A stretch of 64,000 nt of DNA from Saccharothrix carnea (lineage in GTDB: Bacteria > Actinomycetota > Actinomycetes > Mycobacteriales > Pseudonocardiaceae). Shown one piece after another: positions 1 to 64,000 of the stretch. The DNA is taken from contig NZ_PYAX01000027.1 of assembly GCF_003014735.1 (NCBI RefSeq), forward strand, positions 1 to 64,000. Reading direction: 5' to 3'. Numbering within the stretch: the first letter of the stretch is position 1; each line of letters starts with the position of its first letter. The notes under the pieces are model-generated. The model did not search any database and was not told the origin of the DNA. It worked only from the letters and a program-made list of their open reading frames with translations. The position numbers and the translations under genes were made by a program.

Positions 1-300
1 AGTTGTCCAGTAACAATCTCAAAGGAAACCTCTTGACGAGGTTCATAAATTTACTGGCTATTCGGCACGCTGTTGAGTTCTCAAAGAACACGCGCACATC
101 ATCACTCGCCGCTCGCGCGGTCCGATCCGAGGCTTGTGATTCGCTGAAGCTTGTGTTGGAAGCCAGACGCCCTGGTCGCAACGGCTCAGACGAGCCTGGA
201 CTGGGTCTTCCGTTCCGAGGTCACCCACTCTACCACGCTAGCGGGAGCTTGGTTCGTGACCTGCCGCACTCCGTTCCGGTGTTCCCGGCCCGTTCCGTGC
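1..300 (-). promoter_or_regulatory. rRNA operon leader; the 16S gene lies off the left edge
   Basis: Read on the minus strand, 90-71 is TGTTCTTTGAGAACTCAACA, followed by GCGTGCC. This is the conserved actinobacterial pre-16S leader element involved in antitermination and RNase III processing, normally found shortly upstream of 16S rRNA. Transcription runs leftward, so the 16S gene should begin just outside the window. The stretch has no protein-like reading frame. It lies downstream of tyrS on the same strand but carries its own promoters, so it is probably an independent unit. Confidence 0.8.
227..232 (-). promoter_or_regulatory. Second rRNA promoter, extended -10
   Basis: On the minus strand TGG precedes TAGAGT (232-227), which fits an extended -10 element. 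No convincing -35 lies upstream. Two tandem promoters are usual for actinobacterial rRNA operons. Confidence 0.35.
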
Positions 301-311
301 TGACATGGAGA

Positions 312-340
312 AAGTTACACGCACCCGAACCGGAGGTCAA
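312..340 (-). promoter_or_regulatory. rRNA operon promoter P1
   Basis: On the minus strand TTGACC (340-335) and TAACTT (317-312) are separated by 17 bp, a good sigma-70-type pair that fires toward the rRNA leader. Confidence 0.55.
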
Positions 341-465
341 ATCGGGGGCGCGGCACCACGCCACAGGCTGAAACCGCAGGTCAGCAGCCCGTGCCGCAGT
401 CCACCTCACGCTATCGGACCAGGTCCACCGGCAACAGTGTGACCGCGATCACACTCGAACGGCGC

Positions 466-500
466 GAAGGCCGCCGGTCCTGGTGGGACCGACGGCCTTC
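466..500 (-). terminator. Stem-loop terminator after tyrS
   Basis: GAAGGCCG (466-473) pairs with CGGCCTTC (493-500) and GGTCC (476-480) with GGACC (486-490), with a small internal mismatch and a 5-nt loop. It starts about 30 nt after the tyrS stop codon and has no U-tract, as is common in high-GC actinobacteria. Confidence 0.6.
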
Positions 501-532
501 GAGGTGACGCTCGGTGAGGCTGTTCGCGCAGG

Positions 533-1807
533 TCAGGCCTGCACGCGCACCCCGGCGGTGTTGCGCTTGCCGCGCCGGACGACCAGCCACGACCCGTGCA
601 GCAGGTCCTCCTTGGCGGGCACCCACTCCTCGTCGGTGACCTTCGAGTTGTTCACGTACGCGCCGCCCTCCTTCACGGTGCGCCGCGCCGCGCCCTTGCT
701 GTCCGCCAGCCCGGAGCTGACCAGCAGGTCCACGATGGTCGGCGCGTCGGCCAGGCGGACCTCGCCGGTCGGCGCCTCGGCCATCGCGGCCTCCAGCGTG
801 GACAGGTCCAGCTCGCGCAGCTCGCCGCGGCCGAACAGGGCCTGGCTCGCCACGATGACCTGCTTGGTCTCGTGCTCGCCGTGCACCAGGTTGGTGAACT
901 CCTCGGCCAGCTTCTTCTGCGCGGCCCGCAGGTGCGGCGCCTCGGCGGTCTGCCGCTCCAGCTCGGCGATCTCCTCCTGGGGCAGGAAGGTGAACAACCG
1001 CAGGTAGCGGAGCACGTCGGCGTCGCCCACGTTCACGAAGTACTGGTACCAGGCGTACGGCGAGGTCATCTCCGGGTCGAGCCACACGTTGCCGCCGCCG
1101 GTGGACTTGCCGAACTTGCGGCCCTCGGCGTCGGTGACCAGCGGCGCGGTCAGCGCGTGCACGGACTTGCCGTCGACCTTGCGGACCAGGTCGACGCCGC
1201 CGACGATGTTGCCCCACTGGTCGGAGCCGCCCACCTGGAGCCTGGTCCCGTACTTCCGGTTGAGCTGGAGGTAGTCGTGCGACTGCAGGAGGAGGTAGCT
1301 GAACTCGGTGTACGACATGCCCTCGCCGTCGAGGCGGCGTTTCACCGTCTCGCGGGCGAGCATGACGTTGATCGAGAAGTGCTTGCCGACGTCGCGCAGG
1401 AACTCCAGCACCGAGACGTCGCCGGTCCAGTCGAGGTTGTTGACCACGATCGCGCCGGTGGGGCTGTCGTCGAACTCGACGAACCGCTCCAGCTGGCCGC
1501 GGATGCGCCCGGCCCACTCGGCGACGGTGTCCAGCGGGTTGAGCGCGCGCTCCGCCGTGTCACGAGGGTCGCCGATCATGCCGGTGGCGCCGCCCGCGAG
1601 GACGATCGGCCGGTGCCCGGCGCGCTGGAAGCGGCGCAGCATGAGCAGCGGGACGAGGTTGCCGGCGTGCAGGCTGGGCGCGGTCGGGTCGAACCCGGCA
1701 TAGAGGGTGAGCGGGCCCGCGTCCAGGTCCTCGCGCAGGGCGTCGAGGTCGGTGGACTGCGCGATCAGGCCGCGCCAGGACAGCTCATCGAGGATGTGCT
1801 CGCTCAC
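533..1807 (-). CDS. tyrS: Tyrosyl-tRNA synthetase
   Basis: A 424-residue class I aminoacyl-tRNA synthetase that charges tRNA-Tyr with tyrosine in the cytosol. The HIGH-type signature is HAGN (residues 47-50). The KMSKS-type loop is KFGKS (231-235), and GGSDQWGN (about 193-200) is the usual tyrosine pocket segment. An S4-like RNA-binding domain fills the last ~70 residues. Length and domain order match bacterial TyrS. The ATG start is unambiguous. A stem-loop follows the gene and an rRNA operon leader lies downstream. The tyrS-mpg-argH neighbourhood is also seen in mycobacteria. Confidence 0.97.
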
Positions 1808-1900
1808 GGTTGGCCATTCTCCCTTACCTGGTCAAAGCGGTTTGAGGCGGTGTCCGTGGCGGGTAGTCGGCGAGGGGCCCCTAGTGAGAGGACCGCGGCG

Positions 1901-2359
1901 ATGACCTACCCGGACCGCGACCGACGTCCCGCTGACCGTCCGACCGAGTTCATGCCCTCCCAGGAGCAGGTGTACCGGCAGGAAGCGCCCTACCCGCGGG
2001 AGGAGGAGGTGGTCGAGCGGGGTGACGGCCGGGTGCGCACCGTGCGCGTGGTGTGCGCCGTGATCGACGTGATCTGCTGGCTGTTCGCGATCGTGCTGGC
2101 GATCCACATCTTCCTGGTGATCGGCGGCGCCAACCCGGCGAACGGGTTCGCCCAGCTGATCGAGTCGTGGTCGGCCGCGGTGTCGTTGGGCCTGCGCGAC
2201 CTGTTCACGCCGGCGAACGAAGCCCTGCGGACGTTGCTCAACGACGGCCTGGCCGCCCTGCTGTGGCTGCTGATCGGCGCGGTGCTGACCAGCGTGATCA
2301 GCCGGATCGCGCTGCCCGCGCACGAGCGGCGCGTGTGGTATCGGCGGACGGTGCGCTAG
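1901..2359 (+). CDS. Hypothetical membrane protein with two helices
   Basis: A 152-residue protein not recognised beyond topology. The first ~45 residues are charged and polar, rich in Arg, Asp and Glu. Two hydrophobic segments follow, at about 51-72 (VCAVIDVICWLFAIVLAIHI) and 112-130 (LAALLWLLIGAVLTSVI), separated by an amphipathic loop. The layout loosely recalls YggT proteins but no diagnostic motif is present. ATG was chosen because GAGAGG lies about 10 nt upstream and the protein-like composition begins there. It is divergent from tyrS with about 90 bp between them, so promoters may overlap. Confidence 0.75.
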   Translation: MTYPDRDRRPADRPTEFMPSQEQVYRQEAPYPREEEVVERGDGRVRTVRVVCAVIDVICWLFAIVLAIHIFLVIGGANPANGFAQLIESWSAAVSLGLRDLFTPANEALRTLLNDGLAALLWLLIGAVLTSVISRIALPAHERRVWYRRTVR

Positions 2360-2458
2360 CCGCGCTACTGAACGTCACCGATGTGTCACTCGGCCGCGCA
2401 GGGGTTTGCCCCGGCTGGTCAATTGTCCTCGTGGCGTTCGGCGACCAAGTTTGCTTGC

Positions 2459-2980
2459 GTGGCCAGCGACTTGCAGCGGAAGAAGACCTCCATCGTGTTC
2501 ACCGCCATGGACTCGAACGGTGACGGGTTCCTGGAGCGGGCCGATTTCGAGGCGTTGACGGACCGGTGGGTGCACATCCGCGGCGGTGCCGAGCAGGACC
2601 GGTTGCGCGAGATCATGATGAGCTGGTGGGACGCGCTGCGGGAGGCGTCGGACCACAACCGCGACGACAGGATCACGGTGGACGAGGTGCTCAAGGTGGT
2701 GGACAACCTCGGCACCATGCTCGACCTGGTCGTGGCCACCGCGGAGTCGATGTTCGAGGCGGTGGACGAGGACGGCGACGGCCGGGTGTCGGCGCCCGAG
2801 TACGCCCGGATGATCCACGCCTGGACCGGGGACGACGCACCCACCGACACCGCGTTCACCCGGCTGGACCTCGACGGCGACGGCGCGATCTCGAAGTCCG
2901 AGTTCGTGCAGCACTGGGTGGAGTTCTGGGCGGGCGACGACGCGGACGCGCCCGGCACGCACGTCTTCGGCGAGGTCTAG
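2459..2980 (+). CDS. EF-hand calcium-binding protein (calerythrin/CabD type)
   Basis: A 173-residue cytosolic protein with four EF-hand loops. Loop 1 (residues 18-29, DSNGDGFL) and loops 3 and 4 (103-114 DEDGDG; 137-148 DLDGDG) have canonical acidic ligands. Loop 2 (65-76) is non-standard but keeps Asp at 1 and 5, Asn at 3 and Glu at 12. This four-hand layout matches actinobacterial calerythrin-like sarcoplasmic calcium-binding proteins that buffer or sense Ca2+. GTG was chosen because homologues begin with MASDLQRKK-like sequence; an ATG 78 nt upstream would add an unrelated extension. No good ribosome-binding site is visible. It converges on mpg with 16 bp between stops. Confidence 0.85.
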   Translation: MASDLQRKKTSIVFTAMDSNGDGFLERADFEALTDRWVHIRGGAEQDRLREIMMSWWDALREASDHNRDDRITVDEVLKVVDNLGTMLDLVVATAESMFEAVDEDGDGRVSAPEYARMIHAWTGDDAPTDTAFTRLDLDGDGAISKSEFVQHWVEFWAGDDADAPGTHVFGEV

Positions 2981-2996
2981 GCCCCGAAGTCGGTCT

Positions 2997-5013
<2,017 letters not shown>

Positions 5014-5923
5014 CTACGTCGCGGCGATCTTGTCCGGCAGGCGCCGGGGTTGCCCGCAGCCCAGGCCGAGGTCGGACAGCGCCTCCTCGCCGCGCCGGCC
5101 CGTGACGACCGCGCGGCCACCGTGCAGCACGAGCCGGACCTCGCCGGACACGTGCCACTGGGTGGTGTCGATGAAGCTGTCCAACGCCTGCTTGAGCGGC
5201 GAGAACCACAGGCCTTCGTGCACCAGTGCACCCCAGCGCCGCTCGACCCGCCGCTTGAAGCGGACCAGGTCGGGCTCCAGGGTGACGTCCTCCAGCTGTT
5301 GATGAGCGGTGGTCAACGCGCTCGCGCCCGGCGTCTCGTAGGCGCGGACGCCGGTCAGGCGGCCGGTCCCGGACACGCCCGCCCTCCGGTTCAGCTCCCG
5401 GACGGCCTGCGGCATGGTCACGGTCTCGCCGTCGACGGCGACCGGCCTGCCCCGGTCGAACGTGAGGACGAGCTCGTCGGGGTCGCCCGGCTCGATCCGC
5501 ACCGGCGGGCGCGGTGGCACCGGCTCGTCGGCCCGTGCGACGGCTACAACCTCCAGGTCGGGCGCGAGGGCGCGGACACCGGCCTCGAAGCGGATCCGGT
5601 CGGCGCCGGTGCGGTCGTGCGCCACGGTCGTCGCGCCGTGCCGGCGGGCGGCCTCGACGAGGTGCGCGGCGACCAGCGGTGGCAGCAGCGCGGACGCCGG
5701 CCGGAGGGCGTTGGCGCGCAGGGCGGGCAGGCAGTAGCGGTCGGCGAACTCGTCGCGGGCGTCGATCACCTCGGCCTCGACCGCGCCGCCCGCCAGCGCC
5801 CGCGCGCGGGTGGCCGCCGGGTCCACGTTCCCGCCGAGGTCCACCGCAACGGCGACGACCTCGGCGCGCCCGCGGACCGCCGTCGAGGGGTCGAGCCCGC
5901 CGGAGTAGGCGAGGACGACCCGC

Positions 5924-5931
<8 letters not shown>
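5014..5931 (-). CDS. Degenerate argininosuccinate synthase homologue (probable pseudoenzyme)
   Basis: A 305-residue protein in the position normally held by argG, clearly ArgG-derived: AYSGGLD near the N-terminus, [30 protein letters not shown] and [13 protein letters not shown] all align with the family. Usual length is about 400. The ATP loop reads GGLDPS instead of GGLDTS. The GCTGKGNDQVR aspartate/citrulline loop is reduced to DRTGADRIR, and the Arg of the SALSRP segment is gone. The ~65-residue stretch with the SIDxNxWG region is missing, and the C-terminal tail is shortened. The frame is open with ordinary high-GC codon use, so it looks retained as protein rather than decaying. A catalytic ArgG is very unlikely here. 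It overlaps argR by 8 nt. Confidence 0.8.
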
Positions 5932-8536
<2,605 letters not shown>

Positions 8537-8540
<4 letters not shown>

Positions 8541-9420
8541 GCCTCGTCCGTCCCGGTCTTCTCGGTCACCATCGTCCCGACGCCCTCGGAGGTGAAGACC
8601 TCCAACAGCACCGAGTGCGCCAGCCTGCCGTCGATCACGTGCGCCTCGGGGACGCCGCCGCGCACCGCGCGCAGGCAGGCCTCCATCTTCGGCACCATGC
8701 CGCTGTCCAGGTCCGGCAGCATCTTCTCCAGCCGCTCGGCGTCGACCCGGTGCAGCAGCGAGGTCTTGTCCGGCCAGTCCGCGTACAGGCCCTCGACGTC
8801 GGTGAGCACGACCAGCTTCTCGGCCTTCAGCGCCACCGCCACCGCGCCCGCCGCCGTGTCGGCGTTGACGTTGTGCACCACACCGTCCGCGTCCGGCGCG
8901 ACCGTGGACACGACCGGGATGCGGCCCGCGCGCACGATGTCCAGCACCGCGTCCGGGTTGACGTCGACGATGTCGCCGACCAGACCGATGTCGACCGGCT
9001 CGCCGTCCACCACGGCCGACCGCCGCGCGGCGGTCAGCAGGTGGGCGTCCTCACCGGACAGGCCGACCGCGAACGGGCCGTGCGAGTTGATCAGGCCGAC
9101 CAGCTCGCGCTGCACCTGCCCGACCAGCACCATGCGGACCACGTCCATGGCCTCCGGCGTGGTGACGCGCAGGCCGCCGCGGAACTCGGACTCGATGCCC
9201 AGCTTCTTGAGCATCGCGGCGATCTGCGGCCCGCCGCCGTGCACCACGACCGGGTGCAGGCCCGCGAGCTTGAGGAACACCATGTCCTGCGCGAACGCGC
9301 GCTTGAGCTCGTCGTCCACCATGGCGTTGCCGCCGTACTTGACGACCACGATCGCGCCCCGGAACCGCTGCAGCCACGGCAGCGCCTCGATCAGGATCCC
9401 GGCCTTGACCTGTGGCGTGA

Positions 9421-9424
<4 letters not shown>
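8537..9424 (-). CDS. argB: Acetylglutamate kinase
   Basis: A 295-residue amino-acid kinase that phosphorylates N-acetylglutamate. [10 protein letters not shown] near the N-terminus, [10 protein letters not shown] for the glycine-rich ATP/substrate loop, [11 protein letters not shown] and the C-terminal GVGTMV are family signatures. GTG was selected because it overlaps the argJ stop as GTGA and gives the normal N-terminus. Arginine feedback is usual for this family. Confidence 0.96.
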
Positions 9425-11771
<2,347 letters not shown>

Positions 11772-11860
11772 TCAAAAGATCAAAAGCGTCCTCGCCGGAC
11801 GGGCAGATCAACAGGATGACCCCAACTACCCCTGGATCTCCCGACCCAGCGTGGTCCCGG

Positions 11861-12174
11861 GCTTCGTGTCATCCCACCGACCTCCCTCCGGGCTACCACA
11901 CGCGTCAAGAGGGCGCCCACAGTTGACGCCGCAGGCAAAGCTGGACCAGCCCTCTTGACACGTGCGGTAGGGCTACGCCAGGTCGGCGGGATGACACGAA
12001 CCCCTACCTTGAGAAAGTCGAAGTGCATCGCAGCCGCACACGCCCCGGCGCCGCCCGACCCCGCGCTCGCCGGCGACCCCCGCGCCGTGCCACGGGCACG
12101 TCCTTCTTCCCAAAAGGAGGGCTTCGTGTCATCCCGCCGACCTGGCTTTGCCCTACCGCACGTGTCAAGGGCGG
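11861..12174. repeat. Three copies of a 54-bp inverted repeat element
   Basis: The copies are 11861-11914 (+), 11949-12002 (-) and 12121-12174 (+). All begin CGTGTCATCCC near one end and finish with CGTGTCAAG or CGCGTCAAG near the other, differing at about 8-12 positions. The first two face each other across 34 bp and could form a long hairpin. The rest of the 11676-12247 spacer contains only argC upstream sequence and a GC-rich filler. No gene is supported in it; frames there merely read through the repeats. Confidence 0.85.
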
Positions 12175-12247
12175 CGCGTCCAACGAATCGAGCGGCGCGG
12201 TCGGCGGAGTCGTGCTTTCCTGTACGGGAACTGGGGGGTTCATCGTG

Positions 12248-12676
12248 ATGCAGGATTCGCGCGACCACGCACGGGGGCACATCTCACCAGGCCGGAGGCC
12301 TCGCCGCACCGGCTCTCCCGGCCCGACCACCGCACGGCCGTGGGTGAAGGTGCTGGCCTGGGCCGGTGTGCTCAGCACGCTCGTGGGCATGACCGTCATC
12401 GGCCTGGACGTGGTGTGCGGCACCACCCCGGGGCCCGCCCTCGGCTCGGTCAGCGCCGCCGGGTTCCCGGGCCGTGACCCGTTCCCGGGTGCCCCGATCC
12501 CCGCCGACGACCGGCTCGACGCCTCCACCGTGACCGCGAGCCGGGCGGCGCGCACGACCGACTCGGGCCTCGGCATCAGCCTGTTCTGCGGCGGCTTCGC
12601 GCTCGCGGCCATCGCGGGCCTCGGGCACGCGCAGGACCGCCGTCACCAGGTCACGGGCAGCGACCCGAGGCCGTAG
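12248..12676 (+). CDS. Hypothetical membrane protein with two helices
   Basis: A 142-residue protein not recognised from any family. A basic, proline-rich N-terminus (about 1-30) is followed by a hydrophobic segment (about 33-52, VLAWAGVLSTLVGMTVIGL), a Gly/Pro/Asp-rich loop and a second segment near 108-125 (LGISLFCGGFALAAIAGL). A run of G lies about 10 nt before the ATG; GTG one codon earlier is also possible. Its 3' end overlaps the convergent P450 gene by 34 bp. The repeat cluster lies immediately upstream. Confidence 0.6.
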   Translation: MQDSRDHARGHISPGRRPRRTGSPGPTTARPWVKVLAWAGVLSTLVGMTVIGLDVVCGTTPGPALGSVSAAGFPGRDPFPGAPIPADDRLDASTVTASRAARTTDSGLGISLFCGGFALAAIAGLGHAQDRRHQVTGSDPRP

Positions 12677-13836
12677 ACGACCTGCTGGGTGCGGTAGTCG
12701 GGGTAGGACCCGACCGTGCGCAGAGCGGGGAACCGGCGTACCAGGGCGGGGAACGCGATCCGCATCTCCATCCTGGCCAGCGGCGCGCCCAGGCAGTGGT
12801 GCACGCCGTGGCCGAACGCCACGTGGCTGCCCGCGTCACGGCCGATGTCGAACCGGTCCGGGTCGGGCACGAGCGCCGGGTCACGGTTGGCCGCGGGCAG
12901 TGAGCAGATGATCAGCTCGCCGGCGCCGATGGCCTGGCCGCCCAGCTCGACCTCGGTGGTCGCCACCCGCGGCACGCCGGTGTGCACGACGGTCAGCCAG
13001 CGCAGCAGCTCCTCCACGGCGGCGTCGGCGCGTCCGGGCTCCTCGCGCAGCAGCCGGAACTGCTCGGGGTGGCGCAGCAGGGCGAGCACGCCGAGGCCGA
13101 GCATGTTGGCCGTGGTCTCGTGGCCGGCGAGCAGCAGCAGGTCCGCGATGCCGACCAGCTCGCGGTCGTCGAGGTCGGCGGACTCGTCGCGGGCCAGCAT
13201 GCCCAGCAGGTCGTCGCCCGGCTCCGCCCGCGCCCGCGCGACCAGCTCGGTCAGGTACGCCTTGGACTCGTACTGCACGGCGAGCCGCCGCTCGAAGGAC
13301 AGCGTGACGTCGAAGAACTCCGCGTACCGCTGCTGGAACTCGTCCCGGTCCTCGAACGGCACGCCGAGCAGCTCGCAGATCACCAGCGCCGGCACCGGCA
13401 GCGCGAACTCGGCCACCAGGTCGGCGGGCGGCCCCTTGCGCTCGACGGCGTCCAGGTGGGCGTCCACGATCTCGTGGATCCGCGGTTCGAGCCGGCGCAT
13501 CCGGCGGGCGGTGAACTCCGGCGCCAGCAGCCGCCGCAGCCGGGTGTGCTCGGGCGGGTCGAACGCGAGCAGGTTGCCCGGCCGCACGGGCGCCAGTTCC
13601 TCGTCGGTCAACGCGGGCGCGCCCGGCACCAGGTGGTACGCCGAGATGCGGAACCGGCTCGGGTCGCCGTAGACCCGGCGGACGTCCTCGACCCGGGTGA
13701 CCAGCCAGATCGACGCGCCCAGCTGCGGCGACTCGATCCGGCGCACCCCGTCGGTGTCGCGGACCTCGGTCAGGTCGGGGGCGGGGTCGAACCCCACCCG
13801 GCGGAAGTGCAGGGGTGTCGTCGGCATCGCGGCCAT
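12643..13836 (-). CDS. Cytochrome P450
   Basis: A 397-residue soluble bacterial P450 monooxygenase. The I-helix oxygen-activation motif is LLLAGHETTAN. EELLR supplies the K-helix ExxR. The heme loop FGHGVHHCLG (341-350) has the proximal thiolate Cys348. FDPPEHTRLRRL is the usual C-helix region. No ferredoxin or reductase gene is adjacent, and the substrate cannot be inferred. The chosen ATG follows GGGAGG by 4 nt; an ATG three codons later is an alternative. Confidence 0.95.
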   Translation of the reverse strand: MAAMPTTPLHFRRVGFDPAPDLTEVRDTDGVRRIESPQLGASIWLVTRVEDVRRVYGDPSRFRISAYHLVPGAPALTDEELAPVRPGNLLAFDPPEHTRLRRLLAPEFTARRMRRLEPRIHEIVDAHLDAVERKGPPADLVAEFALPVPALVICELLGVPFEDRDEFQQRYAEFFDVTLSFERRLAVQYESKAYLTELVARARAEPGDDLLGMLARDESADLDDRELVGIADLLLLAGHETTANMLGLGVLALLRHPEQFRLLREEPGRADAAVEELLRWLTVVHTGVPRVATTEVELGGQAIGAGELIICSLPAANRDPALVPDPDRFDIGRDAGSHVAFGHGVHHCLGAPLARMEMRIAFPALVRRFPALRTVGSYPDYRTQQVVYGLGSLPVTW

Positions 13837-13951
13837 GCCGCCTCCCACCGTCGAGGGTCCTGCGAAAAACGTTAGCCACGCGTCGGAGTGGTGCGGCAGC
13901 CTTCACACGAGTGAGACGGCAACTACCGACCGTGACGACGAAGGGGCTCCG

Positions 13952-14575
13952 ATGCGCCTGCGGGCAGTGATCTTCGACTGGCGGGGGACGCTGGTGCTCA
14001 CACCGACGTTCCGCGGGTGGGTGGCGGAGGCGCTGCGCCGGATCGGGCGCGACCCCGGGCAGGCCGCCGAGGTCATCGCGTCACTGGACCTCGCGTCGCT
14101 GGACGCGCCGGGCGTGGACGCGGACGCCGCGCGGCACCGGGAGACCTACTACGCCGGGTTCCGGGCCGCGGGGCTGGACGGGGACCTGGCCGACTCGCTG
14201 TACGCGGTCGAGTCCGACCCGGCGTTCAACCCGTTCGCGGTGGACGTCGGGCCGACGTTGCGGGAGCTGCGCGGCGCGGGCGTGCGGATCGGGGTGCTCA
14301 GCGACATCCACTTCGACATCCGGCCCGCGTTCGGCGACCTGCCGGTGGACTCGTTCGTGCTGTCGTTCGAGCACGGCGTGGTGAAGCCCGACCCGGCGAT
14401 CTTCCGCATCGCGCTGGACGAGCTCGGCACCGCGCCGGGCGAGACGCTGATGGTCGGCGACCGCTCCACGCACGACGGCGCGGGCGTGGAGGCGGGCCTG
14501 CCGACGTTGCTCGTCCCGCCGCTGCGGCACGTCGACGACGCCCGCCTGCACCTGGTCACGAACCTGGTCGGCTGA
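13952..14575 (+). CDS. HAD-superfamily hydrolase with an altered nucleophile motif
   Basis: A 207-residue HAD-like protein with a cap domain. Motif I reads FDWRGT: the nucleophile Asp9 is present but the second Asp (general acid/base, normally residue 11) is Arg. Motif II is VLSD (near 110), motif III the Lys in GVVKPDPAIF, and motif IV GDRSTHDGAG. Loss of the second Asp disfavours classic phosphatase chemistry. A dehalogenase-like reaction or a non-catalytic role is possible. AAGGGG precedes the ATG. It ends directly against sthA, with no bases between the convergent stops. Confidence 0.85.
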   Translation: MRLRAVIFDWRGTLVLTPTFRGWVAEALRRIGRDPGQAAEVIASLDLASLDAPGVDADAARHRETYYAGFRAAGLDGDLADSLYAVESDPAFNPFAVDVGPTLRELRGAGVRIGVLSDIHFDIRPAFGDLPVDSFVLSFEHGVVKPDPAIFRIALDELGTAPGETLMVGDRSTHDGAGVEAGLPTLLVPPLRHVDDARLHLVTNLVG

Positions 14576-15988
14576 TCAGGACCCGAACCGCTCCAGGGCG
14601 CGCATCTTGTTCGTGGCGTCCAGCGCGGCCACCTTGTACGCCTCGGACAGCGTCGGGTAGTTGAAGACGGTGTCCACCAGGTAGTCCACCGTGCCGCCGC
14701 ACGCCATGACCGCCTGGCCGATGTGGACGAGGTCGGTCGCGCCGGTGCCGAACAGGTGCACGCCGAGCAGCTTGCGGTCCACTGTGGACACCAGCAGCTT
14801 GAGCATGCCGTAGGCGTCGCCGACGATCGAACCGCGCGCCAGCTCGCGGTACCGCGCCAGGCCGACCTCGTACGGCACGGCGGACGACGTCAGCTCGGCC
14901 TCGGTGGCACCGCAGTACGAGATTTCCGGGATCGTGTAGATCCCGATGGGCTGCAACGCCGACAGCTCGCGCGCCTTCTCGCCGAACGCGTGGTACGCGG
15001 CGAGGCGGCCCTGGTCCATCGACGTGGCGGCCAGCGCCGGGAAGCCGATCACGTCGCCCACCGCGTAGATGTGCTCGACCGGCGTGCGGTAGTGATCGTC
15101 CACGGTCAGCCGGCCGCGGTGGTCGGCCTCCAGGCCCGCCTTGTCCAGGTCCAGCGCCTCGGTGTTGCCCTGCCGGCCGGCCGAGTACATCACCGCGGCG
15201 GCCGGGATGCGCTTGCCGCTGGCCAGCGTGGTGACCGTGCCGCTGTCGGAGACGTCGACGTTGACGACCTTCTCGCCGAACCGGAACGTCACCGCGAGGT
15301 CGCGCAGGTGGAACTTCAGCGACTCCACGATCTCCGGGTCGCAGAAGTCGAGCATCCGGTCGCGCTGCTCGACCACCGTCACCCGGCTGCCCAGCGCGGC
15401 GAACATCGACGCGTACTCGATGCCGATCACGCCCGCGCCCACCACGACCAGGGACGACGGGATCTCCTCCAGGGAGAGCACCTCGTCGGAGTCCAGCACC
15501 CGGATCTCGTCGAAGTCCACCTGGTCCGGCCGGGCGGGACGGGTGCCGGTGGCGATCACGACCTTCTCGGCGGTGACGGCGTGGTGCTCGCCGCGGTGCG
15601 CGCCGTCCACCGCGACGGTGTGCGGGTCGAGGAACCGGGCGGTGCCCTGGAGCAGGTCGATGTGGTTGCGGTGCAGCTGGGCGCGCACGACCTGGACCTC
15701 GCGGCCGATCACGTGCTGCGTGCGGGCGAGCAGGTCGGAGATGGTGATGTCCTGCTTGACCCGGTAGCTGGCGCCGTACAGGTCGCGCTGGCTCATCCCG
15801 GTCAGGTACATCACCGCCTCGCGCAGCGTCTTCGACGGGATGGTGCCGGTGTTGACGCACACGCCGCCCACCATGTCGGCGCGGTCCACGATCGCGACCC
15901 GCTTGCCGAGCTTGGCGCCCGCGATGGCGGCCTTCTGGCCGCCGGGGCCCGACCCGATGACGACCAGGTCGTAGTCGTACTCGCTCAT
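14576..15988 (-). CDS. sthA: Soluble pyridine nucleotide transhydrogenase
   Basis: A 470-residue flavoprotein of the dihydrolipoamide dehydrogenase family that equilibrates NADPH/NAD+ with NADP+/NADH. The FAD loop is [11 protein letters not shown] (9-19). The redox-disulfide site reads [13 protein letters not shown]: Cys44 is kept and the second Cys is Thr49, as expected for SthA rather than LPD or mercuric reductase. [16 protein letters not shown] is the NAD(P) loop and IYAVGDV the second FAD contact. The ATG start gives the standard [13 protein letters not shown]-terminus. Confidence 0.93.
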
Positions 15989-16029
15989 GCACCGAAGCGT
16001 CGCACACCACGCCCCTCTACGGTGGCGGG

Positions 16030-16701
16030 GTGAGCGGACTCGTCGAGGTGATCCGGCAGGCGCTGACAGCGGTCGCCGATCCGGTGAAGGCGCCGGAGAT
16101 GCGGCGGTACATGAAGTCCGCCATGCCGTTCCTCGGCGTGCCCAAGCCGGTGCGGGCGCGAACCTTGAAGGACGTCTTCGCCGCTCACCCGTTCGCGTCA
16201 CGGGAGGAGTGGGTCGCGGCGGTGCTGGAGGTGTGGCGCGGCGCGGAGTTCCGGGAGGAGCGGTACGCGGCGCTGGACCTGGCGGGCCGCCACCCGAAGT
16301 GGCGGGGCGTCGACCTGCTGCCCGTGTACGACGAGCTGGTGGTGACCGGCGCGTGGTGGGACTTCGTGGACGAGATCGCGTCACGGCTGGTCGGGCCGCT
16401 GCTGCGCGCGTTCCCGGACGAGGTCACGCCGGTCATGCGCGCCTGGGCCCGGGACGACGACCGGTGGCGCCGGAGGGTGGCGGTGATCTGCCAGCTCGGG
16501 TCGAAGGCGGCGACCGACCTGGACCTGCTGACCTGCGCCATCGAGGCGAACGCCGACGACCCGGACTTCTTCCTGCGCAAGGGCATCGGCTGGGCGCTGC
16601 GGCAGCACTCCCGCGTCGACCCGGACTGGGTCCGGGCCTTCGTCGAATCACACCCGGGCCTGTCCGGGCTGTCGAAGCGCGAGGCGCTCAAGCACCTCTG
16701 A
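16030..16701 (+). CDS. AlkD-like DNA alkylation repair protein
   Basis: A 223-residue all-helical HEAT-like repeat protein. AlkD enzymes excise N3- and N7-alkylated purines. Family hallmarks are the paired Trp/Asp segment WWDFVDEIA (about 108-116), the basic RRRVAVI helix and [15 protein letters not shown] near residue 180. The GTG start is 41 bp from the divergent sthA start. A second alkylpurine glycosylase, mpg, lies 12 kb away. Confidence 0.88.
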
Positions 16702-16707
16702 GCGCGG

Positions 16708-17199
16708 CTAGGCGCGGGCGGCCCGACCCGAGTAGGTCAGCGGGAACACCAGGTCCGTGCACGCGCTCGGCACGTCGTGCGCGATCTGCACGACCATCTC
16801 CACCTCGACCGACCCCGAGGGCGGGATGGTCACCGGCTCCGCCATCGGCACCACGGTCAGCACCGCGGGCGGGCAGCCCGGCACCTTGTTCTGCGCCTCG
16901 TCCAACGGCTGGCCCGGCTCGGCCTGCAACGTCAGCACCACGATGTCCACGCTGTTCGGGTTCGACAGCCGCACCAGGCGGGCACCCTCGCTGCCCGGCG
17001 TCAGCTCGACCGCCGCGCCGGAGATGTCGTTGATCTCGAACGGCTTGAGGTCGGACACCTCGCCGCCGCTCACCGAGTACGCCATCGCGGGCAGTTCCGG
17101 TTCCGGCCAGGTCAGGTGCATGGCAGCGACCACGGCGGCGCCCACGCCGAGGATGGTCATGGCGACGGCGACTTCCGCCCGCGGACCCAAGCTGCGCAT
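16708..17199 (-). CDS. Hypothetical exported or membrane-anchored protein
   Basis: A 163-residue protein. One hydrophobic segment lies at about 12-30 (VAMTILGVGAAVVAAMHL). A predominantly beta-like exported domain follows, with two cysteines (in GCPPA and SACTDL) that may form a disulfide. The pattern NPNSVDIVVLTLQ and IPPSGSVEVEMVV resembles an immunoglobulin-like or DUF11-type fold, but I do not recognise the family. It lies 6 bp from the convergent AlkD-like gene. Confidence 0.7.
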   Translation of the reverse strand: MRSLGPRAEVAVAMTILGVGAAVVAAMHLTWPEPELPAMAYSVSGGEVSDLKPFEINDISGAAVELTPGSEGARLVRLSNPNSVDIVVLTLQAEPGQPLDEAQNKVPGCPPAVLTVVPMAEPVTIPPSGSVEVEMVVQIAHDVPSACTDLVFPLTYSGRAARA

Positions 17200-17467
17200 G
17201 AGGCAACCTCACTCGATTGCTGCTCCAGGCGGTGGGTTCGCCGCTAGCTCCCCGTCGGACCGGCGACCAGACTCGCCCGGCGGTTCATCGCTTCGCCCCT
17301 CGGCCCAGCGGGCCGCGAAGCCAATCTTGGAGAACGTTCAACCTGTGCGCAAGGACCTGGCCGACCCGGAAAGAAAGGTCTTTGGGCCTCTTGACACGGC
17401 ACGCGACACTGCGTGATCAGCACGTTCACCCTGTCACAGCCACCGGGCGATTCACCCGTGCGGCGTA
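17200..17467. other. Intergenic spacer before the pheT terminator
   Basis: No gene is supported. A plus-strand TTGACA (17391-17396) with TGATCA 17 bp later looks promoter-like but has no plus-strand gene after it, so it is probably chance. The minus-strand promoter of the exported protein should also lie here but no strong element is visible. Confidence 0.4.
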
Positions 17468-17499
17468 GTCCTGGACCCGCACTCGTGCGGGTCCAGGAC
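17468..17499 (-). terminator. Perfect 15-bp stem-loop after pheT
   Basis: GTCCTGGACCCGCAC (17468-17482) pairs perfectly with GTGCGGGTCCAGGAC (17485-17499) across a 2-base gap (a few pairs must open for the loop). It starts 7 nt after the pheT stop and is a strong intrinsic terminator lacking a U-tract. Confidence 0.8.
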
Positions 17500-17506
17500 G
17501 CCCGCG

Positions 17507-19984
17507 TCAGCCTCTCAGCACCGCGCCGAAGCGCTCCGCGGCGGCGGCCACGGCCGCGTCACGTGCCGCCGTCGCCTCCTCCACGGTCAACGTGCGGTCC
17601 GGCGCGCGGAACCGCAGCGAGTACGCCAGCGACCGCTTGCCCTCGCCGACCTGGTCACCGGTGTAGACGTCGAACAGCCGGATGTCCTCCAGCAACGCCC
17701 CACCGCCCGTGCGCAGCACCCGCGCCACCTGCCCGGCGGGCACCTCCACCGGCACGACCACGGCCACGTCCAGCAGCACCGGCGGGTACGCCGACACGAC
17801 CGGCGCGGGCCGGTGGTCGCTCAACGGCAGCGCGTCGAGGTCCAGCTCCATCGCCACGGTCCGCTTCGGCAGCCCCAGCGCCTCCACCACCTTCGGGTGG
17901 AGCTCACCGGCGTGGCCCACGGGCCAGTCGCCGACGCGCAGCTCCGCGCACCGGCCGGGGTGCCACGGCGCGAGGTCGGAGGCGACCACGGTCAGCTCCA
18001 CCCCGTAGGCCTGGCCGACCAGCCGCGCGGCCTGCACCGCGTCCGCCCAGTCCGCCTGCCTGCCCTTGCCCCACCAGCCGGCCTGCTCGCGGTTGCCGGT
18101 CAGCACGGCCGCCACGTGCACCGGCTGCTGCGGCAGTGCCGCCAGCAGCGACGCCACCTGCGCGTCCGAGGGCCGCTCGCCCACGCCGACCTGCGGCACC
18201 GGCACCTGCTGCGTGCGCGGCAACGTCACCTGGGCGATCGTGTAGACCGCGAGGTCCTTCTGGCCGCGCGCCAGGTTCCGCTGCACCGTCTCCAGCAGGC
18301 CGGGCACCAGCGTGGTGGCCAGCGCGTGCTTGTCGGACTCCAGCGGGTTGAGCACGCTCACCGTGTTGCGCCGCACGTCGCCCTCGGGCAGGCCCAGCGC
18401 GTCGAACACCGCGGGCGCGACGAACGGGAACGGCTTGACCTCGACGAACCCGCTCTCCGCCAACGCGCGCGACACCGTGCGGCGACGGCGCTGCTGCTCG
18501 GTCAACCCGCGACCGGCGGGCGCGGGCGGCAGCGTGGACGGGATCGTGTCGTAGCCCTCCAGCCGCAGCACCTCCTCCACCAGGTCCGCGGGTTGGGTCA
18601 GGTCCGCGCGCCACGTCGGCGGGATCGCGGTGACCATGGTCGCGCCGTCGTCACCGGTGGTGACCTCGACCTGGCAGCCGATCTGGCCGAGCCTGCGCGC
18701 CGTCACGCCGCGGGCGTAGTTCACGCCGGCGACCCGGTCGGGCAGGTTGATCGGCATGGACACCGGCTTGGGCTGCGTCGGCCCGCCCACGTCCGTGCGA
18801 CCGGGCTTGATGCTGCCGTCGCCGAACATGTCCAGCAGCCGGGCCGCGCGCTCCAGGGCGACCGGCGCCAGGGCCGTGTCCACGGTGCGCTCGAACCGCT
18901 TGGCCGCCTCGCTGGGCAGCTTGTGCCTGCGCACCGTGCGGGCGATGGACGCCGGGTCCCAGTTCGCCGCCTCCAGCAGGATGTCCGAGCTGGTCGCGGA
19001 CACCTCGGTGCTCGCGCCGCCCATCACACCGGCCAGCGAGACCACGCCGCTGTCGTCGGCGATCACGATGTCGTCCGGGTCCAGCGCGCGGACCTGCTCG
19101 TCCAGCGTGGTCAGCTTCTCGCCAGCCACCGCGCGCCGCACCACCAGGCCGCCCTTGACCGACCGCGCGTCGAACGCGTGCAGCGGCTGGCCCAGCTCCA
19201 GCATCACGTAGTTGGTGACGTCCACCGGCAGCGAGATCGACCGGATGCCCGCCAGCATCAGCCGCCGGCGCATCCACCACGGCGTCGGCGCGGTCGGGTC
19301 GACGCCGCTGACGCGCCGGGCCACGAACCGGGAGCACGCGCCCTCGTCCTCGATGCGGACGGGCAGCACCTCGCCCTCGCCCTCGGGGACCTCGGCCGTG
19401 CCGGGGTCGCGGTAGGGCACGTCGAACGCGCACGCGATCTCGCGGGCCAGGCCGCGCACCGAGAACGCGTAGCCCCGGTCGGGGGTCGGTGCGACCTCGA
19501 TCACCGTGTCGCCCAGGCCGAGCAGCTCGATCGCGTCGTCACCGGGCTGCGCCGTGCCGCTGGGCAGCACCATGATCCCGGAGTGGTCGTCGCCCAGGCC
19601 CAGCTCGGCGGCCGAGCAGATCATGCCGTTGCTGGTGCGGCCGTAGGTCTTGCGCGCCGAGATGGTGAAGCCGCCCGGCAGCACCGCGCCGGGCAGCGCC
19701 ACCACGACCGTGTCACCCTCCTGGAAGTTCGACGCGCCGCAGACGATGCCGTTGACCTGGTCCGGGCCGACCTCGACCTGGCAGTAGCGGATCGGCTTCT
19801 TGAACTCGGTCAGCTCCTCGATCTCCACCACGCGGCCCGCGACGAGCGGACCGGTGACCGAGTCGAGCTCGTGGACGTCCTCGACCTCGATGCCGATCCG
19901 GACGAACGCCTCGGCGAGCTGCTCGGGCGTGGGCGTCTCGGCGAACTCGAGGTTCTCGACCAGCCAGGTAACCGGAATGCGCAC
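17507..19984 (-). CDS. pheT: Phenylalanyl-tRNA synthetase beta subunit
   Basis: An 825-residue partner of PheS in the alpha2-beta2 synthetase. It starts MRIPVTWLVENL. An OB-fold tRNA-binding domain (about 40-150) is followed by the B3/4 editing domain, where misacylated Tyr is hydrolysed. B5 contains the RVAGVNYARG segment, and the C-terminal anticodon-binding FDX-ACB domain ends near FGAVLRG. It begins 3 nt after the pheS stop, so the two are co-translated. Confidence 0.97.
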   Translation of the reverse strand: MRIPVTWLVENLEFAETPTPEQLAEAFVRIGIEVEDVHELDSVTGPLVAGRVVEIEELTEFKKPIRYCQVEVGPDQVNGIVCGASNFQEGDTVVVALPGAVLPGGFTISARKTYGRTSNGMICSAAELGLGDDHSGIMVLPSGTAQPGDDAIELLGLGDTVIEVAPTPDRGYAFSVRGLAREIACAFDVPYRDPGTAEVPEGEGEVLPVRIEDEGACSRFVARRVSGVDPTAPTPWWMRRRLMLAGIRSISLPVDVTNYVMLELGQPLHAFDARSVKGGLVVRRAVAGEKLTTLDEQVRALDPDDIVIADDSGVVSLAGVMGGASTEVSATSSDILLEAANWDPASIARTVRRHKLPSEAAKRFERTVDTALAPVALERAARLLDMFGDGSIKPGRTDVGGPTQPKPVSMPINLPDRVAGVNYARGVTARRLGQIGCQVEVTTGDDGATMVTAIPPTWRADLTQPADLVEEVLRLEGYDTIPSTLPPAPAGRGLTEQQRRRRTVSRALAESGFVEVKPFPFVAPAVFDALGLPEGDVRRNTVSVLNPLESDKHALATTLVPGLLETVQRNLARGQKDLAVYTIAQVTLPRTQQVPVPQVGVGERPSDAQVASLLAALPQQPVHVAAVLTGNREQAGWWGKGRQADWADAVQAARLVGQAYGVELTVVASDLAPWHPGRCAELRVGDWPVGHAGELHPKVVEALGLPKRTVAMELDLDALPLSDHRPAPVVSAYPPVLLDVAVVVPVEVPAGQVARVLRTGGGALLEDIRLFDVYTGDQVGEGKRSLAYSLRFRAPDRTLTVEEATAARDAAVAAAAERFGAVLRG

Positions 19985-19987
19985 CGG

Positions 19988-21398
<1,411 letters not shown>

Positions 21399-23153
21399 AT
21401 GGCACACACCTTCGGTGTCGACCTGCGCGGGATCATCGACCTGCTCAGCCACCACCTCTACAGCAGCCCGCGGGTGTACGCGCGCGAGCTGCTGCAGAAC
21501 GCGGTGGACGCGATCACCGCCCGCCGCGCGCTGCAACCGGACGCGCCGGGCGAGGTCGTGATCGAGCCGGTCGGGTCCTCCGGCGGCACCTTCCGCATCT
21601 CCGACACCGGTATCGGCCTCACCGAGCGCGAGGTGCACGACCTGCTGTCCACGCTCGGCCGCACGTCCAAGCGCGACGACCTCGGCTTCGCCCGCCAGGG
21701 CTTCCTCGGCCAGTTCGGCGTCGGCCTGCTGTCGGCGTTCCTGGTCGCCGACCGCATCCGGCTCGTCAGCCGCTCGGTCAAAGGTGGCCCGGCGGTGCGG
21801 TGGACGGCCGACTCGGCGGGCAACTACGAGGTCGAGGTCGACGACGCCGCGCGCGGCGACATCGGCACCACGATCGAGCTGGTGCCGCACCGCGACTCCG
21901 AGCACTGGCTGGAGCGCGACGTGGTCAAGGCGCTGGTCACCGAGTACGGCGAACTCCTGCCGGTGACGGTCCGGATCGGCGACGAGGTCGTCACGCACGG
22001 CGAGCTGCCGTGGGTGGAAGACGCCCTGGCCTACGGCGAGAAGGTGCTGGGCGTCCAGCCGTTCGACGCGATCCCGGTCGAGGTACCGACGGTGGGTCTC
22101 AAAGGCGTCGCCTACGTGCTGCCCGGCGGTGTGCACCCCGGCGCACGCCAGTCCCACCGCGTCTACCTGAAGCGGATGCTCGTCGGCGACGCCATCGAGG
22201 GCCTGCTGCCCGAGTGGGCCTACTTCGTGCGCTGCGTGGTCGACTCGACGTCGCTGCGGCCGACCGCGAGCCGCGAGTCGCTCTACCAGGACGAGACACT
22301 GCTCGCCGTGCGCGAGGAGCTGGGCCGCCAGGTCCGCGACTGGCTCGTCCGGCTCGACGCGACCAGCCCCGAGCGCACCCGTGCCCTGCTCGACGCGCAC
22401 CACCTCGGCATCAAGTCGCTGGCCAGGGTGGACGACGAGATGCTGCGGCTGGTCGAGCGTTGGCTGCCGTTCGAGACCACGGACGGCCCTCAGTCGCTGC
22501 GCCAGTTCCGCCGCAAGCACGGCACCATCGCGCACGTGCCGGACGTGGACGAGTTCCGCCAGCTCGCGCCGGTCGCGCACGCCCAGGGCATGGGCCTGGT
22601 CAACGCGGGCTACGCCTACGACGCGGAGATCATGGCCCGGCTGGTCGCCCTGGACGGTCCCACCGCCGCGCGCCGGGTCGCGCCGACCGAGGTGCTGGCC
22701 GCGCTGGACGACCCGGACCCGGAGCTGGAGCGCGCGCTGCGCGAGCGGTTCACCATGGCCAAGGACGTGCTGGAGCGGCACGACTGCGACGCCGTGCCGC
22801 GTGACTTCGACCCGGGCTCGTTGCCCGCGCTGCTGGTCACCAACGTGGAGGCCGAGCGCAGGCGGGACGCGCAGCAGGTCGGCGAGCAGGCCGACCCGCT
22901 GTGGGCGGAACTGCTGGGCAGCCTGGTCGAGTCGTCGTCGGACGCCGCCCAGCGGCTCGTGCTCAACTGCCGCAACCCGCTGGTGCGGCGGCTGGCTCAG
23001 CTGACCGACCCGGCGCTGGTGGAGCTGACCGTGGAGTCGCTGTACGTGCACGCCCTGCTGCAGGCGCGGCGTCCGATGCGGCCGAAGGACACCGCGGCGC
23101 TGAACCGTTCGTTCCTGGAACTGCTGGACCGCGCTGTGGGGGATCACCTGTGA
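21399..23153 (+). CDS. Hsp90-like (HtpG-related) GHKL ATPase
   Basis: A 584-residue Hsp90-family protein. The N-terminal Bergerat fold keeps the ATP site: ELLQNAVDA (Glu30, Asn34), ISDTGIG (Asp69) and the lid-end GQFGVGLLS (104-112). The middle domain retains the catalytic-arginine loop TASRESL (Arg292), aligning with NVSREIL of HtpG, so ATP hydrolysis is likely. The last ~200 residues do not resemble the HtpG dimerisation domain in any motif I can see. GAGGTGA lies 12 nt before the ATG. The next gene overlaps by 4 nt, so its partner is probably the helical-repeat protein. Client proteins are unknown. Confidence 0.9.
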   Translation: MAHTFGVDLRGIIDLLSHHLYSSPRVYARELLQNAVDAITARRALQPDAPGEVVIEPVGSSGGTFRISDTGIGLTEREVHDLLSTLGRTSKRDDLGFARQGFLGQFGVGLLSAFLVADRIRLVSRSVKGGPAVRWTADSAGNYEVEVDDAARGDIGTTIELVPHRDSEHWLERDVVKALVTEYGELLPVTVRIGDEVVTHGELPWVEDALAYGEKVLGVQPFDAIPVEVPTVGLKGVAYVLPGGVHPGARQSHRVYLKRMLVGDAIEGLLPEWAYFVRCVVDSTSLRPTASRESLYQDETLLAVREELGRQVRDWLVRLDATSPERTRALLDAHHLGIKSLARVDDEMLRLVERWLPFETTDGPQSLRQFRRKHGTIAHVPDVDEFRQLAPVAHAQGMGLVNAGYAYDAEIMARLVALDGPTAARRVAPTEVLAALDDPDPELERALRERFTMAKDVLERHDCDAVPRDFDPGSLPALLVTNVEAERRRDAQQVGEQADPLWAELLGSLVESSSDAAQRLVLNCRNPLVRRLAQLTDPALVELTVESLYVHALLQARRPMRPKDTAALNRSFLELLDRAVGDHL

Positions 23154-25954
23154 ACGAGGAGAAGGAAGCCGCCGAGCGGCAGTTCGTCGAGGCCTACCAC
23201 CTGCCGGAGGGCATGCCGCGGCACGAGGCGCTGGAACGCGCGGCCCGTGCCGCCGACGCCGTCGACCACCTGCCGCTGGCGGTGAGCTGCCGGATCGCGC
23301 TCATCCGCTCGGCCTACGACCTGGGCCGCTACGACCTGATGCTGGCGCCGTTCGCGTGGTGCGGCACGGCCGAGCAGCGCGACCCCACGGCGTTCGACGA
23401 GTGGGAGACGCACAGCTTCGACTGGGCGCACAAGTGGATCGTCAGCGGCCTGATCGCGGACCCCCGGTTCACGCTGGCGCAGATCGGGTCGTTCGTCGAC
23501 CAGCTCGCCGAGCGCTACCAGCGGCTCGGGTACTCGATGCAGCCGGTCCACGGCGCCCGTGCCGACCTGGCCGCGCACGTCGGCGACGACGAGGCGTACC
23601 GGGAGCACTTCGCGAAGTACCTGGCGATGGACCGCGGCCCGATGAGCGACTGCGAGGCGTGCGTCATCGAGGAGCAGGCCGGTCACCTGATCCGGCAGGG
23701 CAAGCACGCCGAGGCGGTCGCGCACGCCGAGCACCAGCTGGGGCAGGAGACCGGCTGCGCGACCCAGCCGCAGGGCATCCTGACCACGTTGACGCCCGCG
23801 TTCGTGGCGCTGGGCGACGTGGACCGGGCGCGGCAGGCACACGTGGTGGCGTACCGGCTGGTGCGCGACGACCTGGTCAGCGGCTACCTGGAGGACCACC
23901 TGGAGTTCTGCGCGACGTCGGGCAACGTGCGGCGCGGCGTCGAGCTGCTGCGCGGCCACCTGCACCGGGTGCACCACTCGACCAGCCCGTCCCGGGCCAT
24001 GCACTTCGCGGCGGGTGCCGCGCTGCTGCTCAGCCGGGTGTCGGCGGACGAGGAGTTCCACGTGCCGCACGACGGGCGCACGACCGTGCTGTCCGCGCCG
24101 GAGCTGCGTGAGCTGCTGGAGGCGCAGGCGCTGGAGATCGCGGCCCGGTTCGACCGGCGCAACGGCAGTGACGCGGTGAGCACCCGCATCCGGCGCACGC
24201 TGGCCGCGTCGGACACGATCCCGGTGCCGCTGGCCGTGCCGATCCCGTCCGCGCCCGCGCCGGTCGCCTCCGTCGACGAGGAGCCGGTGACCGTGGCCGA
24301 CCCGGTCGAGCTGGCGCAACAGCTGTGCGACGCGTTCGACAGCGGCGAGTTCATCGTCGGCATGCGGCTGCTGCGGTCGTTGCCGGAGGACATGGACCCG
24401 TTGCTGCCGGAGACGCTGGGCGCGCTGGTCGCGGCGCGGCGGGCGATCGTCGGCGGGCACGTGCGGCCGAAGGAGGAGGTGCTGGCGGAGCTGGACGTGG
24501 CGATCGAGCGGCTGGTCGCGTGCGGTGAGCACGACCTCGCCAACCGGTACCGGGCGCGGGGCGCGGGGCTGCGCGCCGAGGAGGACGGGCCGGCGGAGTC
24601 CACCGCGGTGGCGCGCACCTGCCTGGCCGAGGCCGAGGCGACGGGCACCCCGTACACGCGGGTGCTGACCAGGTTGCTGCTGGCGGACCTGCTGGCGGAC
24701 GCGGACGAGACCGACGAGCAGGGCGCGTTGGCCGCCGAGGCGCTGGAGCTGGCCCGGGCCGAGGTGCCGGAGCTGGTGTCGCGGGCGCGGTGCGACCGGG
24801 CCCAGTACCTGGCGAGCACCGGGCAGCTGGACGAGGCGCACGGCGAGGTCGTGGACGTGCTGTCGGACGCGCCGTCCGCGTCGGTGCGGTTCGACGCGTT
24901 GCGGCTGCTGCTGAAGATCCAGACCGTGCGGGGCGAGGAGGAGGCCGTGCGGACGGCCGCCGAGTTCGTCGGCGCGTTCGGCTCGCCGCGCGGTCCGTGG
25001 ACGGCGGAGACGCACCGGCAGCGGGTGGCGTCGGTGGAACGCCTCGGCTTGGAGGCCGAGCACCTGCCGGAGCTGCGGGAGGCGGTGACGGTCGGGCATG
25101 AGCTCGGCGTGCCGGATGACGTGGCGAAGGCGTGCTACGCCCTGGCCGGCGGCTACCTCAAGGCGGGCCGCTTCGTCGAGGCCGCCGAGGCGCTGGAGGA
25201 GGCCGTGCGGGTGATCGAGGGCGGCGAGGTGGACCCGGACGTCATCGTCCCCGTCCGCTACCGCCTGGGTCAGGTGTGCGCCCGCCTGGACGAGATCGAG
25301 GCCGCCCGCCGTCACCTGGAAGTCGCCCTGGGCCTGGTCCCGCCGGACGAGCCGTGGCGTCGGGCCATGGTGCTGGACGTCCTGGCGGGCGTCCTGCGCC
25401 GCTTGGACCTACCGCTGGAAGCCGCCTCCGCCTACCAGGGCGCCGCGACCGCGTGGCAGGAGGTCGACGAACCGGCCGAAGCCGCCGGCTCCCTGGTCGA
25501 AGCCGCCGCCGCGCTGCCGAACGAGGAGGCCGCCGAGTGCGCCACCACGTTGACCGAGGCGGAACACCTCCTGCAGTCGGTGGAGGATCCCGACCACCGC
25601 ACGCACCTGACGGCTCGGATCGCCGCGATCCGGGCGTTCCTGCACATCCAGGCGGGCGAGCACGCGGCGGCGATCGAGCAGAACGGCATCGCCGAGGAAC
25701 TGGCCGCCCAACTGGGCGACCTGGACTGGCAGACGTTCCTGGTGACCAGGGGCGCGCGCTTCCTGCTGGACTCGGGTGATCAGCCCAACGCCGAGTCGGA
25801 AGCCCGCCGCGCCGGCACCTTGATCAACGACGAGACCCCACCCCAACTCCTCGGCGACATCGCCAACGTCCTCGAGGAAGCCCTCCGAACCCAATCCAAA
25901 CCGACCGCGAGCGACCCCCTACTCCGCACCCTGAACACCCGCCTGGAAGCTTGA
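23150..25954 (+). CDS. Large TPR-like helical-repeat protein partnered with the Hsp90-like ATPase
   Basis: A 934-residue, mostly alpha-helical Ala/Glu/Leu-rich protein. The N-terminal ~330 residues are a distinct conserved-looking region with FAWCGTAEQRDP and MSDCEACVIEEQAGHLIRQG. A Pro/Ala/Val linker spans about 365-385. The C-terminal ~550 residues consist of helix-turn-helix pairs typical of TPR solenoids (for example AKACYALAGGYLKAGRFVEA and ARLDEIEAARRHLEVALGL). There is no signal peptide or membrane segment. The GTG start overlaps the upstream stop (GTGA). Eukaryotic Hsp90 co-chaperones often bind through TPR domains, so a co-chaperone or client-adaptor role is plausible but inferred. 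Confidence 0.85.
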   Translation: MNEEKEAAERQFVEAYHLPEGMPRHEALERAARAADAVDHLPLAVSCRIALIRSAYDLGRYDLMLAPFAWCGTAEQRDPTAFDEWETHSFDWAHKWIVSGLIADPRFTLAQIGSFVDQLAERYQRLGYSMQPVHGARADLAAHVGDDEAYREHFAKYLAMDRGPMSDCEACVIEEQAGHLIRQGKHAEAVAHAEHQLGQETGCATQPQGILTTLTPAFVALGDVDRARQAHVVAYRLVRDDLVSGYLEDHLEFCATSGNVRRGVELLRGHLHRVHHSTSPSRAMHFAAGAALLLSRVSADEEFHVPHDGRTTVLSAPELRELLEAQALEIAARFDRRNGSDAVSTRIRRTLAASDTIPVPLAVPIPSAPAPVASVDEEPVTVADPVELAQQLCDAFDSGEFIVGMRLLRSLPEDMDPLLPETLGALVAARRAIVGGHVRPKEEVLAELDVAIERLVACGEHDLANRYRARGAGLRAEEDGPAESTAVARTCLAEAEATGTPYTRVLTRLLLADLLADADETDEQGALAAEALELARAEVPELVSRARCDRAQYLASTGQLDEAHGEVVDVLSDAPSASVRFDALRLLLKIQTVRGEEEAVRTAAEFVGAFGSPRGPWTAETHRQRVASVERLGLEAEHLPELREAVTVGHELGVPDDVAKACYALAGGYLKAGRFVEAAEALEEAVRVIEGGEVDPDVIVPVRYRLGQVCARLDEIEAARRHLEVALGLVPPDEPWRRAMVLDVLAGVLRRLDLPLEAASAYQGAATAWQEVDEPAEAAGSLVEAAAALPNEEAAECATTLTEAEHLLQSVEDPDHRTHLTARIAAIRAFLHIQAGEHAAAIEQNGIAEELAAQLGDLDWQTFLVTRGARFLLDSGDQPNAESEARRAGTLINDETPPQLLGDIANVLEEALRTQSKPTASDPLLRTLNTRLEA

Positions 25955-25959
25955 TCAAA

Positions 25960-26000
25960 TGCGGCTTGCCACCCTCAAACCCGCAGGTCAGCAAGCCGCA
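25960..26000 (+). terminator. Stem-loop after the Hsp90/TPR operon
   Basis: TGCGGCTTGC (25960-25969) and GCAAGCCGCA (25991-26000) form a perfect 10-bp stem with a 21-nt loop, just after the TPR gene stop. Confidence 0.55.
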
Positions 26001-26541
26001 GACCAGGCTCGCCAAGTGTCAACCATGATCACCCCATCGAGCGAATCACCGCTCTACCGAGAACCAAAACCAACTTCGTGCGTCGCCTAGAACAAGCAAG
26101 GAGGCCGGCCCAGGCACCAGGAGACCCCCGCCCCACACCCCCACCGACCCGACCACCACACCCCCGGCCAACCTCCCCCACCGCCCCACCACCACCAGCC
26201 GGACGAGGTGCGGGCACACAGCCCTCACTGAGGTGCAGCGGCCCGCCCGGGAGTACAGCGAAACCTGCCGAGGCCCGGCCACCGCCAACCCACCCACTGG
26301 CCCACGGCGGCCTGCCGGGCTGCGGCCACCTGACAGCCGCACGGCGGCCTGCCGGGCTGTGGCCATCTGACTGCCGGGGCGGCCACGCGCTGGTCCGCAG
26401 CGGTCTGCCGGGCTGCGGCCACCCGACTGCCGCACGGCAGCCTGCCGACACACGGCGGCCGGCAGGGGTGAACGGAGGCGGGACACCGGGGCGTCCGTCA
26501 GACCCTGGGCGCGCGGCCGTCAGACGCCGGGCGCGCGGCCG
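26001..26541. repeat. Repeat-bearing spacer with 37-bp tandem units
   Basis: Units at 26303-26339 and 26340-26376 are near-identical (CACGGCGGCCTGCCGGGCTG at the start). A third unit follows at 26397-26432 after a 20-bp interruption and a partial fourth from 26433. Near the right edge a short unit containing GGGCGCGCGGCCGTCAG is repeated twice. The left part (26001-26300) is proline-codon-like GC-rich sequence. No frame has a convincing start, ribosome site or family resemblance, so no gene is called. Confidence 0.7.
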
Positions 26542-27390
26542 TCAGGCCCGCTGGGCACGAGCCGAAGCGTAAAGACACACCGCGGCGGCGGTCGCCAGGT
26601 TGAGGCTCTCGGCCCCGCCGTAGATCGGCACCTTCAGCGAGGCGTCCAAACCGGCCACGACCTCGTCCGGCAACCCGTGCGCCTCGCTGCCGAACACCCA
26701 CCCGGTCGGCACGGCGAGGTCACCGCGCAGGTCGGCGGTCACCAGGTCCTCGGGCGCGTACCCGTCCGCCGCGACCAGCCGCAGCCCCGCCGCGCGGCAC
26801 GCCGCGAACGCCTCGCCCGCGTCCCGCACCCGCGCGATCGGCAGGTGGAACACGCTGCCGGTGGACGCGCGCACGCACTTGCCGTTGTGCGGGTCGACCG
26901 TGTCGCCGGCGAAGATCACCGCGTCGGCGCCCGCCGCGTCCGCCACGCGCACCACGGTGCCCGCGTTGCCCGGGTCCGCCACGCCGTGCAGCACGGCCAC
27001 CAGCCGCGCACCCGGCGCGAGCGCCGCGGAAAGCGGCACGTCGACGAGCGAGCACACGGCGACGAGTCCCTGCGGCGTCACGGTCTCCGACAGCCCGGCG
27101 GCGGCCTTGTCGGTCACGGTGCTGACGGGCACGCCGGCGTCGACCGCGGCGTGCACCAGCGAGCGGTTGCGGGTGGCGGCGTCGGCGGTGACGAAGAGTT
27201 CGTGCACGTGGCCGCGGTCGGTGGCGGCCCAGGCCAGGGCCTCGCGGACGGCCTGCGCGCCCTCGGCGAGGAAGCGCGAGGCGCGGTCGCGGCCGGAACG
27301 CCTGGTCAGGTGCTTAGCGGCAACGACCCGGGGAGTCCGTTCGGTGAACGGAGCATCCCCGGGTCGTGGTGCGCGATCGTTCGCGCTCAG
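26542..27390 (-). CDS. SpoU/TrmH-family RNA 2'-O-methyltransferase (TsnR-like)
   Basis: A ~282-residue SPOUT-class enzyme. An N-terminal substrate-binding domain ([13 protein letters not shown] to about residue 95) precedes the knotted SAM-binding domain, with motif 1 in [13 protein letters not shown], motif 2 in [11 protein letters not shown] and motif 3 in [14 protein letters not shown]. It probably methylates a ribose in 23S rRNA; the mycobacterial gene after rplT is tsnR. No ATG, GTG or TTG is in frame near the expected start. CTG overlapping the rplT stop as CTGA gives the expected N-terminal region. The start is uncertain. Confidence 0.88.
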
Positions 27391-27776
27391 GCCTTGTCCT
27401 CGACGGGCGCGTTGACGTCGCTCGGCAGGGCGGCGCGAGCGGCCTCGACCAGCGCGGTGAACGCGCCGGCGTCGCTGACGGCCAGCTCGGCGAGGATCTT
27501 GCGGTCGACCTCGATGCCGGCCAGGCGCAGGCCCTGGATGAAGCGGTTGTACGTCATGCCGTTGGCGCGGACACCGGCGTTGATGCGCTGGATCCACAGC
27601 TTCCGGAAGTCACCCTTGCGGGCGCGGCGGTCCCGGTAGGCGTAGTTGAGCGAGTGGAGCACCTGCTCCTTGGCCTTGCGGTACAGCCTCGAACGCTGGC
27701 CGCGGTAGCCGCTGGCGAGCTCAAGGGTGGTACGGCGCTTCTTCTGGGCGTTCACTGCCCTTTTGACGCGTGCCAC
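27387..27776 (-). CDS. rplT: 50S ribosomal protein L20
   Basis: A 129-residue very basic early 50S assembly protein. [15 protein letters not shown] and [19 protein letters not shown] are diagnostic. The C-terminal VEDKA tail overlaps the proposed start of the methyltransferase gene. L20 represses its own operon in some bacteria. Confidence 0.98.
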
Positions 27777-27878
27777 GGGTCCATCCTGTCGATCTCGTGG
27801 GGCCGGTGGGGGCCGACCCCGGTGTTCAAAGGGGTGAAGGTCTAAGGCTCAGAAGCGTCTAAGGCCCGAAAGGCCCGG

Positions 27879-27895
27879 AAAAGCCCGGAAGGGCT
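27879..27895 (-). terminator. Possible weak attenuator between rpmI and rplT
   Basis: On the minus strand AGCCC-TTCC-GGGCT is followed by TTTT. The stem is only 5 bp, and the surrounding 27830-27902 contains several CGGGCC-type repeats that could pair alternatively. It could tune rplT relative to rpmI. Confidence 0.3.
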
Positions 27896-27902
27896 CAGAC
27901 GC

Positions 27903-28097
27903 TCAGAGGCCGAGCAGCTTCTTCAGCCGCGGCACGTCGTTCTTCGCGACCTCGGTCGTGCCGGAGAGGCGGCGCGTCAGCTTGCTGGACTTCTTCTCCA
28001 GCAGGTGGCGCTTGCCGGCCTTCTCGCGGACGAGCTTGCCGCTGCCGGTGACCTTCACGCGCTTGGAGGTCCCGCTGTGGCTCTTGTTCTTGGGCAT
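27903..28097 (-). CDS. rpmI: 50S ribosomal protein L35
   Basis: A 64-residue basic ribosomal protein: [30 protein letters not shown] and the C-terminal [10 protein letters not shown] are standard. ATG was chosen over an upstream in-frame ATG that adds 15 non-conserved residues. It is the middle gene of infC-rpmI-rplT. Confidence 0.97.
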
Positions 28098-28170
28098 TTC
28101 CGTCCTCAGTCTCGTGCAGCCACCGGGGATGGGGGCGGCCATGCTTGCTCCCGGCCCGGAGGCCGGGAGA

Positions 28171-28788
28171 TCACTCTTCGACAGACTCCGACTCGGACTC
28201 GGCCGGCGCCTCGTCGGCGCTGTCGTGCTTGATCGGTCGGGTCTTCGTGGTCTTGTGCGGGGCCAGCACCATGATCATGTTGCGGCCGTCCTGCTTCGGG
28301 TTCGACTCGACGAAACCGAGCTCCGCGACGTCTTCGGCGAGCCTCTGCAGCAGGCGGTAACCCAGCTCCGGCCGGGACTGCTCACGGCCCCGGAACATGA
28401 TGGTCACCTTGACCTTGTTCCCGTGCGACAGGAAGCGGGCCACGTGGCCCTTCTTCGTCAGGTAGTCGTGCGGGTCGATCTTCGGCCGGAGCTTCTGCTC
28501 CTTGATGACCGTCAACTGCTGGTTGCGGCGAGACTCGCGGGCCTTCTGCGCGCTCTCGTACTTGAACTTGCCGTAGTCCATGAGCTTGCAGACGGGCGGC
28601 CGAGCCTGCGCGGCGACCTCGACGAGGTCGAGGTCCGATTCCTGGGCGAGTCGGAGCGCGTCCTCGATGCGAACGATCCCGACCTGCTCGCCGTTCGGCC
28701 CGACCAGACGAACCTCGGGCACGCGGATGCGGTCGTTGATGCGCGGCTCGGTGCTCGCGGGAGCACCTCGGTTCGAGGGACTTGTCAT
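28171..28788 (-). CDS. infC: Translation initiation factor IF-3
   Basis: A 205-residue factor that keeps 30S and 50S subunits apart and checks the initiator tRNA. The N-domain has [15 protein letters not shown], the linker DYGKFKYE, and the C-domain [19 protein letters not shown] and [11 protein letters not shown]. The last ~25 residues are an acidic actinobacterial tail. Start ATG with AGGA about 7 nt upstream; it is not the AUU start used for autoregulation in enterobacteria. Confidence 0.98.
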
Positions 28789-28815
28789 TCACGTCCTTTG
28801 TGACTCGTTGTGCGC

Positions 28816-28854
28816 CAAAAGACAAGAGGCCCCACACCTGCCCGGTGTGAGGCC
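28816..28854 (-). terminator. Attenuator in the infC operon leader
   Basis: In the transcript GGCCUCACACC (28854-28844) pairs with GGUGUGGGGCC (28838-28828) with one G-U pair, followed by CUCUUGUCUUUU. This intrinsic terminator sits about 30 nt before the infC start. A second inverted repeat, GTCCCCACAGGTGCGGGGAC (28965-28984), lies upstream and could be part of an alternative fold. Confidence 0.7.
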
Positions 28855-28994
28855 CGCTTCCGACCGATCGCACAACGAAGGGCGCAGTCCACCCCTCGTG
28901 GGACCGGACCCGGCCACCTGCTCGAAGCGGCAGACTCGGGTGGGAGCGGGGCTCCACTTGCCGTCCCCACAGGTGCGGGGACTGGTCGCGCGGA

Positions 28995-29020
28995 GAATAC
29001 TAGCAGACGGCCTTGTCAAC
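28995..29020 (-). promoter_or_regulatory. Probable infC operon promoter
   Basis: On the minus strand TTGACA (29018-29013) is followed by TATTCT (28998-28993). The 14-bp spacer is short; GGGTTG upstream gives 17 bp as an alternative -35. It is placed about 170 nt before infC, leaving room for the attenuator leader. Confidence 0.4.
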
Positions 29021-29065
29021 CCCCGAATCGGCGACCCGTCCGGGGTGGTTGCGAGAATGGCTCCC

Positions 29066-29407
29066 GTGACCGACCTGCCTTCGAACAACGTCCGCGACCT
29101 GTCCGATGTTCCCAGCGTCGAGGTGATCAGCAAGGCGGCGATCATGCTGCTCTCCTCCGCCGCCGAACGCCTCGGCCTGGCCGACGAAGACCCCGAGCAC
29201 AGCCCGCGCCGCGACCTCGACGAAGCCCGCCGCCTGATCACCGCGCTGGCCGGCCTGGTCACCGCGTCGGCCGAGTACCTGGGCCCGCACGCCGGGCCGC
29301 TGCGCGAGGGGCTGCAGTCGGTGCAGCGGGCGTTCCGGGAGGCGTCGGCGTACCCGGACGAGCCGGGCCAGGGTCCGGGCGAGAAGTACACCGGCCCCGT
29401 GTACTGA
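29066..29407 (+). CDS. DUF1844 family protein
   Basis: A 113-residue small cytosolic protein of unknown function commonly found beside infC in actinobacteria. Conserved features are the VEVISKAAIMLLSSAAERLGL helix and the central DLDEARRLITALAGLV helix, with an acidic/Pro-Gly tail. GTG was chosen because TGCGAGAAT, an extended -10, lies just upstream and predicts a leaderless mRNA there. An ATG three codons earlier is the alternative. It is divergent from infC. Confidence 0.82.
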   Translation: MTDLPSNNVRDLSDVPSVEVISKAAIMLLSSAAERLGLADEDPEHSPRRDLDEARRLITALAGLVTASAEYLGPHAGPLREGLQSVQRAFREASAYPDEPGQGPGEKYTGPVY

Positions 29408-29537
29408 GCGTTCAACTCAGGTGTTCTGAGCGTTGGACTCTCGCGCCCCGAGCGTTGGACTCTCGCGCCCCGAACGTTGGACTCTCGCGCCCCGAACGTT
29501 GGACTCTCGCGTTCGGAACGTAGGACACGCGTGAGTG
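29406..29537. repeat. Six tandem 22-bp units downstream of the DUF1844 gene
   Basis: Units start at 29406, 29428, 29450, 29472, 29494 and 29516. The core is GAGCGTTGGACTCTCGCG; the middle four are near-identical and the outer two degenerate. The array begins inside the stop codon of the preceding gene. The 22-bp period is two helical turns. No coding potential is apparent. Confidence 0.85.
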
Positions 29538-29579
29538 GTGACGTGGGGTGAGGGGGCTCGGTGCGGTAGGTGGTGGGGA

Positions 29580-30176
29580 TTAGGGGCGGACGCCGTTGGC
29601 GCGGAGGCGGCGGGCGGCCAGGGCCTGGATCACCTCGGGGTCCTGCCGCCGCCAGCCCTCGACCGGGTCGCCGGGGAACGCCGCCAGGTCGCGCAGCGAC
29701 AGGGTGTTCAACGCGTGCAGCGCGAGCAGGTCGAGGCGGCCCTGGTCGCGCAGCCGCCGTGCCACCGCGGCCCGCCGGGCGAACCTCAGCCGCAGCGGCA
29801 GCCACGTGATCAGCACGAACGCCAGCGGGATGGCGATCAGGGCGATGGTGAGCCACAGCGCGGTGGACTCCACCGCCTGCACCTGCGCCTGGCCCGCGTC
29901 CGACAGGGTGCCGCCCGCGGACCGGCCGCGTTCCAGCGCCTCGGCCAGCCTGTCGCCGACCAGCGGCACGTCGCGGGCCTTGTCGGCGGCGTCGCCGAAC
30001 GTGTCGGTCAGGCTCTGCCCGGCGTCGGACAGGCCGTCGCCGGGTGCGCGCAGGGCGCGGACCGAGTCGCCCACCGCCGTGGCGACCTTCACCCAGAACC
30101 ACGTCCAGGCGACGGCGAGCAGGTCGGCGAGGACTTGCCACAGCAGCCGGGGCGGGCGATCCGCGTACCACTTCAT
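29580..30176 (-). CDS. Hypothetical membrane protein
   Basis: A 198-residue protein with a hydrophobic N-terminal helix (about 10-35, LLWQVLADLLAVAWTWFWVKV). A Ser/Asp/Gly-rich coiled region (about 45-100) follows, then a strong membrane helix (about 105-130, ALWLTIALIAIPLAFVLITWL) and a basic cytosolic tail (RLRFARRAAVARRLRDQGRLDLLALHAL region). The tail resembles proteins annotated only as membrane proteins in actinomycetes; no function is assignable. ATG chosen; an upstream GTG would add six residues. Confidence 0.75.
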   Translation of the reverse strand: MKWYADRPPRLLWQVLADLLAVAWTWFWVKVATAVGDSVRALRAPGDGLSDAGQSLTDTFGDAADKARDVPLVGDRLAEALERGRSAGGTLSDAGQAQVQAVESTALWLTIALIAIPLAFVLITWLPLRLRFARRAAVARRLRDQGRLDLLALHALNTLSLRDLAAFPGDPVEGWRRQDPEVIQALAARRLRANGVRP

Positions 30177-30273
30177 GAGGTGTGGTCTTACCACCCCGGC
30201 GTTACCGGAAACCCGAGTGATGGTCGTCGCGGGCCGTCCTCGGGGTCGGTGGCACTACTGTCGAAGTGTGGGG

Positions 30274-32565
30274 ATGACGTTCGGTGAGCTGCTCCGCGCG
30301 CACCGGTTGCGGGTCCGGTTGACGCAGGAGGAGCTGGCGGAGGGTTCCGGGGTCAGCGTGCGGGCGATCAGCGACATGGAGCGCGGTCGGGCGAAGGGGC
30401 CTCAGCGGCGCACGGTGGAGGCGCTGGCGGGTGTGCTGTCGTTGGCGGAGCAGGAGATCGGTGAGTTGCTGGACGCGGCCAAGCAGGGCCGGGCGCGTCG
30501 TGCGGTGTCGCCTGCGACGCCGTCCGCGTTACCCCCGGACGTGGCCGACCTGACCGGTCGCGAGGGTGAGCTGGCCGAGTTGGCGGCGGTGGCGGAGGGT
30601 ACGCGGACGACGTCGGTGGTCGTGGTGCACGGTCCGCCGGGTGCGGGGAAGACGGCGTTGGCGGTGCGGGCCGCGTATCGATTGGCGTCTCGTTTCGCGG
30701 ACGGGTGCTTCTTCTTCAACCTGCGCGGGATGGACGTGCGGCCGGTGCACCCGTCCGAGGTGGTGCACCGGATGTTGTCGGCGTTGGGTGTGCCGGAGAA
30801 GGAGATCCCGGCGGGTGAGGCGGAGCGCTCGGACCTGTACCGGGCGCGGTTGCGGGAGCGGTCGACGTTGCTGGTGCTGGACAACGCGTCGGACGAGGCG
30901 CAGGTGCGGCCGTTGCTGGCGACGGGGTCGGGTTCGCTGGTGGTGGTGACGTCGAGGTTGGTGCTGGGCGGGTTGGAGGCGAGCCGGCGGTTGGGGCTGG
31001 ACGTGCTGGACCCGGGTGAGTCGTTCGACCTGTTGGGCGCGATCGCGGGGCGGGCGCGGGTGGGTGCGGAGCCGGTGGCGGCGGCGCGGGTGGCGAAGTT
31101 GTGCGGTCACCTGCCGCTGGCGCTGCGGATCGCGGGCAACCGGCTGGCGAGTCGTCCGAAGTGGACGATCGGGCACCTGGCCGGGCAACTGGTGGATGAA
31201 CGGCGGCGGTTGTCCGCGTTGACGGCGGGTGACCTGCGGGTGCGGACGGCGTTCGAGATGTCGTACCGGCAGCTCGGGGCGAAGGCGGCGGTGTTGTTCC
31301 GGCGGTTGTCGTTGGTGCCGGGTGCGGATTTCGGGCCGGACGTGGCGGCGGCGCTGGCCGATGTGGACCGGTTCGCGGCGGAGGACACGTTGGAGGAGTT
31401 GGTGGACATGAGCCTGCTGGACACCGCGGAGGTGCCCGGCCGGTACGTGTTCCACGACCTGATCCGGGTGTTCGCCGGTGAACGGCTGGCGGACGAGGAG
31501 CCGGCGCCGGTGGTGGGGCAGGCGCGGCGGCGGATGGTGGACTGGCTGCTGGGCACGGCGGTGCGGGCGGCCGGGTTCTTCGGGCCGGACGCGCGGACGA
31601 CGCCGTCTGGGTTGTTGGGCAGCCAGGAGGACGCGGACGCGTGGTTGACCGCGGAGGCGGGCAACTGGTTGGGCGCGATGCGGTGGGCGGGTGCGAACGG
31701 GCTGCACGCGGAGGTGTTGCGGCTGGCCACGGCGATGCACTGGTACTCGGATCAGCGTGGGCGGGCCGAGACGTGGGTGGAGGTGTTCACCGCGGGGGTG
31801 GCGGCGGCGCGGGCGTTGGGCAGCGTGCGGGACGAGGCCGTGCAGCTGAACTTCCTGACGTGGACGTTGTCGGTGCTGATGCGCCGGTTCCCGGAGGCGT
31901 TGGCGTTGCACGAACAGGCGTGGCGCGCGTCGGTGGCCGCGGGTGACGTGGTGGAGCAGGGTTGGGCGGTGCACTACCGCTCGGTGTCGGAGTTGCGGAC
32001 CGGGCGGTTGGAGGAGGCGCAGGTCAGCGCGCGGCGGGCGCAGGAGCTGTTCCGGCGGGCGGAGTTCGGGCTGGGTGAGCAGATCTCGTTGTCGTGCCTG
32101 GCGTTGGTGCTCGACGGGTTGGCGCGGCACGAGGAGGCGGTGCGGGTGCACCGGGAGCTGCTGGCGAACGTGCGGTCGGGGAGGTTGGAGCTGGCGCCGG
32201 TGATGGCGACCGAGATGTCGGCGACGCTGCTGGTGCGCACGGCGCAGAGCCTGGTCCGGTTGGCGCGGTGGCCGGAGGTGTTGGCGGCGGCCGACGAGGC
32301 GTTGGAGCTGCTGCGTGCGGCGCCCGCGCCGTCGAGCTTGTGCGATGCCCGCTACCTGCGGGGGTTGGCGCTGCACCGGCTCGGTGATGCGGAGGCGGCG
32401 CGGGCGGAGCTGGTGCTGGCGGCGGCGTTGGCCGACGAGCACCGGCACCACCGGCTGGCGGTGGTGCTCGGCGCGTTGGCGGACGTCCAGGACGACTTGG
32501 GCGACCCGGTCGAGGCTGGGGTGTCCCGCGACCGGGCCGCCGCCGCGGAGTCAGCCGATCGGTGA
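30274..32565 (+). CDS. HTH-STAND-TPR regulator (XRE plus NB-ARC)
   Basis: A 763-residue signal-transduction NTPase with numerous domains. Residues 1-70 form an XRE-type helix-turn-helix (LTQEELAEGSGVSVRAISDMERG). The NB-ARC module has Walker A GPPGAGKT (120-127), Walker B LLVLDNASD, a sensor VVVTSRL and CGHLPLALRIAGNRLA (GLPLA-type). Residues ~430 onward are TPR-like repeats that probably sense a ligand or partner. Such proteins regulate secondary metabolism or stress genes. Neighbours give no target. GTG two codons upstream, 6 bp after TACTGT (-10-like), could be a leaderless start. Confidence 0.9.
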   Translation: MTFGELLRAHRLRVRLTQEELAEGSGVSVRAISDMERGRAKGPQRRTVEALAGVLSLAEQEIGELLDAAKQGRARRAVSPATPSALPPDVADLTGREGELAELAAVAEGTRTTSVVVVHGPPGAGKTALAVRAAYRLASRFADGCFFFNLRGMDVRPVHPSEVVHRMLSALGVPEKEIPAGEAERSDLYRARLRERSTLLVLDNASDEAQVRPLLATGSGSLVVVTSRLVLGGLEASRRLGLDVLDPGESFDLLGAIAGRARVGAEPVAAARVAKLCGHLPLALRIAGNRLASRPKWTIGHLAGQLVDERRRLSALTAGDLRVRTAFEMSYRQLGAKAAVLFRRLSLVPGADFGPDVAAALADVDRFAAEDTLEELVDMSLLDTAEVPGRYVFHDLIRVFAGERLADEEPAPVVGQARRRMVDWLLGTAVRAAGFFGPDARTTPSGLLGSQEDADAWLTAEAGNWLGAMRWAGANGLHAEVLRLATAMHWYSDQRGRAETWVEVFTAGVAAARALGSVRDEAVQLNFLTWTLSVLMRRFPEALALHEQAWRASVAAGDVVEQGWAVHYRSVSELRTGRLEEAQVSARRAQELFRRAEFGLGEQISLSCLALVLDGLARHEEAVRVHRELLANVRSGRLELAPVMATEMSATLLVRTAQSLVRLARWPEVLAAADEALELLRAAPAPSSLCDARYLRGLALHRLGDAEAARAELVLAAALADEHRHHRLAVVLGALADVQDDLGDPVEAGVSRDRAAAAESADR

Positions 32566-32733
32566 TGCGTTCCTAGCCATCGCCGGGTCCTTCCCTGACG
32601 TTCTCCTTGGGGGGTGAGCCCAGTCAATCGCGCGCGCCCGTCCGGCACCACGCAGAACAACCGGCAGAAGTACGTGCGGTCGCCCGTTGGTGAGGACTGC
32701 CGGTCGGTCGGGAGGTGTCGGTCGAGCACGGTG

Positions 32734-33117
32734 TCAGTCGAGCACGGCGAGCGCGTCGATCTCGACCAGCAGCCTGTCGGGCAGGCCGACGTAGACGGTG
32801 GTGCGCGCGGGGAACGGTTCCTCGGTGACGAATTCGCCGTAGGCGGCGTTCATCTCGGCGAAGTGGGCGGTGTCGGTGAGGTAGACGCGCAGCATGACCA
32901 CGTCGGCGAGGGACGCGCCGCCCGCCGCCAGCACGGCGGTCACGTTGCGCATGGCCTGCCTGGTCTGTTCGGCCACGGTGTCGCCGACGACGTCGCCGGT
33001 GGCCGGGTCGAACGCGACCTGGCCCGCCACCTGCAGGATGGGCCCCTTGCGGACGCCCTGGGAGAACGCGGCCACGGGGGTGGGCGCGTCGGCGGTCCTG
33101 ATCTCGGTCTTCGCCAT
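32734..33117 (-). CDS. ridA: RidA family enamine/imine deaminase
   Basis: A 127-residue trimeric YjgF/YER057c/UK114 protein that hydrolyses reactive 2-aminoacrylate-type enamines and imines to keto acids. RTTVYVGLPD contains the key Arg, with VEIDALA and the central VLAAGGASLADVVMLRVYL typical. It is the last gene of the minus-strand arm of the catabolic locus. The PLP deaminase encoded on the other arm would generate such an enamine, which explains its presence. Confidence 0.92.
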   Translation of the reverse strand: MAKTEIRTADAPTPVAAFSQGVRKGPILQVAGQVAFDPATGDVVGDTVAEQTRQAMRNVTAVLAAGGASLADVVMLRVYLTDTAHFAEMNAAYGEFVTEEPFPARTTVYVGLPDRLLVEIDALAVLD

Positions 33118-33148
33118 GGGTTGTGCGTTTCCTCTCTGGGTCGAACGG

Positions 33149-33898
33149 TCAGTCGCGCGGCGTCCAGCCGCACTCGACGGAGGCCGCTCGCGCGGTGGCG
33201 AGCAGGTCGGGCAGGTGGCCGAGGAGGCCGTCGAAGTCGAGCAGCACCTTGGGCACGGACATCGAGACGGCGGCGACGACCTCGCCGCGGGCGCCGCGGA
33301 TGGGTGCGGCGACGCAGTGGATGAAGTCCTCGTGCTCGGCGTTGTCGACCGCGTAGCCGGCGGAGCGGACGCGGTCCAGCTCGGCCAGGTAGGCGTCGGG
33401 GGTGGTGATGGTGTTCGCGGTCAGCGGCACGTAGTCGATGGACCGGGCGATCTCGCGGCGGCGGGGTTCGGGCAGGTCCGACAGCAGCACCTTGGCGACG
33501 GCGGTGCAGTGCAGCGGCGCCCGTCTGCCGATGCGCGAGTACATCCGCATGGGGTGGGTGCTGTCGTACTTGTCGATGTAGATGACCTCACCGTCCTCGT
33601 AGGAGGCGAGGTGGACGGTGTAGCCGGTGCGGGCGTTGAGGTCGCGCAGGGCGTTCTCGGCGCTGCGCCGCACGTCGCGTTCCTCCAGCGCCCGGTTGGC
33701 GAGGTCGAACAGGGCGGTGCCGAGCCGGTAGTGGTGCACGCCTTCGCGTTGCACGAACCGGTGCGACTCCAGGGTGCGCAGCAGCCGCATGGTGGTGGAC
33801 TTGTGCACGTCGATGACGCCGGACAGCTCTTCCAGCGTCTTCGGCCCGGTGGCCAGTTCACCCACCAGGGTCAGCGCCCGGTCCAGGCTTTGGCTCAT
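33149..33898 (-). CDS. IclR family transcriptional regulator
   Basis: A 249-residue regulator. The N-terminal winged helix (about 1-65) contains TLEELSGVIDVHKSTTMRLL. The C-terminal effector domain has TGYTVHLASYEDGEVIYIDK, the APLHCTAVAKVLL segment and AAPIRGARGEVVAAVSMSVP. The start overlaps the kinase stop (ATGA). It most likely controls the divergent promoter region 34864-34971; KdgR and related IclR members respond to KDG-type sugar acids. Confidence 0.92.
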   Translation of the reverse strand: MSQSLDRALTLVGELATGPKTLEELSGVIDVHKSTTMRLLRTLESHRFVQREGVHHYRLGTALFDLANRALEERDVRRSAENALRDLNARTGYTVHLASYEDGEVIYIDKYDSTHPMRMYSRIGRRAPLHCTAVAKVLLSDLPEPRRREIARSIDYVPLTANTITTPDAYLAELDRVRSAGYAVDNAEHEDFIHCVAAPIRGARGEVVAAVSMSVPKVLLDFDGLLGHLPDLLATARAASVECGWTPRD

Positions 33899-34863
33899 CG
33901 ACGTCTCCTCAGGTGTGCGGCGGCCCACGTGCGGGAGTCGGCGTCCAGCAGTGGCACGGTCACCGCGGGCGGCAGCGACTCGCCGACATCTTCCCTGGTG
34001 AGCAGTGCGGAGGCGGCTTGGAGGTGCCCGGCGCGCAGCCGGCGTGCCGGTGGTTCGCCGGCGAGGTGCGCGGCGAGGTAGCCGGCGGCGAAGGCGTCGC
34101 CCGCGCCGACGGGCTCCACCACCTCGACCCGGAGGCCGGGTTGGAACGTCGTCTCACCGCGTTCGTGGACGGTCGCGCCGCGTGCGCCGTGCTTGACCAC
34201 GAGCGTCGTCGGGCCGGGCAGCAGCGCGCGCAGCTCGGCCGGGTCGCCCGTCCCCCACACGGCCTGCGCCTCGTCGGAACCGGCGAGCACGATGTCCGCC
34301 GCGTCGGCGAGGTCGCGCAGCACGGACGGGTCGCGGTCGTGCCACAGCGCGGGGCGCCAGTTGAGGTCGAACGACACCGGCACGGCCCGCGGTCGGCGCA
34401 GGACGGCGCGCAGCAGCTGCAGGCAGCTGTCCGACAGGGCGGCCGTGATGCCGCTGACGTGCACGAGCGCCACGTCGTCGAGGCGCAGCCGGTCGAGCGT
34501 GTCGGGGCCCATCGCGGAGGCCGCCGAGCCGCGCCGGTAGTACCGCACGGGGCTGCCCGCGGCGTCGGCTTCCTTGACGTAGAGGCCGGTCGGCCGGTCG
34601 GGGTCGACGCGCACGTCGGTGACGTCCACGCCCGCGCCGCCCACCGCGTCGAGGACGGCGCCGCCGAACGCGTCGTCGCCCACGGCGCTCACCCAGCGGC
34701 TGCGCACGCCCAGTCGGGCCAGGTGGACGGCGACGTTGGACTCGGCGCCGCCGATCGCCCGGTTCCACGTGCGCACGGCGCGCACCGGGCCGGGTTCGGC
34801 GGGCACCAGGACCGCCATGGTCTCGCCGAGGCACACCACGCCGCCCGGCAGGTCGAACCGCAT
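33895..34863 (-). CDS. PfkB-family sugar-acid kinase, probable 2-keto-3-deoxygluconate kinase
   Basis: A 322-residue ribokinase-fold enzyme. It has an N-terminal CLGETMAVLVP, WNRAIGGAESNVAVHLARLG (substrate glycines) and the catalytic signature VEPVGAGDAFAAGYLA, with Asp as base. FDLNWRPALW and the YYRRGSAAS segment are typical of KdgK rather than fructokinase or ribokinase. Predicted reaction: KDG plus ATP to KDPG. Neighbours support sugar-acid catabolism. Confidence 0.85.
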   Translation of the reverse strand: MRFDLPGGVVCLGETMAVLVPAEPGPVRAVRTWNRAIGGAESNVAVHLARLGVRSRWVSAVGDDAFGGAVLDAVGGAGVDVTDVRVDPDRPTGLYVKEADAAGSPVRYYRRGSAASAMGPDTLDRLRLDDVALVHVSGITAALSDSCLQLLRAVLRRPRAVPVSFDLNWRPALWHDRDPSVLRDLADAADIVLAGSDEAQAVWGTGDPAELRALLPGPTTLVVKHGARGATVHERGETTFQPGLRVEVVEPVGAGDAFAAGYLAAHLAGEPPARRLRAGHLQAASALLTREDVGESLPPAVTVPLLDADSRTWAAAHLRRRR

Positions 34864-34883
34864 CCGTGCTCCTCGCTCGACGA

Positions 34884-34956
34884 TTGACGGCCAGGCGACT
34901 GAATGTTACACACTCCAGCATCACATTGCGCAATAGCCGTTGCGTCACATGCAACG
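34884..34956 (+). promoter_or_regulatory. Promoter and operator-like palindromes of the deaminase operon
   Basis: TTGACG (34884-34889) and TACACA (34907-34912) with a 17-bp spacer form a good plus-strand promoter. Downstream lie a perfect palindrome ATTGCGCAAT (34925-34934) and an inverted repeat CGTTGC-N7-GCAACG (34938-34956). Both are candidate IclR sites within the 5' leader. On the minus strand TTGCGC and TGTAAC (17-bp spacer) could drive the kinase gene from the same interval, so one regulator could control both arms. Confidence 0.55.
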
Positions 34957-34971
34957 TGAGGAGCGACAGAC

Positions 34972-36225
34972 GTGGACCTCGACGCTGTGGCCGCCATCCG
35001 CGACGAGCGGGTCGACTGGCGGTTCAAGGGCCTGCCCGCCGACGTGTTCGGCGCGACGGTCGGTGACGTGGCCGGACGCCGGCTCGACCTGTTCGCCGAC
35101 GGTTTCGTCGGGCCCCTGGTCGTGCTGGACGCCGCCGCGCTGGAGCACAACCTCGCCACCATGGCCCGCTGGTGCGAAGACCACGGCGTGCTGCTCGCGC
35201 CGCACGGCAAGACGACCATGGCCCCGCAGCTGTTCGCCCGCCAGTTGGCGCACGGCGCGTGGGGCATCACCGCGGCCAACACCAGCCAGCTGCGGGTCTA
35301 CCGGGCGTTCGGGGTGCGGCGGGTGCTGCTGGCCAACCAGCTCGTCGACCCGGCCGGGCTGCGGTGGCTGGCCGCCGAACTGGCTGCCGATGACACGTTC
35401 GAGTTCACCTGTTGGGTGGATTCCGTCGCGGGCGTGGCGCGGATGACCGAGGCGTTGGGCAGGGTCGACCGCCCGGTGGACGTGCTGGTCGAGCTCGGGG
35501 CGCGCGGCGGGCGGACCGGTGCGCGCGACCAGGCCACGGCGGTGGAGGTGGCCCGGGCCGCCGCCGCGAGCCCGGCGCTGCGGCTGGTCGGCGTCGGCGG
35601 CTACGAGGGGGCGCTGGCGCACGACGCGTCACCCGCGGCCCAGTCCGTCATGGACGGTTACCTGACGTCGTTGCGGGACTTGGCGATCGCGCTGCGGGAC
35701 CGGTTCGAGGTGGCCGACCCGATCGTCACCGCGGGTGGCAGCGCGTACTTCGACCAGGTGGCGGCGAAGCTCACCGAGCCGTGGCCGTTCCCGGTGCGGC
35801 CGGTGCTGCGCAGCGGCGCGTACATCACCCACGACGACGGCTTCTACCGCGGGATCTCGCCGCTGGGCCGCACGCCCGGCGCGCAACCGTTCCGCAGCGC
35901 GCTGCGGGCGTGGGCGCAGGTCACCTCACGTCCCCAGCCCGACCTGGCGCTGCTCACGCTCGGCAAGCGTGACGCGTCGTTCGACGAAGGCCTGCCCGAG
36001 CCGCAGGTCGTGCGCGGGCGGGACGGCGGGACGCGACCGCTGGCGGCCGAGGTCACCGCGCTCAACGACCAGCACGCGTTCGTGCGGCTGACCGGTGACG
36101 ACGTGGAAGTCGGCGACTGGGTCGGCCTCGGCCTGTCCCACCCCTGCACGGTGTTCGACAAGTGGCAGCTGATCCCGGTGGTCGAGGGCACCACCGTGGT
36201 CGACCTGGTCCGCACCTACTTCTAG
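34972..36225 (+). CDS. Fold-type III PLP amino acid deaminase (D-serine/D-glucosaminate dehydratase-like)
   Basis: A 417-residue enzyme with an alanine-racemase-type barrel. Lys80 in LLAPHGKTTMAP is the Schiff-base lysine, and the C-terminal segment SHPCTVFDKW near residue 390 supplies the His-x-Cys metal-site signature of D-serine dehydratase/D-threonine aldolase relatives. VLVELGARGGRTGARD binds PLP phosphate. It eliminates water and then ammonia from a D-2-amino-3-hydroxy acid through an enamine. D-serine, D-threonine or D-glucosaminate are candidate substrates. The GTG start follows GAGGAG by 8 nt. Confidence 0.85.
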   Translation: MDLDAVAAIRDERVDWRFKGLPADVFGATVGDVAGRRLDLFADGFVGPLVVLDAAALEHNLATMARWCEDHGVLLAPHGKTTMAPQLFARQLAHGAWGITAANTSQLRVYRAFGVRRVLLANQLVDPAGLRWLAAELAADDTFEFTCWVDSVAGVARMTEALGRVDRPVDVLVELGARGGRTGARDQATAVEVARAAAASPALRLVGVGGYEGALAHDASPAAQSVMDGYLTSLRDLAIALRDRFEVADPIVTAGGSAYFDQVAAKLTEPWPFPVRPVLRSGAYITHDDGFYRGISPLGRTPGAQPFRSALRAWAQVTSRPQPDLALLTLGKRDASFDEGLPEPQVVRGRDGGTRPLAAEVTALNDQHAFVRLTGDDVEVGDWVGLGLSHPCTVFDKWQLIPVVEGTTVVDLVRTYF

Positions 36226-36235
36226 GAGGCACACC

Positions 36236-37825
36236 GTGGACATCGTCTTCCGAGGCGCACGGGTCGTGGACGGCACCGGCGCGCCCGCCTACCGCGCGGA
36301 CGTGGGCGTGCGCGACGGGCGGATCGCCGAGATAGGTGACCGGGTCGACGGCGGGCGGGTGGTCGACGCAGACGGCCGGGTCCTCGCGCCCGGCTTCATC
36401 GACATGCACTCCCACTCCGACCTCCAGGTGCTGGCCAACCCCGACCACCTGGCCAAGGTCTCCCAGGGCGTGACCACCGAGGTGCTGGGCCAGGACGGGC
36501 TGTCCTACGCGCCCGCCGACGACGAGGTGCTCGCCGTGCTGCGGGCCCAGCTCGCCGGCTGGAACGACGACCCGCCCGGCTTCGACTGGGACTGGCGCTC
36601 GGTCGGCGAGTACCTGGACCGCCTCGACCGGGGCATCGCGGTCAACGCCGCGTACCTCGTGCCGCAGGGCACGCTGCGGATGCTGTGCGTCGGCTACGAC
36701 GACCGGCCCGCCACCGACGCCGAGCTGGACCGGATGCGGGACGTGCTGGCGCGGTCGTTGCGGGAGGGCGCGGTCGGCATGTCGTCCGGCCTGACCTACA
36801 CCCCCGGCATGTACGCCGACACCGCCGAGCTGACCGAGCTGTGCCGGGTCGTCGGCGAGCTGGGCGGGTTCTACAGCCCGCACCACCGCAGCTACGGCGC
36901 GGGCGCGCTGGACGCGTACGCGGAGATGGTGCGCGTGTCGCGTGACTCGGGCTGCCCGCTGCACCTCGCGCACGCCACGATGAACTTCGAGGTCAACCGC
37001 GGTCGGGCGGGCGAACTGCTGGACCTGCTCGACCGGGCCATCGCGGACGGCGCCGACATCACCCTCGACACCTACCCGTACCTGCCGGGCGCGACGTACC
37101 TGTCGGCGTTGTTGCCGAGCTGGGCGGGCGAAGGCGGACCCGAGGCGACGCTGGCCCGCCTGACCGACGCGGGCACGCGGGAGCGCATCCGGGTCGAGCT
37201 GGAGGAAACCGGCTCGGACGGCTGCCACGGCGTGCCGGTCGACTGGGAGGCCATCGAGGTCAACGGCGTGCGCAGGACCGAGAACGCGCACCTGGTCGGC
37301 TCCTCGATCGCCGAGTCCGCGCGGCGGGCCGGGCGACCGCCCGCCGAGCTGTACTTCGACGTGCTGGTCTCCGAACGGCTGGGCACCTCGTGCCTGATGC
37401 ACGTCGGCCACGAGGACAACGTCCGGGCGATCATGCGGCACCCGGTGCACACCGGCGGCAGCGACGGCCTGCTGGTCGGCGACCGGCCGCACCCGCGCGC
37501 GTGGGGCACCTTCCCCCGCTACCTCGCCCGGTACGTGCGCGAACTCGGCGTGCTGGGGCTGGAGGAGTGCGTGGCCCACCTGACCGGGCGTGCCGCGCAA
37601 CGGCTGCGGCTGGCCGACCGCGGGCTCGTGCGCGAGGGCTACGCCGCCGACCTCGTGCTGTTCGACCCCGACGCGGTCGCCGACACCGCGACGTTCGAGC
37701 AGCCCCGGCAGGCCGCCGAGGGCATCACCCACGTCGTCGTCAACGGCGTCACCGTGCTCGACGACGGCCGGCGCACCGACGCCCTGCCCGGCCGTTCCCT
37801 GCGCAACCCCGGGAGCCGCGTGTGA
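36236..37825 (+). CDS. N-acyl-D-amino-acid deacylase
   Basis: A 529-residue amidohydrolase-superfamily enzyme that hydrolyses N-acyl-D-amino acids to D-amino acid and carboxylate. The metal-binding GFIDMHSHSDLQ (His58, His60) is conserved, followed by VSQGVTTEVLGQDGLS (family position of the bridging residue) and HLAHATMNFE. The final RLRLADRGLVREGYAADLVLFD is the typical composite-domain return. GGAGG lies about 6 nt before the GTG. The 4-nt overlap with the permease and 10-nt gap after the deaminase indicate one operon. N-acetyl-D-glucosaminate is a possible substrate. Confidence 0.9.
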   Translation: MDIVFRGARVVDGTGAPAYRADVGVRDGRIAEIGDRVDGGRVVDADGRVLAPGFIDMHSHSDLQVLANPDHLAKVSQGVTTEVLGQDGLSYAPADDEVLAVLRAQLAGWNDDPPGFDWDWRSVGEYLDRLDRGIAVNAAYLVPQGTLRMLCVGYDDRPATDAELDRMRDVLARSLREGAVGMSSGLTYTPGMYADTAELTELCRVVGELGGFYSPHHRSYGAGALDAYAEMVRVSRDSGCPLHLAHATMNFEVNRGRAGELLDLLDRAIADGADITLDTYPYLPGATYLSALLPSWAGEGGPEATLARLTDAGTRERIRVELEETGSDGCHGVPVDWEAIEVNGVRRTENAHLVGSSIAESARRAGRPPAELYFDVLVSERLGTSCLMHVGHEDNVRAIMRHPVHTGGSDGLLVGDRPHPRAWGTFPRYLARYVRELGVLGLEECVAHLTGRAAQRLRLADRGLVREGYAADLVLFDPDAVADTATFEQPRQAAEGITHVVVNGVTVLDDGRRTDALPGRSLRNPGSRV

Positions 37826-39216
37826 TCGACTGGTTGCAGCACACCACCGGAGGCCTGCTGACGCTGTCCGCGCTCAGCATCGCCCTGCTCCTGGCGATGA
37901 TCATCAGGTGGAAGGTCGAGCCGTTCATCGCGCTGCTCGTCGTCGGCCTGCTGGTGGCGCTGGCCGCGGGCCTGCCGGTGGAGACCCTGGTCGGCTCGGC
38001 GCAGAAGGCGTCGGAATCCCTGGTGGAGAAGGGGTTCGGCGGCATCCTCGGCCACGTCGCCGCGATCATCGGCCTGGGCACGCTGCTCGGCTCGATCCTG
38101 GAGGCCTCCGGTGGCGCCGAGGTGCTGACCCGGTCACTCCTGCGGGCGTTCGGCGAGAACCGCGCGCCGCTGGCCATGGGGCTGGCCGGGCTGATCTTCG
38201 GCGTGCCGGTGTTCTTCGACATCGGCATCTTCGTGCTCGCGCCCCTGGTGTACGTGGCCGCGAAGCGCAGCGGCCGGTCGATCGTGCTGTACGCGATGCC
38301 GTTGCTGGCGGGTTTGTCGGTGATGCACGCGTTCATGCCGCCGCACCCCGGACCGGTCGCGGCGGCCGGGATGCTCGGCGTGGAGCTCGGCTGGATCATC
38401 ATCATGGCGCTGGCCGTGGCGCTTCCCGCGTGGTTCATCGGCGGTGTGCTGTTCTCCGCGTGGATCGGCAAGCGGCTGCACGTGCCCGTGCCGGAGGAGA
38501 TGCTGGCCGCGGCGGAGAAGATGCGCGGCTCGCAGACCAAGGGCGAGCCGCCGCTGTCGCTGGTGCTGGGGATCATCGCGGTGCCGTTGGTGCTGATCCT
38601 GGCGGGCACGTTCGGCAGCATCCTGTTGGCCAAGGGCTCCACCCTGCTGGGCGTGTTCACGTTCTTCGGCACGCCCGCGGTGGCGTTGACGATCGCCGTG
38701 CTGCTGGCGTTCTGGCTGCTGGGGTTCCGGCGGGGCATGACGCGCGAGCAGGTGACCGAGCTGTCCGCCGCGTCGCTGCGGCCGGTGGCGATGATCCTGC
38801 TGGTGGTCGGCGCGGGCGGGTTCTTCGGCGCGGTGCTGTCCGCGACCGGTGTGGGCAAGGTGCTCGCCACGTCGCTGGCCGACGTCGGGTTGCCGGTGAT
38901 CGCACTGTCGTACGTGATCAGCTGCGGGATGCGCATCGCGCAGGGCTCGGCCACCGTGGCGATCGTGACCACGACCGGCATCGTCCAGCCCGTCGTCGCC
39001 GACCTGGACTACTCGCAGCCGCAGCTCGCGCTGCTCGTCATGTCGATCGCGGCGGGCTCGATCATCGCCTCGCACGTCAACGACGGCGGGTTCTGGATCG
39101 TGTCGCGCTACTTCGGCCTGTCGGTCAAGGAAACCCTCCAGACGTGGACCGTGCTGGAGACCATCCTGTCCGTGGTCGGCTTCGCAGTCGCCGCCCTGCT
39201 CAGCCTGGTCGTGTAA
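37822..39216 (+). CDS. GntP-family permease
   Basis: A 464-residue inner-membrane transporter with about 12 hydrophobic segments. GntP signatures include FGVPVFFDIGIFVLAPLVY, HAFMPPHPGPVAAA and ASHVNDGGFWIV. Family members take up gluconate and other sugar acids by proton symport. GTG overlaps the deacylase stop (GTGA). Its linkage to the deacylase and deaminase suggests import of an N-acylated or free amino sugar acid. Confidence 0.93.
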   Translation: MIDWLQHTTGGLLTLSALSIALLLAMIIRWKVEPFIALLVVGLLVALAAGLPVETLVGSAQKASESLVEKGFGGILGHVAAIIGLGTLLGSILEASGGAEVLTRSLLRAFGENRAPLAMGLAGLIFGVPVFFDIGIFVLAPLVYVAAKRSGRSIVLYAMPLLAGLSVMHAFMPPHPGPVAAAGMLGVELGWIIIMALAVALPAWFIGGVLFSAWIGKRLHVPVPEEMLAAAEKMRGSQTKGEPPLSLVLGIIAVPLVLILAGTFGSILLAKGSTLLGVFTFFGTPAVALTIAVLLAFWLLGFRRGMTREQVTELSAASLRPVAMILLVVGAGGFFGAVLSATGVGKVLATSLADVGLPVIALSYVISCGMRIAQGSATVAIVTTTGIVQPVVADLDYSQPQLALLVMSIAAGSIIASHVNDGGFWIVSRYFGLSVKETLQTWTVLETILSVVGFAVAALLSLVV

Positions 39217-39230
39217 CCCGCGGGACGGCG

Positions 39231-39254
39231 GGTGCCCCGGTTCGCCGGGGCGCC
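39231..39254 (+). terminator. Terminator stem-loop after the GntP gene
   Basis: GGTGCCCCGG-TTCG-CCGGGGCGCC forms a 10-bp stem with a UUCG tetraloop 14 nt after the stop. The 39255-39429 remainder is a Pro/Arg-codon-like GC-rich spacer with no recognised gene. Confidence 0.75.
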
Positions 39255-39429
39255 TGCGCGTTCAGCACCTGGTTCACCGCAGGAGCCGCGCCCACGCGTT
39301 CAGCGGTTGGCGCGGCACCTGCTGGCACCTCGACCAGCCGCCGCCAGGGCACCTCCGCCAACCGGCACCAGGCAACCGCCGCCAGCGTCCGCCGCCCGAC
39401 CTCGGCCAGCCTGCTCCGCCCGCCTCGGC

Positions 39430-39978
39430 TCAGTCGGCGCTCAGCGGCTCACCGTTCGCCAACGGCTCACCGTTCCCCATGGGTCCACCGTCGCCCAACC
39501 GCTGCTCACCGTTGCCCAACGCCGCCTGGAACCCGGCCAGGTAGGTGCGCAGACCACGCTGGCCGCTGCGCATCATCAACTCGTGGTTCGCCTTGAGCAG
39601 CGGACGGCCGAGCAGGGCCAGGCGGCGCAGCAACGGCTTGCGCACCACCACCTCCTGGTCGTACACCAGCCGCGACCCGGTGCCCTCGCCGAAGACGCGC
39701 CAGCTCACCGTGCCGTCGAGGTCGCCGACCAGGTCGGCGCGCAGCAGCCCCGCCTCCGGTTCCCGGGCGTTGTGGTGCGCCTGGAACACCAGGTCGTAGG
39801 GCAGCACGGACCGGCAGCGCAGCTCGGCCGCCTGCTCCGCGATCTGCCGGGCGGCGCGCACCTCGCGCCACCAGCTCGGGTAGCTGCCCAGGTCCGCGAG
39901 CACCTCGAACGCCCGCTCGGGCGTGGTGTCCACCGACCAGACGCTGCGGAAGCGGTACGAGTTCAGACGCTGCGGCAT
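39430..39978 (-). CDS. SRPBCC (START-like) domain protein
   Basis: A 182-residue protein with a helix-grip fold, residues ~10-150: SVWSVDTTPERAFEVLADLGSYPSWW is the usual N-terminal segment and YDQEVVVRKPLLRRLALLGRPLLKANHELMM the C-terminal helix. These proteins bind hydrophobic ligands or act as polyketide cyclase/aromatase-like enzymes. The last ~28 residues are a repeat tail with NGEPL units, produced by a DNA repeat. ATG was chosen at the start of homology; the longer frame upstream only reads the minisatellite. Confidence 0.8.
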   Translation of the reverse strand: MPQRLNSYRFRSVWSVDTTPERAFEVLADLGSYPSWWREVRAARQIAEQAAELRCRSVLPYDLVFQAHHNAREPEAGLLRADLVGDLDGTVSWRVFGEGTGSRLVYDQEVVVRKPLLRRLALLGRPLLKANHELMMRSGQRGLRTYLAGFQAALGNGEQRLGDGGPMGNGEPLANGEPLSAD

Positions 39979-40092
39979 GGCGCCATGGTCACGCACATCG
40001 GCCCGGTCACGCAGACCGGCCAGGCAGACCGGTCGCGCGAACCGGCCGCGCGGTCCGGCGCAGACCGGTTGCGTCGGCCCGGCCACTCAGGC

Positions 40093-40246
40093 GGTCGCGT
40101 CGGTCCGGTCGCGTCGGTCCGGTCGCGTCGGTCCGGTCGCGTCGGTCCGGTCGCGTCGGTCCGGTCGCGTCGGTCCGGTCGCGTCGGTCCGGTCGCGTCG
40201 GTCCGGTCGCGTCGGTCCGGTCGCGTCGGTCCGGTCGCGTCGGTCC
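40093..40246. repeat. Minisatellite, 11 perfect copies of a 14-bp unit
   Basis: GGTCGCGTCGGTCC is repeated 11 times without a mismatch. Short related GGCAGGCGGACC units flank the right side. The rest of 39979-40419 holds related GACCGG-rich sequence and, near the right, a lower-GC patch with TTTAATCC. The patch could be the promoter of the SRPBCC gene. Open frames across the array are repeat artefacts and no gene is supported. Confidence 0.95.
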
Positions 40247-40419
40247 GGCAGGCGGACCGGCAGGCGGACCGGTGCAGTACGTATACCGGTCGGGTGGCGG
40301 TTGGGTTTGGCCAGCGCGGTGGGTGTCCGGGCCGGCGCGCCTCCTTTAATCCGGCAACGCATTCGGCGTTTCCATTCATACCCGGGAGCCGTAACGCCTT
40401 TGGGTGATCTTGGCGTTGT

Positions 40420-43293
40420 TCAGCCCACGGCGGCCTCGGTGGGTAGGACTTGGCGCAGGAACTGGCCGGTGTAGCTGTTCGCGACCTCCGCGATCTGTTC
40501 CGGCGTGCCCTCCGCCACCACCGTGCCGCCACCGGACCCGCCCTCGGGACCCATGTCGACCAGCCAGTCCGACGTCTTGATCACGTCGAGGTTGTGCTCG
40601 ATCACGATCACCGTGTTGCCCTTGTCGACCAACCCGTTGATCACGCCCAGCAGCTTGCGGATGTCCTCGAAGTGCAGGCCCGTCGTCGGCTCGTCCAGGA
40701 TGTACACCGTCTTGCCGGTCGACCGCTTCTGCAGCTCCGCCGCCAGCTTCACCCGCTGCGCCTCACCACCGGACAGCGTCGGCGCGGGCTGGCCCAGCCG
40801 CACGTACCCCAGGCCGACGTCCACCAACGTGCGCAGGTGCCGGTGGATCGCGTTGATCGGCTCGAAGAACGTCGCCGCCTCCTCGATCGGCATGTCGAGG
40901 ACCTCGGAGATCGTCTTGCCCTTGTAGTGCACTTCGAGCGTCTCGCGGTTGTACCGGGCGCCCTTGCACACCTCGCACGGCACGTAGACGTCCGGCAGGA
41001 AGTTCATCTCGATCTTGATCGTGCCGTCGCCCGCGCACGCCTCGCAGCGCCCGCCCTTGACGTTGAACGAGAACCGCCCCGGCTGGTAGCCGCGCACCTT
41101 CGCCTCGGTGGTCGCCGCGAACAGCTTGCGGATGTGGTCGAACACACCGGTGTAGGTGGCCGGGTTGGACCGCGGGGTGCGGCCGATCGGCGACTGGTCG
41201 ACCTGCACCAGCTTGTCGACCTGGTCCAGCCCGCGCACCCGCGTGTGCCTGCCCGGCACCTGCCGCGCGCCGTTGAGCTTGTTCGCCAGCACGGTCGCCA
41301 GGATGTCGTTGACCAGCGTGGACTTGCCCGAGCCGGACACGCCGGTGACCGAGACCAGGCAGCCGAGCGGGAACGACACGTCGATGCCGCGCAGGTTGTG
41401 CTCGCGCGCGCCGACCACGGTGAGCTGCCGCTTCTTGTCGATCTTGCGGCGGGTGGCGGGCATGGCGATCTCCTTGCGCCCCGCCAGGTACGCGCCGGTG
41501 ATCGACTCCTTGTTCTTCAGCAGCTCCTTGTACGGGCCGCTGTGCACGACCTTGCCGCCGTGCTCGCCCGCGCCGGGGCCGATGTCGACCACCCAGTCGG
41601 ACGTGCGGATGGTGTCCTCGTCGTGCTCGACCACGATCAGCGTGTTGCCCAGGTCGCGCAGCCGGGTCAACGTCTCGATCAGCTTGTGGTTGTCACGCTG
41701 GTGCAACCCGATCGAGGGCTCGTCCAGCACGTACAGCACACCCACGAGCCCGGAGCCGATCTGCGTCGCCAACCTGATCCGCTGAGCTTCTCCACCCGAA
41801 AGTGTGCCGGACGCGCGGTCCAGTGACAGGTAGTTGAGGCCGACGTCGAGCAGGAAGTGCAGCCGGGCCTGGATCTCCTTGAGCACCGCGCCCGCGATCA
41901 TCGACTCGCGCTTGCCCAGCTTGAGCCCGTCGAGGAACTCCGAGCACTCCGACACCGACATGGCGCAGACCTCGGCGATGGACTTGTCGCCCTTGCGGCC
42001 GTGGTGCAGCGTGACGGCCAGGATCTCCGGCTTGAGGCGGGTGCCCTGGCACGTGGGGCACGGCACCTCCCGCATGTAGCCCTCGTACTTCTCCCGCATG
42101 TACTCGGACTCGGTCTGCTCCTGCCGCCGCTCCAGGAACGGGATCACGCCCTCGAAGTTGGCGTAGTAGGAGCGCTCGCGGCCGTAGCGGTTCTTGTAGC
42201 GGACGTTGACCTGCTCGTCGACGCCGTGCAGCACCGCCTTCTGCGCCTTGGCGGGCAGCTGCCGCCACGGCGTGTCCATCCGGAACCCGATCGCGAGGCC
42301 CAGCGATTCCAGCAGCCGGGTGAAGTACTCGGCGGTCTGGCCGGACGCCCACGGCGCGATCGCGCCCTCGGCCAGCGACAGCTCGTCGTCCGGCACGACC
42401 AGCTCCGGGTCGACCTCCTTGCGCACGCCGATACCGGTGCACGCGGGGCACGCGCCGTAGGGCGAGTTGAACGAGAACGACCGCGGCTCCAGGTCCTCGA
42501 TCGCCAGCGGGTGGCCGTTCGGGCAGGCCAGGTTCTCGGAGAAGCCGCGCACCCGGCCCGGGTCGTTCTCCGGGACGTCCACGAACTCCAGCTCGACCAG
42601 GCCGTCCGCGAGCCGCAGCGCCGTCTCCACCGAGTCGGTGAGCCGCTGCTTGGCGCTCGTCTTCACGCTGAGCCGGTCGATCACGACCGCGATGTCGTGC
42701 TTCTCCTGCTTCTTCAGCTTGGGCACCTCGCCGAGGGCGTACACGACGCCGTCGACCTTGGCGCGCGAGTAGCCCTGCGACTGCAGGGTGGAGAACAGGT
42801 CGACGTACTCGCCCTTGCGGCCGCGGATGACCGGCGCGAGCACCTGGAACTTGGTGCCCGACTCCATGGCCAGCACCTGGTCGACGATCTGCTGGGGCGT
42901 CTGCTTGCTGATCGCCTCGCCGCAGGTGGGGCAGTGCGCCTTGCCGGCGCGGGCGTAGAGCAGCCGCAGGTAGTCGTAGACCTCGGTGATGGTGCCCACG
43001 GTCGACCGCGGGTTGCGGCTGGTCGACTTCTGGTCGATCGACACCGCGGGCGACAGGCCCTCGATGAAGTCGACGTCCGGCTTGTCCATCTGGCCGAGGA
43101 ACTGCCGCGCGTACGCCGACAGCGACTCCACGTAGCGGCGCTGGCCCTCGGCGAAGATCGTGTCGAAGGCGAGGCTGGACTTGCCCGAGCCGGACAGCCC
43201 GGTGAACACGATGAGGCTGTCCCTCGGCAAGTCGAGGTCCACCCCTCGCAGGTTGTGCTCGCGCGCCCCGCGAACGACAAGCCGGTCGGCCAC
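40420..43293 (-). CDS. uvrA: Excinuclease ABC subunit A
   Basis: A 957-residue DNA damage recognition ATPase of nucleotide excision repair. It has two ABC modules with Walker [15 protein letters not shown] near the N-terminus and [14 protein letters not shown] in the second half. Each has signature LSGGEAQR and zinc-binding Cys pairs ([27 protein letters not shown]). Length is typical. A LexA box sits 30 nt upstream, so it is DNA-damage inducible. Confidence 0.98.
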
Positions 43294-43322
43294 AACGGTT
43301 CCCTTCGGTTTTTGACCTTTCC

Positions 43323-43338
43323 CCGAACAGACGTTCGA
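43323..43338 (-). promoter_or_regulatory. LexA (SOS) box of uvrA
   Basis: CGAAC-AGAC-GTTCG with an outer A matches the actinobacterial/Bacillus-type SOS consensus TCGAAC-N4-GTTCGA at all but one outer position. It overlaps the region where the uvrA promoter should lie (TACGCT on the minus strand just upstream). Confidence 0.8.
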
Positions 43339-43523
43339 AAAGCGTAGCGGACCACCGCGCCGGCCCTGTCGGGGAGGGCGAGCACCATGCTAGGGGCGGG
43401 CACCGACAATTCGAGACGGGCACACTCCCACGATCGTGCGCCAACGGCTCTACCGGTCGGTAGTGAACGCCCCTACGCTGGGGTGATAGGCCGTTCGGCC
43501 GCACACGCCGGGATGAGGTGCCC

Positions 43524-44315
43524 ATGAGCTTCGCTGATGCCGCCCAGGTCCGATCCGCCCAGACGAGCGTACCCGCGCCCCGCGAGCAGTCGGCCGCGGT
43601 CCAGGACGCGGTCGCCGGGCTCGCCGAGGTCGAACGGGCGACGGGCGCGTTGTACGAGGTCGTCGCGGCCCTCGACCTGCCCGCGCTGCGCGGTCCGAGC
43701 CTGCTGCCGGGCTGGAGCCGGGCGCACGTGGTGACGCATCTCGCACGCAACGCCGACGCCCTGGTCAACCTGCTGACGTGGGCGAAGACCGGGGTCGAGC
43801 ACCAGATGTACCCGAGCGCGGCCGACCGCGACGCCGACATCGCCGAGGGCGCGGCCCGGCTGCCGCAGCTGCTGCGGGCCGACCTGGACGCGGCGTGCCA
43901 GCGGTTCGCCACGGCCGCCCGCGAGCTGCCGCCCACGGCGTGGGAGGCGGAGGTCGTGCACCCGAAGTCGGGGCCGTTCCTGGCGCACCGGGTGCCGTGG
44001 CTGCGGCTGCGCGAGGTGTGGTTCCACCTGGTCGACCTCGACGGCGGCGTCGGTTTCGAGGACCTGCCGCCGGAGCTGCTGGAGCGCTTCCTGGAGGACG
44101 TCGTCGGCCAGTACGCCGACCGGGCCGACGTGCCGCCCGTGCGGGTGGAGGCGGTGTTCCCGGACGGCCGTCAGCGCAGCTGGGAGCTGACCGCGGGCAG
44201 TGCCACGTCGCCGGCGGTGAACGGTGCCGCGGCCGACGTGCTGGCGTGGTTGACCGGCCGCCACAGCGGTGCCCGGCTGAACGGGACGGCGCCGACGTTG
44301 CCCAAGTGGCTCTGA
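43524..44315 (+). CDS. Mycothiol-dependent maleylpyruvate isomerase family protein
   Basis: A 263-residue protein with an N-terminal DinB-like four-helix domain (about 30-170) that coordinates a metal through His residues, in LLPGWSRAHVVTHLARNADAL and further His positions. A C-terminal SCP-like lobe follows (VEAVFPDGRQRSWELTAG, VLAWLTGRHSGA). Family members use mycothiol as cofactor for isomerisation or detoxification. ATG follows GAGGTG by 4 nt. The gene lies divergent from uvrA, as in other actinobacteria. It overlaps the convergent acyltransferase gene by 145 bp. Confidence 0.88.
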   Translation: MSFADAAQVRSAQTSVPAPREQSAAVQDAVAGLAEVERATGALYEVVAALDLPALRGPSLLPGWSRAHVVTHLARNADALVNLLTWAKTGVEHQMYPSAADRDADIAEGAARLPQLLRADLDAACQRFATAARELPPTAWEAEVVHPKSGPFLAHRVPWLRLREVWFHLVDLDGGVGFEDLPPELLERFLEDVVGQYADRADVPPVRVEAVFPDGRQRSWELTAGSATSPAVNGAAADVLAWLTGRHSGARLNGTAPTLPKWL

Positions 44316-45355
44316 GCCGCGTGCAGGCGGGCGGTGAGCAGCAGGCCGACGAGGGTCGGGCGGCTCGCCGTCAGGGCGCGGTGCGCCGGGCGTTCCACGA
44401 ACTTGGTCAGCAGCCACCCGAGGACGACGGCTGAGCCGAGGAAGAACGCCAGCTCCGTCCACGGTCCCCCGTAGGGCGCGACCTGGGCCATCACGAGGTA
44501 GCCGAGTTCCTGGTGCACCAGGTACAGGCCGTAGGAGATGCCCGCCAGCCACTTGATCGGCCGGGAGAGCAGGCGCACGGGCGCGATGTCCCAGTCCCGA
44601 CCGCCCGCCGCGGCGCACACGCCGATCAGCAGCACGCCGAGCGCGATGGCCGACCTGAGGTCGACGGTGTGCCAGGCCTGCGCCAGGAGGGCCGCCGTGA
44701 GCAGGGCGAACAGGTGCCGGTCGCCGAGCCGGCCCTTCGACCACAGCCAGATGGCGATGCCGATGGCGAACAGCAGCGCCCGGTGCGCGCCCAGACCGTT
44801 GTAGAGCGTGTTGACCAGGCCCGGCGGGATCGCCCAGTCCTTGACGACCACGGGGACGACGACGAGGGCCCACAGCAGCGCCTTGAGCGCCCGGCCGCGG
44901 ACCCGTGACGCCAGCAGGGCGCCCGCGATGAACCCCGTGACCTGGATCGGGAGCGTCCAGTAGGAGGCGTCGACCAGGCGGGCGTCCGGGAACCAGCTCT
45001 GCAGCAGGAGGACGTTGACGAGCAGGTCGCGCGGGGTGAGCTCGCTCCAGCCGGCCGGTGCGAGGTAGCGCAGCACGGCGTAGGTGCACACGGCCGCCAC
45101 GAGGTAGGCGGGCACCAGGCGTGCCAGGCGGTTGCGCAGGAAGCGGCCGGGTTCGCCCTTGGCCAGTGACGAGCAGGCGAAGAAGGTGGAGATCACCACG
45201 AGCGTGCTCGCCCCGAACTCGAAGCCGAAGACGAACGGTGGCCGGTCGAGCTCCGGGTGGTTCGCCGGGCCCACCCGGGTGGCGTGTTGGAGCATCACGC
45301 ACAGCACGGCGAGGATGCGCAGGACGTCCCAGTTGATCCGGCGTTTGGTAGGCAC
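44171..45355 (-). CDS. Acyltransferase 3 family membrane protein (OafA/YrhL type)
   Basis: A 394-residue integral membrane protein with about 10 helices, beginning INWDVLRILAVLCVMLQHATRV, which contains the catalytic-type His near residue 24. ISYGLYLVHQELGY and WLLTKFVERPAHRAL are C-terminal family motifs. It probably O-acylates an extracellular sugar or lipid. About 48 residues after the last helix run antisense through the convergent neighbour and lack family resemblance. Confidence 0.88.
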   Translation of the reverse strand: MPTKRRINWDVLRILAVLCVMLQHATRVGPANHPELDRPPFVFGFEFGASTLVVISTFFACSSLAKGEPGRFLRNRLARLVPAYLVAAVCTYAVLRYLAPAGWSELTPRDLLVNVLLLQSWFPDARLVDASYWTLPIQVTGFIAGALLASRVRGRALKALLWALVVVPVVVKDWAIPPGLVNTLYNGLGAHRALLFAIGIAIWLWSKGRLGDRHLFALLTAALLAQAWHTVDLRSAIALGVLLIGVCAAAGGRDWDIAPVRLLSRPIKWLAGISYGLYLVHQELGYLVMAQVAPYGGPWTELAFFLGSAVVLGWLLTKFVERPAHRALTASRPTLVGLLLTARLHAAQSHLGNVGAVPFSRAPLWRPVNHASTSAAAPFTAGDVALPAVSSQLR

Positions 45356-45471
45356 GAGGTGGAAGAACCCTAATCAGACGACATCGGAGGAGCGGCGGAG
45401 TTCGTTACCAACCCTAAGGGGTCGGGCTGTGGGGATCCTCAAGGGTGTCGGGTCGGATACGGTCGGCCATT

Positions 45472-46149
45472 GTGGACGTACTAGAGGACTACACGGGGCA
45501 CGTGACGCCGGGCGGCCCGGCGGCGCGGCGCACCCTCGACGCGCTGACCATCACGAAGATCTCGGTCGGGCCGATGGACAACAACGCGTACCTGCTGGTC
45601 TGCCGCGCGACGAACGAGGGTCTGCTGATCGACGCGGCGGCCGACCCTGAGCGGCTGTCGGACGTGGTGGGCCACTCGGTGGACCGGCCGAGGCTGAAGA
45701 CCGTGGTGACCACGCACCGGCACCAGGACCACTGGGGCGCCTTGGGCGCGGTGGCCGGCGCGAACGGCTCGAACACCGTCGCGCACGCGGCGGACGCGGA
45801 AGTCCTGCCCATCCCGCCCGACGTGCTGGTGGAGCACGGCGACACGGTGCACGTCGGCGAGGTCCCCTTGACGGTGATCCACCTGCGCGGCCACACACCG
45901 GGCTCGATCGCCCTGCTGTACCGCGGCCCAACCGGCCACCCCCACCTCTTCACCGGGGACTCGCTGTTCCCGGGAGGGGTCGGCAAGACCACGTCGCCCG
46001 AAACGTTCACTTCCTTGATCGACGACGTGGAGAGCCGGATCTTCGCCGAGCTGCCCGACGACACGTGGGTCTACCCAGGTCACGGCGACGACACCACCCT
46101 GGGGCGTGAGCGACCTCACCTGGCCGAGTGGCGTTCGCGCGGCTGGTGA
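45472..46149 (+). CDS. MBL-fold metallohydrolase (glyoxalase II-like)
   Basis: A 225-residue metallo-beta-lactamase-fold hydrolase. It has THRHQDHWGAL as the HxHxDH motif, HLRGHTPGSIAL for the third His, FTGDSLFPGG for the bridging Asp and VYPGHGDDTT for the last His. Substrate unknown; thioester hydrolases are related. GTG was chosen because homologues start MDVLEDYTGHV and TACGGT, a -10-like element, lies 8 nt upstream, giving a leaderless mRNA. An in-frame GTG 27 nt earlier is possible. Confidence 0.9.
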   Translation: MDVLEDYTGHVTPGGPAARRTLDALTITKISVGPMDNNAYLLVCRATNEGLLIDAAADPERLSDVVGHSVDRPRLKTVVTTHRHQDHWGALGAVAGANGSNTVAHAADAEVLPIPPDVLVEHGDTVHVGEVPLTVIHLRGHTPGSIALLYRGPTGHPHLFTGDSLFPGGVGKTTSPETFTSLIDDVESRIFAELPDDTWVYPGHGDDTTLGRERPHLAEWRSRGW

Positions 46150-46282
46150 CCCAGTGCTCGATGGATGAGCGGCCGGTCACTCATCGGTGCCATCACTGAC
46201 GGGGTGACCGGTGTCGTCACAGCTCGAGGCGACCCTTCGATGACGGCCGGCGCGGCACACCGTCCGGCACGCCCCGTCGAGG

Positions 46283-46855
46283 TCAGAGGTGGTCGACGTC
46301 GGCGGATGTCGCGGTGTGCAGTTCGAGGGTGCCGAGGTGCTCCGGGGTGCCGGTGAGGAAGACCGCCTGGTCGTGCCAGCTCGCTGTGATCACCACGGCG
46401 CCCAGTGCGTCGATCCTGGTGGCCGGTACGAGGTCGCTGTCGATCACGACGTCCACGGGTGCGGCGGGCGCGTCGGTGACGGCCGCACGGACCCGGGCGT
46501 GGTTCGCGGCGGAGCTCTCGCGCGACGGCACCACGAGGCCGCGTTCGCGACCGCCGGCTCCGCCCAGGAACCTGAGCAGCTGGACCTCGGCGTTCTCGAC
46601 GGGCAACCCTCGCGGGGAAAGCCCGTGTGGCGACCGCACGGTCTTGATCACCAGCCGCGGGCTTCCGGTCGGGGACCGGTAGGTGACGTCGACGGCCCAC
46701 GGCTCGTCGCCCGCGCGGTCGGTCCCCACCGCCGCGATCGACCCGAGGCCCATGCCCGTCGACGCCGCGGCCACGCGACCGGGGAACGCGGCGAGGTGTT
46801 CACGAGGATGGGGGTCGCGGGGAAAACCCGCGGCCCCCATCGATCGGTGGTCCAT
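46283..46855 (-). CDS. Hypothetical protein
   Basis: A 190-residue protein with no recognised family. N-terminal ~40 residues are basic/Pro-rich; residues ~45-80 look like beta strands (PWAVDVTYRSP, RLVIKTVRSPHGL). The rest alternates strands and helices and ends in LELHTATSADVDHL. No signal peptide or membrane segment. GAGGGTGAG precedes the ATG by about 9 nt. The codon bias supports the minus strand; the opposite frame is a shadow. Confidence 0.55.
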   Translation of the reverse strand: MDHRSMGAAGFPRDPHPREHLAAFPGRVAAASTGMGLGSIAAVGTDRAGDEPWAVDVTYRSPTGSPRLVIKTVRSPHGLSPRGLPVENAEVQLLRFLGGAGGRERGLVVPSRESSAANHARVRAAVTDAPAAPVDVVIDSDLVPATRIDALGAVVITASWHDQAVFLTGTPEHLGTLELHTATSADVDHL

Positions 46856-46904
46856 GAGGCGCTCACCCTCGATCGGCCGAGCGCCGACTCGGCACGGTAG
46901 GCGC

Positions 46905-47552
46905 TCAGTAAATGTACTCGGGATCGTAAGGCCCGCCGGAGAAGCAGACCGAACCGTCCACCAGGATAGCGTAATTGCTACCGTTGGGTGAAACGGAGGC
47001 CGCCGCGGGCCCGACCGTCAAACCACCCACGATGCGGGGCAGGCTGACATAGCCGTCGGCGTCGTAGAACGGCGCGAACGAGTGGGAGGTCGTGCCGCCG
47101 GAATCGTCCAGCACCACGGTCCAGGAGAACGTGGACACCGCGTCGCGAACGAAGAACCCGGTGTCGATCAGGACCTCCCTGTTGCCGCGCGCGTTGAGCC
47201 AGACCCACGAAGTGCCGCAGTTCCCGGAGACCACGTTGTTCGTGGTCAGCTCACCCGGAGTGCCCTTTTTCACGGAATACTGCGTGCCGTCCGGATTGGT
47301 GCGGATCTCGTAGCCGTTCGCTTCGGCGACCGCGGCGTCGAAGCCGCCGAACCGCATCGGCACCTCCACCACCGTGGTGGCGTTCCCGCCGCTCGGTGAC
47401 ACCGGTGCGGCGCTGCCGGCAGCGGTCGTACCGATGATCGCGACCAGCGTGGCAACCCCCACCAGCACGGCCCGGCCCGCGCTCCGGAGCCTCGCCGTCC
47501 TCGTTTGCCCCGACGTCGCGGCCCAGTCTGCCGCCTTGTGCTGTCGTGCCAT
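46905..47552 (-). CDS. Hypothetical secreted protein
   Basis: A 215-residue protein with a Sec signal peptide: basic TARLRSAGRA, hydrophobic VLVGVATLVAIIGTTAAGS and a likely cleavage after SAA (about residue 49). The mature part is about 165 residues, with VVSGNCGTSW and SVCFSGG cysteines that may pair. It is Gly/Ser/Asn/Thr-rich and probably beta-rich. I do not recognise the family. GGGGGA precedes the ATG. Codon GC is lower than in neighbouring genes, so recent acquisition is possible. Confidence 0.75.
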   Translation of the reverse strand: MARQHKAADWAATSGQTRTARLRSAGRAVLVGVATLVAIIGTTAAGSAAPVSPSGGNATTVVEVPMRFGGFDAAVAEANGYEIRTNPDGTQYSVKKGTPGELTTNNVVSGNCGTSWVWLNARGNREVLIDTGFFVRDAVSTFSWTVVLDDSGGTTSHSFAPFYDADGYVSLPRIVGGLTVGPAAASVSPNGSNYAILVDGSVCFSGGPYDPEYIY

Positions 47553-47953
47553 TTGTTCCCCCTCGATCGTCCGAACGAAGTTACCGGAAACTCCTCGCGC
47601 GAATGCGTCACAGCAATCGCGCACACGTCCTGCTCCAGGGACGTGCCGGTCCGTGCCGACAACCAGCGCCACGTGGAATGGAAACGGGCTGCACGGAACG
47701 GCGTTCACCAGTGGTGCGAGGAATTGGTCGAACCTGGTGCACGTTCCGACCGGCCGGCACTGGTTCGAATAGTGCCCCACCGGGGGAATCCGGTGCAAGC
47801 AATAAGACGCGCGACTGCCGACCCCGCCGACGTGATGTCTCGCCACGGCGGGACAGCTACGCCGCAAGGCGCACGCATCCGCCGAGGTCCCACTTCCGGA
47901 CAACGCGAGCCGCTGCACGCCGTGGAGCGGGAATCGTCACCGCTCCCCCACGG
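47553..47953. other. Intergenic region of lower GC
   Basis: Upstream region of the secreted-protein gene. On the minus strand TAACTT (47587-47582) is a -10 candidate. I see no gene, tRNA or repeat, and none of the short frames has family resemblance or a ribosome-binding site. Confidence 0.4.
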
Positions 47954-48433
47954 TCATGGGTTGTCGGTGCGCGCCGGTTCGGCGTCGAGCGGGATTTCGG
48001 TGTCCTCGTCGAACGCGACCGGTCGGACCAGGGTGAGGTCGGTCGGCGTGGCACGGATCGTGGTGATGGCGATGCGGGCCGCTTCCTCCGGCGGGAAGCC
48101 GTAGACGCCGGTGGCGATGGCGGGGAAGGCGACGGTGCGGGCGCGCAGGTCGGCGGTAACTTCGAGGCTGCGCCGGTAGCAGGAGGCCAGGACTTCCGCC
48201 TCGCCGTGACCGCCGCCCTCCCACACCGGGCCCACGGTGTGGATCACGTGCCGGACCGGCGGGGTCAGGTCGAACGCGGGGGTGGCCAGGGCGGCGTCGG
48301 TGAGCCCCGGGTCCAGCTCGCGGTACGCCGCACGGGCGGCGGCCAGGAGCCGGTCCGGGTCGACCACCACCACGTCCCGCCGGGTCCGCGGGCTGATCGT
48401 CATCCCGGCGACGGGACCGCGCGGTTCGTCCAC
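47954..48433 (-). CDS. N-terminally reduced macro-domain protein
   Basis: A 159-residue protein whose residues ~55-125 match the second half of a macro domain: VRHVIHTVGPVWEGGG, EAEVLASCYRRSLEV and FPAIATGVYGFPPEEAARIA. The usual first ~45 residues, with the VNAAN catalytic Asn and GGGGVDGAIH loop, are absent, and the short N-terminus does not replace them. ADP-ribose hydrolysis is therefore doubtful; binding or decay is possible. The upstream gene ends 15 nt before its start, so no hidden N-terminus exists. GTG chosen. Confidence 0.75.
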   Translation of the reverse strand: MDEPRGPVAGMTISPRTRRDVVVVDPDRLLAAARAAYRELDPGLTDAALATPAFDLTPPVRHVIHTVGPVWEGGGHGEAEVLASCYRRSLEVTADLRARTVAFPAIATGVYGFPPEEAARIAITTIRATPTDLTLVRPVAFDEDTEIPLDAEPARTDNP

Positions 48434-48448
48434 CTCACGACCACAGGT

Positions 48449-49048
48449 TCACCCGATCCGGTCCACCGCGTCGAGCAGGTCGAGGTAGCCGTCGCTCGCC
48501 CGCCACAGGCCGTCCGAGACCGTCGTGAGCTTGCCGGGGCTCCAGCGCCGCTCCTCGTACGCACGGGTCTGGCGGCGCAGTGCCCGCAGGCTCACCGCCA
48601 GCTCGTCGGACAGCCGGGCCCGCAGCTCGTCGGCTCCCGGCGCGGGCGGCCTGACCTGCTCGCCACGCCCGTCCGCGAGCGCCGCGACGGTCTCCTCCAC
48701 CAGCCCGTCCGCCGCGTCCCAGACCAGCGCGGGCCGGTCGACGTGGTGGTTCCAGACCGGGGCGTGCGCCGAGCGCCACAGCACCCGGACCGGGTTCCTG
48801 GACGCCCTCGTCGCGTTGGCCCAGTGCTCGGCGCCGTGCGGCTCGCTCAACCACGGGACGTCGTCGACCGGCAGGTCCACCACCACGGCGACGGTCACCC
48901 GTTCGAGATCACGTGGTGCGCCGAGGATGTCGCCCACGGCCCACAGCCGCACCGCCCGCAACGGGTGGATCGAGCTCGGCAGACCCGCCAGTTCGCCGCA
49001 CTTGGCCGCCAACTCCTCGACGTGCCGCACCGCCCGTGACCATTTCAC
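48449..49048 (-). CDS. Conserved hypothetical protein (DUF7711-like)
   Basis: A 199-residue cytosolic protein with Trp-rich segments: IHPLRAVRLWAVGDILG, VDDVPWLSEPHGAEHWANAT and VRVLWRSAHAPVWNHHV. The C-terminus (RALRRQTRAYEERRWSPGKL, LWRASDGYLDLLDAV) is helical. I associate this with a family of unknown function recurrent in actinomycetes, from memory. GTG was preferred because GAGGA lies 8 nt upstream; an ATG six codons earlier is possible. Confidence 0.75.
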   Translation of the reverse strand: MKWSRAVRHVEELAAKCGELAGLPSSIHPLRAVRLWAVGDILGAPRDLERVTVAVVVDLPVDDVPWLSEPHGAEHWANATRASRNPVRVLWRSAHAPVWNHHVDRPALVWDAADGLVEETVAALADGRGEQVRPPAPGADELRARLSDELAVSLRALRRQTRAYEERRWSPGKLTTVSDGLWRASDGYLDLLDAVDRIG

Positions 49049-49090
49049 CCGTCCATCCTCACCCATCCCGGGGGCGGGTGGCGGCCCGCG

Positions 49091-49870
49091 TCACCTCTGT
49101 CCGGTCAGGACGGTCACGTGGACGTGTTCGGTGAACGGCCCGTGGGGTTCCAGGGCGCGGCCGATCCGCTCGGTGAAGGCGGGACGGTCCGCGGGGAACC
49201 GGTCGGCGGGCAGCGCCGAGAGGACACCGCCCACAACGGACTCGACGTCCAGGGTGTCGGTGTAGTCGACAGCGCGCACGTCGACCCGGAACCCGGCCTC
49301 GACCAGGCTCCACCGGTACCGCTCCTGGCTCTCCTCGTCGGTGCCGCACGTGCGGCCGGCGGGCGTGCCCAGCCACTGCTCCAGGCTCTCGCGCAACGCC
49401 CGCGACCAGTCGCTGTCCTGCAGCCACAGCGGCGTGCCGTTGGTCAGCACCGCCACCCCGCCACCCGGCCTGACCAGCGAGGACACCTCGCGGAACAGGT
49501 CGTCGTGCCGCATCCAGTGCAACGCCTGGCCGATCGTGACCACGCCGACCGACCCGTCGCCGAGCGCGGCGCGCAGCGCGGGCACGTCCGCGTCCGTCCC
49601 GACGACCCAGGACACGTTCGCCAGTCCCCGCTCCGCCGCCGCACGCCGACCGTGCGCCAGCATGTCCGGCTCCGGGTCGACACCGACCACGGCGCGGACC
49701 CGGCCCGCGAGCGGCACGGTCACCTGCCCGGTGCCACACCCGAGGTCCACCGCCACGTCGTCCGACGTCAGCGCGAACACCTCCGCCAGCGCGTCGAACA
49801 CCGCCGGCGGATAGCCCCGCCGGTAGCGGTGGTAGTAGTCGGCCACGTCACCCCGGAAACCCAGTGCCAT
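49091..49870 (-). CDS. Class I SAM-dependent methyltransferase
   Basis: A 259-residue methyltransferase. Motif I is VAVDLGCGTGQVTVPLA (about 41-57), with VVGVDPEPDML as the acidic ribose-binding strand and LVRPGGGVAVL as motif IV. The Tyr-rich N-terminus DVADYYHRYRRGYPP is typical of UbiE/trans-aconitate-type small-molecule methyltransferases. The substrate is unknown. ATG at the second start fits a short divergent spacer with rnhA. Confidence 0.9.
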   Translation of the reverse strand: MALGFRGDVADYYHRYRRGYPPAVFDALAEVFALTSDDVAVDLGCGTGQVTVPLAGRVRAVVGVDPEPDMLAHGRRAAAERGLANVSWVVGTDADVPALRAALGDGSVGVVTIGQALHWMRHDDLFREVSSLVRPGGGVAVLTNGTPLWLQDSDWSRALRESLEQWLGTPAGRTCGTDEESQERYRWSLVEAGFRVDVRAVDYTDTLDVESVVGGVLSALPADRFPADRPAFTERIGRALEPHGPFTEHVHVTVLTGQR

Positions 49871-49959
49871 GACCACAGGGTGCCCACGGCGGCGGTCGGA
49901 CGACAGCGATTGCGCTCATGGCCGAAACGGTCACCGGACCGGTCGGTATCTTCGCCCGC

Positions 49960-50445
49960 ATGGAGCAGGTGGTGGAGATCTACACCGATGGCGCGTGCAG
50001 CGGGAACCCCGGGCCTGGCGGGTGGGGTGCGGTGCTGCGGTACGGGGCGCACGAGCGCGACCTGTTCGGCGGCGAGTCGTCGGCCACCACCAACAACCGG
50101 ATGGAGCTGATGGCGCCGATCCGCGCGCTGGAGACGCTCAAGCGGCCGTCCGCGGTGCGGATCTACACCGACAGCACCTACGTCCGCAACGGCGTCCTGT
50201 CGTGGATGACCAAGTGGAAGGCCAACGGCTGGCTGACGTCGGGCAGGCAGCCGGTCAAGAACGTCGACCTCTGGCAGCGCCTCGACGCCGCCGCCGCGCC
50301 CCACCAGGTCGAGTGGCACTGGGTGAAGGGACACGCCGGGCACCCGGAGAACGAACGCGCGGACCGGCTGGCGGTCCGCGGCGTCCGGGCGGCGATGGAG
50401 TCAGATCTGCGGGCAGACGTCGTACATGACGCGGAACAGGCGTGA
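49960..50445 (+). CDS. rnhA: Ribonuclease HI
   Basis: A 161-residue enzyme that cleaves RNA in RNA-DNA hybrids. The catalytic acidic residues are Asp10 ([18 protein letters not shown]), Glu49 ([10 protein letters not shown]), Asp71 (IYTDSTYV) and Asp135 (NERADRLAV). [12 protein letters not shown] is the conserved His loop. ATG was selected over an upstream GTG/ATG frame because TATCTT lies 7 nt before it, suggesting a leaderless mRNA. It overlaps the convergent next gene by 45 bp. Confidence 0.95.
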
Positions 50446-50895
50446 GGACTCCGGGGTCTGCCCGGGCGGCAGGGCGAAGTAGCCCTTGGCCGCTTCCACG
50501 CACTGGGTGAGCAGGTCGTGCTGGGTGGTCAGGGTGGACTCCCGGGACCGGTTGGTCTCCAGGGTCGCGTCGGCCTGCTCCTGCCTTCCGGTCACGTTGG
50601 CGAGCGTTCGTTCCTGGTCGGCGCGGGTGCTGGCGATCGTGTCGCGGTCCGTGCGTTCGCCCAGGTAGAGGGCCGTGAAGAGGCCCGCGACGAGGGCGAA
50701 CACGGCGGCCAGCGCGGATAGCGCGACGACCGGTGCCCGGCTGGGGCCGGTGGTCGGCGGTGGCGCCGCCTGGTACGGCAGCGGCACGCCGTTCGGCGGG
50801 GTCGGCGGCGGTGGCGTCAGTCCCGGTGGCGTCAGTGCCGGTGACGTCATCAGCGGCGGTGGCGTGAACAGGCGGTCGGGCTCTGGCGTGGTCAT
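50401..50895 (-). CDS. Single-span membrane protein with Pro-rich N-terminus and coiled coil
   Basis: A 164-residue protein. Residues 1-50 are a proline-rich cytosolic stretch ([20 protein letters not shown] region), followed by a membrane helix (about 53-75, [21 protein letters not shown]). An extracellular coiled coil with a [24 protein letters not shown] pattern follows and two cysteines lie near the end. Topology matches the next gene upstream, suggesting a related pair. No family recognised. Confidence 0.75.
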
Positions 50896-50909
50896 GTCGG
50901 CTCCCCGGC

Positions 50910-51299
50910 TCAGCAGTTCTCGGCGGCGCGGCGGACGGCGGGCCGCAGGGCCTCTTCGTCGTCGCTCCTCGCCGCGATGATCGATTCCTTGGCCGGGTCG
51001 GCGCACTTGTGCAGCTCGGCGTTCGCCGCCTCCAGCGTGGCGATCCGGTCGGTCACGGTGTCGTTGGTCTGCTCGGTCTCGGCCAGCCGTCCCTCGGCGT
51101 CGGTGAGCGACCGGCTCGTCCGGTCCAGCCGCTGGACCTCCAGGCCGTGCTCCTCCTTCGCCCCGACGAACAGCACGATCGTCAGCACGGACGCGCCCAG
51201 CAGCAGCACGACGAGCAGGCTCAGCAGCACGACGGCGACCCGTGAGCGTGGCCGCGGCGGTGCCGGCGGTGACGGGATCGACAGCACGTGGTCGGTCAT
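50910..51299 (-). CDS. Small single-span coiled-coil membrane protein
   Basis: A 129-residue protein: short Pro/Arg-rich N-terminus, a membrane helix (about 20-45, VAVVLLSLLVVLLLGASVL), then a coiled coil (VQRLDRTSRSLTDAEGRLAE and TDRIATLEAANAELHK) and a C-terminal Cys. It precedes the similar protein 14 nt downstream and both may interact. AGAGGGGG precedes the ATG. Function unknown; envelope sensing or partner of the adjacent two-component system is speculative. Confidence 0.75.
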   Translation of the reverse strand: MTDHVLSIPSPPAPPRPRSRVAVVLLSLLVVLLLGASVLTIVLFVGAKEEHGLEVQRLDRTSRSLTDAEGRLAETEQTNDTVTDRIATLEAANAELHKCADPAKESIIAARSDDEEALRPAVRRAAENC

Positions 51300-51406
51300 G
51301 GTGGCCCCCTCTTTCCCTTGTGTTGCCTTGAAAGTAGGGATGCCGGGCACCACCGGCCAAGCCTCGGGAGGGCGGAAACTTCCGCTATCCGGCAGGGACC
51401 CGGGGC

Positions 51407-52012
51407 TCAGAGCCAGCCGTTGTCGTGGGCGGTGACGTAGGCCTCGGAACGGGTCGCCGCGCCCAGCTTCGCCACCGCCGCGGCCAGGTAGTTGCGGACG
51501 GTGCCGGTGGACAGGTGGGTCTGGCGCGCGATCACGGCCACCGGCGTGTCGTACTCCGCCAGCCGCAGCACCTCCAGCTCACGCGGCGTCAACGGGCACG
51601 GCGGCGTGGTGAGCGCGTCCGCCGCCAACTCCGGGTCGACGTACCGGGCGCCGCCGTGCACCCGCCGGATCACGTCCGCCAGCGTGCCGCCCGGCGACCC
51701 CTTCGGCAGGAACCCCTTCGCGCCGGCCGACAGCGCCCGCCGCAGGTGGGGCGGCTTGCCGCGACCGGTCAGGACCACCACCGCGCACGACGGCAGGGAC
51801 GACGCCAGCGACGCGGTCACCTCGAACCCGTCCAGCACCGGCATCTGCAGGTCCACCACGGCCACGTCCGGCCGGTGCGCCAACGCCGCGCGCACCGCCT
51901 CCCGGCCGTCCCCCGCCTGCGCCACCACCTCGATGTCCGGTTCCAGCCCGAGCAGCGCCGCCACCGCGACGCGGATCAGCTCCTCGTCGTCGGCCAACAG
52001 CACGCGTATCAC
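51407..52012 (-). CDS. NarL/LuxR-family response regulator
   Basis: A 201-residue DNA-binding response regulator. The receiver has Asp8/Asp9, phospho-acceptor Asp54 (VVDLQMP), Thr in VVLTGRG and Lys in GFLPKG. The C-terminal LuxR helix-turn-helix is LTPRELEVLRL through TGTVRNYLAAAVAKLGA. GTG overlaps the kinase stop by 4 nt, so it is the partner of that kinase. Confidence 0.95.
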   Translation of the reverse strand: MIRVLLADDEELIRVAVAALLGLEPDIEVVAQAGDGREAVRAALAHRPDVAVVDLQMPVLDGFEVTASLASSLPSCAVVVLTGRGKPPHLRRALSAGAKGFLPKGSPGGTLADVIRRVHGGARYVDPELAADALTTPPCPLTPRELEVLRLAEYDTPVAVIARQTHLSTGTVRNYLAAAVAKLGAATRSEAYVTAHDNGWL

Positions 52013-53082
52013 GGCCGCACGGTCGCCACCAGCGTGAACACACCGCCCTCCTCCCCCGTGCGCACCGTCCCGCCGACCCGCTCCAGCCGCTCCGCCAGCC
52101 CGCGCAACCCCGACCCGTGCCCCGGCACGCCGGCCGCGCCGTCGTTCGCCACGGTCAGCCGCACCTCGTCGGCACCGACCGCGACGTCGATCGTGCACCA
52201 CCGGGCCCGGCTGTGCCGCAGCACGTTCGTCCCCGCCTCCCGCAACGCCCACGACAGCTCGCGCGCCACCGCGGGCAACGCCGCCGGAATTGACACCGTG
52301 CACCGCACCCCGGCCGAGGTCAACACCTGCTCGATCGCCGACGCCTGCTCGTCCAGGTCGACGGTCCGGTAGCCGTGCACGGTCTCCCGCAGCTCCGCCA
52401 ACGCCGACGCGGCCAGCTCACGCACCCCGTCCGCCTCCGCGCCGGCCCGCGCGCCGTCCACGGTCGCCAGCCGCGACGCCAGCTCCGCCTTCAACGCGAT
52501 CACGGTCAACCGGTGCCCCAGCACGTCGTGCACGTCCCGCGCGAACCTCAGCCGCTCCTCGATCACCGCCAGCCGGGCCCTCGCCTCACGTCCCCGCTGC
52601 GCCTGCACCACCAGGTCCCACAACCACACCGGCAGCACGTGCATCAACGCCAGCCCCAGGCCGACACCGCCGGCGATCACCAACGCCCGCAACGGTTCCG
52701 GCGACACCACCACGGCCACCGCGACCACCACGGGCACCACCACCCACCACCGCCGACGCACCACCACCGGCGCCGTCCCCACGAGCGCCGCGCCGACCCA
52801 CGCCCACGTGTCCCACCGCCCCGCCGCCACCGGCGCCAGCAACGGCACCGACAGCAGCGACGCCACCAGGAACGCCACGTCCCACCGGGACCGCGCCGAA
52901 CCCGGCGTCACCGACGCGTAGAGCACGCCCGCGCAAGCCGCGCTGAACAGCACCACGCCGACCAGTCCCGCCACCACCCAGGCGGGCCGCCGTTCCAGCA
53001 GCACGCCGACACCCGGCCCGACCAGGCTGGTCGACCAGGCCACGCCCAGCGACACCAGCGTGAGCACCCTCGCCCGCCGCAT
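52009..53082 (-). CDS. Sensor histidine kinase (HisKA_3 family)
   Basis: A 357-residue membrane kinase. About six hydrophobic segments occupy residues 5-160 with no long extracellular domain. The dimerisation helix RLRFARDVHDVLGHRLTVI contains phospho-acceptor His185. The HATPase has REAGTNVLRHS (N box), VANDGAAGVPGHGSGLRGL (G boxes). Intramembrane-sensing kinases of this layout often respond to cell-envelope stress. The preceding small membrane gene ends 7 nt upstream of the ATG and may be co-transcribed. Confidence 0.93.
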   Translation of the reverse strand: MRRARVLTLVSLGVAWSTSLVGPGVGVLLERRPAWVVAGLVGVVLFSAACAGVLYASVTPGSARSRWDVAFLVASLLSVPLLAPVAAGRWDTWAWVGAALVGTAPVVVRRRWWVVVPVVVAVAVVVSPEPLRALVIAGGVGLGLALMHVLPVWLWDLVVQAQRGREARARLAVIEERLRFARDVHDVLGHRLTVIALKAELASRLATVDGARAGAEADGVRELAASALAELRETVHGYRTVDLDEQASAIEQVLTSAGVRCTVSIPAALPAVARELSWALREAGTNVLRHSRARWCTIDVAVGADEVRLTVANDGAAGVPGHGSGLRGLAERLERVGGTVRTGEEGGVFTLVATVRP

Positions 53083-53089
53083 CACGCGC

Positions 53090-53479
53090 TCACCATGCCA
53101 GCGACACGCCGACGAACGCATCCACCACGGCGCACGCCAGCGCGTACCAGGTCGGCACCACCAGCTTGGCGCGGAAGTGCACGAGGTCCCAGGCGGCGTG
53201 CGCCAACCAGCCCGCCGCCACCAGGTACCGGCCGACGTCGGGGTCCACGAGCAGCGCCACCGCCGCCACCGCGCCGAACACCGCCACGCCCGCCACCTGC
53301 GCCCACAGCACGCGGGTGCGGCGCAGCTCGCGGCGCAGCAACCCGACCACCAGGTAGACCAGCGCGCACGCGACCAAGCCCCACGTGCCGAAGCCGGTCC
53401 AGTCGTCGCCGCCGTCGGACACGATCACCACGCCCAGCGCGGTCGAGATCACCAACGAGTAGATCGAAGAGCGTTTCAT
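53090..53479 (-). CDS. Small polytopic membrane protein
   Basis: A 129-residue protein with four predicted hydrophobic segments (SIYSLVISTALGVVIV, GLVACALVYLVVGLL, VAGVAVFGAVAAVALLV and a C-terminal WYALACAVVDAFVGVSLAW). The YLVAAGWLAHAAWDLVHFRA segment resembles proteins of unknown function. It is first in an operon with the kinase and regulator. Start ATG; an upstream GTG adds non-conserved residues. Confidence 0.75.
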   Translation of the reverse strand: MKRSSIYSLVISTALGVVIVSDGGDDWTGFGTWGLVACALVYLVVGLLRRELRRTRVLWAQVAGVAVFGAVAAVALLVDPDVGRYLVAAGWLAHAAWDLVHFRAKLVVPTWYALACAVVDAFVGVSLAW

Positions 53480-53566
53480 GGACTCCACGGTGGTGCGGGC
53501 GGCGCACAACCCACACCCCCGCGGTGTCACGAAGAACCCGTGCGGATCGCACGGCCCGACCGTGCG

Positions 53567-54700
53567 CTACCGCAGCACGGTCCCCAGCCGCCGCATGCCC
53601 TCCGCGATCTCGTCGACCGTGTTGGTGGTGAACGACAGCCGCAGCGTCGACCGGTCCGGCGTGGTCGCGTAGAACGGCGCACCGGGCACGAACGCCACGT
53701 CACGCGCCAACGCCGCCGTGATCAGCGAAGACGTGTCCACCCCACCCGGCAGCGACACCCACACGAACATCCCGCCGTCCGGATCGCTCCACCGCGTCCC
53801 GGCGGGGACGGTCGACGGCAGGGCGCCGATCATCGCGTCCCGCCGCTCCCGGTAGGCCGCGCACAGGCCGCGGATGTGCTCGTCCAGGTCGTTCGCCTTC
53901 AGGTACACCGCCGCCGCGGCCTGGTCCACGGTGGACGTGTGCAGGTCCGCCGCCTGCTTCACGATCACCAGCGTGCGCATGATCGACTCGGGCGCGCGCA
54001 GCCAGCCCAGCCGCAGACCCGGCGCGCCGACCTTGGAGAAGCTGCCCGCGTACAGCACGCGGTCGCTCATCGACGCCAGCGACGGCACCGGCTCGCCCCG
54101 GTAGCGCAGCTCGCCGTACGGGTCGTCCTCGACCACCCACAGGCCGTGCCGGTCGGCCAGCGCGGCGATCTCGGCCCGCCGCGCCGCGCTCAACGTCCGG
54201 CCGGTCGGGTTGGCGAACGTCGGCACCAGGTACAGCAGCTCCGGCCGTTCCCGCGCGATGACGTCCGCCAGCGCGGCGGGGTCCAGGCCGTGCTCGTCAC
54301 CCGCGACGGGCACGACCCGGGCACCGGCGAGCTGGAAGCACTGCAGCGCGGCCAGGTAGGTCGGCTCCTCCACCGCGACGACCGCGCCCGGCTCCAGCAG
54401 GGCGGTCACGACCAGCGTCAACGCCTGCTGCGAGCCGGACGTGACCAGCAGGTCCTCCACCGCGGTCGGCAGGCCGCGCCGGGTCAGCCGGTCGGCGACC
54501 AGGCCGCGCAGGTCCACGTCGCCCTCGGTGGGCGCGTACTGCAGGGAACGGGCGGAGACCGCCTGGTCGAAGGCCGCGCGCAGGCCGTCGACGTCGAACA
54601 GCTCGGGCGCGGGCAGGCCACCGGCGAACGAGATGACCTCCGGGCGGGAGGTGAGGGCGAGCAGGTCGCGGACGGGCGAGCCGGCGAAGGTGCGCGGCAT
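53567..54700 (-). CDS. PLP-dependent aminotransferase (2-aminoadipate/MocR-type catalytic domain)
   Basis: A 377-residue class I/II aminotransferase lacking a GntR DNA-binding domain. TSGSQQALTLV binds the phosphate, VVEDDPYGELRY has the pyridine-binding Asp192, and Lys223 in LYAGSFSKVGAPGLRLGW is the Schiff base. RLSFTTN contains the carboxylate-binding Arg. Similar to LysN/valine-pyruvate-type enzymes. GAGGAG precedes the ATG. The longer frame upstream lacks a ribosome site. Confidence 0.9.
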   Translation of the reverse strand: MPRTFAGSPVRDLLALTSRPEVISFAGGLPAPELFDVDGLRAAFDQAVSARSLQYAPTEGDVDLRGLVADRLTRRGLPTAVEDLLVTSGSQQALTLVVTALLEPGAVVAVEEPTYLAALQCFQLAGARVVPVAGDEHGLDPAALADVIARERPELLYLVPTFANPTGRTLSAARRAEIAALADRHGLWVVEDDPYGELRYRGEPVPSLASMSDRVLYAGSFSKVGAPGLRLGWLRAPESIMRTLVIVKQAADLHTSTVDQAAAAVYLKANDLDEHIRGLCAAYRERRDAMIGALPSTVPAGTRWSDPDGGMFVWVSLPGGVDTSSLITAALARDVAFVPGAPFYATTPDRSTLRLSFTTNTVDEIAEGMRRLGTVLR

Positions 54701-54806
54701 GAAGGGCTCCTCGAAATCGTCGAGCGGAAGAGGTTCACGCGGTCGTGCCACGCATGAGGTCGGCCGCACTGGGGTCGAGGCGCCACGGTCATCCTAACGC
54801 CCGACG

Positions 54807-54837
54807 TTGACAGCATATATGCCGTTACAGCTATATT
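54807..54837 (+). promoter_or_regulatory. ArsR-operon promoter with direct repeats
   Basis: TTGACA (54807-54812) and TATATT (54832-54837) with a long 19-bp spacer end 6 nt before the arsR-type ATG, implying a leaderless mRNA. Repeats TATATGCCG (54817-54825) and TATATTGCCG (54832-54841) are candidate autoregulatory sites. Confidence 0.5.
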
Positions 54838-54843
54838 GCCGGT

Positions 54844-55167
54844 ATGGCATCTACGTTCGCCGTGCTCGCCGACCCGCACCGGCGGCAGATCCTGGACGTG
54901 CTGCGTGACGGCGAGCGACCGGTCAACGACCTGGTCGACGGGTTGTCGGTGAGCCAGCCGACGGTGTCCAAGCACCTGAAGGTGCTGCGCGACGCCGGGC
55001 TGGTCGAGGTCAGGCGGGACGCCCAGCGACGGCTCTACCGGCTGCGGCCGGGGCCGTTGGCCGAGGTCGACGCCTGGCTCGCGCCGTACCGGCGGATGTG
55101 GGAGGACAGCCTCGACGCACTGGAACGCCGACTGGACGTGATCGGCCGGGAAGACGGGAGTCGCTGA
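54844..55167 (+). CDS. ArsR-family winged-helix regulator
   Basis: A 107-residue regulator. LADPHRRQILDVLRDGERPV and LSVSQPTVSKHLKVLRDAGLV are the classic ArsR fold. No metal-binding Cys pattern is present, so it belongs to the subgroup paired with SRPBCC proteins rather than metal sensors. It shares one base with the downstream gene (TGATG). Confidence 0.92.
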   Translation: MASTFAVLADPHRRQILDVLRDGERPVNDLVDGLSVSQPTVSKHLKVLRDAGLVEVRRDAQRRLYRLRPGPLAEVDAWLAPYRRMWEDSLDALERRLDVIGREDGSR

Positions 55168-56018
55168 TGAGCACCGAGCTGCGGCGGATCGACGGCAAGC
55201 CCGTGCTGAGGTTCGAGCGGGTGCTCGGGCACCCACCGGACCTGGTGTGGCGGGCGGTCACGGAGCCGGCCGAGCTGGCGCACTGGTTCCCGGCGGCGGT
55301 GGCGGTCGACGGGAAGGAGCTGACGTTCTCCTTCCCCGACCAGGTCACCACCGGCGAGGTGCTGGAGTCCGACCCGCCCAGGGTGTTCGCGTTCCGCTGG
55401 AACACCGACGTGCTGCGGTTCGAACTGCTGCCGCACGAGCGCGGCTGCCTGCTCGTGTTCACGCACGTCCTCGGCGACGAGCACGGCGCGGCCCGCAACG
55501 CCGCCGGCTGGGACACCTGCCTCGCGGCACTGGAGGCGCGGCTCGACGACCGGCCGTTCGAGCCTCCGGCGGACGTGCTCGGCCCGATGGAGCGCTACCT
55601 CCGCGAGTTCGGGCTGGACGAGGGCCGGTTGGACGGCGACGTGGTGCGGTTCGTGCGCGACCTGGTCTGGCGCCCGCTGGACGAGGTGTGGGCGCTGCTC
55701 ACCGAGGGCGAGGAGGGCGTGCCGACCCGGGCGACCAACCCGCACGTGCCGGCCGGACCACTGGTCGAACGCACACCACCGCGCGTGCTGGCGTTCGACT
55801 CGCCGACCGGCCGGGTGCGCTGGGAGTTCCGGCACGACCCCGACGAGGGCACGACGGTGGAGCTGACGCACGCGCTGGCCGACCCGGCGTTCGCGCCGCA
55901 AGCGCTCGCGGCGTGGCACGCGCACCTGGAACTGTTCTTCGCGGCCACGTTCGGCGACGTCCGCTGCCCGTGGCCGGAGGACCGGGTCGCCGAACTGCTC
56001 GACCACTACCGCAGCTGA
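55167..56018 (+). CDS. Double SRPBCC (AHSA1/START-like) protein
   Basis: A 283-residue protein with two tandem helix-grip-like halves, each containing a WFP- or P-VPAGPLVE-type strand region. The first (about 10-130) has VWRAVTEPAELAHWFPAAV. The second (about 175-280) has DEVWALLTEGEEGVPTRA and VELTHALADPAF. The ArsR-SRPBCC operon is common in actinobacteria; the ligand is unknown. Its 3' end overlaps the convergent hydrolase by 13 bp. Confidence 0.88.
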   Translation: MSTELRRIDGKPVLRFERVLGHPPDLVWRAVTEPAELAHWFPAAVAVDGKELTFSFPDQVTTGEVLESDPPRVFAFRWNTDVLRFELLPHERGCLLVFTHVLGDEHGAARNAAGWDTCLAALEARLDDRPFEPPADVLGPMERYLREFGLDEGRLDGDVVRFVRDLVWRPLDEVWALLTEGEEGVPTRATNPHVPAGPLVERTPPRVLAFDSPTGRVRWEFRHDPDEGTTVELTHALADPAFAPQALAAWHAHLELFFAATFGDVRCPWPEDRVAELLDHYRS

Positions 56019-56839
56019 GCGTCCACCCGGGCCAGGTGGTCGCGGCCGTAGGGTCCGTTCTCCAGACCGTCCACCAGCACCGCGGGCAGGTCGGCGGCGA
56101 TCTCGGCGGACCGTGAGGCGGCGGCCAGGGCGACGGTGGCGACCGTGTCCACGTCACCGGTGAAGGCGACGCACGCCCGCAGGATCGAGCTGAGCGAACC
56201 GCCGCGGGACAGGGCGGTCAGCGCCGCGCGCACGCTCATCACGCCCTTCGACCCGACCTTGCCCTGCCACGGCCGCGCCCACACCCCGGAGCCCAGCCGG
56301 TCGGCGATCCAGGTGCCGACCTCGGCCACCGGCCCCAGCCCGTGGTGGCAGTAGTGCACGGCCAACGCCGCCGCCCGCGCCGCCGCCACCCCGTCCGGCG
56401 TGTCGTGGGTGACCTTGGCCTGCACGTCGGTGTGGTGCAGCACGTCGGCCACGGTCGGCAGCAGCCCGGCGGGCGAGGCGCGCATCGCCGCGCCGCTCTT
56501 GTCGCTGTCCGGCCGGATGCGGGCCAGGAACTCCGCGCCGGTGTGCACCGTCTCCAGGAAAGCCTGGAAACCCCGCGCATAGCCCTCGCGCGGGTCGCGG
56601 TGGAACGCGTCCACGAACGCCGAAGCCACCGACTCGGGCGTCCACGCCGCACCGGACACCCGCAGCTCGGCCAACGCCAGCGTGAGCTGCGTGTCGTCGG
56701 TGTAGCTGCCCGGGCGGATGCCGGGGTGCCGCGGGTGTCGCACGTACCCGGCGAGGGTGTTGTGCCTGGTCACCAACGCCGCGTCGGCGTACTCGAAGCC
56801 CGCGCCGTACGCGTCCCCGATCGCCAGTTCGACCAGCAT
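56006..56839 (-). CDS. ADP-ribosylglycohydrolase family protein
   Basis: A 277-residue DraG/ARH-type hydrolase. ELAIGDAYGAGFEY, SYTDDTQLTLA (Thr-Asp-Asp metal ligands) and the C-terminal FTGDVDTVATVALAA (Asp-x-Asp ligands) all match. These enzymes remove ADP-ribose from Arg or other acceptors. The ATG was chosen since TATAAC (minus strand, 56854-56849) lies 9 nt upstream; a GTG three codons earlier is an alternative. An inverted repeat GTTATA-N8-TATAAC occurs in the promoter. Confidence 0.9.
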   Translation of the reverse strand: MLVELAIGDAYGAGFEYADAALVTRHNTLAGYVRHPRHPGIRPGSYTDDTQLTLALAELRVSGAAWTPESVASAFVDAFHRDPREGYARGFQAFLETVHTGAEFLARIRPDSDKSGAAMRASPAGLLPTVADVLHHTDVQAKVTHDTPDGVAAARAAALAVHYCHHGLGPVAEVGTWIADRLGSGVWARPWQGKVGSKGVMSVRAALTALSRGGSLSSILRACVAFTGDVDTVATVALAAASRSAEIAADLPAVLVDGLENGPYGRDHLARVDAQLR

Positions 56840-56970
56840 GCCGCACACGTTATAGGCCGCGTTATAACTGATTCGATATATCCCGTTTCACCCGGTCGAG
56901 TGGTACGAATCTCGTGACCCAAGACACCCCTGTGCGCGAGAAATCGCGTGTCTTCGGAATCGAGGAACAC

Positions 56971-57687
56971 TTGCGAATCACCAGGTTGATCCCTGCGCTC
57001 GCAGCCGCGTTGCTGTCCCTGCTCGCCCTCGTCCCGTCGGCGTCGGCCGCGCCGGCGTCGACGTCGGAGGGCGGCGTGACGCCGTACATCATCGGCGGCG
57101 GCTACGCGAGCAACGCCCCGTGGGCGGCCAGGCTGTTCTCCAACGGCAGGCAGACGTGCAGCGCGACCATCATCGCGCCCACGTGGATCCTGACCGCGAG
57201 GCACTGCGTCAGCGGCGGCGGGCTGTCGTTCCGCATCGGCAGCCTCGACCAGACGTCCGGCGGCACGGTGGCCAACGGCGTGCAGACCCACAACCACTCG
57301 TCGGACCTGTCGCTGGTCCGGCTCGACCGCTCCGTGTCCGCGACCTACGCCCGGCTCGGCCAGCCGGGTTCGGTCACCGTGGGCCAGAACGTGCAGGTCT
57401 ACGGCTGGGGCGCGACGTCCCAGTGCGGCTCGGAGATCAACTGCCAGTCGCAGTACCTGAAGGTCGCGAACGTGACCGTCACCGGCGGCTGCACCGACGC
57501 CTACGGCGGCAACGCGATCTGCGCCCGGCGCGGTGACGGCATCACCGCGGGCGGCGACTCGGGCGGCCCGATGATGGCGGGCGGCGTGCAGGTCGGCGTC
57601 GCGTCCACCAGCGACCGGCAGACCACCACCGCCTACACCAACGTGACGCGGTACCGGTCGTGGATCCAGTCCATCGCCGGGGTCTGA
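56971..57687 (+). CDS. Secreted trypsin-like (S1) serine protease
   Basis: A 238-residue protein with a Sec signal peptide (about 1-26, LIPALAAALLSLLALVPSASA). The catalytic triad is His78 (LTARHCV), Asp112 (SSDLSLVRL) and Ser197 (GGDSGGP). The mature enzyme begins near the IIGGGYAS activation-like site. Cys pairs resemble streptomycete trypsins. A TTG start was chosen since GAGGAA lies just upstream and the signal peptide then begins MRITRL; a GTG 57 nt earlier would add a non-signal extension. Confidence 0.9.
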   Translation: MRITRLIPALAAALLSLLALVPSASAAPASTSEGGVTPYIIGGGYASNAPWAARLFSNGRQTCSATIIAPTWILTARHCVSGGGLSFRIGSLDQTSGGTVANGVQTHNHSSDLSLVRLDRSVSATYARLGQPGSVTVGQNVQVYGWGATSQCGSEINCQSQYLKVANVTVTGGCTDAYGGNAICARRGDGITAGGDSGGPMMAGGVQVGVASTSDRQTTTAYTNVTRYRSWIQSIAGV

Positions 57688-57698
57688 TCCGGTAGCAC

Positions 57699-57749
57699 GG
57701 CCCGCTCGCGCGACGCGGTCACAGCGCACCCCAGTCGCGCGAGCGGGCC
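57699..57749. terminator. Bidirectional stem-loop between the protease and a gene remnant
   Basis: GGCCCGCTCGCGCGAC (57699-57714) is perfectly complementary to GTCGCGCGAGCGGGCC (57734-57749) with 19 nt between. It lies 12 nt after the protease stop and reaches into the minus-strand remnant, as expected for a terminator shared by convergent genes. Confidence 0.75.
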
Positions 57750-57840
57750 ATCAGGTGCCCGTGCACCAGGGCCACCGACTGGTTCGCCAGCCCACCGACC
57801 CGGGTGGCCGGGACGAACGTGGACAGCAGGTCGAGGTTTG
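57719..57840 (-). pseudogene. C-terminal fragment of an unidentified gene
   Basis: The minus-strand frame ending at 57719 encodes LLSTFVPATRVGGLANQSVA then LVHGHLMARSRDWGAL, protein-like with normal codon use, but it has no start or N-terminus. Upstream, sequence changes abruptly to the opposite-strand DJ-1 fragment. The family is unrecognised. It is interpreted as the 3' remnant left by a deletion. Confidence 0.5.
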
Positions 57841-57864
57841 TCACCGCGCAACTCCGCCCTACTC

Positions 57865-58015
57865 CGTGGAGGCGCGGTTGCGCGAGCTGGGCGCGGTGCC
57901 GCAGACCGGTCCGGCCTGGTCGAGCACCGTCGTCGTGGACGGCAACCTGGTCACCGGCCAGAATCCTCAGTCCAGTGTGGACACCGCGCGGCTGGTGCTG
58001 GAAGCCTTGTCGTAG
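57865..58015 (+). pseudogene. C-terminal remnant of a DJ-1/PfpI-family gene
   Basis: The frame reads YSVEARLRELGAVPQTGPAW then VVVDGNLVTGQNPQSSV and ends DTARLVLEALS. VVDGNLVTGQNPxSS is the characteristic tail of Hsp31/PfpI-type glutamine amidotransferase-like proteins. The nucleophile-elbow region and the start are missing, so it cannot be functional. Its end overlaps the 3' end of the HxlR-type regulator gene. Confidence 0.7.
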
Positions 58016-58371
58016 GCCGATCTCGCGGCCTCGATCTCGTCGTCGTGCCGCAGCACCCACTGTCCCAACGGGACGACGAGCTCCAGCAGGGAACGGCCCA
58101 GCGCGGTCGCCGAGTACGTCACACCGGCGGCCTTGCCTGGCCGCACCTCCCGGCTGACCAGGCCGTCGCGCTCCAGGGCGCGCAGGGTGCGGATGAGGAT
58201 GCGGCGGCTCAGCTCGTGCACCGCGCGGTCCAGCTCGTTGAAGCCGTAGGGGCGTTCGGCGACCAGGACCAGCACCAGCAGGCTCCACTTGTCGCCGACC
58301 CTGGCCAGCACGTCGGACACCCGGCAGGCGGCGCGGTCGGCGGCCGTGACCGGCACCGGGACCAGTGACAT
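57967..58371 (-). CDS. HxlR-family transcriptional regulator
   Basis: A 134-residue winged-helix regulator. ARVGDKWSLLVLVLVAERPYGFNEL, SRRILIRTLRALERDGLVSR and the C-terminal YSATALGRSLLELVVPLGQW are diagnostic. It is divergent from an SDR gene with 48 bp between starts and probably regulates it. Confidence 0.93.
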   Translation of the reverse strand: MSLVPVPVTAADRAACRVSDVLARVGDKWSLLVLVLVAERPYGFNELDRAVHELSRRILIRTLRALERDGLVSREVRPGKAAGVTYSATALGRSLLELVVPLGQWVLRHDDEIEAARSAYDKASSTSRAVSTLD

Positions 58372-58419
58372 GGATGTGCCTTCTTCCGGGTCGTCGTCTC
58401 GCCGTCCAAGCTCCAGGTT

Positions 58420-59217
58420 ATGGCGAACGCGGTGATCACGGGCGGCACGAACGGCATCGGCCGGAGCTTGGCGGCACGACTGGCGCGGGAGGGGCACCGC
58501 GTCGCGGTGGTGGGCCGGTCGACCACGGCCCCGGACGGGGTCGAGCTGATCCGGGGCGACCTGAGCACGGTCGCGGGCACCGCGGCGGTGGCCGACCAGG
58601 TGGCGTCGCGGTTCGACGTGGTCGACCACCTCGTGCTCGGCGCGGGCCGGTTCAACCGCCGCCGCGTGATCACCGCAGACGGCTTGGAGCACTCGTTCGC
58701 GCTCTACGCGGTGAGCCGCTTCGCGCTGGTGGAACGGTTGCTGCCGGTGTTGGAGCGGTCGGCGGCGCCGGTGGTGGTGAGCCTGTGCGGCGTGGCCGGG
58801 CTGAAGGGGCCGGGCATCCAGTGGGACGACCTCGCGCTGAGCCGCGGGTTCCGGGCGTTCCGGGCGGTCAGCCAGGGCGCGCGGGCGGCCGACCTGCTCG
58901 GCGCCGGTTTCGCCGACCGGCACCCGGGCAGTGCCGTGCGGTACGTGCTGCACAACCCGATGTTCGTGGACAGCGGGCTCGGCGAGCAGGTGGGCGGTCT
59001 GCGCGGCCGGGCGCTGGACCTGACGGCCCGGTTGTTCGCCCGGTCGGCCGACGACGCGGCGGGCCAGGTCCACCGGTTCCTGGCCGACCCGCCCACCGCG
59101 CCGCTCACCGCGTCCCGCGCGGGCAAGCCGGTCGACCCGGCCCGGCCCGAGTTCGACCGGGCCACCGCCGCCCGCCTCTACACGGTGCTGGACGGCATCA
59201 CCGCCTCGGCGCGGTGA
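58420..59217 (+). CDS. Short-chain dehydrogenase/reductase-like protein
   Basis: A 265-residue Rossmann protein. VITGGTNGIGRSLA is the NAD(P)-binding TGxxxGIG loop, and RGDLSTV and LVLGAGRFN (NNAG-like) follow. The usual Ser is in VVVSLCGVAGL, but the YxxxK position reads FRAVSQGARAAD, without Tyr or Lys. Catalysis by the standard SDR mechanism is doubtful. Divergent from HxlR; its 3' end overlaps the MFS gene by 40 bp. Confidence 0.85.
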   Translation: MANAVITGGTNGIGRSLAARLAREGHRVAVVGRSTTAPDGVELIRGDLSTVAGTAAVADQVASRFDVVDHLVLGAGRFNRRRVITADGLEHSFALYAVSRFALVERLLPVLERSAAPVVVSLCGVAGLKGPGIQWDDLALSRGFRAFRAVSQGARAADLLGAGFADRHPGSAVRYVLHNPMFVDSGLGEQVGGLRGRALDLTARLFARSADDAAGQVHRFLADPPTAPLTASRAGKPVDPARPEFDRATAARLYTVLDGITASAR

Positions 59218-60563
59218 CGCGGCACGAGCGCGAGCACCACGCCGCCGACGACGGTCGCGAGCCCGCCGACCGCCAGTGCCCCCGGAGCGCCGAAACCCGT
59301 GCCCGCCAACGCGATCAGCGCCGCGAGCCCCATGGAACCGCCGACCTGCTGTGACGTGGTGGCCAGCGCGGACGCCACCCCCTGTTCGGCGTCGGCCACC
59401 CCGGACGAGGCGGCCACGAACATCGCCGGGAACGTCAGCCCGCCGCCGACACCCCACACCACCAACCCCGGCAGCAGGACCCAGAACCCGCCGCCCCACG
59501 CCATCCCCCCGGCCAGCAGCGCGATGCCGACGCCGTTGACGACCATGCCGACGACCAGCGTGGTCCGCACACCCCACCGGGCGATCGCCGCACCGGTGCC
59601 CTTGAGCGACGCGGTCATCGACATCAGGGTCAGCGGCACGAACGCCAACCCGGCGGCCAGCGGCCGGTAGCCCAACGCGCCCTGCAGGTGCGTGGTGAAC
59701 AGGTAGTAGGCGCCGCCCAGCGAGCTCTGGAACAGCAGCACCACGCCGATCGCGCGGACCAGCGCCCGGTTGCCGAACAACCGCAACGGCACCAGCGGGT
59801 CGCGGGTCCGCCGTTCCACGGCCACGAACGCGCCCAGCACGGCCACCCCGCCCGCCACCGCGATCCCGCCTCGCACCCAACCCGTCTCCGGGCCCGTGAC
59901 CAGCCCGAACACCAGCAGCACCGACCCGGCCGTGGCCAGTACCGCGCCCGGCACGTCGAAGCGCTGCCGCGCGCCACCGACCCGGTCGGCAGGTAGCACC
60001 GACACGGCCGTCACGGCGGCGCCCAACGCCAGCGGCACCAGGACGAACAACGTCCACTCCCAGCCGAGCGCGTCGGTCAGCACGCCGCCGAGCAACGCGC
60101 CCGCCGCCAACCCGCCGCTGCCCGCCGCGCCCCACACCGACAACGCGCGCGTCCGCGCCGGGCCTTCGGTGAACGTCGTGCTGATCAACGCCAACGTCGC
60201 CGGCGTCAGCAACGCGCCGCCGACACCCTGCACCGCCCGTGCCGCGACCAGCACGCCCGGCGCCGTCGCCAGCCCGCCGACCAGGCACGCCACCCCGAAC
60301 ACCACCAGACCGGCGACGAACGCCCGGCGCGCGCCGAGCCGGTCGACCACCCGCCCCGCGCACAGCAGGAACCCGCCGAACGCGACGGCGTAGGCGCTGA
60401 CCACCCATTGCAGGGACTGACTGGAGAAGCCGAGCGCACGCCCCACGTCGGGCAGCGCCACGTACACGATGTTGTAGTCCACGGCCACGATGAACTGGGC
60501 AAACGCCAGCAACGCGATCGCGAGCCCGGCACGGGCGCGTGCCGGGACCACTGTGGTGTCCAC
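59178..60563 (-). CDS. MFS drug-efflux transporter (DHA2-like)
   Basis: A 461-residue membrane transporter with about 14 hydrophobic segments. Motif A-like loop GRVVDRLGARRAFVAG and motif C-type AAGSGGLAAGALLGGVLTD are present. QFIVAVDYNIVYVALPDVGRALG is the first helix of the DHA2 family. GTG start with GGTGAA upstream. It is divergent from a TetR gene with an operator palindrome between, so substrate-inducible efflux is likely. Confidence 0.92.
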   Translation of the reverse strand: MDTTVVPARARAGLAIALLAFAQFIVAVDYNIVYVALPDVGRALGFSSQSLQWVVSAYAVAFGGFLLCAGRVVDRLGARRAFVAGLVVFGVACLVGGLATAPGVLVAARAVQGVGGALLTPATLALISTTFTEGPARTRALSVWGAAGSGGLAAGALLGGVLTDALGWEWTLFVLVPLALGAAVTAVSVLPADRVGGARQRFDVPGAVLATAGSVLLVFGLVTGPETGWVRGGIAVAGGVAVLGAFVAVERRTRDPLVPLRLFGNRALVRAIGVVLLFQSSLGGAYYLFTTHLQGALGYRPLAAGLAFVPLTLMSMTASLKGTGAAIARWGVRTTLVVGMVVNGVGIALLAGGMAWGGGFWVLLPGLVVWGVGGGLTFPAMFVAASSGVADAEQGVASALATTSQQVGGSMGLAALIALAGTGFGAPGALAVGGLATVVGGVVLALVPRHRAEAVMPSSTV

Positions 60564-60585
60564 GCGAGATTCACCCCGTATTTTT

Positions 60586-60620
60586 ACTGCACGGCGTATA
60601 GTTTGAATACGCCGGACAGT
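60586..60620. promoter_or_regulatory. TetR operator between the MFS and TetR genes
   Basis: ACTG-CA-CGGCGTAT-AGTTTGA-ATACGCCG-GA-CAGT is a long dyad with 8-bp perfect inner arms and matching 4-bp outer arms. It sits in the 73-bp divergent spacer. TAGAGT (60632-60637) is a -10 for the TetR gene with GTG 60646 about 8 nt later. Confidence 0.8.
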
Positions 60621-60636
60621 ACAGCAACGCGGTAGA

Positions 60637-61344
60637 GTGTCAACCGTGGGAGATCCAGTGCCCAACCGGCGGGCGCGACTGCGGGCGGAGACGTCCGCCG
60701 AGATCAAGGCGATCGCGCTCAAGCTCATGGCCGCCGGAGGCCCGGACGCGATCTCGCTGCGCGCCATCGCCCGCCAGATGGGCATGACGGCCAACGCCAT
60801 CTACGGGTACTACGCCACCCGCGACGACCTGGTCACCACCCTGATCAGCGACGTCTACACCGACCTGGTGCGGCACCTGGAGGCCGCGCGCGACGCCCGG
60901 CCCGCCGGTGACGCGGCGGGCCGGATCGTGGCGTGGGCCGAGACGTTGCGCACCTGGTCGCTGGCCAACCCGGAGGGCTTCCGGCTCATCTACGGCGACC
61001 CGGTGCCCGGCTACCAGCCGCCGGAAGAGGGCGTGGAAGCCGAGCGGCGGGCGTGCGCGGCCCTGGTCGGCCTCGTCGCCGACGCGTGGCCGCGGGCCGC
61101 CGGGCGGCAGTCGCACGGCGACCACGACTGGGCGGACTTCGACCCGCACGTCGTGGAGACCGTGCGGGCCGAGCACCCGGACCTGCCGCCGGCGGCAGTC
61201 GCGCTGTCCTTGCGGGTGTGGGGCCGGATGCACGGCCTGGTGGCGCTGGAGGTCTACGGCCACCTGCGCGGCCAGACCCGTGACCCGGGCAAGGTCTACC
61301 GGGCCGAGATGGCCGACCTCATCTCGTCACTCGGCCTGGCCTGA
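60637..61344 (+). CDS. TetR-family regulator
   Basis: A 235-residue repressor. The HTH is ISLRAIARQMGMTANAIYGYYATRDDLVTTL (about 38-66, with YGYYATRDDLV) and a TetR_C ligand domain follows (LRTWSLANPEGFRLIYGDPV type). GTG at 60637 or 60646; the latter fits a leaderless mRNA. It probably represses the divergent transporter. Confidence 0.92.
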   Translation: MSTVGDPVPNRRARLRAETSAEIKAIALKLMAAGGPDAISLRAIARQMGMTANAIYGYYATRDDLVTTLISDVYTDLVRHLEAARDARPAGDAAGRIVAWAETLRTWSLANPEGFRLIYGDPVPGYQPPEEGVEAERRACAALVGLVADAWPRAAGRQSHGDHDWADFDPHVVETVRAEHPDLPPAAVALSLRVWGRMHGLVALEVYGHLRGQTRDPGKVYRAEMADLISSLGLA

Positions 61345-61346
61345 CG

Positions 61347-61904
61347 TCACCGCCGCACGCGGAAGCGCAGGTGCAGGACGTCGTCCGTCTCGGTCACCTC
61401 GACCCGCTCCAGCTCGCCGGCGGGCAGCCCGTCCAACAGCCGCGCACCCGCGCCCAGGAACACCGGCACCAGCTGCAGCCGGATCTCGTCCACCAGCCCG
61501 GCGCGCAGCACGTGCTGCGCCGCGTTCGCGGACGCCATGACCAGCACGTCCCTGTCCCCCGCCGCCGCACGCGCCTGGGCGACCGCGCTCTTCGGTCCGT
61601 CGGTGACGAACGTGAACGCCGCCGACTTCATCTCCAGCGGCGGGCGGCTCTCGTGCGTGAGCACGAAGCTCGGCACCGGGAACGGCGTGTCCTGCCAGTA
61701 CTTCAGCCCCAGGTCGAACGTCCGCCTGCCCAGCACGACCGCGCCGACCGTCGCGGCGAACGGCGCGTCACCGTCCGAGCCCTCGGCAAACATCCACTCG
61801 TGCAGCCGTTCACCGCCCTCGCCCATCGGGTGCTCCTCGCCCACGTTCGGTCCGGCGCTGTAGCCGTCGAGCGACACCGAGCCGTTCAACACCACTTTGG
61901 TCAC
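61347..61904 (-). CDS. Dihydrofolate reductase/RibD C-terminal-domain family protein
   Basis: A 185-residue reductase-like protein. KVVLNGSVSLDGYSAGPN, VVLGRRTFDLG and GDRDVLVMASANAAQHVLRAGLVDEI are family motifs, with IRLQLVPVFLGAGARLLDGL at the C-terminus. Function is generally unknown. GGAGGA precedes the GTG, which overlaps the dinB stop (GTGA), so the two are co-translated. It converges on the TetR gene with 2 bp between. Confidence 0.9.
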   Translation of the reverse strand: MTKVVLNGSVSLDGYSAGPNVGEEHPMGEGGERLHEWMFAEGSDGDAPFAATVGAVVLGRRTFDLGLKYWQDTPFPVPSFVLTHESRPPLEMKSAAFTFVTDGPKSAVAQARAAAGDRDVLVMASANAAQHVLRAGLVDEIRLQLVPVFLGAGARLLDGLPAGELERVEVTETDDVLHLRFRVRR

Positions 61905-62938
61905 GGTCGTCCTCCAGTGAACTCGGCGCGCACCCCCAGCAGGCGCACGGCACGTGTGTCGTCGAATCTTGCCAACGCGGCGACCGCCGCGGCCTCGATC
62001 GGCTCGACGTCCATCGTCGGTTCCGCCAGCGCGACACCCCGCGTGCAGGTGAAGAACGGCACGAACCGCACCTTCACCACCACCCGCACCGCGGGCCGCC
62101 CCTCCGCCACCACGTCGTGCACCACGCGCCGGGCGAGCAGCCGCACCTGCTCCCGGATCTCGTCCGGGTCGGTCAGGTCCTGTTGGAACGTGGTCTCCCG
62201 GCTGCGCGACTTCGCGACCCACGGCGTGGCGGCGACCTCCGTGTCGCCCGCGCCCAAGGCCAACTGCCGCAAGTGCGGCCCCATCGCCGGCCCGAACCGC
62301 GCCGCCAGCACCTCCGGCCCCGCCCTGGCCAGCTCCTCGACCGTGCCGACACCCAGCTCGGCGAGCTTGGCCGCGGTCCGCGACCCGACGCCCCACAGCG
62401 CGGTCACCGGCCGTGCCGCCATCACCTCCACCCAGTTGTCCCTCGTCAGCCGGTACACCCCGGCGGGCTTGGCGAACCCGGTGGCGAGCTTGGCGCGCAG
62501 CTTGTTGTCGCCGATGCCGACCGAGCACTCCAGCCCGGTCTCCGCCTTGACCGCACGCCGCGCCGTGTCGGCCAGCGCCTCGGGGTCGTCGGTGCGCGCG
62601 CCCAGGAACGCCTCGTCCCAGCCGAGCACCTCGACCACCACGGGCAGCTCCCGCAGCACGTCCATCACGTGCGCGGACACCTCCTCGTAGGCGGGCGCGT
62701 CGGACGGCAGGAACACCGCGTCCGGGCACTTCTTCTTCGCCAGCCGCAACGGCATTCCCGAGTGGACGCCGAACTCCCTCGCCTCGTAGGACGCGGTCGC
62801 CACCACGGCGCGCTGAGTCGGGTCGCCTGCTCCGCCGACGACCACGGGCCTGCCGCGCAACTCGGGCCGCCGCGCCACCTCGACCGCCGCGATGAACTGG
62901 TCGAGGTCGACGTGCAGGACCCAGTCCGATCCGGGCAC
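61901..62938 (-). CDS. dinB: Y-family DNA polymerase (Pol IV/DinB-like)
   Basis: A 345-residue translesion polymerase. Catalytic carboxylates are Asp11 (HVDLDQFIAAVE) and Asp108-Glu109 (LGWDEAFL). The little-finger domain begins near SRSRETTFQQDL and the HhH region includes ALWGVGSRTAAKLAELGV. The C-terminus has no obvious beta-clamp peptide. GTG was selected because GATACT ends about 6-8 nt upstream, giving a leaderless start. No LexA box is visible upstream. Confidence 0.92.
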   Translation of the reverse strand: MPGSDWVLHVDLDQFIAAVEVARRPELRGRPVVVGGAGDPTQRAVVATASYEAREFGVHSGMPLRLAKKKCPDAVFLPSDAPAYEEVSAHVMDVLRELPVVVEVLGWDEAFLGARTDDPEALADTARRAVKAETGLECSVGIGDNKLRAKLATGFAKPAGVYRLTRDNWVEVMAARPVTALWGVGSRTAAKLAELGVGTVEELARAGPEVLAARFGPAMGPHLRQLALGAGDTEVAATPWVAKSRSRETTFQQDLTDPDEIREQVRLLARRVVHDVVAEGRPAVRVVVKVRFVPFFTCTRGVALAEPTMDVEPIEAAAVAALARFDDTRAVRLLGVRAEFTGGRP

Positions 62939-63112
62939 GTCGCCAGTATCACCGCGGGAGGCTGTCACCGTGCGACCGGAAGAACCGGCCCACCCGCGCC
63001 GGGCACGTGACCCGATGGACCACCCGCGCGGACGAGCCCGAGGTTCTCCGCGCCGCCCGGGAACGGGAACGGCGCCGTTTCGCGCGGACGGTGTTCGTGA
63101 CACGATCAAGGG

Positions 63113-63559
63113 GTGCCGACCAGCCCCCGTGACCGCGACGAGCAGGGACGGGCCCGCAACGCGCGACCGCGTGACGGGCTCGGCCGCCCGCTGCCCTACG
63201 GGCTGCCGGGCGTCGAGCGCCAGCCGGAAGGCGTGCCCCGCACTCCGGAGGAAGCGCTGACCGAGGCACAGCGCCTGCTGGACCTCGGCCGACCGTTCCA
63301 CGCGCACGAAGTGCTGGAGGACGCGTGGAAGGCGGCTCCGGAGTCCGAACGGGAGCTGTGGCGCGGGCTGGCGCAACTGGCGGTCGGCCTGACCCACGCC
63401 GCGCGCGGCAACCGGTCGGGCGCTTCGGCCCTGCTGGGCCGGGGCGCGCGCAACATCTCTCCTTATCGGGACGACCCGCCGCACGGCGTCGACGTGGCGG
63501 GCCTGGTCGCCTGGGCCGCCACCGGTGCCGGCGTGCCGCGGCTGACCGGGGGTTCGTGA
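63113..63559 (+). CDS. DUF309 family protein
   Basis: A 148-residue protein. The core, residues ~45-115, has LLDLGRPFHAHEVLEDAWKA (the FHAHEVLE signature) and ERELWRGLAQLAVGLTHAARGN, both typical of DUF309. The function is unknown. The N-terminal ~40 residues are basic and Pro/Arg-rich. GTG start follows AAGGG closely. Divergent from dinB. Confidence 0.85.
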   Translation: MPTSPRDRDEQGRARNARPRDGLGRPLPYGLPGVERQPEGVPRTPEEALTEAQRLLDLGRPFHAHEVLEDAWKAAPESERELWRGLAQLAVGLTHAARGNRSGASALLGRGARNISPYRDDPPHGVDVAGLVAWAATGAGVPRLTGGS

Positions 63560-63743
63560 CGCGCTGGCCTACCAGGGCGTGCCCGCCGTGCACCTGGGGA
63601 TGCTGACCTCGAACACGGCGGCCCGCGCGTTCTACGACCGGCTCGGGTTCCACGAGATCGACATGCCGAACGCGGAGCCGGTGACCTACTTGGGGCTCGA
63701 AGTTGGGCCGAACGCCGGCTTGGGAGCCTCGGCGGTGGGGTAA
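63558..63743 (+). pseudogene. C-terminal remnant of a GNAT acetyltransferase gene
   Basis: The frame from 63558 reads DALAYQGVPAVHLGMLTSN then TAARAFYDRLGFHEI and a short tail ending at TAA (63741). NTxARAFYxRLGF is the acetyl-CoA-binding C-terminal part of GNAT proteins. The first ~100 residues and start are missing. It is directly fused after the DUF309 gene in a different frame. Confidence 0.6.
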
Positions 63744-63781
63744 CTGGTGGTCATCCCCACCCCCACCGTAGGAGGTTCGCA

Positions 63782-63964
63782 GTGCTAGCGATCATCGCCG
63801 CGGTCATCTTCGGCCTCGCCCTCCTGCTCGACCTGGCGAACGCCTCGCTGGGCTCCGTGCTGGACGGCGGGACGCTGCTCCTGGCCGGTCTGCTGTGCGT
63901 GGCGTTGCACCTGGCCGGTGTCGGCGCCGGCGCGCGGGCGCTCAGCTTCCGCCGCCGCCGCTGA
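63782..63964 (+). CDS. Small hydrophobic membrane protein
   Basis: A 60-residue protein with two membrane helices (LAIIAAVIFGLALLLDLANA and LDGGTLLLAGLLCVALHLAG) and a basic tail LSFRRRR. GGAGG lies 7 nt before the GTG. No family recognised; similar small ORFs are common in actinomycetes. Confidence 0.7.
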   Translation: MLAIIAAVIFGLALLLDLANASLGSVLDGGTLLLAGLLCVALHLAGVGAGARALSFRRRR

Positions 63965-64000
63965 GCGACCGCCCGTTCCCGGATGGACAATCGGCGCGTG

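Follow-up and report, generated by a model that had tools for sequence, protein, structure and literature searches.

The breakdown of N-acetyl-D-glucosaminate (GlcNAc1A) by way of D-glucosaminate and KDG to KDPG was shown in 2022 in marine Gammaproteobacteria, where work on Pseudoalteromonas prydzensis ACAM 620 and its ong cluster established the route by genetics and enzyme assays on four enzyme families together with a GH20 (PMC9537276). The deaminase of that cluster, OngC, has been characterized and has D-serine and D-threonine as further substrates (PMC9537276). The same four families, a deacylase, a PLP deaminase, a RidA and a KDG-kinase-like protein, are co-located in the window examined here, a stretch of 64,000 nucleotides at the start of Saccharothrix carnea contig NZ_PYAX01000027.1. 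Actinobacteria are major soil chitin degraders, and we found in the open-access literature neither an actinobacterial version of the route nor a described intracellular fate of oxidized chitin ends in this group. The conserved actinobacterial gene set described below probably consumes N-acetylglucosaminic acid, an oxidized sugar from the attack on chitin.

The first-pass annotation had placed RidA, IclR and kinase genes on one arm and PLP deaminase, D-aminoacylase and GntP genes on a divergent one. ORFs and Pfam/NCBIfam matches verify all six families at 32734-39216, each in the position claimed:

32734..33117, minus strand, RidA family protein (PF01042 117.6 bits; NCBIfam TIGR00004 over cut-off)
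33149..33898, minus strand, IclR-family regulator (IclR_C and HTH_IclR)
33895..34863, minus strand, PfkB-family KDG kinase candidate (NCBIfam KDG/KDGal kinase model 179.3 bits)
34972..36225, plus strand, fold-type III PLP deaminase (D-ser_dehydrat and Ala_racemase_N)
36236..37825, plus strand, D-aminoacylase-like amidohydrolase (Amidohydro_3)
37822..39216, plus strand, GntP-family symporter (PF02447 431.9 bits; NCBIfam TIGR00791 over cut-off)

The neighborhood also held up across other actinobacteria, with pathway-consistent neighbors in part of the loci. Of the 80 relatives' loci retained in the scan, 46 have all six genes in the identical divergent order, which puts the layout far beyond chance. 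The D-aminoacylase loci of haloarchaea, Burkholderia, Pantoea and Cetobacterium do not share the cluster.

We made the comparison with ong via L101, an annotated cluster of like make-up in Pseudoalteromonas sp. CF6-2. In common with ong are a deacylase, a fold-type III PLP deaminase, a sugar kinase, RidA, a regulator, a transporter and a GH20, along with the chemistry to KDPG that we propose here (PMC9537276). However, the four proteins compared are only 28-36% identical, the ong regulator is of the MurR/RpiR type where the window locus has IclR, and uptake in ong is by SSS/TonB receptors where the window locus has GntP and ABC systems. The GH20 is part of the ong make-up, whereas that of the host lies in an unlinked operon and has no signal peptide visible by eye. 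The LPMO gene expected in a genome with an ong cluster is present in the host, which has 8 AA10 LPMO genes (PF03067 over cut-off). With deacylase branch, regulator and uptake all different, we judge from sequence that the window locus is not an ong orthologue.

The product of 36236-37825 is proposed as a candidate N-acetyl-D-glucosaminate deacetylase. Its best solved relatives by sequence are AfDam from Alcaligenes (1m7j/1rjp) and the N-acyl-D-glutamate deacylase of Bordetella (3gip), from which it differs in having a GQDG metal motif in place of GNCG and a longer insertion region; AfDam has F/M where the window enzyme has T187/N250. It shares with PpOngB (PDB 9kb1; PMC12017989) membership in the D-aminoacylase-like family, the HxH, the two Zn histidines and the catalytic Asp, and it keeps Tyr194, Tyr285 and Arg379 of that enzyme; the retained residues in its own numbering are H58, H60, H216, H246, Y188, Y280, D410 and R421. 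Several GlcNAc1A-binding residues of PpOngB are missing, the carboxylate lysine among them, so that E226 is replaced by Y220, K254 by T248 and S292 by T287, and the zinc ligand C97 is D87.

Two of these replacements are found throughout the deacylase clade. Asp stands in for the zinc-ligand Cys in 82/82 members having a residue at that column and also in 3/10 non-clade sequences, whereas subtype V D-aminoacylases have a Cys/His/His zinc site. Thr occupies the position of Ser292, a C3-hydroxyl contact, in all 83 members, as it does in AfDam, and E226 and K254, replaced in the window enzyme, are kept in 9/10 non-clade sequences. The column of Gln298, a C5-hydroxyl contact, is unreliable owing to an insertion, AfDam aligning there as R against a published L. 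A tree of 40 of the 93 sequences groups OngB with AfDam-type enzymes with a support of 100 and leaves the window clade on the opposite side. As proof of deacylase function the residue comparison with OngB failed, and we count it as evidence against OngB membership. By its sequence relationships the deacylase is not an OngB, being assigned to another D-aminoacylase branch with an altered metal ligand and lost substrate residues, which suggests that GlcNAc1A deacetylases evolved more than once from D-aminoacylases.

For the product of 34972-36225 we propose the role of D-glucosaminate deaminase and counterpart of OngC, the candidate having 36% identity to OngC of L101 and 271.6 bits to its nearest solved structure, the D-serine deaminase 3gwq. 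RidA, present in 72/80 relatives' loci, is probably the enamine/imine hydrolase aiding the deaminase and the counterpart of OngD. The kinase scores 179.3 bits against the NCBIfam KDG/KDGal kinase equivalog model, under its curated cut-off of 400, and is a KDG kinase candidate placed by its best solved relative by sequence alone, the Thermus thermophilus KDG kinase 1v19 (168.6 bits). No kinase was found in the flanks of 19/80 relatives, 2 of which end at a contig edge; 7/8 Saccharopolyspora loci are in that group. GntP, present in 56/80 loci and above the NCBIfam gluconate:H+ symporter cut-off, is proposed to import the free aldonic acid; DsdX is among its relatives.

Between the arms lie the following:

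34884..34912, plus strand, promoter-like TTGACG-17 nt-TACACA for the plus arm, read in the sequence
34925..34934, no strand, palindrome ATTGCGCAAT adjoining the operator, read in the sequence
34939..34955, no strand, putative operator GTTGC-N7-GCAAC, conserved between the two arms

The promoter and palindrome layout originally read here stands for the palindrome and less well for the promoter. GTTGC-N7-GCAAC is found in 57/57 comparable intergenic regions (the window and the 56/80 relatives with divergent kinase and PLP genes within 700 bp), 46 exact and 11 with one mismatch, versus 2.5% of 1120 random same-length pieces from the same loci, a control that includes true sites. A CGCAA-type half-site at the place of ATTGCGCAAT recurs, judged by eye, in most of the intergenic regions listed. 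A strict sigma-70 scan gave no promoter between the arms, and a looser TTGAC...TACA[AC] pattern is present in 53/57 regions, a figure without a control. Loci with an IclR above 150 bits have the site in 64 of 65 cases and loci without IclR in 2 of 15, where the operator matrix had been trained on 56 of the tabulated loci; with held-out loci only, the counts are 8/9 versus 2/15, and in 2 of these 15 (L069 and L077) the contig breaks off on the upstream side, making the IclR absence uninformative there. Operator conservation and this co-occurrence support the earlier suggestion that IclR may control both arms, and we propose that it acts through GTTGC-N7-GCAAC.

Farther out, homologues of a lactonase, an SBP and a GH20 are all encoded downstream of the cluster in 28/80 loci (counted by tblastn, with Pfam run on a few of each), and a GH18 is just upstream in 2/80. 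The lactonase has a Tat-like signal in relatives and host. A KDPG aldolase is within the cluster in 9/80 relatives, and also in a Tsukamurella and an Arthrobacter plasmid record; in the host, where the gene was to be sought elsewhere, there is one PF01081 gene, unlinked and beside an Edd-like gene as an Edd-Eda pair. The aldolase is present in 19/20 genomes with the deacylase versus 43/128 others, the 20 being a strict set out of 28 matched genomes (at least 49% identity, the remaining 8 at 40-47%). AA10 LPMO genes, found in 32/148 class genomes, are in 15/20 genomes with the deacylase versus 17/128 others, but 10 of those 15 are from one family (f27), and removing them leaves 5/10 versus 17/128. 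LPMO presence thus follows families, and we demoted this co-occurrence from a strong test to a weak one. Searched at E 1e-8, the 80 flanks contained no match to four host LPMO domains, so that no LPMO adjoining the cluster was found.

The best-scoring exact operator site of the host begins 26 bp ahead of an operon unlinked to the locus, with the ABC gene order SBP-permease-permease-GH20, and exact operator arms with varying centers precede this operon in 12/12 sampled genomes of the genus, host included. Among loci with importer-less flanks, 18 were chosen, 17 genomes were searchable and 13 had an SBP homologue; 11 of these 13 have the site just before the gene (at most 1 mismatch; 8 exact) versus 5.5% of random pieces, and L164 and L165 are without it. 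There are 30 SBP matches, from 29 loci and from the host itself, and the site is present at up to 1 mismatch for 6 of them. We attribute the lack of an own site at most cluster-adjacent SBP genes to closeness to the lactonase, since the site is found in 0/18 cases where the SBP is within 60 bp after the lactonase and in 5/7 where the two are at least 140 bp apart; the two separate SBP genes without it both belong to Actinoalloteichus, one at L064, whose flank shows no IclR, and the other at L069, where the cut contig makes IclR impossible to judge. GH20 and oligosaccharide uptake genes appear in this way to share a conserved operator with the catabolic locus, which fits an IclR regulon for oxidized chito-oligosaccharides made up of that locus and the ABC/GH20 operon.

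We consider it quite probable that an actinobacterial regulon for oxidized chitin has its catabolic core in this locus. The scheme that follows proposes substrates, enzyme locations, IclR binding and a direction of regulation. Extracellular AA10 LPMOs would oxidize chitin at C1, and the lactonase with its Tat-like signal would open the lactone, giving oxidized chito-oligosaccharides and GlcNAc1A. The ABC importer would take up the oxidized disaccharide for cleavage by an intracellular GH20, while GntP would carry the free acid into the cell. There, the D-aminoacylase-like enzyme would remove acetate from GlcNAc1A, the PLP enzyme assisted by RidA would eliminate ammonia to give KDG, the kinase would convert KDG to KDPG, and KDPG aldolase, in-cluster in some genera and unlinked in the host, would yield pyruvate and glyceraldehyde-3-phosphate. 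The IclR protein would switch both units via the GTTGC-N7-GCAAC sites. The GlcNAc1A pathway that the first-pass annotation had put forward gains support from the in-cluster aldolase, the lactonase, ABC and GH20 neighbors, the GH18 and the shared operator.

Those same neighbors bear on a quite unlikely alternative, that the locus scavenges N-acyl-D-amino acids such as D-Ser and D-Thr derivatives through deacylase, dehydrative deaminase and RidA, with kinase and GntP as bystanders. It would suit T287, which at the position of PpOngB S292 is of the D-aminoacylase type, the filing of the deaminase's nearest solved structure as a D-serine deaminase, DsdX among the GntP relatives, and the 19/80 flanks in which no kinase was found. 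However, it has no role for the KDPG aldolase, GH20, lactonase, ABC sugar importer or shared operator, and the pocket departs from ordinary D-aminoacylases as well, given the replacement of E226 and K254. Very unlikely, in our estimate, is that this chemistry serves a different hexosaminate, such as N-acetyl-D-galactosaminate by way of KDGal. GH20 family enzymes act on GalNAc too, and the top NCBIfam match of the kinase, though below cut-off, is a bifunctional KDG/KDGal model, but the GH18 upstream in two loci points to chitin, as do, weakly because they track families, the AA10 LPMOs of the deacylase genomes.

It also strikes us as unlikely that the sugar acid is supplied by an oxidase or dehydrogenase working on free GlcNAc instead of by LPMOs, with the ABC/GH20 operon serving ordinary chitobiose. 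The 5/20 deacylase genomes without AA10 LPMOs speak for it, and an exported lactonase suits any extracellular source of lactone; against this, an additional oxidase is needed, and the importer and seemingly intracellular GH20 match the uptake and splitting of oxidized dimers. For one chitobiase, SmCHB, such dimers are given as the end product (PMC10067821).

Returning to the oxidized-chitin regulon, the route is already known in marine bacteria, and the actinobacterial set seems to use other enzyme branches and another switch. We give about even chances to Actinobacteria having assembled the pathway independently of the marine ong, by combining a second GlcNAc1A deacetylase, derived from another, Asp-ligand D-aminoacylase branch and without the carboxylate lysine, with a deaminase from a branch of its own, a distantly related kinase, uptake by GntP and ABC systems, and an IclR regulator controlling at least 2 unlinked units. 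Gene set, regulator, operator and importer are now concrete and directly testable.

Other operator matches in the host were set aside. The one before the lactonase has one mismatch, and a site with at most 1 mismatch is there in 10/12 genus genomes, host included, versus 7.7% of random pieces. We nonetheless discount it, since the stop of the preceding gene falls within its left half and the stretch hardly varies. The best match before the KDPG aldolase has 3 mismatches and was rejected. A one-mismatch scan of the host gave no excess over control (25 and 19 versus 28 and 23), while the exact pattern occurs in 7 places versus 3 for a reversed-pattern control. Five further exact sites among these are treated as chance because they are within ORFs or score under the training range of 17.1-34.9: C4 and C9, between ORFs, score 6.3 and 14.1, and C1, C5 and C13 are inside ORFs by a simple caller, C5 (19.7) and C1 (17.8) nonetheless scoring in the lower part of the range.

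The locus at 32734-39216 of the window quite probably encodes the uptake and breakdown of N-acetyl-D-glucosaminate (GlcNAc1A) from oxidised chitin under IclR control, with substrates, binding and regulation predicted from sequence. The first-pass annotation had claimed six families in two divergent arms with a palindrome between them, and the families are all present in the window:

Minus strand arm: RidA, IclR, PfkB kinase
Plus strand arm, divergent from the first: fold-type III PLP enzyme, Amidohydro_3 D-aminoacylase-like enzyme, GntP symporter
34939-34955, between the arms: operator GTTGC-N7-GCAAC
L112:6418-10808 (host genome G000, contig C7, 16417-20807), unlinked to the window locus: operon of ABC substrate-binding protein (SBP), permease, permease and GH20 enzyme, with the same operator

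The chemistry that annotation proposed is correct and not new, because its steps have been demonstrated in Pseudoalteromonas prydzensis (Jiang et al. 2022, PMC9537276). There, OngB removes the acetyl group from GlcNAc1A, deamination by OngC yields 2-keto-3-deoxygluconate (KDG), KdgK converts KDG to KDPG, and growth on GlcNAc1A requires OngD (RidA). The same study places complete pathways in Gammaproteobacteria and one Betaproteobacterium, by a screen needing at least 4 co-occurring homologues above 30% identity. Among the matches listed from the PMC open-access literature (titles and abstract starts, with subscription papers and preprints outside), we found no account of GlcNAc1A or glucosaminate catabolism in actinobacteria; neighboring papers concern Aeromonas (PMC11653859) and an S. 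coelicolor LPMO (PMC10067821).

The locus most likely represents ong chemistry carried out by proteins related to their ong counterparts distantly at most. Against L101, the annotated ong-type cluster of Pseudoalteromonas sp. CF6-2 used as a stand-in, four protein pairs have 36, 32, 31 and 28% identity, the kinases matching at 28%. With identities around its 30% threshold, the published screen may or may not have been able to pick up this lineage. In the trees, OngB groups with AfDam-type D-aminoacylases with support of 100, whereas the window deacylase clade falls on the opposite side (midpoint rooting, small sample), and OngC groups with the D-serine deaminase 3gwq with support of 87, apart from the window deaminase clade, itself supported at only 76. 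An alignment of 83 clade members, one gapped at the HxH and position 97 and one short, keeps the HxH of the characterised deacetylase PpOngB, both zinc histidines, Tyr194, Tyr285, Asp368, and Arg379 (residue roles from PMC12017989). Changed in the clade are Cys97 to Asp, Glu226 to Tyr, Lys254 to Thr, His, Val, or Ser, and Ser292 to Thr. Of 10 sequences from outside the clade, 9 retain Glu226 and Lys254; the remaining one, from Nonomuraea and placed as the clade's sister, has Tyr at 226 and a gap at 254. Because these four residues are replaced and Glu226 and Lys254 are usual outside the clade, the actinobacterial pocket is unlike those of both OngB and plain D-aminoacylases. If this function holds, the deacetylase would have been recruited separately. 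The Asp (GQDG) motif also occurs in haloarchaeal (L097) and Cetobacterium plasmid (L104) D-aminoacylases, in unrelated neighborhoods.

The host genome (8.9 Mb, 40 contigs) has one full deacylase copy, and its nearest named relatives among the matches listed are Saccharothrix at 92% identity. Neighborhoods were compared for the best 80 of at least 517 confirmed relatives. The six-gene order is identical in 46, and members are found at 72 (RidA), 69 (PLP enzyme), 66 (IclR), 61 (kinase), and 56 (GntP) loci. The kinase was not found in 19 of the 80 flanks, 2 of them truncated at a contig end. Eight loci lacking it in the flank keep deaminase and deacylase (L029, L042, L046, L049, L050, L051, L052, and L061; seven Saccharopolyspora and one Amycolatopsis). 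Directly before the window locus, at 29596-32565, lies a long ORF matching HTH, NB-ARC ATPase, and TPR, which we take to be AfsR/SARP-like.

The neighborhood comparison that had been suggested turned up KDPG aldolase, lactonase, SBP, GH20, and GH18 beside the cluster in subsets of relatives. The aldolase is inside the cluster in 9 of the 80, and also in an annotated Tsukamurella plasmid record and an Arthrobacter plasmid record; two Streptacidiphilus loci carry GH18 on the upstream side of the PLP gene. By tblastn, with Pfam confirmation for a few of each, flanks hold a lactonase in 33/80, an SBP in 29/80, a GH20 in 29/80, and all three in 28/80. A twin-arginine motif was read by eye in the lactonases of 6 of 10 loci and in the host lactonase, and was not seen in the four Actinokineospora lactonases; the same reading gave a lipobox in four SBPs and no visible signal peptide in the GH20 starts examined. 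The search for an aldolase elsewhere in the host was answered by Eda near an Edd-like gene on contig C3 (L113:4858-7331), an Entner-Doudoroff pair at which the operator was not found.

Co-occurrence was scored across 148 genomes from the class, comparing 20 that carry a clade deacylase (at least 49% identity) with 128 others. An aldolase scores above the cut-off in 19/20 versus 43/128, the sole negative being 78% complete, and an AA10 LPMO is found in 15/20 versus 17/128. Half of the 20 come from a single family; leaving its ten genomes out, the counts are 9/10 versus 43/128 and 5/10 versus 17/128, in tests that otherwise ignore kinship.

The palindrome is borne out in all 57 comparable regions between the arms (46 exact, 11 with one mismatch), versus 2.5% of 1120 equally long pieces drawn at random from these loci. 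The site is present in 64 of 65 loci with an IclR over 150 bits versus 2 of 15 without one; outside the matrix training set, this is 8/9 versus 2/15 (p = 0.0005). In the host genome the exact pattern occurs seven times, versus three for the reversed pattern. By matrix score, contig C7 is best at 26.3, followed by the window site (23.4), C5 (19.7), and C1 (17.8), the exact sites on C5 and C1 falling inside ORFs.

The C7 site begins 26 bp before the SBP gene of the unlinked operon, among whose four genes no ATPase gene was seen, and recurs in 12/12 genus genomes, host included, with both arms exact and the centre variable. A CutC-family gene lies near the operon start in the same 12/12 and in 8/13 further loci (L112:5675-6340; L141-L160). 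Of the 55 loci whose flank shows no close SBP, 18 were picked, with 17 genomes searchable; 13 have an SBP (E = 1e-60 or better), and the operator with at most one mismatch stands just before 11 of these (8 exact), versus 5.5% of random pieces. Where the SBP lies at most 60 bp after the lactonase, 0/18 loci have a separate site; at 140 bp or more, 5/7 do, the two site-less loci being Actinoalloteichus, one without IclR and the other cut at a contig end. In Actinokineospora, an exact site immediately precedes GH20 at each of the four loci. On host contig C13 (L166:1291-1307), a lactonase gene is preceded by an operator with one mismatch and by additional TTGC repeats, the operator's left half overlapping the end of the upstream gene.
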